From positions 1-44,950 of the forward strand of contig NZ_AOJL01000029.1 of NCBI RefSeq assembly GCF_000337035.1: a stretch of 44,950 bases of DNA, given 5' to 3'. Positions 1-44,950 of the stretch are shown piece by piece. How positions within the stretch are numbered: position 1 is the first letter of the stretch; each line of letters starts with the position of its first letter. The notes under the pieces are model-generated. The model saw nothing but the letters and a program-made list of their open reading frames with translations, searched no databases and was not told where the DNA came from. The translations under genes and the position numbers were made by a program. Origin of the DNA: Halorubrum coriense DSM 10284 (GTDB taxonomy: Archaea; Halobacteriota; Halobacteria; Halobacteriales; Haloferacaceae).

Positions 1-25
1 CATCAGAGATGTGTATAAGAGACAG
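1..25. other. Sequencing-adapter remnant (Tn5 mosaic end)
   Basis: Positions 7-25 read AGATGTGTATAAGAGACAG, which is exactly the 19-base Tn5/Nextera mosaic end used in tagmentation libraries. The six bases before it (CATCAG) do not match the standard read-1 or read-2 adapter arms. Native haloarchaeal sequence, in frame with the dnaK tail, begins at 26. This is an artefact of library construction at a contig edge and not a biological transposon. Confidence 0.95.
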
Positions 26-145
26 GGGATGGGCGGCGCGGGCGGTCCCGGCGGCGCGGCGGGCCCCGGCGGTGCCGGTCCCGACGCCGACGACGAGGAG
101 TACGTCGACGCCGACTTCGAAGACGTTGACGAGAACGACGAGTAG
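26..145 (+). CDS. dnaK: Chaperone DnaK (Hsp70), C-terminal tail only
   Basis: Only the last 39 codons of the gene are present; the 5' part is lost at the contig edge. The reading frame gives a Gly/Pro/Ala-rich stretch followed by an acidic end (DADDEEYVDADFEDVDENDE) and a TAG stop at 143-145. Gly-rich linkers ending in an EEVD-like acidic tail are typical of haloarchaeal DnaK, and the immediately following gene is dnaJ, its J-domain partner. DnaK would be the ATP-dependent cytoplasmic chaperone whose ATPase is stimulated by DnaJ. No catalytic residue is visible in this fragment, so the call rests on the tail composition and on synteny. Confidence 0.85.
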   Translation, partial: GMGGAGGPGGAAGPGGAGPDADDEEYVDADFEDVDENDE

Positions 146-159
146 TCGTTCTCGTCAGC
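125..159 (+). other. Hairpin spanning the dnaK stop codon
   Basis: Arms 125-139 and 145-159 pair over 15 bases with a single G-U pair, leaving a 5-base loop. The core arms are GACGAGAACGA and TCGTTCTCGTC. The TAG stop (143-145) lies in the loop and the start of the second arm. A second hairpin follows within three bases. Confidence 0.7.
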
Positions 160-161
160 CG

Positions 162-186
162 ACCAGAACTGCTCCGCAGTTCTGGT
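162..186 (+). other. Perfect 11-bp hairpin in the dnaK-dnaJ gap
   Basis: Arms 162-172 and 176-186 (core CCAGAACTGC / GCAGTTCTGG) are perfectly complementary around a TCC loop. It lies between the dnaK stop and the dnaJ promoter region, so it could end or process the dnaK transcript. No T-run follows it, so it is not a classical bacterial-type terminator. Confidence 0.7.
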
Positions 187-245
187 GACGTAGACGACGA
201 GGAGTAACCTACTCCGACCCGACTCTCGAACTCCCGACCCTGCCG

Positions 246-253
246 CTTAAACC
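246..253 (+). promoter_or_regulatory. Putative TATA box for dnaJ
   Basis: CTTAAACC is the only AT-rich hexamer in the dnaK-dnaJ gap. It lies about 40 bases before the dnaJ ATG, which would give a leader of roughly 13 bases. Confidence 0.35.
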
Positions 254-289
254 GACCCGTCGATCAACACAACTCACCGAACGTAACGC

Positions 290-1441
290 ATGAGCGAAGA
301 TTTCTACGACGTCCTCGGCGTGTCGCGGGACGCCAGCGAGGAAGAGATAAAGAAGGCGTACCGCAAGCAGGCCGCCGAACACCACCCCGACGTCAGCGAC
401 GACGAGAACGCCGAGGAGCGGTTCAAGAAGATCCAGAAGGCCAAGGAGGTGCTCACCGACGAACAGAAGCGCCAGCAGTACGACCAGATGGGCCACGAGC
501 GGTTCACCCAGGCCGACAAGCGCGGCGCGACCGGCGGCGGTGCCGGTCCGGGCGGGGCCGGCGGTCCCTTCGGCGGCGCCGGCGGGGCACGCGGAGCCGG
601 CGGGTTCGAGGACATCTTCAACCAGTTCTTCGGCGGCGGTGGCGGCGGCGGCAACCGGCCGCGGCAGGGCCGCGACCTCAAGACCGGACTGACGATCGAC
701 CTCGAAGAGGCGTTCCACGGGGCGACCAAGGAGGTCACGCTCACGCGACCGACCGAGTGCGACACCTGCGGCGGCGCGGGCCACCCCCCGGACGCTGACG
801 TGGAGACGTGTCCGCAGTGTAACGGCCGCGGACAGGTCCAGCAGGTCCAGCAGACGCCGCTCGGGCGCGTCCAGCAGACGACGACGTGTCCCCGCTGCGA
901 GGGGGAGGGCGAACTGTACAGCGAGGACTGCGCCGACTGCGGCGGCGACGGCGTCGTCCGCGAGGAGGCGACGCTGTCGGTCGAGATTCCGGCGGGCATC
1001 CGCTCCGGACAGAGCCTCCGCATGGAGCGCGAGGGCGCGCCGGGCGAGAACGGCGGCCCGAAGGGCGACCTGCTCATCGAGGTCGACGTCGACGTCGGCG
1101 ACCGGTTCGAGCGCGACGGCGACGACCTCCGCGTCAACGAGGCCGTCTCCTTCCCGCAGGCCGTCTTCGGCGACACGGTCGGTGTACAGACGGTGGACGG
1201 GACCGTCGAGATGGACGTTCCCGCCGGCACACAGAGCGGGGAGACGTTCCGGCTTCAGGGGAAGGGGATGCCGCGGCTCCGCCGCCGCGGCCGCGGCGAC
1301 CTCTACGTTCAGGTCGGCGTCGTCGTCCCCGAGTCGCTCAACGACGAACAGCGCGAGGCGCTGGAGGCCTTCGCCGAGGCCGGCGGCGAGGACATCGACG
1401 TCGGCGGCGGCTTCTTCGAGAAGCTGAAGAGTTCCTTCTGA
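290..1441 (+). CDS. dnaJ: Chaperone DnaJ (Hsp40, class I)
   Basis: Co-chaperone that delivers unfolded proteins to DnaK and stimulates its ATPase in the cytoplasm. The 383 residues show the full class I architecture: an N-terminal J domain with HPD at residues 32-34, a Gly/Phe-rich linker (about 75-125), a cysteine-rich zinc domain with four CxxCxGxG-type repeats ([32 protein letters not shown]; about residues 156-220), and the C-terminal substrate-binding beta domains. The ATG at 290 gives the standard [11 protein letters not shown] start. It lies downstream of dnaK in the same orientation, but the gap contains two hairpins and a possible TATA box, so the two may be partly uncoupled. Length is normal for the family. 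Confidence 0.97.
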
Positions 1442-1514
1442 GCGGCGTTCGCGGCTCGGTCCGTCGCCCTCCGCGGCGCGTAGCTTTTCAGCCCTCCGGG
1501 ACGACGGCCGACGT

Positions 1515-1835
1515 ATGGGCTACGACACGACGGCCTACGACGACGTGGAACCGCGCGCGCCCGGGATGTTCTTCCTCCGGGAGGCGCTCGACTGCGAGAA
1601 CCTCGGCGTGACCGTCGTCGAGGCCGACGACGGCTGGGAGGGGATGGAACACGACCACGGCGACGCCGACCACGAGGAGGTGTACGTGCTGCTCCACGGC
1701 GAGGCGACGCTCACCGTCGACGGGGACGCGGTCGACCTCGCCCCCGGCGACGCGGTGCGGGTCGACCCCGAGTCCGCCCGCGACCTCGCCTTCTCCGCCG
1801 ACGGCTCGAAGATGGTCATCGCCGGCGCGCCCTGA
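1515..1835 (+). CDS. Small cupin-domain protein
   Basis: A 106-residue single-domain cupin. Residues around 37-60 hold the first cupin motif, with a histidine cluster (HDHGDADHEEV) followed by a short strand and LHG. The second motif (PGDAVRVDPE) lacks the usual metal-binding histidine, so metal binding may be altered. Cupins of this size in haloarchaea are generic small-molecule or metal-binding proteins; the substrate cannot be read from sequence. A TTTTCA element at 1485-1490, 27 bases before the ATG, suggests a leaderless transcript separate from dnaJ. Confidence 0.8.
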   Translation: MGYDTTAYDDVEPRAPGMFFLREALDCENLGVTVVEADDGWEGMEHDHGDADHEEVYVLLHGEATLTVDGDAVDLAPGDAVRVDPESARDLAFSADGSKMVIAGAP

Positions 1836-1862
1836 GGGTAACCGGACTCCCTCTGGCCGGAC

Positions 1863-1880
1863 CGCGGGGTCGGCCCCGCG
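1863..1880 (+). other. GC hairpin between the cupin gene and the next gene
   Basis: CGCGGGG and CCCCGCG pair perfectly around a TCGG tetraloop, 27 bases after the cupin stop. It may mark the end of the cupin transcript. No T-run follows. Confidence 0.5.
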
Positions 1881-1887
1881 ACGCCGT

Positions 1888-1896
1888 AGCGTTAAG
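1888..1896 (+). promoter_or_regulatory. TATA-like box for the 1921 gene
   Basis: AGCGTTAAG is centred about 28 bases before the ATG at 1921, the spacing expected for a leaderless haloarchaeal mRNA. Confidence 0.5.
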
Positions 1897-1920
1897 ACGC
1901 GCGGCGTCCGAAGATCAGAC

Positions 1921-2673
1921 ATGGACCTCGTCGGCGATCTCCTCGCGCGCGACCGACGCACCCGCGACCTGGCGCTCGTGACGCCGGACGGTCGGGAGCG
2001 GACATACCACGACCTGATCACGAACGGCTACAAGGCGGCGAACGTGCTCCGGTACCTCGGCGTCCGGACGGGCGCGACCGTCGCCGTCGAGCCGACGCCG
2101 GGGTTTCACACGACCCTCGCGTTCCTCGGCGCCGCCGCCGTCGGCGCGCCCGTTCGGTTCGACCCGGCGGCGGGGATCGACGCCGGCGACCGCGTCGTCC
2201 TCGCTCCGGTCGCGACCGCCGCGGCGTTCGACCCGACGCCCGGCACGAACCTCGCCGCGTTCGGCGGACCGCCGGACCGCCCCGAAACCACGCACTGGGA
2301 GCAGGAGCTGTGGAGCGAGAACCCGGGTATGCCGCCCAGTGACGTCGCCCCGGACGATCCCGTCGCCCGGGAAGCTGACGGGGACGTCAGTCACCGCGAA
2401 CTGTGTTCGCTCGCCGCGGCCGCGGTCGAGGCCGCCGACATCGACGAGGAGACGCGAGTGGTTCTCAGAGGGCCCTTCTCCGACCACCCGGCGCTCGCCG
2501 CCGGGCTCGTCGCCCCGCTCTCCGTCGGCGGGACAGCGGTGCTTGCGACGGCGAACGACGGAGAAGCGGCGGGCGACGACTCCCGGGGCAACGTGGCGAT
2601 CGCCCCGGCGGCCGCGAGCGTGCCGGAGCCGCGGCGGCTCGATCCGGCGTCGATCGCGCCGACGGCCGAGTGA
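1921..2673 (+). CDS. Reduced AMP-ligase-like (acyl-CoA synthetase-like) protein
   Basis: A 250-residue protein whose first 90 residues resemble the N-terminal part of acyl-CoA/acetyl-CoA synthetases: a TPDGRERTYHDL stretch, a helix equivalent to the one before A1 (AANVLRYLGVRTGATVAV), and FLGAAAVGAPVRFDP. Around residues 160-215 it again resembles the region after the nucleotide loop (VSHREL, then RVVLRGPFSDHPALAAGLVAPLSVGGTAVL). The Ser/Thr/Gly-rich ATP loop that should lie between these parts is absent, and the adenylate and lysine motifs of the C-terminal half are missing. Full enzymes have about 550 residues. It is therefore probably not an active ligase; it may have a regulatory or binding role, or be a decayed copy. 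Start chosen from the TATA spacing. Confidence 0.6.
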   Translation: MDLVGDLLARDRRTRDLALVTPDGRERTYHDLITNGYKAANVLRYLGVRTGATVAVEPTPGFHTTLAFLGAAAVGAPVRFDPAAGIDAGDRVVLAPVATAAAFDPTPGTNLAAFGGPPDRPETTHWEQELWSENPGMPPSDVAPDDPVAREADGDVSHRELCSLAAAAVEAADIDEETRVVLRGPFSDHPALAAGLVAPLSVGGTAVLATANDGEAAGDDSRGNVAIAPAAASVPEPRRLDPASIAPTAE

Positions 2674-2700
2674 ACGGCCCCGGTTCCGGCCGGGACCGAG

Positions 2701-4035
2701 TCAGTCGTCCGCGGGGCTCGGCTCGGCGGCCGCCCGTCCCTCGTGCCGGAGACAGGCGGATTCGTGATCGGGGGCGTGGACCGTCCGATCGGGCTGGCGC
2801 TGGGCGCACGGCGTCGTGATCGCGTCCGACAGGACGGTTCCGGCACGCTCCGACTCGCCTTCGATCAGGAGGTCGAGCGCCTCCGAGAGCGTCCGTTCGA
2901 GGTCCGGATCGTCGACCGTCTCGCTGATGTCGAACTCACGGCGGATCTCGGCTCGGACCTCCGACTCCGTCGGGTCGGTTCCGCCGGCGGCGACGTTCTC
3001 TCGAACCTGTTCGACGTCGACCTCCCCGGCATTGACGTTGTCGCGGAAGTTCAACAGTCCCCGCCAGTCGTCCTGATCGACCTCGACGCCCTCCGGCTGG
3101 ATCACCTTGTGACACCGCGTGTGGAACCGGCAGCCGCTCGGCGGGTTCGTCGGGCTGGGGACGGTCCCCTTCAGTTCGATGCCGCCGACGCTCGCGCGCG
3201 GGTCCGGCGTCGGAATCGACGACAACAGCGCCTCGGTGTACGGGTGTTGCGGGTCGGTGAATATCTCCTCGACCGGACCGATCTCGACGATCTCGCCGAG
3301 GTACATCACGGCCACGCGGTCGCATATCTGGCGGATGACGGACATGTCGTGGCTGATGAACAGCAGTGACAGCCCGAACTCCTCTTGGAAGTCGTCGATC
3401 AGCGAGAGGATCTCCGCCTGAATGGAGACGTCGAGGGCGCTCACCGGCTCGTCGGCGATGATCAGGTCCGGGTTCAACACGAGCGCCCGGGCGAGCGCGA
3501 TCCGCTGTTTCTGGCCGCCGGAGAACTCGTGCGGGTAGCGGTCGAAGTCGTTCGCCGAGAGCCCGACGCGTTCGAGCAGGTCCTCGACGATGGCGCGACG
3601 CCGGTGGCGGTCGCTCATCCCGTGGACTTTGAGGAGTTCGCCGACCGCGTTCCCCACCGACATCCGCGGGTCGAAGCTCGAAGACGGGTCCTGAAAGATC
3701 ATCTGTGCGCCCCGACGGAACTCCATCAGCTCGTCGTCGTCGAACGCCGTCACGTCGTTGGGGTGGGTTCCGTCGGGATCGCGGGTCGCACCTTCGCGAC
3801 CGTTCCCGTTGAAGATGACCTCTCCCGAGGTCGGCTCTTCTAGGTGGATGACGGAACTCGCCGCGGTCGACTTCCCGCAACCGGACTCGCCGACGAGTCC
3901 GAGCGTCTCCCCCGGCGCGATATCGAAGCTGATCCCGTCTACGGCGCGGGCGGCCCCGACCTGTCGGTTGAAGATCCCCTTCCGGATCGGGTAGTGCTTC
4001 TTCAGGTCGCGGACGGAGAGCAGCGGTTCAGTCAT
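2701..4035 (-). CDS. dppF: Peptide ABC transporter ATPase, DppF/OppF type (operon 1)
   Basis: One of the two cytoplasmic ATPases of peptide transporter operon 1 (444 aa). It has Walker A ([12 protein letters not shown]), the signature FSGGQKQR and Walker B ([12 protein letters not shown]). The C-terminal oligo_HPY region starts normally (GCRFHTRC), but about 100 residues of acidic helical sequence separate this Cys pair from the later Cys residues (TPC and ACLR); in ordinary DppD/OppF proteins that spacing is a handful of residues. The start at 4035 (MTEPLLS) overlaps the dppD stop by eight bases (ATGACTGA), indicating translational coupling; the longer frame upstream is rejected. It is the last gene of the operon SBP-dppB-dppC-dppD-dppF. 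Confidence 0.9.
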   Translation of the reverse strand: MTEPLLSVRDLKKHYPIRKGIFNRQVGAARAVDGISFDIAPGETLGLVGESGCGKSTAASSVIHLEEPTSGEVIFNGNGREGATRDPDGTHPNDVTAFDDDELMEFRRGAQMIFQDPSSSFDPRMSVGNAVGELLKVHGMSDRHRRRAIVEDLLERVGLSANDFDRYPHEFSGGQKQRIALARALVLNPDLIIADEPVSALDVSIQAEILSLIDDFQEEFGLSLLFISHDMSVIRQICDRVAVMYLGEIVEIGPVEEIFTDPQHPYTEALLSSIPTPDPRASVGGIELKGTVPSPTNPPSGCRFHTRCHKVIQPEGVEVDQDDWRGLLNFRDNVNAGEVDVEQVRENVAAGGTDPTESEVRAEIRREFDISETVDDPDLERTLSEALDLLIEGESERAGTVLSDAITTPCAQRQPDRTVHAPDHESACLRHEGRAAAEPSPADD

Positions 4036-5092
4036 CGGCGGGACCCACCTCGCTGTCGCCGCCGACCGACCCGCTCTCGTCGCCCGGTCCGAGCCCCTCG
4101 CTGCGAACGATCGAGGGGTTTCCGCCCGGTCCGTAGTGGACACAGGAGACGTGCTGGTCCAGCGCGACTTCTATCTCCGCCGGTTGCTCGCCGGTTCGGC
4201 ACGCCTCCTCGGCGTACTCGCAGCGGGGGGCGAACCGACAGCCGTCCGGCGGGTCGTGCGGGTCGGGAAGCGTTCCCGGTATCCCGCCGCCCGTGGCCCC
4301 GAACTCCGGGAGACACTCCAACAGCTGCTGGGTGTACGGGTGTCCCGGGTGGTCGAAGATGTCGAGGACGTCGCCCCGCTCCATCACCTTCCCCGCGTAC
4401 ATCACGACGATCCGATCGGCGATCTCCGCGACGACGCCGAGGTCGTGGGTCACGAACAGGATCCCCATGTCGAACTCGTCTTGGAGGTCGTCGAGCAGTC
4501 GGAGGATCTGCGCTTGAACCGTGACGTCCAGCGCGGTCGTCGGCTCGTCGGCGATGAGCAGGTCGGGGTCGCCGACGAGCGCCATCGCGATCATCACGCG
4601 CTGTTTCTGGCCGCCGGAGAACTCGTGCGGGTAGTCGTCGAACCGCGCGCTCGCGTTCGCGATCCCGACGCGGTCCAACAGGTCCACCGCCTTCGCGCGG
4701 GCCTCGTCGTCGGAGACGTCCTGGTGGATCTGGAGCGCCTCGGTGATCTGCCACCCGACGGTGTAGCAGTGGTTCATCGCCTCCTGCGGGTTCTGGAAGA
4801 TGTGCGCGATCTCGTTGCCCCGGACCTGACGGAGCTCCGACTCGGGGAGCGACAGCAGGTCGCGCCCCTTGTAGCGGACGGTGCCCTCGATCTGTCCCGG
4901 CGGCGTCTTGATGATCTTGGTGACCGACTCCGTCGCGACGGTCTTCCCGGACCCCGACTCGCCGACGATACAGACCGTCTCGCCGGTGTCGACGCTGAAG
5001 TCGACCCCGTCGACCGCGGTGAGGGTTCCGTTGTCGGTGCTGAACGTCGTCGTGAGGTCTTCGACCTCGAGTAGTGACTGATCGTCGGCCAT
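4028..5092 (-). CDS. dppD: Peptide ABC transporter ATPase, DppD/OppD type (operon 1)
   Basis: The 354-residue ATPase partner of the adjacent DppF. Visible motifs are Walker A ([11 protein letters not shown]), signature ([15 protein letters not shown]), Walker B ([12 protein letters not shown]) and the switch His (VTHDLG). The C-terminal oligo_HPY part has the compact four-cysteine set ([17 protein letters not shown]) that carries an iron-sulfur cluster in some bacterial homologues. The ATG at 5092-5090 overlaps the dppC stop by one base (TAATG), giving a start [13 protein letters not shown]; a longer upstream extension lacks family similarity. It powers import of peptides or related oligomers through DppB/DppC. 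Confidence 0.92.
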
Positions 5093-6276
5093 TATGCGTT
5101 CTCCGCCTCCGCTTCGGGGTTCAGCGCGTCCAACAGCGCGTCGCCGAGGAAGTTGAACGCGAGGATGGTCAAGAACAGCACGATACCGGGCGCGAGCACG
5201 ATCCACGGGGCGAACGAGAGGTCGCTCCGACCGGCGGAGATGAGCTGCCCCCACGAGGGGACCGCCGAGTCGCCGATCCCGAGGAACGCCAGCTGCGCCT
5301 CGAACAGCAGGAAGCCGGGGATGAGCAGCGTCAGGTTGGTGATGATGCTGCTCGCCGCGTTCGGCACAACGTGTCCCCGGATCACCTGGTAGGTGCTCGC
5401 GCCGCTGATCCGGCTCGCCTTAATGAACTCCTCCTCGGAGATCGACAGTGACTTGCTCCGGACGTACCGGGCCATGCCGCCCCAGGCGAACAGCGAGAAC
5501 ACCACGATGAACATCCCGAGCCCGCCGCCGTAGATGTACAGGATGAGCAGGAACATCAGGAACGTCGGGAACGAGAGGATGATGTCGACGAACCGCATCA
5601 TGACCTCGTCGACCCAGCCGCCGGCGTACGCGCTCAGCGTCCCGAACGTGACCCCGATCACGGCGACGATGGTCGTCGTGATGAAGGCGATCTGCATGCT
5701 GATCGTCATCCCGTAGACGATCATCGTGAACACGTCTTTCCCGCCCTGCGTGGTTCCCAGCGGGTGTTGCCACGTGCCCTGACACTGCCCGCTCACCACC
5801 TCGCCGACGCAGGTCGCCGGCGTCGTGTCGACGACCGAGGTGAACACCGGCGGCTGGTAGGCGATGAGCAGTTCCTGCTGCGGCGGGTCCATGATCAGCG
5901 GCCCGAAGAGCCCGCCGACGAACACGATCGCGAGCCAGCCGAGGCTCACGACCGCCGGACGATTGCGCTTGAACTCTTTCCAGTAGTACCGCGTCATCCG
6001 CGGGTTCTGGTACAGCGGCACGACGAGGTACCAGAACGCGAGCAACAGCGTGAAGATGAAGAAGAAGTCGATCGTCTCTAGACCCCGGTCGAGGCCGATG
6101 AACTCGAAGGTCGGCGTTCGGCGGCCGGTGAACTGCCAGTCGTACACGCCGAGCAACGCGAGCGGGAGCGTTGTCAGCAGCATCCCGAGCGAGTTGATCG
6201 ACAGATCGAACCGTCCCGACCGCGAGAGGTCGTTCCAGTCGACTTGGTCGAACCGTTCGGACTCTTCAGTTGCCAT
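5092..6276 (-). CDS. dppC: Peptide ABC transporter permease, DppC/OppC type, with extra N-terminal membrane segments (operon 1)
   Basis: Membrane subunit of 394 residues, about 90 longer than usual. The canonical part begins near residue 100 (KEFKRNRPAVVSLGWLAIVF) and contains the BPD_transp_1 core with the EAA-type cytoplasmic loop (EEFIKASRISGASTYQVIRGH) that contacts the ATPases. Before it lie two additional hydrophobic segments (about residues 28-46 and 68-90), so roughly eight membrane helices are predicted rather than six. The gene is separated from dppB by 14 bases and overlaps dppD by one base. The ATG at 6276 is followed by a hydrophilic 25-residue stretch consistent with a cytoplasmic N-terminus. 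Confidence 0.9.
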   Translation of the reverse strand: MATEESERFDQVDWNDLSRSGRFDLSINSLGMLLTTLPLALLGVYDWQFTGRRTPTFEFIGLDRGLETIDFFFIFTLLLAFWYLVVPLYQNPRMTRYYWKEFKRNRPAVVSLGWLAIVFVGGLFGPLIMDPPQQELLIAYQPPVFTSVVDTTPATCVGEVVSGQCQGTWQHPLGTTQGGKDVFTMIVYGMTISMQIAFITTTIVAVIGVTFGTLSAYAGGWVDEVMMRFVDIILSFPTFLMFLLILYIYGGGLGMFIVVFSLFAWGGMARYVRSKSLSISEEEFIKASRISGASTYQVIRGHVVPNAASSIITNLTLLIPGFLLFEAQLAFLGIGDSAVPSWGQLISAGRSDLSFAPWIVLAPGIVLFLTILAFNFLGDALLDALNPEAEAENA

Positions 6277-6290
6277 TGGTCTCAGTTGTG

Positions 6291-7265
6291 TTACCTGTCA
6301 TCGTAGCTGATCCGCGGGTCGAGCACGGTGAACACGAGGTCCTCGATGAGGTTTCCGATGACGGCGACGAACGTGAAGAACAGCGTCGTCCCCAACACGA
6401 GGTTCGTGTCCTGTGCGATCAGTGCCTCGTAGGTCAACCGTCCGAGCCCGGGAATCGCGAACACGACCTCAACGAGCAGCGACGCGCCGAGGAACAGCGC
6501 GAGGAGCTGCCCGACGAGCGTCGTCGAGAGCGGGACGAGCGTCGGCCGCATGACGTGGTACGCGTACGCGCGGAGCGGGGAAACTCCCTTGGCCTTCGCG
6601 GTCTTCATGAAGTCGGCGTTCTGGAACTCCGCGGACTCGTTCCGGGAGACGCGCATCACCGCGCCGATCGACCCGGTGACCAACACGAACACCGGGATCG
6701 CCAACTGGATCGCGTTCTCCACGCTGAACACCGGCACGCCCGTGTTGTAGGTGATGGGGATCCACTCTAGCCACACCCCGAAGACCAGCAGCAGGATGAT
6801 CCCGAAGAAGAAGTTCGGGATGGCGTAGCCGAAGAAGGCGAATCCGGTGGCCGCGTGGTCCTTCCAGCTGTACATGTTCGCGGCGGAGTAGACGCCGACG
6901 AGCGGCCCGAGGATGATCGTGAGAATCGTCCAAGGGATCGAGTACTGCGCGGTATAGTACAGCGCCTGCGTGACCGCCTCCATGACTGGTTGGCTCCGGC
7001 TTACGGACCAACCCCAGTCGAGCGTGTACACACTCTGGATAAAATCGAAGTACCGGACGTGAAGCGGCTCGTTGAGGCCGCGCAGCTCGCGCGCGCGCTC
7101 GGCGGCCGCCGCCGGGTCGCCGCCTTGGAGCGCCGCCTGCGTCGCCGCCTGCCGGACGGCCGGGTTCGGGGCGGCCGCGAGCATCAGGAACGTGACCGTG
7201 ACGATGATGAGCGATACGACTCCTGCCCAGAGGACCCGAGCGCTGAGGTACCTTCCAAATCCCAT
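6291..7265 (-). CDS. dppB: Peptide ABC transporter permease, DppB/OppB type (operon 1)
   Basis: A 324-residue inner permease subunit. It begins with the typical first membrane helix (YLSARVLWAGVVSLIIVTVTFLML) and ends with the conserved DPRISY motif of DppB. The cytoplasmic EAA loop reads FMKTAKAKGVSPLRAYAYHVM. It forms the translocation pathway together with DppC. It lies 41 bases downstream of the substrate-binding protein and 14 bases upstream of dppC, all on the minus strand, so it is clearly within the same transcription unit. Length and topology are normal for the family. Confidence 0.92.
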   Translation of the reverse strand: MGFGRYLSARVLWAGVVSLIIVTVTFLMLAAAPNPAVRQAATQAALQGGDPAAAAERARELRGLNEPLHVRYFDFIQSVYTLDWGWSVSRSQPVMEAVTQALYYTAQYSIPWTILTIILGPLVGVYSAANMYSWKDHAATGFAFFGYAIPNFFFGIILLLVFGVWLEWIPITYNTGVPVFSVENAIQLAIPVFVLVTGSIGAVMRVSRNESAEFQNADFMKTAKAKGVSPLRAYAYHVMRPTLVPLSTTLVGQLLALFLGASLLVEVVFAIPGLGRLTYEALIAQDTNLVLGTTLFFTFVAVIGNLIEDLVFTVLDPRISYDDR

Positions 7266-7306
7266 GTGAGGTTATAATGGTGAGGTGAGTACGGGGTGGT
7301 TCGGGC

Positions 7307-9205
7307 TTACTCGTCCGAGACCGGATAGAACTCGGACCAGCGGGGCTGCCATGTGAAGTGCGGCGAGGCGAGTCCGCGATAGACGCCGTCGATCAGGTCC
7401 TGCTTGCTGATCGCCGCCGCCAGCGCTTGCCGGAAGGGAACCAGCTGGAAGAGGTTCCCCGGGCCGGCGTTCCAGCCGTTCGCGCGCTGATTCACAGAGA
7501 GTATCGTGTTGTACGGCGTGGGGACCTGCCGGACCGTGACGTTGTCGTTCTGATTGTACGACTCGTACTGCTCGGGCGGAATCGCCGCCGAGTCAGCCTC
7601 GCCGGTTTCGAGCGCGCCGAGACGCGACGCCTGCTCTTGGACGACGCTGATCGAGGCCTCCTCGAACAGCGGTCCCTCGGAGAACAGGTCGGGACCCTCG
7701 TCGATGTCGCGGAGGTAGTACTCGTCGTTGCGGACGTACTCGGTGCCCGAGCCGCGGTTCCACTCGGTGAGCTCGAACGGCCCGAGGTTGCCCGCGAACT
7801 GGAGTTCGAGCAGCTCCTCGTCCTGCTGGAGCCCCTCGACGTCCTCCTCCTCGACGTACGGCTGGACGAGGTCTTTCGGGATCGGGTACAGGGTCGGGTC
7901 GTATGTCTTGGGCCACAGGATATTCGACGACTCCAGCGTCGCTTGGAACTGGAACTCGCCGGTCTGTTCGACCGTCACGCCGTCCCAGCTGCTCGACGCC
8001 GCGGTGGGCGCCCAGTCAGCCTGGTGGAGTTCCTGAACGAGGTAGATGAAGTCCTCGGCCGTGACCTGTCCGTACGGCTCGCTGAACTGGAGGTTCTCCC
8101 GGATGTCGAACGTCCACACCTCCCCGTCCTCGGTGGACATATCATACAGCAGCGGGAAGTACTCCTGTTCCTCGTCGAAGGTGTACGCCGGATCGAGGGC
8201 GCGCTCTATCGCCTCCCCGGCGCCGTTTTCGGTGTTGAATAGCGGGTTCAGCGTGGTGAACCGCGCCGAGGTGACGGTGTCGTAGGAGCCGCTGACGTTC
8301 GACTCCCCCTCGTACCACGCGGGGAGGTCCCAACCGTTCGAGAAGTTCTCGATCGGCCCCTCGAGGTCGGGGTTGTAGCCGACGATGTCGTCGCTGAACA
8401 GCAGCGTGATGTACGGCTGCTCGTACGCGAGGTTCTCGAAGATCTCGACGAACGCCTCACGGAGTTCGTCGGTACTTGTCGCCTGCCGGGCCTGCGAGAA
8501 CAGCTCCTGCGCGTCGAACTGCGGGTAGTAGCCGACCGGATTGTAGAACGGGTTCGCGCCGTCGAAGAACACCGAGTTTGTGAGCGGGTTGAGCGGGTAG
8601 GTGTTCAGCCCGAACACGATCGACATGTCCCACGACTCGTTGCTCGTGACCGAGCGCGGCCCGGGGTTCTGCGGCGTCGGGTTCTCCCAGGTGACCTCCT
8701 CGCCGTTGACCGTGTCGGTCCCTCCTTCGGGCTCCGGCTGGGTCCAGTACTCGTTGTTGAACCGCGTGCCGTCGATGGCCTCGACGGTGACGCTGATGCC
8801 GAGGTTCTGCCCGAGCTCTTGAGCGATGAAGTCGGCGGTCAGCTGCGAGGTCTCTTGACCTGCGCTGTGATAGATGTTGATCTCGACCTGGTCTCCGTCG
8901 GGGTTGACCATCGTGTCCCCGTCGAAGCTGTAGTCGTATTCGGACTCCTCGAACGCGCGCTCCGCCAAGGTGTGCGCGACATCTCGACCGTAGAGGTCGT
9001 CGACGCCAAACTCCGGGAAGTCGGGCAGCGTGAGGCTCTCCCCGCCGTCGGAGCCGTCGCCACCGTCGGAGCCGTCGCCACCGTCGCCCCCGTTTCCGGA
9101 ACAGCCCGCGAGCGTCACCGCGCCGGCGAGGCCGAGCGCAGAGAGCCACTGCCGCCGGTCGACGTGCCGGGAGTCGTCGCGATCCTCTATGTCTCGACGT
9201 GACAT
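7307..9205 (-). CDS. Peptide-binding lipoprotein, circularly permuted SBP_5-like (operon 1)
   Basis: A 632-residue secreted solute-binding protein. The start at 9205 (MSRRDIED) gives a Tat signal (DRRQWLSALGL) and lipobox LAGC, followed by a Gly/Asp/Ser linker. The domain order is unusual. Residues about 75-300 match what is normally the C-terminal lobe of DppA/OppA proteins: the helix ending ERAFEESEY, then NPDGDQVEI, FIAQELGQNLGISVTV, and the final IVGYNPDLEGP. Residues about 303-632 match the usual N-terminal part: TLNPLF, WTFDIRENLQF, VTAEDFIYLVQ, LGPFELTEWNRG, and finally FRQALAAAISKQDLIDGVYRGL. The protein therefore starts where the family usually approaches its C-terminal third. It should capture substrate outside the cell for DppB/C. 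Function call firm, permutation inferred by eye. Confidence 0.88.
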   Translation of the reverse strand: MSRRDIEDRDDSRHVDRRQWLSALGLAGAVTLAGCSGNGGDGGDGSDGGDGSDGGESLTLPDFPEFGVDDLYGRDVAHTLAERAFEESEYDYSFDGDTMVNPDGDQVEINIYHSAGQETSQLTADFIAQELGQNLGISVTVEAIDGTRFNNEYWTQPEPEGGTDTVNGEEVTWENPTPQNPGPRSVTSNESWDMSIVFGLNTYPLNPLTNSVFFDGANPFYNPVGYYPQFDAQELFSQARQATSTDELREAFVEIFENLAYEQPYITLLFSDDIVGYNPDLEGPIENFSNGWDLPAWYEGESNVSGSYDTVTSARFTTLNPLFNTENGAGEAIERALDPAYTFDEEQEYFPLLYDMSTEDGEVWTFDIRENLQFSEPYGQVTAEDFIYLVQELHQADWAPTAASSSWDGVTVEQTGEFQFQATLESSNILWPKTYDPTLYPIPKDLVQPYVEEEDVEGLQQDEELLELQFAGNLGPFELTEWNRGSGTEYVRNDEYYLRDIDEGPDLFSEGPLFEEASISVVQEQASRLGALETGEADSAAIPPEQYESYNQNDNVTVRQVPTPYNTILSVNQRANGWNAGPGNLFQLVPFRQALAAAISKQDLIDGVYRGLASPHFTWQPRWSEFYPVSDE

Positions 9206-9227
9206 ACACCATGCTACGAACGACCAT

Positions 9228-9236
9228 ACTAAAAAC
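9228..9236 (-). promoter_or_regulatory. TATA box of peptide operon 1
   Basis: On the minus strand this reads GTTTTTAGT, centred 27 bases before the ATG at 9205. This spacing predicts a leaderless mRNA and supports the start choice. Confidence 0.65.
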
Positions 9237-9521
9237 TTCAGACTCCGTACCATATCTCCGTCAAATCTGTCGAGTTTACTCTGATCTGGGCGCTCCGTGA
9301 TGTCTGTCTGACATTTCCGGAGTCGGATCGCATGAGATATTCCCACGCTGTCGGCACAGGACCGCCTGCCCCAAAGCGCGCGTCGGCGCAGTCGTCGCTC
9401 ACCGCTTCCAGAGCGACACCACCACCCTCAACGAGCGTCCGACGAACAGCGAGTGCCGTCACGAGAGGAGAGACGGCAGCGCCACCGCAGCTCAAGTCGC
9501 AAATATTGTTTCAATCCATAA

Positions 9522-9582
9522 TCATTGTTCATGTTTCATTGTCACCCTGTGGACCGAAACGTTCGTAGTTCGAAATCATTGT
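9522..9582 (+). repeat. Three direct copies of TCATTGT
   Basis: Copies at 9522-9528, 9537-9543 and 9576-9582. The last ends five bases before the TATAAAT at 9588, the position where archaeal activators or repressors often bind. Two copies are preceded by AA (AATCATTGT). Confidence 0.5.
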
Positions 9583-9587
9583 CGGTG

Positions 9588-9594
9588 TATAAAT
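9588..9594 (+). promoter_or_regulatory. Upstream TATA box of peptide operon 2
   Basis: TATAAAT is the best TATA match in the region. It would start transcription near 9615 and give a leader of about 60 bases. Confidence 0.5.
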
Positions 9595-9645
9595 CTATTT
9601 TGTCCAATTATACGCGCTAGATGCCGCTCACCAACGTATCGCAAC

Positions 9646-9654
9646 ATATTATAG
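9646..9654 (+). promoter_or_regulatory. Proximal TATA box of peptide operon 2
   Basis: ATATTATAG is centred 26 bases before the ATG at 9676, which fits a leaderless transcript. It may be used instead of, or together with, the TATAAAT at 9588. Confidence 0.55.
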
Positions 9655-9675
9655 TAGTCAGTTGTAGCATGTTGT

Positions 9676-11658
9676 ATGCCAAGCCGGCACAACTCATCGG
9701 ACAGCAATCGACAGATAAATCGCCGGAACGTCATCGCCACCATCGGGGCAGCCGGGGCGGCCAGCCTGGCCGGGTGCGGCGGGCAGTCCGGCGGCGACGG
9801 CAGTGATGGCGGCGACGGGGGTGACGGTGGCGACGGCGGCAACCTCTTCCCCCTCGACGTTCAGCTAGAGGTCAACGCCGACAACAGCGACCGGCTCCAG
9901 ATGGTCGAGCTGATCGCCGAGTCGATGGAGCAGACCGGGTATTTCAACACGACCGTCGAGACGTACGAGTGGAACACGTACGTCGGCCGCGTCCTCGACC
10001 CCGAGTACCAGAACAACGGGTTCATCCCCTGTATCGGGTTATCCGGGACGTTCAACCCGGGGAGTTTCTCTAACGCCCTCCACCACTCGACCAACATCGG
10101 GGCGTGTTGTAACCTCAACGGGATCTCAGACCCCGAGATCGACGAGCTGATGGACTCCGCCCGGTACGGCGTCGACGTCGCCGAGGACGCCGACCTGCGC
10201 GCGGAGCGGTACGACGAGGTCTGGAACTACTTGGCCGAGGAGCGATACAGCTCGATCACTCACTTCAACCTCGCCACGTCCGTCTCGAACACCGACCTCC
10301 ACGGCTTCGAGATGTGGCCCTTCCAAGATGGGATGTACAGCTACAACATGTTCGCGCCTCAGGACGAGCAGATCATGTGGGTTGACCGCGACAACGCCGC
10401 GGGCGACTCTGAACTCTCGGACCTCAGCGAGGGTGGCACGCTTTCGCTCGCGTTCGGCGCGAACATCGAGTCGTTCGACCCGCCGCACAGCAGCGACACG
10501 ACGTCGACGCTGGCACAGAACTTCCTCTTCGAGAGCCTCACCGACAACGACGCGCAGGGTAACGTCTACCCGTGGCTCGCCGAGAGCTACGAGCTGCTCA
10601 ACACGAGCAGCATCGAACGGATCGCGTACGCGGACTACATGTCGACCGTCGGCACGACTGAGGAGGGTGCCATCGACACGGACGAGCAGGTCGTCATGCA
10701 GCACCCCGAGGACAGCCCCGCCGAGGACGACGAGGTCCGCGTGCTGCTCCCCGACGACGCCACCGCGGCGGCCGAGGACGGGACCTTCGGCATGCAGTAC
10801 CGGTACAACCTCCAGGAGGGCGTCGAGTTCCACAACGGCGACGAACTCACCGCGGACGACGTGGTCGCGACCTACGAGTACGTCGAGAACTCCGTGCTGG
10901 CCCCGCAGACGTTCGACTCGCTGCTGACCGCGGTCAAGGTCGACGAGTACACGGTCGACCTGTACGCGCAGGTCCCCGACGCCGAGGCCGAGCGCGAACT
11001 CCCCGGACTGCTCATCCTCAACGCCTCGCAGATCGAGGCGGTCGAGAAGGGCAACATCGACCCGCGCGAGGGTAATCTCCCCGTCGGTACGGGCCCCTAC
11101 GAGTTCGCCGAGTTCGAGGACGCCCAGTACTACGAGGTCACGAAGTTCGACAACTACTGGACCGAACAGAAGGGCGTCAGCGAGGCGTTCAGCTGGTTCG
11201 ACGGCTCCGACGAGTTCCCGGACGGCCCCGTCATCGACGGCTTCGAGGTCGAGATCGTCCCCGACAACTCCACCCGCTCCGGCGCGCTCCAGAACGGGGA
11301 GATCGACTCCACGTACGGGCTGAACACGTCGACGCTCGACGATTTCAAGTCCTCCGAGGAGTTCCTCGTCTACGGCGTCGAGACCGGCGGCTACGAGTAC
11401 ATCCAGTACCCGGTCAACGTCGCGCCGTTCGACGACGCCCGGCTCCGGCAGGCGATCAACCACCTGATCCCGCGCGAACGGATCGTCGAGAACGTGTTCA
11501 GCGGCTACGGTCGCCCGGCGTGGACGCCCATCCCGCAGCTAGCGCAGGGTAGCGGGACCGCCGACGCCGACGCGCTCGAGGAAGAGCTCAAGCCGATGAA
11601 CGAGTACAACGTCGAACGCGCCGAAGAGCTGCTCGAACAAGTCGCCGCGGACAACTAA
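9676..11658 (+). CDS. Peptide-binding lipoprotein, circularly permuted SBP_5-like (operon 2)
   Basis: A 660-residue secreted solute-binding protein paralogous in role to the one encoded divergently. The N-terminus has a Tat motif (NRRNVIATIG) and lipobox LAGC, then a Gly/Asp/Ser linker. Residues about 55-230 correspond to the normally C-terminal lobe (LDVQLEVNADNSDRLQMVEL, YEWNTYVGRVLDPEYQNNGF, NGISDPEIDELMDSARY, AEERYSSITHFNLA). Residues about 250-660 correspond to the usual N-terminal part (LSLAFGANIESFDPPHSSDT, EGVEFHNGDELTADDVVATY, PVGTGPYEFAEF, LRQAINHLIPRERIVENVFSGYG). The chain ends with NVERAEELLEQVAADN, the helix after which ordinary family members continue into the C-terminal lobe. 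It should feed the transporter encoded by the next four genes. Confidence 0.88.
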   Translation: MPSRHNSSDSNRQINRRNVIATIGAAGAASLAGCGGQSGGDGSDGGDGGDGGDGGNLFPLDVQLEVNADNSDRLQMVELIAESMEQTGYFNTTVETYEWNTYVGRVLDPEYQNNGFIPCIGLSGTFNPGSFSNALHHSTNIGACCNLNGISDPEIDELMDSARYGVDVAEDADLRAERYDEVWNYLAEERYSSITHFNLATSVSNTDLHGFEMWPFQDGMYSYNMFAPQDEQIMWVDRDNAAGDSELSDLSEGGTLSLAFGANIESFDPPHSSDTTSTLAQNFLFESLTDNDAQGNVYPWLAESYELLNTSSIERIAYADYMSTVGTTEEGAIDTDEQVVMQHPEDSPAEDDEVRVLLPDDATAAAEDGTFGMQYRYNLQEGVEFHNGDELTADDVVATYEYVENSVLAPQTFDSLLTAVKVDEYTVDLYAQVPDAEAERELPGLLILNASQIEAVEKGNIDPREGNLPVGTGPYEFAEFEDAQYYEVTKFDNYWTEQKGVSEAFSWFDGSDEFPDGPVIDGFEVEIVPDNSTRSGALQNGEIDSTYGLNTSTLDDFKSSEEFLVYGVETGGYEYIQYPVNVAPFDDARLRQAINHLIPRERIVENVFSGYGRPAWTPIPQLAQGSGTADADALEEELKPMNEYNVERAEELLEQVAADN

Positions 11659-11745
11659 GGCGCTCCGCGGACACCCCGTTTCGATACAACAAATGACTTC
11701 GCCCCATTTACTGACAACTGAACCCACCACGGTAACCACGCAACG

Positions 11746-12702
11746 ATGAGCCTCCAACGTTTCATCCTGAAACGAACGCTGTCGATAATCCCGATCATGT
11801 TCGGGGTGTCGGTGATCACGTTCGGGATGTTCCACCTCACCCCCGGCGATCCGGTCACCCAACTTGTCGCACTGAACCCCGACGTGAGCGCGGCCGAAGA
11901 GGCCGCGCTCCGCGAGCGCTGGGGACTGTCCGGCCCGGTGTGGGAGCAGTACCTCGACTGGATCTCGAACGTGCTCGTGGGCGACTTCGGGCTGGAGCTC
12001 CAGACGGGCCGTGAAGTGTCCGACATCGTGTGGAGCCGACTCCCGGAGACGATCGCGCTCGGCCTCTTCGGCTGGGCGTTCGCGCTCGTCATCGCCATCC
12101 CGGCGGGTATCTACGCGGCGATCAACAAGGACAATCTCGGGGACACGATCAGCCGCTTCCTCGCGCTGTCCGGGATCTCGATCCCGAACTTCTGGCTCGG
12201 CCTCATGCTGATCCTGATATTCTCGCTGTACCTGGGCCTGTTCCCGGTGCTCGCGCCCTCGAGGCAGTCGCTCCTCTCGCCGGAGATGCTGTGGTATCTG
12301 ATCCTCCCGGGGATCACCATCGGGACCGCGTCCGCTGCGAGCATCATGCGCGTGATGCGGACCTCGATGACGGAGGAACTGAACAAGGAGTACGTCACCG
12401 CCGCCCGCGCGAAGGGGCTTCCCGAGCGGACGGTGATACTCAAACACGTCCTGCGGAACTCCCTGATCTCGGTCGTCACCCTCGCGGCGACGCTCACGGC
12501 GTCCATCGTTGCTGGTTCGGTCGTCGTGGAAGTCGTGTTCAACTGGCCGGGGCTCGGGCGGGAGTTCATCGACGCCATCAACCAACGCGAGATCAACGTC
12601 GTCATGGCGATCACCCTGTTCACCGGGTTCTTCGTCATTCTCGCGAACCTCGTCGCTGACATCGTGTACGCGGCGCTCGATCCGAGGATCCGATATGACT
12701 GA
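11746..12702 (+). CDS. dppB: Peptide ABC transporter permease, DppB/OppB type (operon 2)
   Basis: A 318-residue membrane permease with the canonical start (LKRTLSIIPIMFGVSVITFGMFHLTPGDPV), six predicted helices, the EAA loop (YVTAARAKGLPERTVILKHVLRNS), and the DPRIRYD C-terminus. It follows the substrate-binding protein by 87 bases. Its stop overlaps the next start by eight bases (ATGACTGA), the same junction sequence as between dppD and dppF in operon 1. It forms the translocation channel with DppC. Compared with DppB of operon 1 it lacks the long Ala-rich loop after the first helix. Confidence 0.93.
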   Translation: MSLQRFILKRTLSIIPIMFGVSVITFGMFHLTPGDPVTQLVALNPDVSAAEEAALRERWGLSGPVWEQYLDWISNVLVGDFGLELQTGREVSDIVWSRLPETIALGLFGWAFALVIAIPAGIYAAINKDNLGDTISRFLALSGISIPNFWLGLMLILIFSLYLGLFPVLAPSRQSLLSPEMLWYLILPGITIGTASAASIMRVMRTSMTEELNKEYVTAARAKGLPERTVILKHVLRNSLISVVTLAATLTASIVAGSVVVEVVFNWPGLGREFIDAINQREINVVMAITLFTGFFVILANLVADIVYAALDPRIRYD

Positions 12703-13747
12703 TAGAAACATACACGAGGACCGCGGTCGGATCCAAGTCTCCGGCTTCGATTCGGACCGCGTCCGAGACCGAGAGCCGATATCCGACTGGACCGACGAAT
12801 CGAGCGGCGAAACGGTCGGCCGATGGCGGCGCGGGTTCCGCAAGTTCAAGCGGAACCGGTCCGCGATGGGCGCGCTGGTCGTCGTCGTCGTGATGGCGCT
12901 GGCGTCGTTCTTCGCGCGTCCCGTCGAGATGTTCGGCGTGGTCGTCCAACCGTTCTCGCTGGCCCCGTACGACCCCACGACGATCCTCTACCTCGGGGTC
13001 GACTCGAGCGTGAACGTGTACGACCCGCCGTCGTGGCAGTACCCGATGGGCGTCGACGGCTCCGGTCGCGACCTGTTCTCGCGACTCCTCGTCGGCGGGC
13101 GGTACAGCCTCTCTATCGGCTTCATCGTCGTCGGCCTCACCGCGTCGTTCGGCCTGATCTACGGCTCGATCTCGGGATACTACGGCGGGAACGTCGACGA
13201 GCTGATGATGCGGATCGTCGACACGATCTTCGCGTTCCCCGGACTCATCCTGGCGCTCATCATCGTCGCCATCCTCGGCGGCGGGTACTGGCAGCTCGTC
13301 TTGGCCTTCAGCCTCTTCGGCTGGGCGGGGTACGGCCGCCTCGTGCGCGGAGAGGTACTGAAGATCAAAGAGAACGAGTACGTGCTGGCGGCGAAGGCGC
13401 TCGGCGCGCGCGACCGCTCGGTCGTGTTCAGACACATCGCGCCCAACGCGATGCCGCCGCTCATCGTCCTGGCCTCGCTGAACATCGGCAGCGTCGTCAT
13501 CGGCGTCGCGGCGCTCGGGTTCCTCGGGCTCGGGTTAGATCCCAGTTCGGCCGAGTGGGGAACGATGCTGAACGCCACCCGGTCGACGCTCATTCAAGGA
13601 CCGGGCGGACAGATACCGTGGTGGGCGACCGTCTACCCCGGCGCGGCCATCTTCATCTTCGTGATGTCAATGAACATGATCGGCGACGGTATCAACGACG
13701 CACTGGACGCACAGCAGACGGGTGTCGGTCGCGGGGGTGAGGACTGA
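12695..13747 (+). CDS. dppC: Peptide ABC transporter permease, DppC/OppC type (operon 2)
   Basis: A 350-residue permease subunit. The start at 12695 (MTDRNIHEDRGR) is set by the eight-base overlap with dppB; longer upstream frames run through dppB in another frame and are rejected. A hydrophilic N-terminal tail of about 55 residues precedes the usual GFRKFKRNRSAMGALVVVVV first helix. The periplasm-facing segment has the family motif PMGVDGSGRDLFSRLLVGGRYSL (partly shared across DppC proteins), and the EAA loop reads YVLAAKALGARDRSVVFRH. Unlike the DppC of operon 1 it has no extra N-terminal helices. The stop overlaps the dppD start by one base (TGATG). Confidence 0.93.
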   Translation: MTDRNIHEDRGRIQVSGFDSDRVRDREPISDWTDESSGETVGRWRRGFRKFKRNRSAMGALVVVVVMALASFFARPVEMFGVVVQPFSLAPYDPTTILYLGVDSSVNVYDPPSWQYPMGVDGSGRDLFSRLLVGGRYSLSIGFIVVGLTASFGLIYGSISGYYGGNVDELMMRIVDTIFAFPGLILALIIVAILGGGYWQLVLAFSLFGWAGYGRLVRGEVLKIKENEYVLAAKALGARDRSVVFRHIAPNAMPPLIVLASLNIGSVVIGVAALGFLGLGLDPSSAEWGTMLNATRSTLIQGPGGQIPWWATVYPGAAIFIFVMSMNMIGDGINDALDAQQTGVGRGGED

Positions 13748-14823
13748 TGTCGCTGCTCGAAGTGAAGGACCTCACCGTCCGGTTTTACACCCAGGAGGGC
13801 GTGGTGACCGCCGTCGACGACCTCTCGTACCGCATCGAGCGGGGCGAGAAGTTCGGCGTGGTCGGCGAGAGCGGCGCGGGCAAGAGCGTGACCGCGCTCT
13901 CGGTGTTACGGCTGATCGAGAGCCCCGGCCAGATCGAGAGCGGCGAGATCCTGTTCAAAGGCGAGAACCTGCTGGAGATGTCCGAGTCGGAGATCCGCTC
14001 GATCCGCGGCAACGAGATATCGATGATCTTCCAAGACGCGCAGACGGCGCTCAACCCCGTCTACACCGTCGGCGGGCAGATCGCGGAAGCGATCGAGCAC
14101 CACATGGACTACAGCAGCGAGGAGGCGAAGGCGCGCACCATCCAGCTGCTCGACCGCGTCGGAATCCCGGAGGCCGAAGAGCGGTTCTCCGACTACCCGC
14201 ACGAGTTCTCCGGCGGGATGCAACAGCGGGCGATCATCGCGATGGCCCTGTCGTGCGACCCCGACCTCATCGTCGCGGACGAGCCGACGACCGCGCTCGA
14301 CGTGACGATCGAAGCGCAGATCCTCGACGAGCTCACGGAACTGGCCGACGAGTTCGACACGTCGATCCAGCTCATCACCCACGACCTCGGCGTCATCGCC
14401 GAGATCTGCGACCGCGTGATGGTGATGTACGCCGGCAAACCGGTCGAGAAGGCGCCGGTCGAGGAGCTCTACTACGACCCCAAACACCCGTACACAGTCG
14501 GGCTCATGAGCTCGATCCCCCGCGTGAACGACAAGCGGGAGCGGCTTCAGACGATCCCCGGGGTGATGCCCGACCTCGTCGAACTCCCGTCGGGGTGTAG
14601 CTTCCACCCGCGCTGTCCGTTCGCCGAGGAGAAGTGTACGCGGACGGAGCCGTCGCTCACCGACGTCGAGTCGGGCGAGGAGGCCACGCTCGACACCGAA
14701 CACTCCGCCGCCTGTCTGGAGTACACGGAGGGGCTCTCACAGGGGCTCACGTACTCCGTCGAGACGACCGGCCCGGCGGACGGTGCCGCGGCGCAGTACG
14801 TCGAGGGTGATCGCGATGAGTAG
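13747..14823 (+). CDS. dppD: Peptide ABC transporter ATPase, DppD/OppD type (operon 2)
   Basis: A 358-residue ATPase with Walker A (VVGESGAGKSV), signature (FSGGMQQRAIIAMAL), Walker B ([13 protein letters not shown]) and switch His (ITHDLG). The C-terminal oligo_HPY domain has the compact cysteine set GCSFHPRC, EEKC, AACLEY. It pairs with the following DppF to energise transport through DppB/DppC. It overlaps dppC by one base and dppF by eight (ATGAGTAG), so the five genes form one tightly coupled operon. Length is normal. Confidence 0.93.
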   Translation: MSLLEVKDLTVRFYTQEGVVTAVDDLSYRIERGEKFGVVGESGAGKSVTALSVLRLIESPGQIESGEILFKGENLLEMSESEIRSIRGNEISMIFQDAQTALNPVYTVGGQIAEAIEHHMDYSSEEAKARTIQLLDRVGIPEAEERFSDYPHEFSGGMQQRAIIAMALSCDPDLIVADEPTTALDVTIEAQILDELTELADEFDTSIQLITHDLGVIAEICDRVMVMYAGKPVEKAPVEELYYDPKHPYTVGLMSSIPRVNDKRERLQTIPGVMPDLVELPSGCSFHPRCPFAEEKCTRTEPSLTDVESGEEATLDTEHSAACLEYTEGLSQGLTYSVETTGPADGAAAQYVEGDRDE

Positions 14824-16141
14824 CGCGGAGCCGATCCTCCGCGTCGAGGGGTTAGAGAAGTACTACGACTCGACCGGCGGGTTCATCGACAAGCTCCTCG
14901 GACGGTCGCAGTGGGTGAAGGCGGTCGACGGCGTCGACCTCGAACTCCACGAGGGCGAGACGCTCGGCGTCGTGGGCGAGTCCGGGTGCGGGAAGACCAC
15001 GCTCGGCCGGAGCATGCTCCGGCTGATCGAGCCCACGGGCGGCTCCGTCTACTACAAGGGCGAGGACATCACGGACCTGTCCAGCTCTGACCTCCGGAAC
15101 CTCCGCAAGGACGTCCAGTACATCTTCCAAGACCCGTTCTCCAGTCTGAATCCCCGGCTGACCGTCGGCGACATCATCGGGGAACCGCTCGACATCCACG
15201 ACATCGCGTCCGGCGACGAGCGGCAAGAGCGGATCTACGAGCTGCTCGAGACCGTCGGGCTGAACCCGAGCCACGCGAACCGCTATCCGCACGAGTTCTC
15301 CGGCGGCCAGCGGCAGCGGATCGGCATCGCCCGCGCGCTCGCCGTCGACCCCGAGGTGATCGTCTGTGACGAGCCGGTGTCGGCGCTCGACGTGAGCGTC
15401 CAGGCGCAGATCCTCAACCTCATGGAGAACCTCCAGGAGGAGTTCGGGCTCTCGTACGTGTTCATCGCCCACGACCTCAGCGTCGTGGAGCACATCTCCG
15501 ACCGGATCGCGGTCATGTACCTCGGCGAGGTGGCGGAGATCGCCCCGACGGAGGAGGTGTTCCAGCCGCCGTACCACCCGTACTCGGAGGCGCTCCTCTC
15601 CGCGATCCCGGAGCCGGACCCGCTCTGGGAGGGCGAGCAGATATTCCTGTCCGGGACCGTCCCGTCCCCGCTGAACCCGCCGTCCGGCTGTCGGTTCCAC
15701 ACCCGGTGTCCGAAGGTGATCCGCGACGGCGACTACGACCTCCCGCAGGAGACGTGGCGGTCGGTCATGGACCTGAAGCTCCGGACGCGGGAGTCGGACT
15801 CGGTCGGCTCGGTGACGGCGGAGATCGAGAGCGAGGAGGGGTCGCGGCTCGACCCGACGGACGCGTCGCGCGAGGAGTTCGGCCGGATGGTCCGGACCGA
15901 GTTCGACCTCCCGGAGAGCCTGTCGGACGGCGACGCGGAGGCCGCGGTGTCGGAGGCGATCGACCTGCTCCGCGACGAGGACCTCTCCGCGGCGGCGACG
16001 ACGCTGGACGACGCGTTCACCTCGCCGTGTTCGACGCACGAGCCGGCCGCCTACGAGGCGGGCGAGGACCACCACATCTCCTGTCTCCGGTTCGACGACC
16101 GGTTCGACTCCGAGCGGGAGCTGTTCGGCAACGCGGCGTAA
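14816..16141 (+). CDS. dppF: Peptide ABC transporter ATPase, DppF/OppF type (operon 2)
   Basis: A 441-residue ATPase starting at MSSAEPIL (14816); an 11-codon upstream extension is rejected because of the dppD overlap. Motifs: Walker A ([11 protein letters not shown]), signature ([15 protein letters not shown]), Walker B ([13 protein letters not shown]). As in operon 1, the C-terminal cysteine set is split: GCRFHTRC is followed by about 105 acidic, helix-rich residues before SPC and SCLRF. The shared insertion in both DppF paralogues, absent from both DppD paralogues, shows it is an old feature of this subunit type and not a local accident. Last gene of operon 2. Confidence 0.92.
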
Positions 16142-16242
16142 CCGGCGACCGGTCCGGATCGTCCGGCCGCGATGCGCTCTCGGACCGATTCCGACGGCGG
16201 CCCGCGCTCGGCGACGCGCCGACGGCCGCGCCGTGACGTAAC

Positions 16243-16249
16243 GTTTTAT
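16243..16249 (+). promoter_or_regulatory. TATA-like box for the 16274 gene
   Basis: The segment around TTTTATC lies about 28 bases before the ATG at 16274, indicating a promoter separate from the transport operon. Confidence 0.5.
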
Positions 16250-16273
16250 CTCTCGCCCCTCGTTGTGCGTCCA

Positions 16274-16813
16274 ATGCGTCGGATTTACGAGTCGAACGCC
16301 CTCCACCGCGACGACGAGGAAGCGCACGCTCCGTCGAAGAAGGAGCGGAAGACCAAGCTCCAGGCGCTGCGATCGGTCCCGTCGTCGACGCTGAGCGACT
16401 TCCTGATCCCCCGGCGGTTCCGCCACCTCCCGGTGTCGGTCGACGTGGAGACGCCGGACGACGAGTACGAGACCGGCGAACCGATCCCGTTCCGCGTGAC
16501 TCTCCGCAACCGTCTGCCGGTCCCGATATCGATCCCGACGCGCTCCCCGCTCCTCTGGCGGTGGACCGTCGACGGTAACGTCGAGGCGGCCGAGGTCTCC
16601 GTCCGGGACCCGCCGGACGAGGAGGGGCAGCTTTCGTTCGACCGCGGCGAGCGGAAGGAGTTCCGGAAGCGGTGGGACCAGCTGTTCAGGGTCTCGGAGA
16701 GCGAGTGGGAGCCGGCGGCGGCCGGAACCCACACGATCGGCGTCGCGATCAACGCGACGGACGCCGAGGAACGCGGGCTGACCGACGAGACGACGGTCCG
16801 GATCGTCCCCTGA
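16274..16813 (+). CDS. Ig-like (BsuPI-like) domain protein, haloarchaeal
   Basis: A 179-residue protein without signal peptide or membrane segment. The first 50 residues are basic and helical (HAPSKKERKTKLQALRSV). From about residue 55 the pattern is beta-rich: DDEYETGEPIPFRVTLRNRLPVPISIPT, then LLWRWTVDG, FDRGERKEFRKRWDQLFR and a final GTHTIGVAIN. The arrangement of sGe-x-v-x-f-x-v-x-l-x-N, an aromatic W-x-W strand and a late G-x-h-x-i strand resembles BsuPI-like immunoglobulin-fold domains. That similarity is by eye, and no function follows from it. The start at 16274 fits the TATA spacing and avoids a low-complexity upstream extension. It is convergent with the next gene. Confidence 0.65.
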   Translation: MRRIYESNALHRDDEEAHAPSKKERKTKLQALRSVPSSTLSDFLIPRRFRHLPVSVDVETPDDEYETGEPIPFRVTLRNRLPVPISIPTRSPLLWRWTVDGNVEAAEVSVRDPPDEEGQLSFDRGERKEFRKRWDQLFRVSESEWEPAAAGTHTIGVAINATDAEERGLTDETTVRIVP

Positions 16814-16941
16814 CTCGGCGCGACCGCTTCGTCGGTGGACTGACCGCTCTCGCCTCGATCCGTCGGCAATCCCGCTCGGAACGCGGCCTGCGGCCACCTC
16901 GGCCCGCGGGTCGAGACGGGGTGACGCCGTCCGGGCCGGAC

Positions 16942-17982
16942 CTACGGCGTGATGCCCGTGTCGTCGCCCGGCGTCGCGACCTTCTCCGGTTCGAGTTCGA
17001 GGATGTGCTCGCCGCAGTCCTCACAGCGGATCGCGATCACCTCGTGCGCCATACAGCAGGACTCGACGGTGTCCGCGGTCGCGGCCACGCCGCCGCCGCA
17101 CACCGGACACGACGAGAGGAAGGAGCGGAGCGACTGGAGCATCGAGAGCCGCTGCTCGGGCGGGACGTCGAGCCAGCGGTCGGTGCGGTCGACGAGAGCG
17201 AGATGCGAGGCCACGTCGGCGAGGTACGCGCCGTCGCCGGGCCACTTCCGGACGCGGCGCAGGACGGTCACCGCGGGGTACGCGCGGTCCTCGAACGCGA
17301 CGCCGTCCGGATCCACGCCGAACATCTCGGCGAGCGTCTCCGCCCCCACGTTCTCGCGGTCGAGCGACGAGACGTTCGACTCGACCGCCTCGGCGAAGTC
17401 GGCCTCGAAGACCACGTCCTCGCCGTCGTCCGTCGCCTCGACGACGCCGACGTCGAGGAGGAACTCGATCGGGTCGACGGCGTTCTCGCGCTGGTCGCGG
17501 ATCCGCTCGACCGTCTCGAACTCCGGTTCGTCGTCGGCCGCCTCGCCGGCGTCGGTCCGGTCTGGGTCCTCCGCGCCGGTCCGGACGGAGGTATCCGCGT
17601 CGGTCTGCTCAGCGGCGTCGGTCCCGTCGGCGGTCCTGTCCGCCTCGAAGGTGGTCACCGTCACCTCGCCCGAGCGCGTCGACGCCCCTTCCCAGCCGTC
17701 TCGGGGGCCCTCGGGGGCCTTGCCGAACAGACGGAGCACGCGGTCCGGGAGGTACCGCTTCGTCAGATCCGGCGTTCTGGGGACCAGATAGCCTCGGTAG
17801 TAGATGCTTCCCATCGACGCGACCAGCACGGCCGCCGCGACCACCGGGCCGAACACCGCGGCCGCGGCGGTCAGCGCGACGGCGAGGACGACGTTCACGA
17901 CGGTACACGGGAGACACCGGTTCTCACCGGTGTACGCCGGTTCGCGAATCCTGTCTCGTAACGACGTGTCACCGGAACCCAT
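16942..17982 (-). CDS. Membrane-anchored zinc-ribbon protein of unknown function
   Basis: A 346-residue protein starting at MGSGDTSLRD (17982). Residues about 25-55 form one or two hydrophobic segments (VVNVVLAVALTAAAAVFGPVVAAAVLVASM) preceded by a CLPC pair. A basic stretch follows, then a long acidic low-complexity linker (about 105-165), a helical middle part, and a C-terminal cysteine-rich module (CPVC, ESCC, CEDC, about residues 285-330) that looks like one or two zinc ribbons. It is probably tethered to the inner face of the membrane. No enzyme motif is visible. A minus-strand CTTTTATC element at 18004-18011, 27 bases before the start, supports the start codon. Confidence 0.7.
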   Translation of the reverse strand: MGSGDTSLRDRIREPAYTGENRCLPCTVVNVVLAVALTAAAAVFGPVVAAAVLVASMGSIYYRGYLVPRTPDLTKRYLPDRVLRLFGKAPEGPRDGWEGASTRSGEVTVTTFEADRTADGTDAAEQTDADTSVRTGAEDPDRTDAGEAADDEPEFETVERIRDQRENAVDPIEFLLDVGVVEATDDGEDVVFEADFAEAVESNVSSLDRENVGAETLAEMFGVDPDGVAFEDRAYPAVTVLRRVRKWPGDGAYLADVASHLALVDRTDRWLDVPPEQRLSMLQSLRSFLSSCPVCGGGVAATADTVESCCMAHEVIAIRCEDCGEHILELEPEKVATPGDDTGITP

Positions 17983-18071
17983 ACTCAGGGATGTTTCCGG
18001 ACCGATAAAAGCGGCCGGTATCCCGGATCGTGCGGCGCGGCGAGCGGTCGGAGGCGGTCTCCCTCTCCGGA

Positions 18072-19106
18072 TCAGTCGCGGGCCTCTTCGGCCGTCCCGC
18101 GCCGCGTCGATCCGGTTGCGTCGTCCCCGGACTCGCGGCCCGCGACCGCGTCCGATTCCCGCCTCTCGGACGCACGGTCCGGCGTCTCGCCGCCGACAGT
18201 GCGTTCGTACCGCGCCATCTGCTCGCGGTGGAGGGAGTGGATCATGTCCGCGAGCACGCCGAACACGAACAGCTGGATCCCGAGGATCGTCGCGCCGACC
18301 GCACCGACGGCGATGACCTCGTGGCTGATCCCGAACGCGAAGTACCTGTACAACACGAACGCGGTCATCGCCGCCCCCACCGCGGTCGCCATCGCGCCGG
18401 CCCCGCCGAAGTAGAACAGCGGGTTGTTCGTCTTCGCCTTCCGGTACAGCTCCAAGAAGATCACGCCGCCGTCGCGGATCGGGTGGAGGTTCGTCGCGGA
18501 CCCCCCCGGCCGCTCGCGGTACGTGATCGGCACCACGGCGACCGGGAGGCGGTTCTTCACGCACTCGACGGCCATCTCGGTCTCGATGCCGAACCCGTCG
18601 GCGGTGAGGTGGAGTCGCAGGAACGACTCCCGGGTGAACGCGCGGTACCCCGAGAGGATGTCGCGGTAGCCCTCGCGGTGGATCGCCCGGAACGCGAGGT
18701 TGATGATCCGGTTCCCGATCCGGTTGAGCCGGGTCATCGCCCCCGGGCGCATGTCCGCGAAGCGGTTCCCGATCACGTGGTCGGCCTCGCCATCGAAGAG
18801 CGGGTCGAGCATCGCCGCCGCGTCCTCGGCGTCGTAGGTGGCGTCGGCGTCCGCCATCAGCACGTACGGCGCGTCGACGTAGTGCCGCACCGCCTCCCTG
18901 ACCGCCTGTCCCTTGCCGCGGCCCGACTGCTCCACGACGCGGGCTCCCGCCTCTCGGGCGATCGACCGCGTCTCGTCCGTCGAGCCGCCGTCGATCACGA
19001 GGACGTTCTCGAAGCCGGCGTCTCGGAAGTCAGCGACGACGCGTGCGACCGTCTCGGCCTCGTTCATCGTCGGCAGCAGGACGCAGACGTCGTCGTGATC
19101 GCTCAT
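18072..19106 (-). CDS. aglJ: Dolichyl-phosphate hexosyltransferase, AglJ-like (GT2 family)
   Basis: A 344-residue glycosyltransferase. The N-terminal two thirds are a GT-A domain: VCVLLPTMNEAETV, VIDGGSTDET, and the metal-binding DADATYDAED. It then has the dolichol-phosphate-mannose-synthase-like segment ILSGYRAFTRESF and ERPGGSATNL. Two hydrophobic segments follow (about 225-245 and 260-280), then a polar tail. In Haloferax volcanii AglJ loads the first hexose on dolichol phosphate for S-layer N-glycosylation; the same role is inferred here from overall similarity. Start at MSDHDDVC (19106) is supported by a TATA-like GTTTAC 27-30 bases upstream; a five-codon upstream extension is rejected. 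No other agl gene is adjacent. Confidence 0.72.
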   Translation of the reverse strand: MSDHDDVCVLLPTMNEAETVARVVADFRDAGFENVLVIDGGSTDETRSIAREAGARVVEQSGRGKGQAVREAVRHYVDAPYVLMADADATYDAEDAAAMLDPLFDGEADHVIGNRFADMRPGAMTRLNRIGNRIINLAFRAIHREGYRDILSGYRAFTRESFLRLHLTADGFGIETEMAVECVKNRLPVAVVPITYRERPGGSATNLHPIRDGGVIFLELYRKAKTNNPLFYFGGAGAMATAVGAAMTAFVLYRYFAFGISHEVIAVGAVGATILGIQLFVFGVLADMIHSLHREQMARYERTVGGETPDRASERRESDAVAGRESGDDATGSTRRGTAEEARD

Positions 19107-19131
19107 CAGGCGAGCGATCACGGGGCAGTCG

Positions 19132-19138
19132 GTAAACT
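19132..19138 (-). promoter_or_regulatory. TATA-like box for the aglJ-like gene
   Basis: On the minus strand it reads AGTTTAC, centred about 29 bases before the ATG at 19106. Confidence 0.5.
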
Positions 19139-19173
19139 CTGTCCCTCCCGGCCCGCCGGACGAGGCGTACGGC

Positions 19174-19212
19174 CACCCACACGCTCATGTGTGTGAGCAT
19201 TGATCGTGGGTG
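19174..19212 (+). other. Nested inverted repeats just before the 19214 start codon
   Basis: Outer arms CACCCAC (19174-19180) and GTGGGTG (19206-19212), inner arms GCTCA (19183-19187) and TGAGC (19194-19198). The outer right arm ends one base before the ATG. It could be an operator, or a leader hairpin close to the translation start. Confidence 0.45.
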
Positions 19213-19213
19213 T

Positions 19214-19594
19214 ATGTCTCTCCCATCAGGCGAACACGCCGACGAACTGCTGAGCGCCGCCCGCACGGCGACGGGCGACGAACTGCGGAGTCTGACGTAC
19301 TTCACGAGGGAGACAGTCGAACAGCTGTACCTCCGGAGCGACCTGAACCAGACCGCCGACCTGGTCGGCTTCGCGGAGAACGAGCGACAGGGGTTCCACG
19401 CGCAGTCGATGTACGCGGACACCCAGCTCGGCGACTACCAGTTCACGGTTCGCGTGTTCGAGAACGGTTACCTCACGCGGGTGATCGCGAACGACCACGG
19501 CGTCTGGGTGACCACCGACTCGATGGAGATCGACCGGTTCGAGGAGCTGGCGAGCGCGCTCGCGTCGATCCTCCGGTCGTTCGACTCGGCCTGA
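19214..19594 (+). CDS. Conserved haloarchaeal protein of unknown function
   Basis: A 126-residue soluble alpha/beta protein starting at MSLPSGEHADEL. It has an N-terminal helical part (ELLSAARTATGDELRSLTYFTRETVEQLYLRSDL), a middle with alternating beta strands (YQFTVRVFENGYLTRVIANDHGVWVTTD), and a C-terminal helix (RFEELASALASILRSF). I recognise this as a widespread haloarchaeal small-protein family, but I know no function. An alternative ATG nine codons upstream lies inside the nested inverted repeat and is less likely. It is convergent with the receiver-domain gene, with 11 bases between the stops. Confidence 0.75.
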   Translation: MSLPSGEHADELLSAARTATGDELRSLTYFTRETVEQLYLRSDLNQTADLVGFAENERQGFHAQSMYADTQLGDYQFTVRVFENGYLTRVIANDHGVWVTTDSMEIDRFEELASALASILRSFDSA

Positions 19595-19605
19595 CGCCGA
19601 CGGCG

Positions 19606-19965
19606 CTACCCGAGGTGGCTCTCGAACTCGCCGACCAGTTCCGCGGCGTCGACGGGCTTCGTCACGTAGCCGTCCGCGCCCGCCTTCACTGCCTCCATCA
19701 TCTTCTCCTGCTGGTCGACGCTCGTACACATCACGATCACCGCGTCGGGCCAGCGATCCTTGATCGCGGCGGTCGCCTCGATCCCGGTCATCTCCGGCAT
19801 CACGACGTCCATCGACACCGCGTCCGGCTCGTACGCCTCGAAGAGTTCGACCGCCTCTGCGCCGTTTTCGGCCTCGTCGACGACCTCGTATCGCTCCTCC
19901 AGCGCGTCCCGGACGACGGTCCGCTGGAACGAAGAGTCGTCGACAACGAGTACCCGCTCGGTCAT
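19606..19965 (-). CDS. Stand-alone response-regulator receiver (CheY-like)
   Basis: A 119-residue single receiver domain. The acidic pair D9-D10, the phospho-acceptor D53 (VSMDVVMPEMTG), the Thr in VMCTS near residue 80 and the Lys in VTKPVD near residue 102 are all present, so it should be phosphorylated normally. There is no output domain. It would act like CheY or as a phosphorelay intermediate, with a histidine kinase encoded elsewhere. No chemotaxis gene is adjacent, so calling it the chemotaxis CheY is not justified. A minus-strand CTTATG element at 19989-19994, about 27 bases before the ATG, indicates its own leaderless promoter. Confidence 0.9.
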   Translation of the reverse strand: MTERVLVVDDSSFQRTVVRDALEERYEVVDEAENGAEAVELFEAYEPDAVSMDVVMPEMTGIEATAAIKDRWPDAVIVMCTSVDQQEKMMEAVKAGADGYVTKPVDAAELVGEFESHLG

Positions 19966-19988
19966 ACATGTTATCCCCGCCTGACCGA

Positions 19989-19995
19989 CATAAGC
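19989..19995 (-). promoter_or_regulatory. TATA-like box for the receiver-domain gene
   Basis: The minus strand reads GCTTATG, centred about 27 bases before the ATG at 19965. Confidence 0.5.
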
Positions 19996-20083
19996 GCCCG
20001 GATCCCCCGCCACGGACGGGGAGAGCGCGCGGCCGGCCCCGATCCGCGTCGGAGGGGCGACGCCGCAGCGGCGGGTATCCCTT

Positions 20084-20128
20084 GTATATTCGAGAAAGCA
20101 TATAATGAACATGGGAATAAGGTTAAGG
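20084..20128 (+). promoter_or_regulatory. AT-rich promoter region of phoU
   Basis: GTATATT (20084-20090) and CATATAATG (20099-20107) precede GGTTAAGG (20121-20128). The last is centred 27 bases before the ATG at 20152 and is the likely TATA box. The two AT-rich blocks upstream may be activator sites or an alternative promoter. Confidence 0.5.
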
Positions 20129-20151
20129 TGTATCCCGCGATACGGTCGCGT

Positions 20152-21183
20152 ATGGAAACGCGGAAGGTCCAACGGTTGGGGCCGTCGACGCTGGCGATGA
20201 CGCTCCCGGCCGAGTGGGCGCAGGAACACGGCGTGAACAAGGGCGACGAGGTGTCGCTTCGAATGGGCGGAAAGGGGACGCTCACGGTGCTCCCCGAGTC
20301 GGTGAGCACCGAGGAGTCGGAGGCGGTCATCAACGCGGACGGGCTCGACGCCAGGTCGCTGGAGCGGGCCATCGTCGCGCAGTACGTGCTCGGGCGGCGC
20401 GTGATCCACGTCCGGAGCGAGGGGACGCTCGACAGCGAACACATCAACGCCGTCTACAAGGCGGAGACCCAGCTCATGGGGCTCGGCGTCATCGAGGAGA
20501 CGCCGGAGGACATCTCCATCCGCTGCTCGGTCGACCCCGAGGACTTCACCCTCGACAACCTCCTCGAACGGCTGGAGAACACCGGCTCGACGATGCGCGG
20601 CGAGGCCGTGAAGGCCCTCGCGCACGGGAACCCAGACCTCGCGCAGCGCGCGCTCAACCGCGAGCGGCAGGCGAACAAGATCTTCGTCCTCCTCCTCCGG
20701 CTCATCTTCACCGCCTACCAGAACCCGAACCTCGCCCGCGCGGTGGGTCTCGAAGAGGGGTTCCCGCTGATCGGCTACCGCTCCGTGGCGAAGAACCTCG
20801 AACTCACCGCGGACAACGCCGAGGACATCGCCGAGATCGTGATGGAGGCCGACGGGCACACTCTCAACGTCGACAGCGCGACGATGCGGCAGATCCGCGA
20901 GTTCACGGACCAAGTGGACGACCTGACCGCGCTCGCGGTGCGGGCCGTCGTCGAGCGCGACTACGACCTCACCGTCGAGTGTCGCGACCTGTTCTCGCGG
21001 CTGGAGGACCGCGAACAGGAGATCCTCGACGAGCTGCCGAACGATCTGGACAACGAGACGCTGCTCATGACCCGCGAGGTGCTCGTCAGCCTCCAGCACA
21101 CCGCGGAGTACGCCATGCGGAACGCGGAGATCGCGGCCAACCTCGCGCTCAACGAGGAGTCGGAGCACGTCGAGATCATCTGA
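20152..21183 (+). CDS. phoU: PhoU-family phosphate regulator with N-terminal AbrB domain
   Basis: A 343-residue protein. Residues 1-50 form a SpoVT/AbrB-type DNA-binding domain (METRKVQRLGPSTLAMTLPAEWAQEHGVNKGDEVSL). It is followed by two PhoU-type helical bundles: about 120-215, with NLLERLENTGSTMRGEAVKAL, and about 225-330, with IREFTDQVDDLTALAVRAVVERDYDLTVE. PhoU proteins restrain the phosphate sensor and the Pst transporter; the archaeal AbrB-PhoU fusions are thought to join that role to DNA binding. No pst gene is adjacent, so it acts in trans. The start at 20152 is supported by TATA spacing. Confidence 0.88.
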   Translation: METRKVQRLGPSTLAMTLPAEWAQEHGVNKGDEVSLRMGGKGTLTVLPESVSTEESEAVINADGLDARSLERAIVAQYVLGRRVIHVRSEGTLDSEHINAVYKAETQLMGLGVIEETPEDISIRCSVDPEDFTLDNLLERLENTGSTMRGEAVKALAHGNPDLAQRALNRERQANKIFVLLLRLIFTAYQNPNLARAVGLEEGFPLIGYRSVAKNLELTADNAEDIAEIVMEADGHTLNVDSATMRQIREFTDQVDDLTALAVRAVVERDYDLTVECRDLFSRLEDREQEILDELPNDLDNETLLMTREVLVSLQHTAEYAMRNAEIAANLALNEESEHVEII

Positions 21184-21242
21184 TCCGCGGGCTCGCGGGG
21201 TTCTGTGCTCGCTCGCCGCCGTCGTCCGAGCGTGTGAAGTCC

Positions 21243-21292
21243 CGGACTCCCGGCGTCGGTCGCGTGTCTCGGACTCCCGGCGTCGGTCGCGT
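21243..21292 (+). repeat. Tandem direct repeat, 23 identical bases with a 27-base period
   Basis: Copies at 21243-21265 and 21270-21292 share all 23 bases, beginning CGGACTCCCGGCGTCGGTCG. It lies in the 154-base gap between phoU and the small membrane protein. It is not part of any gene I support. Confidence 0.85.
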
Positions 21293-21337
21293 CGCGCGGT
21301 TCGCATGAACTAAGTGGCCCCCCGCGAAGCGACTCGT

Positions 21338-21520
21338 ATGAGCGAGGGTTCCATCGAATCGGACAAGGAGGTCGGCGTCGCGCTCGCGCTCGGTGCCATC
21401 GCGGTCGTCGGGGCCGTAGTGATGCTGGCGTACCCGGGACAGCTCGGGAAGGCGTGGGGATTCGCGGGCGCGTTCGTCTTCGCGACGCTCGCGGTCGGCG
21501 CGGTTCAGCTGTTCGACTGA
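21338..21520 (+). CDS. Small two-helix membrane protein, haloarchaeal
   Basis: A 60-residue protein starting at MSEGSIESDKEVG. Two hydrophobic segments (VALALGAIAVVGAVVMLAY, about 16-34, and AWGFAGAFVFATLAVGAVQLF, about 40-59) are joined by a short PGQLGK turn, so it is an integral membrane hairpin. Small proteins of this shape are common and conserved in haloarchaea; no function is known to me. The upstream in-frame ATG at 21314 is rejected because eight extra codons lack family character. Confidence 0.65.
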   Translation: MSEGSIESDKEVGVALALGAIAVVGAVVMLAYPGQLGKAWGFAGAFVFATLAVGAVQLFD

Positions 21521-21637
21521 TCGCGTCCTCCGACGCGCCGACGCGCCGCTTTCCCGGACGCACCCGCGACGCTTCGACCGTCGCGCTCGGTCCGCGTCTC
21601 GGGGCGCTCCGGCCGACCAGCCCCGCAGACGAGAAAC

Positions 21638-21644
21638 CGTTAAG
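21638..21644 (+). promoter_or_regulatory. TATA-like box for the small wHTH gene
   Basis: CCGTTAAG is centred 27 bases before the ATG at 21669. Confidence 0.55.
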
Positions 21645-21648
21645 AACG

Positions 21649-21666
21649 TCAGACGCGTATGTCTGA
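21649..21666 (+). promoter_or_regulatory. Palindrome at the wHTH gene start (possible operator)
   Basis: TCAGAC and GTCTGA are perfect 6-base arms around GCGTAT. It lies between the TATA-like box and the ATG, covering the expected transcription start, where a bound repressor would block initiation. Confidence 0.45.
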
Positions 21667-21668
21667 TA

Positions 21669-21896
21669 ATGAGCGAGTACACCGAGGAGGAACAGCGGAT
21701 CCTCGCGTACCTCACGGACAGCGTCACCCGTGGCGAGCGGTACGTTCGCTCGAAGACGATCGCCGACGCGATCGGTCTCACCGCGAAACAGGTGGGGTCG
21801 CGCCTCCCGCGCCTCGCCGAGAAGTCCGACGACGTCGACATCGAGAAGTGGGGGCGCGCAAAGTCGACGACGTGGCGCGTGACACCGGACGGGTGA
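21669..21896 (+). CDS. Small winged-helix DNA-binding protein
   Basis: A 75-residue protein that is essentially one winged helix-turn-helix: helix 1 (EEEQRILAYLTDSV), helix 2 (RSKTIADAIG), recognition helix (TAKQVGSRLPRLAEK) and a two-stranded wing (VDIEKWGRAKSTTWRVTP). Haloarchaea carry many conserved proteins of this type. Its targets are unknown, but a palindrome over its own promoter suggests autoregulation. The ATG at 21669 is supported by TATA spacing. Confidence 0.8.
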   Translation: MSEYTEEEQRILAYLTDSVTRGERYVRSKTIADAIGLTAKQVGSRLPRLAEKSDDVDIEKWGRAKSTTWRVTPDG

Positions 21897-21985
21897 CGCC
21901 CGGGCGCGCGACCGGCGCGCCGTTTCGCGAGCAGCCGCGCCTCGGTGCGTTCCCCGACTCCGATCCCGACTCCGTCGACGCGCGC

Positions 21986-21993
21986 ATTTTTAA
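21986..21993 (+). promoter_or_regulatory. TATA box of the SRPBCC-nitrilase pair
   Basis: ATTTTTAA is centred about 29 bases before the ATG at 22019, implying a leaderless two-gene transcript. Confidence 0.6.
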
Positions 21994-22018
21994 CCCCCGT
22001 GGTCCCAAACGTGAACGT

Positions 22019-22450
22019 ATGACCGTTCGAGTCTCCCGGACGTTCGAGTTCGACGCGCCGCCGGCCGACGTGTGGGCGTTCATCTCGGACGCGGAGCAGC
22101 GCGCGGGCGCGATCAGCGTGGTCGACTCCTTCGACGTTCACGACGACGGGACCGCGACCTGGCACGTCGCGCTCCCGATACCGATGATCCGCTCCACGAT
22201 CGACGTCGAGACGGAGGAGGTCGCGCGCGACCCGCCGAACCGAGTGAAGTTCGTCGGGAAGTCGCGGGCGTTCCGCGTGACCGGCGAACACGAGATAACC
22301 GAGACCGACGACGGCGGCTGCCGGCTCGCCAACGAGTTCGTCGTCGACGGGAAGCTTCCCGGCGTCGAGTCGTTCTTCAAACGCAACTTCGACGCCGAAC
22401 TCGACAACTTGGAGGCGGCGCTCCGCGCCTCGCTGGCCTCGCCGGCATGA
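22019..22450 (+). CDS. SRPBCC (START-like/CoxG-like) domain protein
   Basis: A 143-residue protein with the helix-grip pattern of the SRPBCC superfamily: an initial strand (VRVSRTFEFDAPPADVWAFISD), central antiparallel strands (TATWHVALPIPMIRSTIDVETE, NRVKFVGKSRAFRVTGEHEI, CRLANEFVVDG) and a long C-terminal helix (VESFFKRNFDAELDNLEAALR). These folds bind hydrophobic ligands in a cavity; no catalytic residue can be named. It overlaps the nitrilase gene by four bases (ATGA), so the two proteins are probably made together. Confidence 0.82.
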   Translation: MTVRVSRTFEFDAPPADVWAFISDAEQRAGAISVVDSFDVHDDGTATWHVALPIPMIRSTIDVETEEVARDPPNRVKFVGKSRAFRVTGEHEITETDDGGCRLANEFVVDGKLPGVESFFKRNFDAELDNLEAALRASLASPA

Positions 22451-23253
22451 GGGTCGCGGGCGTCCAGCTAGGGGTCGAGGGCGGAGCCGTCGAGGCGAAC
22501 GTCGAGCGCGCGCTCGACCGCGTCCGGGCGGCCGCCGCCGAGGGGGCCGACCTCGTCGTCCTGCCCGAGCTGTTCGACGTCGGGTACTTCGCGTTCGACG
22601 CGTACGGCCGCGCCGCGGAGAGCCTCGCCGGCGAGCGCCTCGGCCGGTTCGCCGCCGCGGCGGACGAGCACGACGTGGCTGTCCTCGCCGGGACGGTCGT
22701 GGAGGACCTGTCGGCGTCGGCCGCCGACGGCCTCGACACCCCGGCGGACGCCGGCCTCGCGAACGCCGCGGTGCTGTTCGACGCCGACGGCGAGCGGCGG
22801 CTCGTCTACCGGAAGCGGCACCTGTTCGGGTACGGCTCCGAGGAGACGGACCGGATGGTCCCGGGCGAGCGGACGCCGGTCGTCGACCTCGCGGGCGTCA
22901 TGGTCGGCGTGACGACCTGTTACGACCTCCGGTTCCCGGAGCAGTTCCGCGCGATGGTCGACGCGGGCGTCGAGTGCGTGCTGGTGCCGAGCGCGTGGCC
23001 GTACCCCCGCGTCGAACACTGGCGGACGCTCGGCCGCGCGCGGGCCATCGAGAACCTCACGTACGTCGTCGCGGTCAACGGGAGCGGCCGGTTCGGCGAC
23101 GACGCCCTCTGCGGGCGGAGCGCGGCGTACGACCCGTGGGGAACGACGCTCGCGTCGGTCGGCGACGAACCCGGGGTCGTCACCGCGACGGTGGACCCCG
23201 AGCGGGTCGCCGCGGTCCGCGAGGAGTTCCCCGCGCTCCGCGACCGACGGTAG
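22447..23253 (+). CDS. Carbon-nitrogen hydrolase (nitrilase superfamily amidase)
   Basis: A 268-residue enzyme with the complete catalytic triad of the superfamily: E41 (VVLPELFD), K123 (YRKRHLF) and C158 (TTCYDLRFPE). The C-terminal part has the usual RARAIENLTYVVAVN and GRSAAYDPWG segments. Members hydrolyse amides such as omega-amidates or deaminated glutathione, or N-carbamoyl compounds; the substrate is not readable from sequence. The start lies inside the preceding stop codon region (ATGA), so it is translationally coupled to the SRPBCC gene. Length is normal. Confidence 0.9.
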   Translation: MRVAGVQLGVEGGAVEANVERALDRVRAAAAEGADLVVLPELFDVGYFAFDAYGRAAESLAGERLGRFAAAADEHDVAVLAGTVVEDLSASAADGLDTPADAGLANAAVLFDADGERRLVYRKRHLFGYGSEETDRMVPGERTPVVDLAGVMVGVTTCYDLRFPEQFRAMVDAGVECVLVPSAWPYPRVEHWRTLGRARAIENLTYVVAVNGSGRFGDDALCGRSAAYDPWGTTLASVGDEPGVVTATVDPERVAAVREEFPALRDRR

Positions 23254-23322
23254 CGGCGTCCGCGAGAGCGGCAGTGCGGTCCGCCGAGGACGAGAGCGCG
23301 TCGCGGCGGCTCCGGATCTAAC

Positions 23323-23331
23323 ATATTTATA
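23323..23331 (+). promoter_or_regulatory. Strong TATA-like box in the gene-free stretch
   Basis: ATATTTATA stands out in GC-rich surroundings. On the plus strand it would start transcription near 23354. It also reads as TATAAAT on the minus strand, so its direction is uncertain. Confidence 0.45.
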
Positions 23332-23723
23332 CGCCTGAAGGACATATTCACGACTGCCGAAGACCGACGCTTTTCTCGTTGGAATTCGGCGCTAATCGAT
23401 CCGCGCGCCCGTCCCGACCACCCGGGCGGCGACGCCGACGACAGCCTGGGGGTCCGCTGTCCGGCCATCGCCGCCCGCCGCCTCTCGTCGCCGCCTCCCT
23501 TTCGCCCACCTCTTCGCTCCCACCCGCTTTCGTTCACGTCCGGCTTCGACACCTCGCGTTCCGTTTGGCCACCGACGTCTACGGTTTCCGTCGCCTGTTC
23601 TCGGTGGGATCCGGAAACGAAGCGAGGTGGATGAGTCCTCGCCCGATACAAATATCGATGCTGATAACTCGGTCGGTAGGTTCTTACGTCGCTCGCGGCA
23701 GAGTGTAAACGCCGCGGACGAAT

Positions 23724-23760
23724 CCGGTCGGCCCCATCCCGCTTCGGGCGGGCCGGCCGG
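23724..23760 (+). other. Strong extended hairpin
   Basis: Outer arms 23724-23734 and 23750-23760 pair over 11 bases with one G-U pair; inner arms CCCG (23738-23741) and CGGG (23745-23748) pair around a CTT loop. Confidence 0.65.
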
Positions 23761-23794
23761 CCACTCGCTTCCACCGTCCGTCGTCCGTCGGCTT

Positions 23795-23833
23795 GGGTTC
23801 GGGCCCACCCGCTCCCACACCGAGCCCGAACCC
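23795..23833 (+). other. Perfect 10-bp inverted repeat followed by a T-rich run
   Basis: GGGTTCGGGC (23795-23804) and GCCCGAACCC (23824-23833) are perfect arms around 19 bases. GTTTCTGTTCG follows. It could end a transcript coming from 23354, or structure the leader of the protease gene. Confidence 0.6.
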
Positions 23834-23886
23834 GTTTCTGTTCGTGTCACCCCGGAGAGCGACGGCTCCGGCCGGCGGCCGTCGGA

Positions 23887-24951
23887 GTGAAGCGCAAGGA
23901 CGAAACCCCCGGCCGACGAACCCGCGGTCGAATGTTCCCCCGCGAGTACCGCGGCGTCGCCTTCGTCGTCGGGCTGTTCGTGACCGTCCAAGTGGGCGCG
24001 CTGGCGCTGGTCCCCGAGTTCGCCGCGAGCGGGTATCAGGCCGTCGAGAACCCCGACAACCCCGCCAACAGCGTTCTGTACGTCGTCGCCATCGTCGCGA
24101 TGACCGGGCTGATGCTGGCGGCGTTCCGGTACGACTTCGACGGCGCGATCCGCCTGGTCATCGTCGGCGTGTCGGCGTATCTCTCGTGGTACGTCTTCTC
24201 CGCGCTCGTCCCGCCGCTCGCCGCCGCCGTCCCCGCGGTCGCGGTCGCGGTCGGCCTGCTCGTCCACCCCGAGTGGTACGTGATCGACACCGCCGGGGTG
24301 TTGATGGGCGCGGGCGCGGCCGGGTTGTTCGGCATCTCGTTCGGTCTCCTGCCCGCGCTGATCCTGCTCGCCGTCCTCGCCGTCTACGACGCGGTCTCCG
24401 TCTACGGCACCGAGCACATGCTGTCGCTCGCGGAGGGCGTGATGGACCTGAACATCCCCGTCGTGCTGGTGATCCCGCTGTCGCTGTCGTACTCGCTGCT
24501 CGACGGGGAGTCCGCCAGCGACGAGGCCGCGGGAGTCGGCGCGGACGCGAACGCTGACGCGGAGATGGAAGCCGACGCGAACGCGGAAACCGCCGCCGAC
24601 GCGGTCGACGCCGGAGGCGAGGAGCTCGACTCCCCCGAGCCCGGCGACCGCGACGCCTTCTTCATCGGCCTCGGCGACGCCGTCATCCCGACGGTGCTGA
24701 TCGCGAGCGCCGCGACGTTCTCGCCGGCCGCGGACCTCGCGGTCCCGTTGCTCGGCGTCAACCTCCCCGCGCTGCTCGCGATGGTCGGGACCCTCGGCGG
24801 GCTGCTCGTGCTCATGCGGTGGGTGATCCGGGGCCGGGCGCACGCGGGGCTCCCGCTGTTGAACGGCGGCGCGATCGGCGGCTACCTGATCGGTTCGGTC
24901 GTCGCCGGCGTCCCGCTCCTCGAAGCGCTGGGGCTCGCGGCGTTCTTCTGA
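23887..24951 (+). CDS. Presenilin/signal-peptide-peptidase-type intramembrane aspartyl protease
   Basis: A multi-spanning membrane protease of the archaeal presenilin-homologue (PSH) family. The two catalytic aspartates are present: D153 in AVYDAVSVYG and D249 in IGLGDAVIP (GxGD motif), numbered from the ATG at 23932. The third conserved motif reads GLPLLNGG. About nine hydrophobic segments are visible. An acidic low-complexity insert of about 45 residues (Ala/Asp/Glu-rich, about 192-240) lies between the segments carrying the two aspartates. Such enzymes cut membrane helices after other proteases shed the outer domain. The frame opens with GTG at 23887; the ATG at 23932 (MFPREYRGVAF) may be the true start. 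No TATA box is at the usual distance from either. Confidence 0.85.
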   Translation: MKRKDETPGRRTRGRMFPREYRGVAFVVGLFVTVQVGALALVPEFAASGYQAVENPDNPANSVLYVVAIVAMTGLMLAAFRYDFDGAIRLVIVGVSAYLSWYVFSALVPPLAAAVPAVAVAVGLLVHPEWYVIDTAGVLMGAGAAGLFGISFGLLPALILLAVLAVYDAVSVYGTEHMLSLAEGVMDLNIPVVLVIPLSLSYSLLDGESASDEAAGVGADANADAEMEADANAETAADAVDAGGEELDSPEPGDRDAFFIGLGDAVIPTVLIASAATFSPAADLAVPLLGVNLPALLAMVGTLGGLLVLMRWVIRGRAHAGLPLLNGGAIGGYLIGSVVAGVPLLEALGLAAFF

Positions 24952-25320
24952 GTCGATTCGGGCGCACCGGTTCGATCGTTCACTGAGTTCGCCGAGGGCT
25001 CGGTTTCCCCGCGGTACGGCGACTTTGCTCATGAATACCGATACGGACACCACCGAAGCCCCAGCCGCGAGGACTCGCGCGACTCGCTGTGCTCCTCAGT
25101 CGCTCGTCACACTCGCTCCTTGCGGTGCTTGCGTCGTCGTGCTTCGTCCTCGCGGCTGCCCCTTCGAGCCCCGCCCCGCCCCACACCGCACAGCCCAGCA
25201 CCTCACACCTCCCCAACCTCGCGGTTCGCGCTCTCCGAGCGCTCACCGCGTCCCTCGCGCGTGCGCCTCGCGGCCGCCGGAAGCGGCCGCTCGCCGGCAC
25301 GCGCCGTGGTAAAAAACGCG
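24952..25320. repeat. Gene-free 369-base stretch rich in inverted repeats; possible dispersed element
   Basis: No coding region is supported. Arms AGCCGCGAGGAC (25063-25074) and GTCCTCGCGGCT (25146-25157) are a perfect 12-base inverted repeat; GCGACT (25079-25084) and AGTCGC (25098-25103) lie inside it. A pyrimidine-rich segment follows. Next comes a two-part hairpin at 25220-25250 (CGCGGT, GCGCTC, loop TCC, GAGCGC, ACCGCG), and then two copies of GCGGCCGC at 25270-25277 and 25283-25290. This structure resembles repeats scattered between genes in Halorubrum-type genomes, which I recall but cannot check. Confidence 0.5.
25311..25320 (-). terminator. T-run terminator after the PUA gene
   Basis: On the minus strand CGCG then TTTTTT follows the PUA-protein stop codon directly. 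Oligo-T after a stop is the usual archaeal termination signal. The adjacent GC-rich palindromes (25270-25290) may strengthen it. Confidence 0.6.
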
Positions 25321-25830
25321 TCAGTCGTCGTCCGCGGGGTTCCCGTCGCGCGTCTTCACCGCGACGCCGGAGCCGAGCGCCTCGGCCTCCGCGCCGGAGA
25401 GTTCGGCGCGCCCCACGCCGAATACCTCGTCCGACTCGTCGACCACCAACACCTCGTCGCCGGGGCGGATCCCGTCGTCGGCCGCGGTGACGAACTTCGC
25501 GAACGCGTTGCGCCCCTCGCGCACGAACGGTTCGCTCTCCTCGCCGACGACCACCCGATGTCGGGGGGCCGCGAACGCCTCGTGGACCCGTCGACCGCCC
25601 GCGAGGCCGAGCGTGAACCGGCCGTCGGTGCCGTACGAGACGAGGCGGTCGCCCTCGCTGCTTCCGGGAGTGTCGTCGACGTTGCCGTCGATCACCTGTC
25701 GCGGCCGGCCGCCGCTCGACCGGCGCACCGTGAGCGGGTCGTCCGGGGGGAACAGGGCCGCACCCGCGCCGGCACCGAACTGGTAGTCGGCGGCGGTCCG
25801 CAGGTCCGCGAGCGTCTCGGCGTCGGTCAT
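25321..25830 (-). CDS. PUA-domain RNA-binding protein
   Basis: A 169-residue protein. The N-terminal part (about 1-80) has LRTAADYQFGAGAGAALFP and short beta segments (RLVSYGTDGRFTLGLAGG). The C-terminal part (about 85-160) has the PUA pattern: RHRVVVGEESEPFVREGRNAFAKFVTAADDGIRPGDEVLVVDESDEVFGVGRAELSGAE, abbreviated here by its order of strands, with the hallmark GDEVLVVD and VGRAELS segments. PUA domains bind RNA, often tRNA or rRNA. The architecture matches stand-alone archaeal PUA proteins related to the C-terminal domain of archaeosine tRNA-guanine transglycosylase. It lies 49 bases after the large regulator gene on the same strand and is followed by a T-run. Confidence 0.82.
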   Translation of the reverse strand: MTDAETLADLRTAADYQFGAGAGAALFPPDDPLTVRRSSGGRPRQVIDGNVDDTPGSSEGDRLVSYGTDGRFTLGLAGGRRVHEAFAAPRHRVVVGEESEPFVREGRNAFAKFVTAADDGIRPGDEVLVVDESDEVFGVGRAELSGAEAEALGSGVAVKTRDGNPADDD

Positions 25831-25879
25831 ACCCGCGGTTCCGACCGCGCGGGGAAAGCGATTGCGACACCGACCGGAG

Positions 25880-28800
25880 TCAGCCGATCGACGGGTACGC
25901 CGCGTCGATCCCGTCGCCGTCGACGCGCCAGCGATCGGCGACCGCCCGGTACGCGGCCGGGTCCGCCGCCGACTCGGCCGCGATCGGTTCCGGGGGGGAC
26001 TCGCGCAGCGCCGCGGCGAGCGCGTCGCGATCGGTCCCAGCGGCCGCGTCGGACGCCTCGGCGAGCAGGTCGGCGATCCGGTCGGCCGCGGAGACGATCG
26101 CCCGCGCGCTCTCGATCCGGTGGCCCAGATCGAGGGCCGCGCGCAGGCCGTCGGCCGCCGCGACGGCGTCGCCGCGCTCCGCTTCCGCGGCTCCCAGCGC
26201 CGCGAGCGCCTCCGCCTCGACGTGCGTGAACCCGCCCGCCCGCGCGGCGTCGACCGCGGACCGCAGGGCCGTCGCCGCGTCGTCGCCGTCGCCGCGGGCG
26301 AGCGCCAACCGCCCCCGGACGCGGTCCAACGCCGCCAGCATCTTGTGCCCCGCGTGGTCGTCGAGCAGCGACGCGGTCCGTTCCAGTCGCCGCTCGGCCG
26401 CGGCCAGGTCGCCGCGATCGATCGCCACCTCGGCCTGGATCGCCGCGACCATCGCGCACCGGGCGTCGGCGTCGAGCGCGTCGAGGCGGTCGGCCGCGCT
26501 CGCGAGGAACCGCTCCGCCCGGTCGAGGTCGCCGGCGAGGTGCGCCGCGCTGCCGAGGTGGCTCAGGGCGAACGCCTCGTACATCTCCGACCCCACGCGC
26601 TCGGCGACCGCCCGCGCCTCGGACGCGCGGGCGACCGCCTCTCCGACGGCACCGCGCTGCTCGGCGAACGCCGCGAGGTTCAACAGCGAGATCGCCTCCC
26701 GGTGTTCGTCCCCGACCGTCCGGTAGCCGTCGAGCGCGCGGCTCGCCGTCCGGGTGGCGGCGTCGAGGTCGCCGCGCCGGCGCAGCGCGACCGCGAGGTT
26801 CGTCCGGACGTTCGCCTCCCCGTGGGTGTCGTCGTGCGCCCGAAACAGGTCGCCGGCGACGCGGTAGTGGGCGAGCACCGCGTCCGTCGCGTCGAGCGCG
26901 TCGAGGGCGTTCCCGACGTCCATCAGCGCCTTCGCCATCGCGATGGGGTCGTCGAGCGCCGCGGCGATGGCGTACGCCCGCGAGGCCGCCTCGTAGGCGA
27001 CCTCGTAGTCGCCGTCGAAGTGGGCCGCCTGCGCCCGCCCCCGGACCGCCGCCGCGAGGCCGCCGCGGTCGCCCGCGGCCCCGAACAGCTCCTCGGCCCG
27101 CTCGTACCGCTCGCGCGCCGCGTCGTACTCCCCGCGCCGCCGCGCGACGTCGCCGTAGCCCCGCTGTCGCTCGGCCGCTCCCGCCTCGTCGACCGGCCGC
27201 CACGCGTCCAGCGCCGCCGTCGCGCCGGCGAGGTCGCCGGCGTCGACGTACATCCGAACCACCCACTCGGGCGGGCGGTCGCGCAGGTCGGCCGGGCACG
27301 CGTCCGGGAGGTCGATCCAGGCGTAGCGGACCCGGCCGTACAGCCCCGCGAGCCGAGGGTAGCGTCGGCCGACCCCGTACACCGCTCGGACCGTCTCGGC
27401 CGCCCACGCGCTCGGGTCGCGCTCGATCCGGTCGACCGTGGCCGCGTCCCCGCCGACGGCTCTCCGGACGCGGGCGCGCCTCGCGGGGTCGTCCGCGAGC
27501 GCGAGCACCCGCGAGACCGCCCGCCCGACGCACCTCGCGACGACCGGCTCCGACTCCCGCTCCAAGAGCCGCTCGAGGAACAGGACCGACCACTCGTCGT
27601 GGACGGTCCGGTACTCCCCGTCACCCGACCCGACGAGCGCCGTTCCGACGAGTCGGTCGAGCGCGCGGCGCACCGCGTCGACGCTCGGCGAGGGGTCGTC
27701 GGTTCCCGCCGCCCCGCCCCCTTCCAGACCGTCGACGAGCGTGTACGCCAGCGTCCGGACGTCGCTCACCCCGGCGACGTTGAGGAGGTTTACCAACACC
27801 GCGACGCTCACGGTGGGCGGCGGGCGGTTCCGGAGTTCTCGGACCGCCTCCCCGACCGCCGTCTCCAGTCCGGACCGGGGGCCCGCGTCGCCCGCGCGAG
27901 CCGCGTCCGCCGCTGCGGCGTCTCGGTCCGCCGCCGCGTCCCGGTCCGCCGCCGCTCCGTTGTCGGGGTCCTCGGCCGCCCCGTCGAGGCCGTCGGTCCG
28001 GTCGTCGGCCGCGCGGACGAGCCGGTGAACGAGGGCGAGGAGCTCGCCGACGCGCTCGTCGTCGGCGCGCCGCACGTCAGCGAGCAGCGCCGCGGGATCG
28101 GCCGCCGGGGCGGACCCGGTACGGTCGGCGACGTGGCGGACGAACCGCTCCACCTCGCGCTCGTCGAGCCGCGGCATCCGGACGGTCTCGATCGACCGCC
28201 GGTAGCGGAGGTCCGCGGGCGAGAGCGGGAGCCCGTCGGGGTCGTCGTACGGCTCCTCGCGCGCGTCGAACAGGAACGTCACGTCGTCGCGATCGGCCAG
28301 TTCGCGGGCGACCGCGACCGCCTCCGCGGCCCCCGGGTCGACGACGTCCTCGACGACCACGAGGTGGTGGCCGGCCCCCTCGACGACGCGCTCCCGCAGG
28401 CGTTCCGTCGCGGTGAACGCCTCGCCGCCGTCGCCCCGTCGGTACGTCACCGGGCCGCGTCCCGACCGGAACCACTCGACTGCGACGCTCCGACAGACGG
28501 TGCTCTTCCCGCTCCCCGGCGGTCCGACCAGCACGTGGTCGGTCCCCGCCGCGAGCCCGTCGACGAGCAGTCCGGCGATCGAGCGCCGCTCGCCGTCTCG
28601 CACCGCGGTCCTGTCGAGGACGTGTCCCGCGTCGACCTCGGGGAACGACGCCGTGGCGCGCAGCGGTCCGTACGGGTCCGGATCGCCCGCGAGGCGTTCC
28701 TCGTCGACCGCGTGGAACCCCTGTGCCGAGAGCGCGCCGCGGCCGCCGCCCGACCCGACCCGGCTGAAGAGCCCGCCGGCGTCGCTCCGTCCCCTCGGCT

Positions 28801-29689
28801 CCGCGCCGCCGTCCCGGCTCGCCCCGTCTGCCGCGTCCGCGGCGTCACCGCCGGACGCCCCGCCCGAGTCGCCGCTCTCGGGTCGCTCACTCCCCGAATC
28901 GACCGTTTCGGTGTCGTTGATCGCCGCGAACGCCTCGCCGGTCTCGCGCCCGCGGTCCACCAGTTCGCCGACCGTCGCCTCGGCCCACGCGACCGCCTCC
29001 GGGTCGGTCGACGCCGCCGCGCCGTGGAGCGTGCCGTCGTCGTCGAAGGTGAGAAGCAGCGCGGTGTCGTCGGCCGCGACCACCCCCGCGTCGACGGCGT
29101 CGACCGCGGCGATCCGGCAGTCGTCCCGCCGCGCGACGGCCCCGAGGTCGCCCGCGAAGCGCTCGGTCGCGTGTCGGTACGCCCGCTCCGCCAGCGCGAG
29201 GTCGACGCTCCCGCCGCCGGCGGCCGCGCGCCGGAGCCGGTCGGCGACACGCGGGTAGGGGAACCCCGGCAGCGCGGCGGCGACCGCGTCCGCGTCGGCG
29301 AGCGCCTCGTCGAGGACCTCCAGCGGTCGGTACGGGTCCGGGGCTGCGGCCCGGTACGTCTCCGCGCCGCGGAGGATCGCCGGAGAGACGTCGACGTCCG
29401 CGCCGAGGGGGTCGAGCACGTCGCCCGCGGCCGCGAGGTCGTCGGCGGCCGTCAGGAACTCGCGGTAGCTGTTCGCGAGCAGCCGACCGGAGAGCGTCGT
29501 CCGGTAGCCGTCCGTCTCGCCGGCGACCAGGCCGGCCGCTTCCAGTTCGTCTATCGCGCGGTTCACCGTCGACCGGGAGTGTCCGAGCGCGTCGACGAGT
29601 TCGTGCTTGCGGAGCGGCTCCGCGGCGAGCCGTTCGAGGAAGTCGAGGCGGCATTCGACGACGCCCACGAGTTCCGACGGCTCGGTCAT
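25880..29689 (-). CDS. Large multidomain regulator: wHTH, FilR1-like domain, P-loop NTPase, TPR array (STAND-like)
   Basis: A 1269-residue cytoplasmic protein starting at MTEPSELVGVV. Residues 1-65 are a winged helix-turn-helix (RKHELVDALGHSRSTVNRAIDELEAAGLV). About 75-235 resembles the ligand-binding domain of FilR1-type archaeal regulators, ending in WAEATVGELVDRGRETGEAF. A low-complexity Gly/Ser/Asp/Ala linker follows. About 385-640 is a P-loop NTPase with Walker A (VGPPGSGKST), an acidic Walker B-like strand (LVVVEDVVD) and VTFLFDAREEP. About 815-1215 contains many TPR-like helix pairs (DAARERYERAEELFGAAGD, DLDRAERFLASAADRLDALD). The order DNA-binding, NTPase, TPR sensor recalls STAND regulators such as MalT, but with the DNA-binding domain at the N-terminus. 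A minus-strand TTATG 27-30 bases upstream supports the start. Ligand and target unknown. Confidence 0.75.
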   Translation of the reverse strand: MTEPSELVGVVECRLDFLERLAAEPLRKHELVDALGHSRSTVNRAIDELEAAGLVAGETDGYRTTLSGRLLANSYREFLTAADDLAAAGDVLDPLGADVDVSPAILRGAETYRAAAPDPYRPLEVLDEALADADAVAAALPGFPYPRVADRLRRAAAGGGSVDLALAERAYRHATERFAGDLGAVARRDDCRIAAVDAVDAGVVAADDTALLLTFDDDGTLHGAAASTDPEAVAWAEATVGELVDRGRETGEAFAAINDTETVDSGSERPESGDSGGASGGDAADAADGASRDGGAEPRGRSDAGGLFSRVGSGGGRGALSAQGFHAVDEERLAGDPDPYGPLRATASFPEVDAGHVLDRTAVRDGERRSIAGLLVDGLAAGTDHVLVGPPGSGKSTVCRSVAVEWFRSGRGPVTYRRGDGGEAFTATERLRERVVEGAGHHLVVVEDVVDPGAAEAVAVARELADRDDVTFLFDAREEPYDDPDGLPLSPADLRYRRSIETVRMPRLDEREVERFVRHVADRTGSAPAADPAALLADVRRADDERVGELLALVHRLVRAADDRTDGLDGAAEDPDNGAAADRDAAADRDAAAADAARAGDAGPRSGLETAVGEAVRELRNRPPPTVSVAVLVNLLNVAGVSDVRTLAYTLVDGLEGGGAAGTDDPSPSVDAVRRALDRLVGTALVGSGDGEYRTVHDEWSVLFLERLLERESEPVVARCVGRAVSRVLALADDPARRARVRRAVGGDAATVDRIERDPSAWAAETVRAVYGVGRRYPRLAGLYGRVRYAWIDLPDACPADLRDRPPEWVVRMYVDAGDLAGATAALDAWRPVDEAGAAERQRGYGDVARRRGEYDAARERYERAEELFGAAGDRGGLAAAVRGRAQAAHFDGDYEVAYEAASRAYAIAAALDDPIAMAKALMDVGNALDALDATDAVLAHYRVAGDLFRAHDDTHGEANVRTNLAVALRRRGDLDAATRTASRALDGYRTVGDEHREAISLLNLAAFAEQRGAVGEAVARASEARAVAERVGSEMYEAFALSHLGSAAHLAGDLDRAERFLASAADRLDALDADARCAMVAAIQAEVAIDRGDLAAAERRLERTASLLDDHAGHKMLAALDRVRGRLALARGDGDDAATALRSAVDAARAGGFTHVEAEALAALGAAEAERGDAVAAADGLRAALDLGHRIESARAIVSAADRIADLLAEASDAAAGTDRDALAAALRESPPEPIAAESAADPAAYRAVADRWRVDGDGIDAAYPSIG

Positions 29690-29715
29690 ACGTCCGCCTA
29701 CACCGCACCCACCGA

Positions 29716-29720
29716 CATAA
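29716..29720 (-). promoter_or_regulatory. TATA-like box of the large regulator gene
   Basis: The minus strand reads AGTTATG around this position, 27-31 bases before the ATG at 29689. A small inverted repeat GATGA-CGAC-TCATC (29731-29744) lies just upstream of it. Confidence 0.5.
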
Positions 29721-29750
29721 CTGTTTCTTCGATGACGACTCATCCCGCGT

Positions 29751-29769
29751 GGTGGCACAGTGTGTCACC
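29751..29769. promoter_or_regulatory. Imperfect 19-base palindrome between divergent genes (candidate operator)
   Basis: GGTGGCACAGTGTGTCACC has the symmetric form GGTG-n-CACA-G-TGTG-n-CACC with one mismatch per arm. It ends five bases before the TATA-like box of the ALDH homologue and lies upstream of the regulator promoter, so one bound dimer could affect both. Confidence 0.55.
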
Positions 29770-29773
29770 GGGT

Positions 29774-29782
29774 GAGAATAAG
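29774..29782 (+). promoter_or_regulatory. TATA-like box of the ALDH homologue
   Basis: GAGAATAAG is centred about 28 bases before the ATG at 29807. Confidence 0.5.
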
Positions 29783-29806
29783 TCGGACACCGTCGCAGTG
29801 GGCCTC

Positions 29807-31315
29807 ATGAACGGGGACCCCACCGGCGAGAGCGACGAGCCGGGTTCCGCGGACGGGCTCGGCGGGGCGGCGACGAACGGGTGCGACGAACCCAACGCGG
29901 TCGGCTCCGAGGGGACGCCGCCGGCGGACGGGCGGCGCGGAGCGAGCGGCGCCGACCTCGCGGGTCGCGCGTCGCGCGCTGTCTCGGCGGCGCGGACGGC
30001 GACGGACGAACTGGCGACGTGGAGCCCCGACGACGCGGCTTCGCTCGTGCGGTCGGTCGGCGAGCGGCTGGCCGACAGGGAGACGGTCAGCCGCCTCGCG
30101 CGGTCGGCGGCCAACGAGACGGGACGCGGCCACCCGGGAACGAAGGCGGAAAAGGTCGCGACGGCGCTCGACGCCGCCCGCCGGTCGCTCCGCGACGCGC
30201 CAACCGCCGGCGTGGTCGACCGCGACGGCGCGGCCGGCACGGTGACCGTCGCCGGGCCGATCGGGGTCGTCGGCGCGGCGGTCCCCGCGACGCACCCGGT
30301 CGTGGTCCCCGCGGTCCTCTCGCTGTACGGGCTCGCGGCCCGGAACGCGGTCGTCTTCGCGCCGTCGCCGTCGGCGGTCGAGACGTGCGACGTGGTCGTC
30401 GAGACCGTCCGCCGCGCGCTCGCCGACGCCGGTGCGCCCGCGGACGCGGTGTCGATGCTGCCGGCCCCGGCCTCGAAGCCCGCGACGGACGCGCTGTTCG
30501 AGCGGGCCGACTTCGTGGTCGCCGCCGGCTCCGAGGCGACGGTCGCCGCGGGGCAGCGCTGCGGGACGCCGAACGTCGCCGCCGGCGCCGACGGCGTCGT
30601 CGCCGTCGCGGACGGGTCGGCCCCCGCCGAGGCCGTGGCGACGCGGGTCGCCGTCGGGGCGACCTACGACTTCGGTGCCCACCCCGCGGGCGACGCCGCG
30701 GTCGTCACGGTGTCGCCCGCGGTCGATCCGCTGTGCGCCGCGCTCGAAGCGGAGGGCGGATACGTCATGGACGCGGACGAGAGCGACCGCCTCCGCGCGC
30801 TTCTGGACGACAGCGACGACGAGACGGACCCGCGCGGGAACTCGCCGCGGTGGTTCGCGTCGGCGCTCGACCTCCCGAGCGCGGCCCGCGACGCCGCCTT
30901 CCTCGTCGCCGCTCCCGACTCCGCCGCCGACCCGCTCGCGACGCTGCCCGGGATCCCCGCGGTGGCGGTTCACGGCCGCGACGGGTTCGACGCCGCAACC
31001 GCGCTCGCGGCCGAACTCGGGTCGCCCCACGCCGCGGCGGTCCACACCACGCAGCAGCGCCGCGCACGCCGGGTCGCGGAGCGGCTCGCGCCGGGTCGTC
31101 TCGTCGTCAACCAGCCCGGCATCGCGGCGGTCGGCAGGCCGACGAACGGGTTCGAGGCGGCCCCCGTGCTGGGCGGCGGCACGGCGGAGGGGAGCCAACT
31201 GTGCGGGGGACTCACGCCGGACTACTTCGCCCGGACCGCGACCGTCGCGGCGACGAGCACCGCGGACCGGGCGCCGCACCGCAACGGCGCGGGCGACACG
31301 CTTCGCGGCCCCTGA
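29807..31315 (+). CDS. Acylating aldehyde-dehydrogenase homologue lacking the catalytic cysteine
   Basis: A 502-residue ALDH-superfamily protein closest in pattern to CoA-acylating enzymes (EutE/PduP/AdhE type). Recognisable parts are TVAGPIGVVGAAVPATHP, LAARNAVVFAPSPSA, SKPATDALFERADFVVAAGSEA, PAVAVHG and the C-terminal VVNQPGIAAVG with VLGGGTAEGSQLCGGL. In active relatives the PATNP motif carries the oxyanion Asn and the DNGxIC motif carries the catalytic Cys. Here the corresponding stretches read ATHP (His163) and YDFGAHPAG (Pro293), so both residues seem lost. The fold and probably the nucleotide-binding region remain, so it may be a non-catalytic binding or regulatory protein. It is divergent from the large wHTH-NTPase-TPR regulator, 117 bases away. 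An N-terminal 60-residue acidic extension is present. Confidence 0.75.
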   Translation: MNGDPTGESDEPGSADGLGGAATNGCDEPNAVGSEGTPPADGRRGASGADLAGRASRAVSAARTATDELATWSPDDAASLVRSVGERLADRETVSRLARSAANETGRGHPGTKAEKVATALDAARRSLRDAPTAGVVDRDGAAGTVTVAGPIGVVGAAVPATHPVVVPAVLSLYGLAARNAVVFAPSPSAVETCDVVVETVRRALADAGAPADAVSMLPAPASKPATDALFERADFVVAAGSEATVAAGQRCGTPNVAAGADGVVAVADGSAPAEAVATRVAVGATYDFGAHPAGDAAVVTVSPAVDPLCAALEAEGGYVMDADESDRLRALLDDSDDETDPRGNSPRWFASALDLPSAARDAAFLVAAPDSAADPLATLPGIPAVAVHGRDGFDAATALAAELGSPHAAAVHTTQQRRARRVAERLAPGRLVVNQPGIAAVGRPTNGFEAAPVLGGGTAEGSQLCGGLTPDYFARTATVAATSTADRAPHRNGAGDTLRGP

Positions 31316-31379
31316 GTCGGACCGGCGTCGGTGTGCCGCGAGCGTCGGTGGGCTGCGCGACGCTCGGAGAGACCGATCC

Positions 31380-32267
31380 TCAGAGCTCGATCCGGTCGAC
31401 GATCGGGCCGTTCCCGTCCGTCCCGTCGCTGTGGGTGTTGATCGCGACGGTCCGGACCCGGTCTTCGAGGAGGGACCCGTCGATCTTCGCCTTCAGCAGC
31501 GAGTCCACTTGGTAGACGCCGGCGGCGTTGTTCATCCGGATCACGACCTGAACCGGCGTCTCGTCGCCCTGCCGCAGCGAGACGCGCTCGATCGCCTGCG
31601 AGGAGACGGTGTTGATCCCGCGGCCGCCCTCCTCGTAGGGGACCCGCGAGCGACCGCGCTCCATGTCGAGGCCGTCGGCGATCCGGACGACGCCCGCCTC
31701 CAGCGTCAGCGGCTGCTCCTCGGTGTGGTGACAGAGGATCGCGTGGAGCACCTCGGCCTTCACGCGGACGCGGTCCGCCACGCCGTAGAAGGAGGGGAGG
31801 AGGTCGTCTAAGAGGTCCGCCGCCAGCGGGATCGAGTAGTACGGGTGGTCGTGGCGGTGGACGACGTGGCCGATGTCGTGGAGCGTCGCCGCCAGCGCGA
31901 CGATCACCGGCTCGTCGGCCTCGTCGAGCCCCTGCTGGCGCGCGCCGTTGAACTCGACGCCGCCGGACTTGAGTAGGTCGTACAGCCGGAGGGCGCGGTC
32001 GCGGACGATCTCGACGTGTTTGGCCCCGTGGTCGTTGTACCCCTTCCTGGCGACCGGGTTGACGTTCTGCGCCTCGAGATAGGCGACGATCTCCTCGTCC
32101 GACGTGAGCCGCGCGAGGACCTCGTTGAGCCGTTCGTCCGGGAACGCGTGCGCGGCGTCCGGATCGTACTCGTGGCGGTCCGCGTCGGTGTCGTCGACGA
32201 CTTCGTCGCGCGCGGCGGGCGCGCCGCTCGCGGTCGGGTCGGGGGCGTCGTCGGCAGGGTCGCTCAT
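31380..32267 (-). CDS. HD-domain metal-dependent phosphohydrolase
   Basis: A 295-residue protein starting at MSDPADDAPD, after which comes an acidic N-terminal tail of about 45 residues. The HD-domain residues are visible: His in NDHGAKHVEIV, the HD pair in TLHDIGHVVHRHDHPYYS, further His in AILCHHTEEQPL, and a late Asp in RIADGLDMERGRSR. The C-terminal part (VQVVIRMNNAAGVYQVDSLLKAKI) is a separate beta-rich module. HD proteins of this type hydrolyse phosphomonoesters or nucleotides; the substrate is unknown. The minus-strand CATTTATG element at 32293-32300, about 28 bases before the start, gives a leaderless promoter. It is divergent from the lysine operon. Confidence 0.85.
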   Translation of the reverse strand: MSDPADDAPDPTASGAPAARDEVVDDTDADRHEYDPDAAHAFPDERLNEVLARLTSDEEIVAYLEAQNVNPVARKGYNDHGAKHVEIVRDRALRLYDLLKSGGVEFNGARQQGLDEADEPVIVALAATLHDIGHVVHRHDHPYYSIPLAADLLDDLLPSFYGVADRVRVKAEVLHAILCHHTEEQPLTLEAGVVRIADGLDMERGRSRVPYEEGGRGINTVSSQAIERVSLRQGDETPVQVVIRMNNAAGVYQVDSLLKAKIDGSLLEDRVRTVAINTHSDGTDGNGPIVDRIEL

Positions 32268-32292
32268 GCGTCTCACAGAGTCGCCCGGTCGG

Positions 32293-32300
32293 CATAAATG
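32293..32300 (-). promoter_or_regulatory. TATA box of the HD-hydrolase gene
   Basis: On the minus strand it reads CATTTATG, centred about 29 bases before the ATG at 32267. Confidence 0.6.
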
Positions 32301-32398
32301 TGCGAGGCGCGGGGTCCGGGCGTCCGGTGCGCGACGGCTCTCCGCCGGGAGCGGGACGCGTCGACCGCCCTCGCGGCAGTTTCGACCCGAGACACAAC

Positions 32399-32663
32399 GT
32401 ATAAGCGCGCGACCGTTCCATGTGTCGGTGTGACCCGACCCGCGTTCGCCTGCGGTCAGCCGTCCGCGCCAGCGACGCGGCTCTTCTCGAAAAAACGCGC
32501 GTGATCCGTCCGCCGGCGGGAGTGGCGACCCCGTCCCGGACGACCCCCGACTCGCGGCGCTCCGGCCGCGCGGGCGTCTCGCCTCGCGACCGGATCCCGC
32601 GACCGTCTCGTCTCACGACCGACGCCGCTCGCGATCGACACAGCACCCACCCACACTGAACCC
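32399..32663 (+). promoter_or_regulatory. Promoter and unusually long leader of the lysine operon
   Basis: GTATAAG (32399-32405) is the only good plus-strand TATA box between the HD gene and dapA. It predicts a start near 32428 and so a leader of about 235 bases, while most genes here look leaderless. The whole gap (32268-32663, 396 bases) holds no gene I accept. A run of six A's lies at 32489-32494, and several GC-rich self-complementary segments follow. Confidence 0.45.
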
Positions 32664-33656
32664 ATGACGGACACGACGACAACCACGCCGTACGCGACGA
32701 CCGACCGAGAACCGACCGACGCGCCCTTCGAGGGCGTCTACCCGGCGATGACGACTCCATTCACCGACGACGACGCCGTCGACCACGACCAGCTCGCGGC
32801 GAACGCCCGCTACCTCGAGCGCGCGGGCGTCGACGGCGTCGTCCCCGTCGGTTCGACCGGCGAGTCGGCGACGATGAGCCACGACGAACACGTCGCGGTG
32901 ATCGAGACGGTCCGCGACGCGCTCGACGACATCCCCGTGATCGCGGGGACCGGCTCGAACAACACCGCCGAGGCGCTCTCGCTGTCGCGGCGCGCGGCCG
33001 ACGCGGGCGCCGACGGCCTCCTGCTCATCTCGCCGTACTACAACAAGCCCGAGCCGCAGGGGTTCCTCGACCACTACCGGACCGTCGCCGACGCGGTCGA
33101 CCTCCCGCAGATCGTCTACAACGTCCCGAGCCGCACCGGCGAGTCGATCCCGGCGGACGTGACGGTCGAACTCGCCGAGCATCCGAACATCCGGGGGTAC
33201 AAGGCTGCCTCCGGCGACCTCAACCTGATCAGCGAGGTCGTCGAACGGACTCGCGACGAGGCGTTCGCGGTGCTGTCGGGCGACGACGGGCTCACGCTCC
33301 CCGTCCTCTCTATCGGGGGGACGGGCACGATCAGCGTGGTCGCCAACGTCGAGCCCGAGCGCACCTGCGCGATGGTCGGCGCGGCGCTCTCCGGAGACTA
33401 CGACCGGGCGCGGACGCTCCACCACGAACTGTCGCCGCTCGTCCGCGAGCTGTTCGCCGAGACGAACCCCATCCCGGTGAAGGAGGCGATGCACATTCGC
33501 GGACGCGGCGGCCCCCGCGTCCGCTCGCCGCTATCGCGGCTCTCCGCGGACCGCCGCGAGTCGCTCCGCGAGCTGCTGGCCGCGTACGACGGGCACGCGC
33601 CGGGCGCGCTCGACCCGACGGTCGCCGACCCCGCGGCGACGGGGGACGCGGAATGA
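32664..33656 (+). CDS. dapA: 4-hydroxy-tetrahydrodipicolinate synthase
   Basis: First committed enzyme of lysine synthesis by the diaminopimelate route, condensing pyruvate with aspartate semialdehyde. The 330-residue TIM barrel shows the N-terminal GVYPAMTTPFTDD, GVVPVGSTGESATM, the catalytic-triad Tyr in YNVPSRTG (Y152) and the Schiff-base Lys in RGYKAASGD (K180). An N-terminal tail of about 22 residues rich in Thr precedes the barrel, and a 25-residue tail follows it. The gene is the first of a six-gene operon and its stop overlaps dapB (ATGA). The ATG at 32664 is kept as start although an internal start nearer the barrel is possible. Confidence 0.95.
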   Translation: MTDTTTTTPYATTDREPTDAPFEGVYPAMTTPFTDDDAVDHDQLAANARYLERAGVDGVVPVGSTGESATMSHDEHVAVIETVRDALDDIPVIAGTGSNNTAEALSLSRRAADAGADGLLLISPYYNKPEPQGFLDHYRTVADAVDLPQIVYNVPSRTGESIPADVTVELAEHPNIRGYKAASGDLNLISEVVERTRDEAFAVLSGDDGLTLPVLSIGGTGTISVVANVEPERTCAMVGAALSGDYDRARTLHHELSPLVRELFAETNPIPVKEAMHIRGRGGPRVRSPLSRLSADRRESLRELLAAYDGHAPGALDPTVADPAATGDAE

Positions 33657-34462
33657 CCGACTCGGTCGATCCGACCGCCGCCGACCTCAGGATCGCCGTC
33701 ACGGGTGCCGGCGGCCGCATGGGCCGCGAGGTGATCGAGGCCGCCGCCGACCGCGAGGGTGTCGCGGTCGCGGTCGCCGTCAACCGGACCGAGACCGATC
33801 CGGTGGCTGGCGTCGCGGTCGAGGACGCCGACCGCCTCGACGAACTGCTCGCGAGCGTGGCGCCGGACGTCCTCGTCGACTTCACCGGCCCCGACTCGGC
33901 GGTCGCGTACGCCGGGGCCTGCGCCGACGCCGGCGTCCCGCTCGTGACGGGTACGACCGGGTTCGCGGACGCCCAGATCGACGCCCTCCGCGCCGCGAGC
34001 GACGCGGTGCCGGTCCTCAAGGCGTCGAACTTCGCGCGCGGCGTGGCCGCGCTCCGCCGGGCGGTCCGCGAGGCCGCCGCGGCGCTGCCCGGCTACGACG
34101 TCGAACTGACCGAGACGCACCACAACGCGAAGCGCGACGCCCCCTCCGGCACCGCGAAGTCGATCCTCGACGACGTGGCGGGCGTCCGCCACGACCTCGA
34201 CGAGCGCGTCCACGGCCGCGAGGGCGACGCGCCGCGCCGGTCCGGAGAGATTGGCGTCCACGCCCGCCGCGCGGGCGACGTGACCGGTGAACACGAGGTC
34301 CTGCTGGCCGGCAACCGCGAGACCCTCGAACTCACGCACCGCGCCGGCGACCGCGGGGTGTTCGCCGAGGGGGCGCTCGACGCGGCCGCGTGGCTCGCCG
34401 ACCGCGACCCGGGCTGGTACGGGTTCGGCGACGTGTTGGACGCCGGAGGGACCGATGAATAA
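33653..34462 (+). CDS. dapB: 4-hydroxy-tetrahydrodipicolinate reductase
   Basis: NAD(P)H-dependent reductase producing tetrahydrodipicolinate from the DapA product. The 269 residues include the N-terminal Rossmann motif (AVTGAGGRMGREV), the central VTGTTGF segment, the catalytic histidine pair in ELTETHHNAKRDAPSGTA and the C-terminal TGEHEVLLAG with RAGDRGVFAEGAL. It overlaps dapA by four bases (ATGA). Length is normal for the family. Acts in the cytoplasm as the second step of the operon's pathway. Confidence 0.95.
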   Translation: MTDSVDPTAADLRIAVTGAGGRMGREVIEAAADREGVAVAVAVNRTETDPVAGVAVEDADRLDELLASVAPDVLVDFTGPDSAVAYAGACADAGVPLVTGTTGFADAQIDALRAASDAVPVLKASNFARGVAALRRAVREAAAALPGYDVELTETHHNAKRDAPSGTAKSILDDVAGVRHDLDERVHGREGDAPRRSGEIGVHARRAGDVTGEHEVLLAGNRETLELTHRAGDRGVFAEGALDAAAWLADRDPGWYGFGDVLDAGGTDE

Positions 34463-34487
34463 CTCCCGAACATGCGAGTATCGACGA

Positions 34488-34496
34488 GTAAATACC
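34488..34496 (+). promoter_or_regulatory. Internal TATA-like box before dapD
   Basis: AGTAAATAC is centred about 28 bases before the dapD ATG, in the only gap (57 bases) of the lysine operon. It could drive dapD-lysA-dapF-dapE independently of the dapA leader. Confidence 0.5.
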
Positions 34497-34519
34497 GACA
34501 CTCATCTATACACCATCCA

Positions 34520-35359
34520 ATGAGTCTCGAAGCCGACGTCGCCGATCTGTGGAATCGCTATCAGGACGGACTGACCGCCGCGGACGCGACCGACGCGGAC
34601 GCGGCCGTCGTCGACGAGTTCCTCGCCGCCCTGGAGGCGGGCGAGGTCCGCGCCGCCGAGAAGACCGGCGACGACGTGACCTCGTGGGAGGCCAACGAGT
34701 GGGTCAAGCGGGGCATCCTGCTCAACTTCGGGCTGCGCGAGACGGCGCCGCGCGAGTACGGCGGCGTCACCTACCACGACGTGCTCCCGCTGCGCGACAC
34801 CGACGACCTCGCGGAGCGCGGCACCCGCAACACGCCGGACGGCACCGTCATCCGGCGCGGCGCGTACCTCGGGAGCGACTGTATCATGATGAGCCCCTCG
34901 TTCGTCAACATGGGCGCGTACGTCGGCGACGGCACGCTCGTCGACTCCTGTGACACCGTCGGCTCCTGCGCCCAGCTGGGCGAGAACGTTAAGCTCGGCG
35001 CGAACACGCTGATCGGCGGCGTCCTCGAACCCGTCGAGGACGCGCCGGTGGTGATCGAGGACGGCGTCTCGCTGGGCGCGGGCTGTCGGGTCACGAGCGG
35101 GTTCCGCGTCGGCGAGAACTCGATCGTCGGCGAGAACACCCTGCTCACGCCGCGGATCCCGGTCTACGACCTCGTCGAGGAGGAGGTCGTCTACGGTCAC
35201 CTCCCGGCCGAGCGCCGCGCGTTCACCCGGATGGTCGAGTCGTCGGTGGGCGACCACGACCTCTTCGAGGGCGGCGCGTACAAGCCCGCGGTCGTGGCGA
35301 CGCACGTCGAGGAGGAGACGCTGGAGGCGACCCGGCGGGAGGACGCGCTCCGCGAATGA
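34520..35359 (+). CDS. dapD: Tetrahydrodipicolinate N-succinyltransferase
   Basis: Transfers succinyl from succinyl-CoA to tetrahydrodipicolinate, which defines the succinylase branch of the DAP route. The 279-residue protein has an N-terminal helical part and then a left-handed beta helix made of hexapeptide repeats (GAYLGSDCIMMSPSFVNMGAYVG, GDGTLVDSCDTVGSCAQLGENVKLG) with the conserved SVSLGAGCRVTSG-like turn (GVSLGAGCRV). The start at MSLEADVADLW (34520) is supported by a TATA box; an upstream extension of 16 codons overlaps that promoter and is rejected. It overlaps lysA by four bases. Confidence 0.94.
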   Translation: MSLEADVADLWNRYQDGLTAADATDADAAVVDEFLAALEAGEVRAAEKTGDDVTSWEANEWVKRGILLNFGLRETAPREYGGVTYHDVLPLRDTDDLAERGTRNTPDGTVIRRGAYLGSDCIMMSPSFVNMGAYVGDGTLVDSCDTVGSCAQLGENVKLGANTLIGGVLEPVEDAPVVIEDGVSLGAGCRVTSGFRVGENSIVGENTLLTPRIPVYDLVEEEVVYGHLPAERRAFTRMVESSVGDHDLFEGGAYKPAVVATHVEEETLEATRREDALRE

Positions 35360-36702
35360 GCGACCCCGACGCGGCGGCCGGAGCGACCGACGGCGGGACC
35401 GGCGGCGACCCCCCGGTCCGTCGCGTGAGCGACTGGGACGGCGAGCGCCTCCGCGGGCTGGCCGACGCTCACGAGACGCCCCTGTACGTCCAGGACCTCG
35501 ACCGGGTCCGCGAGAACTGCGAGCGCCTGCTCGGGGCGTTCCCCGACGCAGACGTGCGGTACGCGGTCAAGGCACATACGGGCCAAGCGGTCTTGGAGGC
35601 CGTCCGCGACGCCGGCCTCGACGCGGAGTGCGCCTCGGCGGGCGAGGTCGACCGCGCGCTCGCGGCCGGCTTCGACGGCTCGCGGCTCCACTACACGGCG
35701 GTCAATCCGCCCGCCCGCGACCTCGACTACGTCGTCGGCGTCGCGGCGGCCGACCCGGACCTCACCGTCACCGTCGGCGCGGTCGACACCTTGGACCGGC
35801 TGGCCGAGCGCGGCTACGACGGTCGCGTGTGCGTCCGAGTGAACCCCGGCGTCGGCGCGGGCCACCACGAGAAGGTCACCACCGGCGGGGCCGCGAAGTT
35901 CGGGATCCCCTACGACCGCGCCGCGACGGCGGCACGGGACGCGGCCGAGCGCTTCGACGTGGTCGGGGTCCACGCCCACGCGGGCTCCGGGATCGACCCG
36001 GACCAGCTCGACAGCCATCGCGAACTGGTCGCGCGAATGGGCGAGTTGGCGCGCGATCTGACCGACCCGGACGGCGAGGGCGTCGCCCCGCTCGACCTCG
36101 AATACGTCGACGTCGGCGGCGGGTTCGGCGTCCCCTACCGGGAGGACGCCCCGGCGCTCGACCTGCCGGCCGTCGCCGACGCCACCCGGGAGGCGGTCGC
36201 GCCGCTCCCCGAGGGCGTCGACCTCGCGGTCGAACCCGGCCGCTACGTCGTCGCGGACGCGGGCGTCCTCCTGACGCAAGTGAACACGGTGAAGCCGACG
36301 CCGGACGAGACGGTCGTCGGCGTCGACGCGGGGATGACGGACCTCCTTCGTCCGTCGATGTACGACGCGTACCACCCGATCCGGAACCTCGGCGGGGCCG
36401 AGGGGGAGCCGTCGGCCGGCGAGCGGGAGGCAACCCCTGTCACGGTCGCCGGACCTATCTGTGAGACCGGCGATACCCTCGGCAGGGACCGCGCGCTCGC
36501 CGCGCCGGCCCGCGGGGACCTCCTCGCGGTCGGCGTCGCGGGCGCGTACGGATACGAGATGGCGAGCCAATACAACTCACGACCGCGACCCGCGGAGGTC
36601 GCGATCGACGACGGAACCGCGACGACGACCCGACGCCGAGAGACGCTCGGGGACCTGACGACGGTCGAACGCGAGGCGGCGCGGCAGGGGGCCGAGCGAT
36701 GA
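35356..36702 (+). CDS. lysA: Diaminopimelate decarboxylase
   Basis: PLP enzyme that converts meso-diaminopimelate to lysine, the last step of the pathway. The 448 residues form the alanine-racemase-like barrel with the PLP lysine K72 (VRYAVKAHTG), then GVHAHAGSGID, the glycine loop DVGGGFGVPY, EPGRYVVADAG and the active-site GPICETGDTLGRD near the C-terminus, ending in GYEMASQYNSRPRP. An acidic N-terminal extension of about 25 residues precedes the enzyme. Four-base overlaps with dapD and dapF indicate coupled translation. Confidence 0.96.
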   Translation: MSDPDAAAGATDGGTGGDPPVRRVSDWDGERLRGLADAHETPLYVQDLDRVRENCERLLGAFPDADVRYAVKAHTGQAVLEAVRDAGLDAECASAGEVDRALAAGFDGSRLHYTAVNPPARDLDYVVGVAAADPDLTVTVGAVDTLDRLAERGYDGRVCVRVNPGVGAGHHEKVTTGGAAKFGIPYDRAATAARDAAERFDVVGVHAHAGSGIDPDQLDSHRELVARMGELARDLTDPDGEGVAPLDLEYVDVGGGFGVPYREDAPALDLPAVADATREAVAPLPEGVDLAVEPGRYVVADAGVLLTQVNTVKPTPDETVVGVDAGMTDLLRPSMYDAYHPIRNLGGAEGEPSAGEREATPVTVAGPICETGDTLGRDRALAAPARGDLLAVGVAGAYGYEMASQYNSRPRPAEVAIDDGTATTTRRRETLGDLTTVEREAARQGAER

Positions 36703-37643
36703 ACACCCACGCCGTCCCGGTGGAGAAGTACCACGGCACGGGCAACGACTTCCTCGTCGTCGACGCGGCCGCCGAGAGCGTCGGGGACCGCGCGGCGTTC
36801 TCGCGGGCGCACTGCGACCGCGAGACGGGCGTCGACGGCCGCGACTTCGACGCGGACGAGCGCGGCGCGCGCTCGGACCGGCGCGGCGCGGACGGCGTCC
36901 TCTTCCTCAGCGTCGCGGAGCGGTTCGACCCGACCCGCGTCGTGATGACGCTGGTCCAGCCGGACGGCTCCACCGCGACGATGTGCGGCAACGGCGCCCG
37001 GGTCGTCGCGCGGTGGGCCCACGACCGGACCGGCGACCGCGAGTTCATGATCGACACGCAGGCCGGCACCCGCCGCGCCACCGTGTCCGCGGACGCGGCC
37101 GCGGCCACCATCGAGATGGGCGTCCCGACGTTCGACCCCCGCCGCGTCCCGGTCGCTCGCGAGGACCCCGAGGCGGGCGAACCCCTGATCGACGAACCGG
37201 TCGAAGGGCTGACCGTCACCGCCGTCAACACCGGCGTCCCGCACGCGGTCGCGTTTATCGACGGCGGCCGCGACGACCCCGACGGGGTCGACGGCGCCGA
37301 CCTCGACGCGGTCGCGCCCCCGGTCCGGCACGCCGACGCCTTCCCCGAGGGCGCGAACGTGAACCTCGCGGCGGTCGTCGACGACGGGCGCGGCGGCGGC
37401 CCCGCGGTCCTCGACCAGCGCACCTTCGAGCGCGGCGTCGAGGGGGAGACGCGCTCCTGCGGCACCGGCGCGGTCGCGGTCGTCGCGGCCGCCCGGCGAC
37501 TCGGACTGATCGACGGCGAGGCCGCGGTGAGCCGTCCCCCGGGCGGCGAACTGGAGATCACCGTACCCGACGCGGGCCACGCCACCTTGACCGGCCCCGT
37601 CGCCCACGAGTTCTCGGGGACGCTCCCCGCCGACCCGCGATGA
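36699..37643 (+). CDS. dapF: Diaminopimelate epimerase
   Basis: Converts LL- to meso-diaminopimelate using two cysteines as acid and base. Both are visible: C96 in MCGNGARV and C254 in RSCGTGAVA. The N-terminus has the family motif VEKYHGTGNDFLVVDA. At 314 residues it is slightly longer than bacterial forms, partly from an acidic insertion near residues 45-60. It overlaps lysA and dapE by four bases each. Its presence after lysA fits a gene order selected for joint expression and not for reaction order. Confidence 0.95.
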   Translation: MNTHAVPVEKYHGTGNDFLVVDAAAESVGDRAAFSRAHCDRETGVDGRDFDADERGARSDRRGADGVLFLSVAERFDPTRVVMTLVQPDGSTATMCGNGARVVARWAHDRTGDREFMIDTQAGTRRATVSADAAAATIEMGVPTFDPRRVPVAREDPEAGEPLIDEPVEGLTVTAVNTGVPHAVAFIDGGRDDPDGVDGADLDAVAPPVRHADAFPEGANVNLAAVVDDGRGGGPAVLDQRTFERGVEGETRSCGTGAVAVVAAARRLGLIDGEAAVSRPPGGELEITVPDAGHATLTGPVAHEFSGTLPADPR

Positions 37644-38863
37644 GCGCCGGCAGCGACGCCGACTCGGGTCGCGGCTCCGACTTCGACCCGGTCTCGTTCC
37701 TCGAAGACGCGGTTCGGATCCCCTCTCACGAGTCGGTCGACGGGGTCCGCGAGTTCGTCGTCGAGACGCTCGACCGACGCGGGGCCGACCCGGCGGTCGT
37801 CGCGGACGGCTGCGTCCTCGCGGAGAAGCGCTCCCCGGCCCCCGAGGCCGGCCCGCACCTCGTGTTGAACACGCACCTCGACACGGTGACGCCGCACGTC
37901 CCGTTCGAGCGCGGCGAGGCGACCGCGGACGAGCGCGGCGGACCCGAGTCGGACGCCGCCGGTGAGGCGGTGATCCGCGGTCGCGGTTCCTGCGACGCGA
38001 AGGGGCCGCTGGCGGCGCTCCTCGCGGGCTTCTTCGTCGCCGACCCCGACCGGGGACGGATCACGCTCGCGCTCACGCCCGACGAGGAGGCGCTGTCGCT
38101 CGGCGCGGCGGCGCTGACCGGACGGCTTCCGGGGACCAACGACCGCCTCGACGGCGACCTGTTCGTCGTCGGCGAGCCGACGGGCCTCGACGTCTGTACC
38201 GCCGCGAAGGGGCGGTTCCAAGCGACCGTCGAGCTGTCCGGGACCGCCGCGCACGCCGCGGAGTTCGCGGGCGCGAACGCGGTCGCCGCCGCGGAGGACG
38301 CGCTCGCCGCGATTCGGACGTTCGACGCGGCCGCGGCCGACCACCCGCAGCTGGGGGCTCCGAAGCTCACGCCGACCGTCATCGGAGGCGGCGCGGCGAC
38401 GAACCAGGTGCCGGCGGACTGCGAGATCACGGTCGATCGGCGGAGCGTGCCGCCTGAGACCGCGGAAGCGTTCCGGGAGTCGCTCGCGGACGCGGTGCGG
38501 GAATCGCTCGCCCCCGACCGCGGCGTCGACGCCGCGGTCGCGCTCACCGACCGCGAGTCGCCGTTCCTAGAGGCGTTCGCGACGGAGCCGGACCACGAAC
38601 TCGTCCGGGCGGTCGCCGACGCGGCGCGTGACGCGACCGACGCGGCGGCCCTCCCGACCGGCCGGGGCGGCGACGTCCGACCGTTCGGCGCGGCGACCGA
38701 GGCCTCGTACTTCGCGCCGGCCCCGACGGTCGTGTTCGGGCCGGGCGACCTCGCCGACGAGTCGGGCGCGGTCGCGCACGCCGAGCGGGAGTACGTCCGG
38801 GTGCGCGAGGTCGAGGCGGCCGCGGCGACCGTCGAGTGCGCGGTGGCGGCGCTACTCGAGTAG
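37640..38863 (+). CDS. dapE: Succinyl-diaminopimelate desuccinylase (M20 family)
   Basis: Zinc-dependent M20 amidohydrolase that removes succinate from N-succinyl-LL-DAP, matching the succinyltransferase DapD in the same operon. The 407-residue sequence has metal and catalytic motifs HLDTVTPHVPF, GRGSCDAKGPLAALL and TPDEEALSLGA, a dimerisation domain with GTAAHAAEFAGANA, and GPGDLADESGAVAHAEREYV near the C-terminus. M20 enzymes can have other substrates, but the operon context supports DapE. The succinyl-DAP aminotransferase, aspartokinase and aspartate-semialdehyde dehydrogenase needed for a full route are not in this window. Last gene of the operon. Confidence 0.88.
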   Translation: MSAGSDADSGRGSDFDPVSFLEDAVRIPSHESVDGVREFVVETLDRRGADPAVVADGCVLAEKRSPAPEAGPHLVLNTHLDTVTPHVPFERGEATADERGGPESDAAGEAVIRGRGSCDAKGPLAALLAGFFVADPDRGRITLALTPDEEALSLGAAALTGRLPGTNDRLDGDLFVVGEPTGLDVCTAAKGRFQATVELSGTAAHAAEFAGANAVAAAEDALAAIRTFDAAAADHPQLGAPKLTPTVIGGGAATNQVPADCEITVDRRSVPPETAEAFRESLADAVRESLAPDRGVDAAVALTDRESPFLEAFATEPDHELVRAVADAARDATDAAALPTGRGGDVRPFGAATEASYFAPAPTVVFGPGDLADESGAVAHAEREYVRVREVEAAAATVECAVAALLE

Positions 38864-38892
38864 CCCTCCGAGCGCTGTGCCGCCGCTTCCGC

Positions 38893-39390
38893 TTACAGCA
38901 GGAACTTCTCTTCCTCCTCGGCGAGGTCGACGAAGTCGTCGGCCGCCTCGATCAGCTCGTCGGCGGCCGAGTTGCCGAACCCCATCGCCTCCACGCGGAC
39001 GCCCTCGTGGCGGAGGTGCGAACAGAGCCGGGCGAAGTCCCCGTCGCCGGTACAGAGGACGACGGTGTCGACGTGGCTCGCCAGCGAGACCGCGTCGAGG
39101 CTCATCCCGAGGTCCCAGTCGGCCTTCTTCGAACCGTCGGCGAACGTCTTGATCTCCTTGATCTTCGTCTCGAAGCCGATGTCGCGGAGCGCCTCGAAGA
39201 AGCTCTCCTCCTCGGGCGAGTCGGCGCGGATCACGTACGCGATGGCGCGGACGAGCGACCGGTCCGCAACGGCCCCGTCGAGGAGCCCGGAGTAGTCGAT
39301 GTTTCGGGAGTAGACGCTCTGTGCCGAGTGGTACAGGTTCTGCGAGTCCGCCAGCACCGCGACGCGCTGGTCCGGGTGAATGTCGGTCAT
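38893..39390 (-). CDS. NYN/PIN-like (LabA-type) nuclease-domain protein
   Basis: A 165-residue single-domain protein of the NYN superfamily. The acidic residues expected to bind metal are present: VLADSQNLYHSA near the N-terminus, KADWDLGMSLDAV in the middle, and CTGDGDFARL later. The C-terminal tail is strongly acidic (DDFVDLAEEEEKFLL). Such proteins act, or are predicted to act, as RNases. The start MTDIHPDQ at 39390 gives normal length. It is convergent with dapE, 29 bases away, and divergent from the AI-2E-type permease. Confidence 0.85.
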   Translation of the reverse strand: MTDIHPDQRVAVLADSQNLYHSAQSVYSRNIDYSGLLDGAVADRSLVRAIAYVIRADSPEEESFFEALRDIGFETKIKEIKTFADGSKKADWDLGMSLDAVSLASHVDTVVLCTGDGDFARLCSHLRHEGVRVEAMGFGNSAADELIEAADDFVDLAEEEEKFLL

Positions 39391-39467
39391 ACCCCCCTCT
39401 TCAGCGCCCGCCGTTAGGGGCTTTGGGATCCGCGCGACGGGTCGCACGGGATCGCGGTGACCACCAT

Positions 39468-39473
39468 GGTTTA
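39468..39473 (+). promoter_or_regulatory. TATA box of the AI-2E-type permease gene
   Basis: GGTTTATC is centred about 28 bases before the ATG at 39499. Confidence 0.55.
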
Positions 39474-39498
39474 TCCCGGACGCCGCTGACCGTGGCGC

Positions 39499-40602
39499 AT
39501 GGACGAAAAGCGGTTCGTCGTCGCCCTCTTCGGCCTCGCGGTCGCGGTCGTCGCCGGCTACGTGGCCTATCGGTTCGTCGCCCCGCTCACGATCGCCGTC
39601 TTCCTCTACTACTCGACGCGGCGGTTCTACCAGCGGCTCGAACGCTTCCGGCTGCCGACTCGGGTCCGCGCGGTGGTGTCGCTGTCCGTCATCGGCCTCC
39701 CGCTCATCGGCCTCGTCAGCTACACCCTCGTGTTGCTCGTCTTGGAGGCGCGGCGGTTCATCGACACGTACCCGGTGGCCGACACCATCGGCGCGGAGAA
39801 CTCGGTGATCGGCGACCTCGCGGAGCTGTCGAACCCGACGACGGACGAACTGCTCGCGGCGTACCAGTCCGGACAGTTCGATCCCCTCATCGACCTCGTC
39901 TCCGAACAGGCGTCCCTGCTCGCGAGCACCCTCTCGGGGCTCGCCCTGAACCTCCTCATCACCGTCGTCGTCACCTACTACCTGCTGATCGACGGCTCCC
40001 GGTTCCACGAGTGGCTCCTCACGTTCGACGACGACGCCGTCGTCCGCGAGTACCTCGAGACCGCCGACGACGAACTGGAGGCGGTGTTGTACGGGAACCT
40101 GCTCAACGTCATCGCCATCTCGATCATCGCGGTGGTCACCTACCTCGGGTACAACGCGGTCGCCCCCGCCGCGGTCGAGATCCCCTACCCGACGCTCGCC
40201 GGCGCGCTCACCGGCGTCGCGAGCCTGATCCCGGTGATCGGGATGAAGATCGTCTACATTCCGATCGCGGCCGCGATATCGATACCGCTCGCGCTCGACG
40301 GCGACGTCTCGCTGCTCGTGTACGTCGCCGGGTTCCTCGCCGTCGCGGCCGTGGTCGTCGACACCATCCCCGACATCGTCCTCCGGCCGTACTTCAGCGG
40401 CGACACGACGCACGTCGGCCTGCTCATGCTCGCGTACATCTTCGGGCCGGTCGTCTTCGGCTTCCACGGGCTGTTCCTCGCGCCGATCGTCCTCGTGCTG
40501 GCGCTGACGTTCGCGAACACGGCGCTGTTGCGCCTGCTCGGCGTGGAACCCGACCCGGGTCCGGAGATACCCGAGCGACAGCGCCGCATCGACGAGTTCT
40601 GA
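39499..40602 (+). CDS. AI-2E/PerM-family membrane transporter
   Basis: A 367-residue integral membrane protein with about seven to eight hydrophobic segments. The N-terminal hairpin (FVVALFGLAVAVVAGYVAYRFVAPLTIAVFLYY) and the later AGALTGVASLIPVIGMKIVYIPIAAAISI with DTIPDIVLRPYFSG and GLHVGLLMLAYIFGP-like ending match the AI-2E family. Members are passive or ion-coupled exporters with varied substrates; quorum-signal transport should not be assumed from the name. A soluble region of about 75 residues (VADTIGAENSVIGDLAELSN) lies between the first and second membrane clusters, as usual for the family. Confidence 0.85.
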   Translation: MDEKRFVVALFGLAVAVVAGYVAYRFVAPLTIAVFLYYSTRRFYQRLERFRLPTRVRAVVSLSVIGLPLIGLVSYTLVLLVLEARRFIDTYPVADTIGAENSVIGDLAELSNPTTDELLAAYQSGQFDPLIDLVSEQASLLASTLSGLALNLLITVVVTYYLLIDGSRFHEWLLTFDDDAVVREYLETADDELEAVLYGNLLNVIAISIIAVVTYLGYNAVAPAAVEIPYPTLAGALTGVASLIPVIGMKIVYIPIAAAISIPLALDGDVSLLVYVAGFLAVAAVVVDTIPDIVLRPYFSGDTTHVGLLMLAYIFGPVVFGFHGLFLAPIVLVLALTFANTALLRLLGVEPDPGPEIPERQRRIDEF

Positions 40603-40685
40603 GTCGGCTCCTCGTTCGCCGCGCCGCCTCCTCTCCCCCCGTCCGCGACACCGCGCACCCGACGCTCGTTCGCGGCGAGCCGAAG

Positions 40686-40693
40686 TCATATAT
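40686..40693 (+). promoter_or_regulatory. TATA box of the FtsZ-like gene
   Basis: TCATATAT is centred about 28 bases before the ATG at 40718. Confidence 0.6.
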
Positions 40694-40717
40694 CCCCGCT
40701 CGCCGACCGGGCCACGT

Positions 40718-41866
40718 ATGCGACTACACGTGATCGGTCTCGGCGGGGCCGGCGGGCGCGTCGCCGACCGGCTCGCCGCCGCACACGGCTCCGACCCGTT
40801 CCTCGCGGGCGTCAACGCCTTCGACACCGACATGGACGCGCTCGGGGCGCTGGACGCGCTCGGCGAGGAGCGGCGGTACCGGTTCGGCGACGCCGCGGGC
40901 GGGGACGGGCTCGACGGCGACCTCCACGCGGGACGCCGCCTCGGCGACGCCCACGCCAGCGAACTCGGCAGGGCGATGGACGACCAGCAACCCTCCCTCG
41001 CGGAGGCGTTCCTGATCGCTGTCGGCCTCGGCGGCGCGGCCGGCGCGGGCGCGGCCCCGGCGCTCGCCGAGGAGCTCTCGCGGCTCTACGACGCCCCCGT
41101 CTACGCCTTCGGGTTCCTCCCCGTCCCGAGCGAGACGGAAGCGCCGGGCGACGACGGGCCGGCCGGCGGGACCCGGGAGCGCGAGTCGCCCCGGACTCCA
41201 CACCGCCCGCTCGCCGAGCGGAACGCCGCGCGGACCCTCGACGCGCTCTCGGACCGCTGCGCGGCGGTCTTCCCGTTCGACAACGCGGCGTGGCTCCGCC
41301 CGAGCGAGACGCTCGGCGGGGCTCGCGACCGGCTCAACGGGGCCGCGGTCGAGCGGGTCGCGGCGCTGTTCGGTGCCGGCGAGACGCCGGAGGGGACCGA
41401 GACGCCACAGCAGGTGCTCGACGCGAGCGACGTCGCACGCGCGGTGGGGAGCGACGGCGAGATCGCGGCGATCGGCCACGCGACGCAGGCGGTGGAGTCG
41501 CCCGACTCGGGGTCGCGCTTCGGGCTCGGGCTGTTCGGCTCCGGCGAGCCGGCCGAGGTGGACACGAGCGCCGCGGTGTCGGCCATCGAGACGGTCATCC
41601 GCAAGGCGACCCGCGGGAAGAACACCGTCGAGGTCCCCGACGGGCGCGCCGACCGGACGCTGCTCGTCGTCGGGGGGCCGCCCGCGTGGCTCAACCGGGA
41701 GGCGATCGCCGACGGGCGGCGCTGGCTGGCCGAGGAGACCGAGTCGGACGCCATCCTGAGCGGCGACGCGCCGGTCCACGACGGCGACGCCGTCTCCGCG
41801 GTCGTGATCCGGTCGGGGCTCGACGAGCCGGAGCGGGTCCGCGAGCTGCGCGAGACGATCGAGTGA
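40718..41866 (+). CDS. Non-canonical FtsZ/tubulin-superfamily protein
   Basis: A 382-residue protein related to FtsZ and CetZ. The N-terminal Rossmann start reads VIGLGGAGGRVADRL (nucleotide-binding loop T1), then AGVNAFDTDMDAL. The tubulin signature loop, normally GGGTGSG, reads GLGGAAGAGAAPALAEEL. This keeps the glycine-rich character but lacks the usual Thr/Ser. The sequence then has an acidic, disordered-looking segment (about 140-165) where FtsZ continues into strand 5. The later helical part (AVSAIETVIRKATRGKNTVEVP) resembles the FtsZ C-terminal domain. It is likely one of the haloarchaeal FtsZ-like paralogues of unknown role and not the division FtsZ. Polymerisation or GTPase activity cannot be assumed. 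Confidence 0.72.
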   Translation: MRLHVIGLGGAGGRVADRLAAAHGSDPFLAGVNAFDTDMDALGALDALGEERRYRFGDAAGGDGLDGDLHAGRRLGDAHASELGRAMDDQQPSLAEAFLIAVGLGGAAGAGAAPALAEELSRLYDAPVYAFGFLPVPSETEAPGDDGPAGGTRERESPRTPHRPLAERNAARTLDALSDRCAAVFPFDNAAWLRPSETLGGARDRLNGAAVERVAALFGAGETPEGTETPQQVLDASDVARAVGSDGEIAAIGHATQAVESPDSGSRFGLGLFGSGEPAEVDTSAAVSAIETVIRKATRGKNTVEVPDGRADRTLLVVGGPPAWLNREAIADGRRWLAEETESDAILSGDAPVHDGDAVSAVVIRSGLDEPERVRELRETIE

Positions 41867-41943
41867 CCCCGGTCGGTCGGACCCGGCCCGCGGCTCGGGG
41901 GGTGACCCGAACCGATTAACCCCGTGGCGCGCCGAGTGATCCC

Positions 41944-42678
41944 GTGACGACGCAGGCCGAACTCGGGATCGACGTCGACGTGCGGGACGCCGCGGCCGTC
42001 GCGGAGCGCCGGGACGAGCTCGTGGCCGCCGTCCGCGACCACGCCGGACGGATCGCCTACCAGCTCGCGCGGCTTCAGGGGGGCGACTACGGCCGGGAGA
42101 CCCTCTCGACGCCGGGCGGCGAGTGGACGGTGAAACACGAGGCGGGCGAGCTGGAGTTCCTGCTGTTCTCGCCGAAGTCGGGCTCGGACACGTACGTGAT
42201 ATCGACGAAGCAGCCGCCGGAGCCGGCCGCGCTGGCGACCGCGCTCGACGACTACGCGGCGTTCGTGGCGGCGTGGAACGACCACGTCGACTCCCTGTCC
42301 GGCGTCCTCGACGGCGTGAGCGCCGAGTTCCCCGACCCGGCGACGACCGACGGCGTGGTGGCCGAGCGCGACCGCGTCCTCGACGCGATCCGCGACGCCT
42401 GCGCGGTGATCGCCGGGGAGGTGTACCGCTACGAGAGCGACGACTACGGGACGTTCACGGCGCGCGTCGGCGGCGACCGGTGGGAGCTGAAGTACGACGA
42501 GGGGGCCGTCTCGTACCTCCGAGTCGGCGGCTCGGGCGGGCTCTACCTCCTCTCGCAGTACGAAGCCCCCTCCGCGGCCGATGTCCGGGAGTACGCCGAC
42601 CGGTTCCGCGAGTTCGTCGCGGCGTACAACGAGTTCGTCGACGAGTTGGAGGCCGACCTCGAACGCGTCTCCCTCTGA
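41944..42678 (+). CDS. Haloarchaeal protein made of two copies of one domain
   Basis: A 244-residue soluble protein starting with GTG (MTTQAELGIDVDV); TATA-like GATTAACC at 41913-41920 fits a leaderless mRNA. Residues about 22-123 and 141-240 align with each other: RDELVAAVRDHAG with RDRVLDAIRDACA, GGDYGRETLSTPGGEWTVKHE with SDDYGTFTARVGGDRWELKYD, and DYAAFVAAWNDHVDSL with RFREFVAAYNEFVDEL. Each copy has a helix, a beta sheet with a W-x-h-K-x-[E] strand, and a closing helix. I know no function for this domain. Both copies look intact. Confidence 0.75.
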   Translation: MTTQAELGIDVDVRDAAAVAERRDELVAAVRDHAGRIAYQLARLQGGDYGRETLSTPGGEWTVKHEAGELEFLLFSPKSGSDTYVISTKQPPEPAALATALDDYAAFVAAWNDHVDSLSGVLDGVSAEFPDPATTDGVVAERDRVLDAIRDACAVIAGEVYRYESDDYGTFTARVGGDRWELKYDEGAVSYLRVGGSGGLYLLSQYEAPSAADVREYADRFREFVAAYNEFVDELEADLERVSL

Positions 42679-42712
42679 GCCGGCGGTCGCGTCTCCCGTC
42701 CGCTCGCCCGAC

Positions 42713-43363
42713 TCACCGGTCCGTCCCGTCCGCGGCGCGCAGGAGGTCTCCGAGGCGGACCGGATACCGGCGCGAGACCACCGCCGCGTACACCGCGGCC
42801 GAGACCGCGACGCTCACGCCCACGGAGGCCCCGAACTCGGCGAGCGAAAGCGACCCGAGGACGGGCGCGCCGAGCGTCCAGCCGACGCCGACGACGCCCG
42901 CCGCGGCCGCGAGCGCGCCGGCGACCGCCCGGGCGACGGCCCGCGAATCGACCTCGAGGTCGAGGAACCGTTGTCGCTCGGCCGCGACGACCGCCTCGAC
43001 GGTCGACGCGTCGCGGTCGAACTCGATCGCCCCTGCCTCGGCCATCACCGGACAGTGGTGTTGATACAGCGACGCGTACACGCTCTTTCGCTCCTCGCTC
43101 CCGGCGGCCGCCGGGTCGACGCCCCGCTCGCGCGCCGCGACCCGACGGGACGCGTCCGCGAGGTCGACGGGGCCGTCGCTGCGGTGGAGCAGCGCCCACA
43201 GGAGCCGACGACGACGGTTCCCGAGGATCTCGAGTAGCGTCTCTCGGTCGGCGACCCGATCGCCTCTCGGCGAGTCGGGCCGCCCGCGCCGAGCGCCGCC
43301 GTCGGCGCGAAACCGGGACCGCTCGCCCTCGCCTCGACCGCGTCTCGCGTCTATTGGTAACAT
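42713..43363 (-). CDS. DUF7344-like wHTH protein with C-terminal membrane hairpin
   Basis: A 216-residue protein. Residues about 38-135 resemble the haloarchaeal winged-helix-like domain that I recall as DUF7344: ETLLEILGNRRRRLLWALL, then ADASRRVAARE, ERKSVYASLYQHHCPVMAEAGAIEFD. Two hydrophobic segments follow (about 143-165 and 175-195), then a short polar end. It is thus a membrane-tethered putative DNA- or protein-binding module. The first 37 residues are basic and of low complexity; a later start is possible. The minus-strand ATACATACG around 43387-43396 is the likely promoter. Function unknown. Confidence 0.7.
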   Translation of the reverse strand: MLPIDARRGRGEGERSRFRADGGARRGRPDSPRGDRVADRETLLEILGNRRRRLLWALLHRSDGPVDLADASRRVAARERGVDPAAAGSEERKSVYASLYQHHCPVMAEAGAIEFDRDASTVEAVVAAERQRFLDLEVDSRAVARAVAGALAAAAGVVGVGWTLGAPVLGSLSLAEFGASVGVSVAVSAAVYAAVVSRRYPVRLGDLLRAADGTDR

Positions 43364-43698
43364 ATTGCTCTCTACGGCGAGGCCCGTCGTATGTATTGGC
43401 CGATATGATCGCGAACATGAGGCATTGCCGCGGCCGCGTGTCGGCGCTCCGGCCGGAAGCGGGGACCGCGTTCGTCGCGCCGCCGGCGCTCGGCGGTCGG
43501 TTCCGAAACCGGCGGACCGAACCGGATCGCGCGCCGTCGAAACGACTTGTTACCGCTGACGCCGCGCCGGTAATCCGTCGTAGCAATCGGTTAATAACTA
43601 CTTATACCGGGCGACTTGGTGCCGCCCGTCCCTCCCCCCGCGACGTTCGGACGCCTCCGACGGGTCGGTCCGTTCGAACCGGCGTGGGACGTTTCCCC
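43364..43698. promoter_or_regulatory. 335-base divergent gap with promoters
   Basis: The gap separates the DUF7344-like gene from the surface-protein gene. TTAATAACTACTTATA at 43591-43606 is the clearest promoter element and would give the surface-protein transcript a leader of about 70 bases. No gene is supported here. Confidence 0.5.
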
Positions 43699-44950
43699 AT
43701 GTCACGAACACGCTCGACGCCGATAGCGGTCGTCATCGTCTCGGTACTGGTCGTCTCCGCGGTCGCCGGCGCGCCGGCGGCCGTCGCGCAGGACGGGCCC
43801 CCGCCGACGCCCGCCGCCTACTTCGGGGACGTCACCATCGACGGGGAGCCCGCCCCGGAGGGCGTCGAGGTCACCGCCTACGTCGACGGCGAACTACGCG
43901 GGAGCCTCACGACCACGCAGACGGGCTCGTACAGCGGACCCTCGGCGTTCGACCAGAAGCTCGTCGCCTAGGGGACGAGCGCCGACGCGGGCGCGACGGT
44001 GGAGTTCCGCGTCAACGGCGAGGTCGCCGCGACCGACGAGGCGATCGAGTGGGAGCCGGGAGAGGTCCGCCGGGTCGACCTCTCGGTCGGCGACGGGTCG
44101 GACGGTGGCGACGGCTCAGGCGGGTCGGGCGGCGGAGACGGATCGGACGGCGGCGACGGTTCCGACGGCAGCGGCGACGGTTCCGACGGCAGCGGCGGCT
44201 CGGACGGCGGCGACGGTTCCGGCGGCTCCGGTGGCTCTGACGGCAGCGACGGGGACGACGGCGGCTCCGGCGCCACCGGCGGGGGCGCGGTCGCCCCGTC
44301 GCCGACCGGCGACACCGTCGAGACGACCGCGGCGTCGGTCGAGATGGCGAACGGCACGGCGACCGTCTCCGCGGGCAGCGTCGGGGCCGGCGAGGTCGTC
44401 GAGGCCGACCTCCCAGACGAAGCGTCGACGTCGAACGCGACGCTCGCGGGGCTCTCCGTCTCTCCCTCGTCCGAGATCCTCTCCTTCGGCACCGACGTGA
44501 CGGCGATGGAGCCCTCCGCGATGCCCGACGACGTGCGCGACCACGAGGACGCGGAGGTGGTGTCGGTCTTCGAGATCGACCCGACGACCTTCGACTCCGG
44601 CGACGTCGACGCCGCGGAGATCCGCTTCGAGACGGAGATGTCGGCGTTCTCGGACGCCGACTCGCCCGAGGACGTCTCGCTGTACCGCTACGTCGACGAC
44701 CGGTGGCGCGAACTCCCCACGACGTACGAGGGCGACGGGGCCTACGTCGCCGAGACCCCCGGCTTCTCGTACTTCGCCGTCGGCGGCCCGCAGTCCGACG
44801 TGTCCGTCGCGGAGGCGTCGCTCGGCGCCGCGGAGGTGGCTCCCGACGCCGAGACCGAGGTGGCCGTCCGCCTGCGAAACGAGGGCGACGCCGAGGGGTC
44901 GACGAACGTCGGGCTGCGGATCGACGGCGAACTCGTCGCCGACAGGACGG
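43699..44950 (+). pseudogene. Secreted surface protein with PGF-pre-PGF-like domain, interrupted by an in-frame TAG and cut by the window end
   Basis: The frame from 43699 starts with a Sec signal peptide (MSRTRSTPIAVVIVSVLVVS, cleavage near AVAQDG). A small beta domain follows (AAYFGDVTIDGEPAPEGVEVTAYVDG). A TAG at 43969-43971 stops it after 90 codons. The same frame then continues without any other stop to the end at 44950: FRVNGEVAATDEAIEWEPGEVRRVDLSV completes the beta domain, then comes a Gly/Asp/Ser linker (44090-44270). Next is a domain resembling PGF-pre-PGF (SVEMANGTATVSAG, FEIDPTTFDSGDVDAAEIRF, SLYRYVDDRWRELPT, GFSYFAVGG), and the start of a CARDB-like domain. The stop thus splits one domain. 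CAG-to-TAG is the simplest cause. It may be a pseudogene, a polymorphism or a base error. Confidence 0.75.

Follow-up and report, generated by a model that had tools for sequence, protein, structure and literature searches.

Receptors of the SBP_bac_5 type (SBP_5; cluster C), described members of which are DppA, OppA, AppA and NikA, are the closest known counterparts of P0001, the Halorubrum coriense protein analysed here. Both lobes of P0001 are homologous to theirs, the operon partners and the predicted fold are the same, and the lipoprotein signal is like that of the other SBP_5 proteins of the genome. P0001 differs from these receptors in that the two parts of its mature chain stand in rotated order, which would place the termini and the lipid anchor within the C-terminal lobe; the solved SBP_5 structures retrieved by sequence matching have the normal order. 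Among substrate-binding proteins (SBPs) in general, one natural permutation was found in open-access full text, namely MglB-2 (Tp0684) of T. pallidum, a cluster B glucose receptor for which the designation 'type Ic / cluster Bc' was proposed (PMC4990184). Its authors suggested that the permutation is an adaptation to membrane anchoring, and they leave possible that the permuted part originated from another gene (PMC4990184). MglB-2 resembles P0001 as a naturally permuted, lipid-anchored SBP of an ABC importer, and it has kept ligand binding; it is unlike P0001 with respect to SBP cluster, ligand and breakpoint, and we found no description of normal alleles at the same locus (PMC4990184). Neither its Pfam match nor its significant PDB sequence matches relate P0001 to the MglB-like sugar receptors of cluster B. 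The pairs saposin/swaposin and concanavalin A/favin and the transhydrogenases follow the same principle of permutation as P0001, concanavalin A being permuted after translation, unlike P0001 (PMC3320104). What sets P0001 apart from such classical cases is that the order differs between congeneric species at a single locus and that the change recurs in the family. A report of permuted SBP_5 proteins was not found in open-access full text, in agreement with an earlier note on this DNA whose author knew of no such description.

The P0001 gene (632 codons) lies on the minus strand at positions 7307–9205 of the window, i.e., the complete stretch of 44,950 nucleotides that was analysed, and heads an Opp-type operon. 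The earlier note had located it correctly but missed the strand, a permuted neighbour (P0002) and the wide recurrence of permutation. The protein starts with a Tat signal peptide, RRQWLSALGLAGAVTLAGC, ending in an LAGC lipobox with Cys35 (9101–9205), and the twin-arginine motif and lipobox, both read from the sequence, predict export and N-terminal anchoring in the membrane. A linker rich in Gly, Asp and Ser follows (GGDGGDGSDGGDGSDGG; 9035–9100), inside which DNA homology to canonical positional orthologs stops. By ortholog alignment, residues 58–303 (8297–9034) correspond to the C-terminal third of the SBP_5 domain, which opens at a loop and the helix PDFPEFGVDDLYGRDVAHTLAERAFEES. The N-terminal two thirds, delimited by Pfam and ortholog alignment, are placed last (residues 304–632; 7310–8296) and end with ...WQPRWSEFYPVSDE. 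In the new junction between these blocks (8288–8317) the old C terminus, ...ENFSNGWDLPAW, runs into the old N terminus, VSGSYDTVTS..., and the junction alignment revealed no remnant of a signal peptide there. On the same strand, Pfam signatures identified an OppB/DppB-type permease (BPD_transp_1; 6291–7265), an OppC/DppC-type permease (BPD_transp_1, OppC_N; 5092–6276) and ATPases of the OppD type (ABC_tran, oligo_HPY; 4028–5095) and OppF type (ABC_tran, oligo_HPY; 2701–4035). The operon of P0001 thus contains the full set of Opp/Dpp-type partners, a pair of permeases and a pair of ATPases; the BPD_transp_1_N signature also occurs among the permeases.

Several independent comparisons bear on the order of the P0001 domain. 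Its sole Pfam match is SBP_bac_5 (PF00496), with 144.5 bits at a gathering cut-off of 32.4, and significant PDB sequence matches are SBP_5 proteins. The profile aligns in two stretches in reversed order, the best one covering residues 358–623 (profile positions 13–250), and in a genome-level search profile piece 266–349 lay upstream of piece 13–255 within the one P0001 ORF. When the mature part was rotated back in silico, a single collinear match resulted (13–349 of 368) and the score rose from 144.5 to 150.3 bits. Residues 316–613 of P0001 align with positions 32–305 of Bacillus subtilis AppA (1xoc; independent E value 0.003) and residues 222–283 with positions 441–501, again in reversed order, the latter match being too weak when taken alone. 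Comparison with a normal-order ortholog yielded E values of 6e-114 for the C block and 4e-150 for the N block, which excludes chance as the source of the swapped order. The whole domain is present once, as two swapped blocks; in the canonical protein L058, residues 91–411 correspond to the later and residues 415–669 to the earlier part of P0001. The breakpoint could be placed exactly: canonical ..WQPRFSNFYPPEE|DIPQFGVGDSYGSEVARGLAEDAFE.. faces the permuted start ..PDFPEFGVDDLYG.. and the permuted end ..WQPRWSEFYPGDE. In permuted orthologs the old ends are fused as ..ENFSNGWDLPAWYEGEPxVSGSYDTVTS.., with zero residues lost according to the junction alignment. These alignments support the view that the mature SBP_5 domain of P0001 is truly circularly permuted, behind a signal peptide kept in place. 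The earlier note had arrived at the same view, and the profile search it had proposed indeed returned two partial stretches in reversed order that become collinear only after rotation, rather than a single collinear match. All motifs quoted in it occur in P0001 in the order given there, and the usual N-terminal part, which it let begin at about residue 303, begins at about residue 304.

AlphaFold2 modelling with an alignment of 81 rows, in which the lobes of canonical relatives were entered as separate rows and fragment placement was checked, returned a confident SBP_5 fold for P0001 (pLDDT 87.1; pTM 0.85); a model from the single sequence (pLDDT 35) was discarded. In a Foldseek comparison the best 50 PDB fold matches of the model were all SBP_5-type binding proteins. 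Approximately 250–290 columns could be aligned sequentially, which is about half of the target length (best match AppA: 259 columns, 2.8 Å, TM score by target 0.41). Such a half-length sequential alignment is consistent with a permuted chain and departs from the normal lobe order that the earlier note had named as evidence to the contrary. The two-lobed SBP_5 fold of P0001 is thus predicted to be preserved, and ligand binding and permease docking should be normal on that account. Purifying selection is about equal in the two forms (median dN/dS 0.17–0.19 in the permuted and 0.15–0.17 in the canonical group). By its relatives and operon, P0001 would serve as the receptor of an oligopeptide/dipeptide-type ABC importer. 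A permuted SBP_5 operon on plasmid pNMAG02 of Natrialba magadii (L034; 5800–7491, plus strand) is located between genes for M28 metallopeptidases, which indicates uptake of peptides in that case.

A divergent Opp-type operon adjacent to that of P0001 is headed by the gene for P0002 (9676–11658, plus strand; 660 amino acids), a second permuted SBP_5 lipoprotein identified by its Pfam, PDB and ortholog matches. Its C part (residues 57–246) precedes the N part (247–660), its matches to AppA and 3m8u are in reversed order, and its Pfam score is 219.1 bits when rotated versus 208.6 bits in the native order. Relatives of P0002 in normal order exist in Halocatena salina (L033) and in genome G070 (L205). 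P0002 was permuted by a separate event with the breakpoint after the hinge helix. Pfam signatures on the plus strand assign to this operon permeases of the OppB type (11746–12702) and OppC type (12695–13747) and ATPases of the OppD type (13747–14823) and OppF type (14816–16141). Three of the eight SBP_5 genes of the H. coriense genome are permuted. The third one (L007; contig C5, 54360–56126) is directly followed by a gene for a PAP2-type phosphatase, and the same pairing is annotated in Natronorubrum bangense (H99).

Both orders of P0001 are found within the genus Halorubrum. A permuted ortholog is present in 19 of 52 genomes (68–93% identity) and a normal-order ortholog in about 14 of the 52 (64–69% identity), with further normal-order orthologs in Halolamina, Natronomonas, Halocatena, Haloarcula and others. 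A first ortholog alignment (A1) seemed broken because four of the orthologs were in normal order. In four genomes (G023, G051, G055 and G049) the canonical ortholog adjoins the same divergent, permuted P0002 operon. At the DNA level the flanks of these four loci are 82–91% identical to the window and the gene body 72–75%, with two blocks swapped; homology spans the signal peptide and lipobox, stops in the linker DNA and restarts at the start of the permease gene. The signal peptide is retained with 82–89% identity in the closest canonical orthologs, including those at the four shared loci. Flank and mature-protein identities are decoupled: in G049 (canonical) the transporter genes are 87–91%, the signal peptide 82% and the lobes 66–69% identical to the window, and in G005 (permuted) the corresponding values are 76–84% for the transporter genes and 84–87% for the lobes. 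The simplest reading of these patterns is that recombination exchanges the mature domain as a cassette bounded by the linker and the stop codon.

Permutation of SBP_5 proteins extends well beyond Halorubrum. All 32 Halobacteria ORFs chosen for a partial Pfam match proved to be permuted. In 25 haloarchaeal genomes 41 SBP_5 genes with a partial match of the permuted type and 71 normal ones were counted by hand from the Pfam match pattern, part of the sequences being read, and about one third of haloarchaeal SBP_5 genes thus appear to be permuted. An N-lobe tree of 143 rows implied at least eight order switches, six of them forced by strongly supported branches, and a 106-row tree with more members implied ten, of which seven were forced. 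The number of events is approximate because both trees rest on a short search with the N lobe only, and the 106-row tree was built without L015, L027 and L212, which are in normal order and very divergent. Some of the switches could be reversals. In a carefully built tree for the subfamily of P0001, permuted proteins form separate groups in Halorubrum, in Halegenticoccus and in a Natrialba-related group. These sequence trees and the breakpoints show several independent permutations of a comparable kind among the SBP_5 proteins of haloarchaea.

The position of the breakpoint varies between groups. It precedes the helix next to the hinge segment (the hinge helix) in P0001, L179/L211 and L224–226, and it follows the hinge helix in P0002, L146–L149 and L163/L164. 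In L203 it is far downstream, and the last 79 residues alone are shifted to the front; this protein (1948–3888, plus strand), together with L223, represents a further breakpoint class, in which the two ends may overlap over a short stretch. The permuted proteins L224, L225 and L226 belong to the subfamily of L003 and L005, two normal-order proteins of H. coriense itself, and their permutation is apparently another independent event. In the 106-row tree, 35 rows including L007 of H. coriense form one permuted clade that spans many haloarchaeal families and comprises alphaproteobacterial proteins from Nitratireductor, Ketogulonicigenium and Maritalea, so that permuted SBP_5 proteins exist also in Bacteria. 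These bacterial members were located via plasmid records. For one member of the clade, the 60 PDB matches listed out of 83 were all in normal order. The alphaproteobacterial permuted proteins L214, L215 and L216 carry non-lipoprotein signal peptides and are annotated merely as substrate-binding proteins. An archaeal SBP_5-like protein of 789 amino acids with a C-terminal membrane anchor (L218; 3296–5662, plus strand) matches the profile weakly in two places (16 and 11 bits) that stand in swapped order, possibly reflecting another permutation. L217 of another archaeon, suspected on the basis of a partial match, turned out to be a normal-order protein with insertions.

We consider it very probable that P0001 is a permuted, lipid-anchored Opp/Dpp-type receptor which originated from the normal form, is exchanged as a cassette and stands for recurrent events. 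The permuted form would have been derived from the normal form within its gene family. The chain would have been opened at a surface loop in the C-terminal lobe, where ..WQPRFSNFYPPEE is followed by DIPQFGVGD.. in the canonical protein, and a short linker would connect the old termini. As a consequence, the lipid anchor would now run into the C-lobe helix and no longer into the strand with which the N lobe begins. The route was probably tandem duplication, fusion and trimming; permutation by duplication is one of the leading models, and under it fused tandem intermediates are expected (PMC3320104). A scripted scan for repeated lobes in a set of collected ORFs disclosed no duplication intermediate specific to P0001. 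In the haloarchaeon G010, however, an ORF of another subfamily (L221; 3114–7859, minus strand) encodes two complete SBP_5 domains that share a single signal peptide. Intermediates of this type therefore exist, which does not imply that P0001 passed through one. In Halorubrum, the permuted form would persist as an alternative mature-domain cassette, with recombination swapping the stretch from the signal-peptide linker to the stop codon.

Alternative explanations were weighed against this scenario. The window stems from a draft assembly of 69 contigs, and P0001 might result from an assembly error, from frameshift or decay of a gene, or from a reading of two partial genes as a single one. Identical junctions on different contigs in 19 independent Halorubrum assemblies, single open frames, the low dN/dS of 0.17–0.19, the intact operon and the confidently predicted fold make the probability of such an artefact negligible. 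An order of C before N could in principle also arise by fusion of two genes, with the N lobe of one SBP placed behind the C lobe of an unrelated one. We consider this extremely unlikely: a chimeric origin of P0001 and P0002 is refuted by the two lobes, which resemble one and the same set of canonical orthologs to an equal degree (P0001, N 65–69% and C 63–69%; P0002, 64.6% and 62.1% to L205), and the junctions contain every residue once.

A single ancient permutation that was inherited or spread horizontally, with nested canonical orthologs being reversals or mis-placed, would be in line with the large clade of 35 rows that includes Alphaproteobacteria and with the gathering of breakpoints around one loop-helix-loop region. 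Yet one permuted clade is rejected in the P0001 subfamily (ΔlnL 288; p-AU 1.6e-8) and has a p-AU of 0.013 in the P0002 subfamily, the breakpoints lie before the helix, after it or far downstream depending on the group, and canonical orthologs are 49–69% similar as compared with about 20% for other permuted families. A single origin is therefore very unlikely. Finally, a permuted receptor might bind its ligand while being uncoupled from the importer, and act as a sensor or scavenger. The PAP2-type phosphatase gene next to L007, in the place of a permease gene, points in this direction and implies that some permuted SBPs have no visible tie to an importer. By contrast, the genes for P0001 and P0002 are both the first of a complete Opp-type operon, an arrangement that is retained around their orthologs in other genera, and for them this role is decidedly unlikely.

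With independent, recurrent permutation of an importer receptor as the preferred reading, we lean towards the wider proposal that circular permutation has a natural hot-spot in SBP_5 proteins, above all in those of haloarchaea. It would involve at least seven events, at least three breakpoint positions, permutation of about one third of the proteins and exchange of cassettes via the repetitive Gly/Asp linker. The re-sited membrane tether may be what selection favours, but the permuted alphaproteobacterial members are without an evident lipobox and, hence, anchoring alone is not the whole explanation.

Permuted SBP_5 proteins are scored as truncated matches in profile searches, and where their annotations were read they are simply called 'ABC transporter substrate-binding protein'. 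The cut sites tolerated in this family represent natural guides to biosensor design. P0001 itself, an importer receptor that is ordinary in other respects, carries a real, conserved and exactly resolved permutation and is one case of a recurrent phenomenon. Natural circular permutations are mostly known as lone protein pairs. Here, the event is recent enough for both orders to exist at one locus within a genus, with readable breakpoints, and it is repeated in the family. The origin of permutations, the range of cuts that a fold tolerates and whether permutations are selected thereby become directly testable in culturable archaea.
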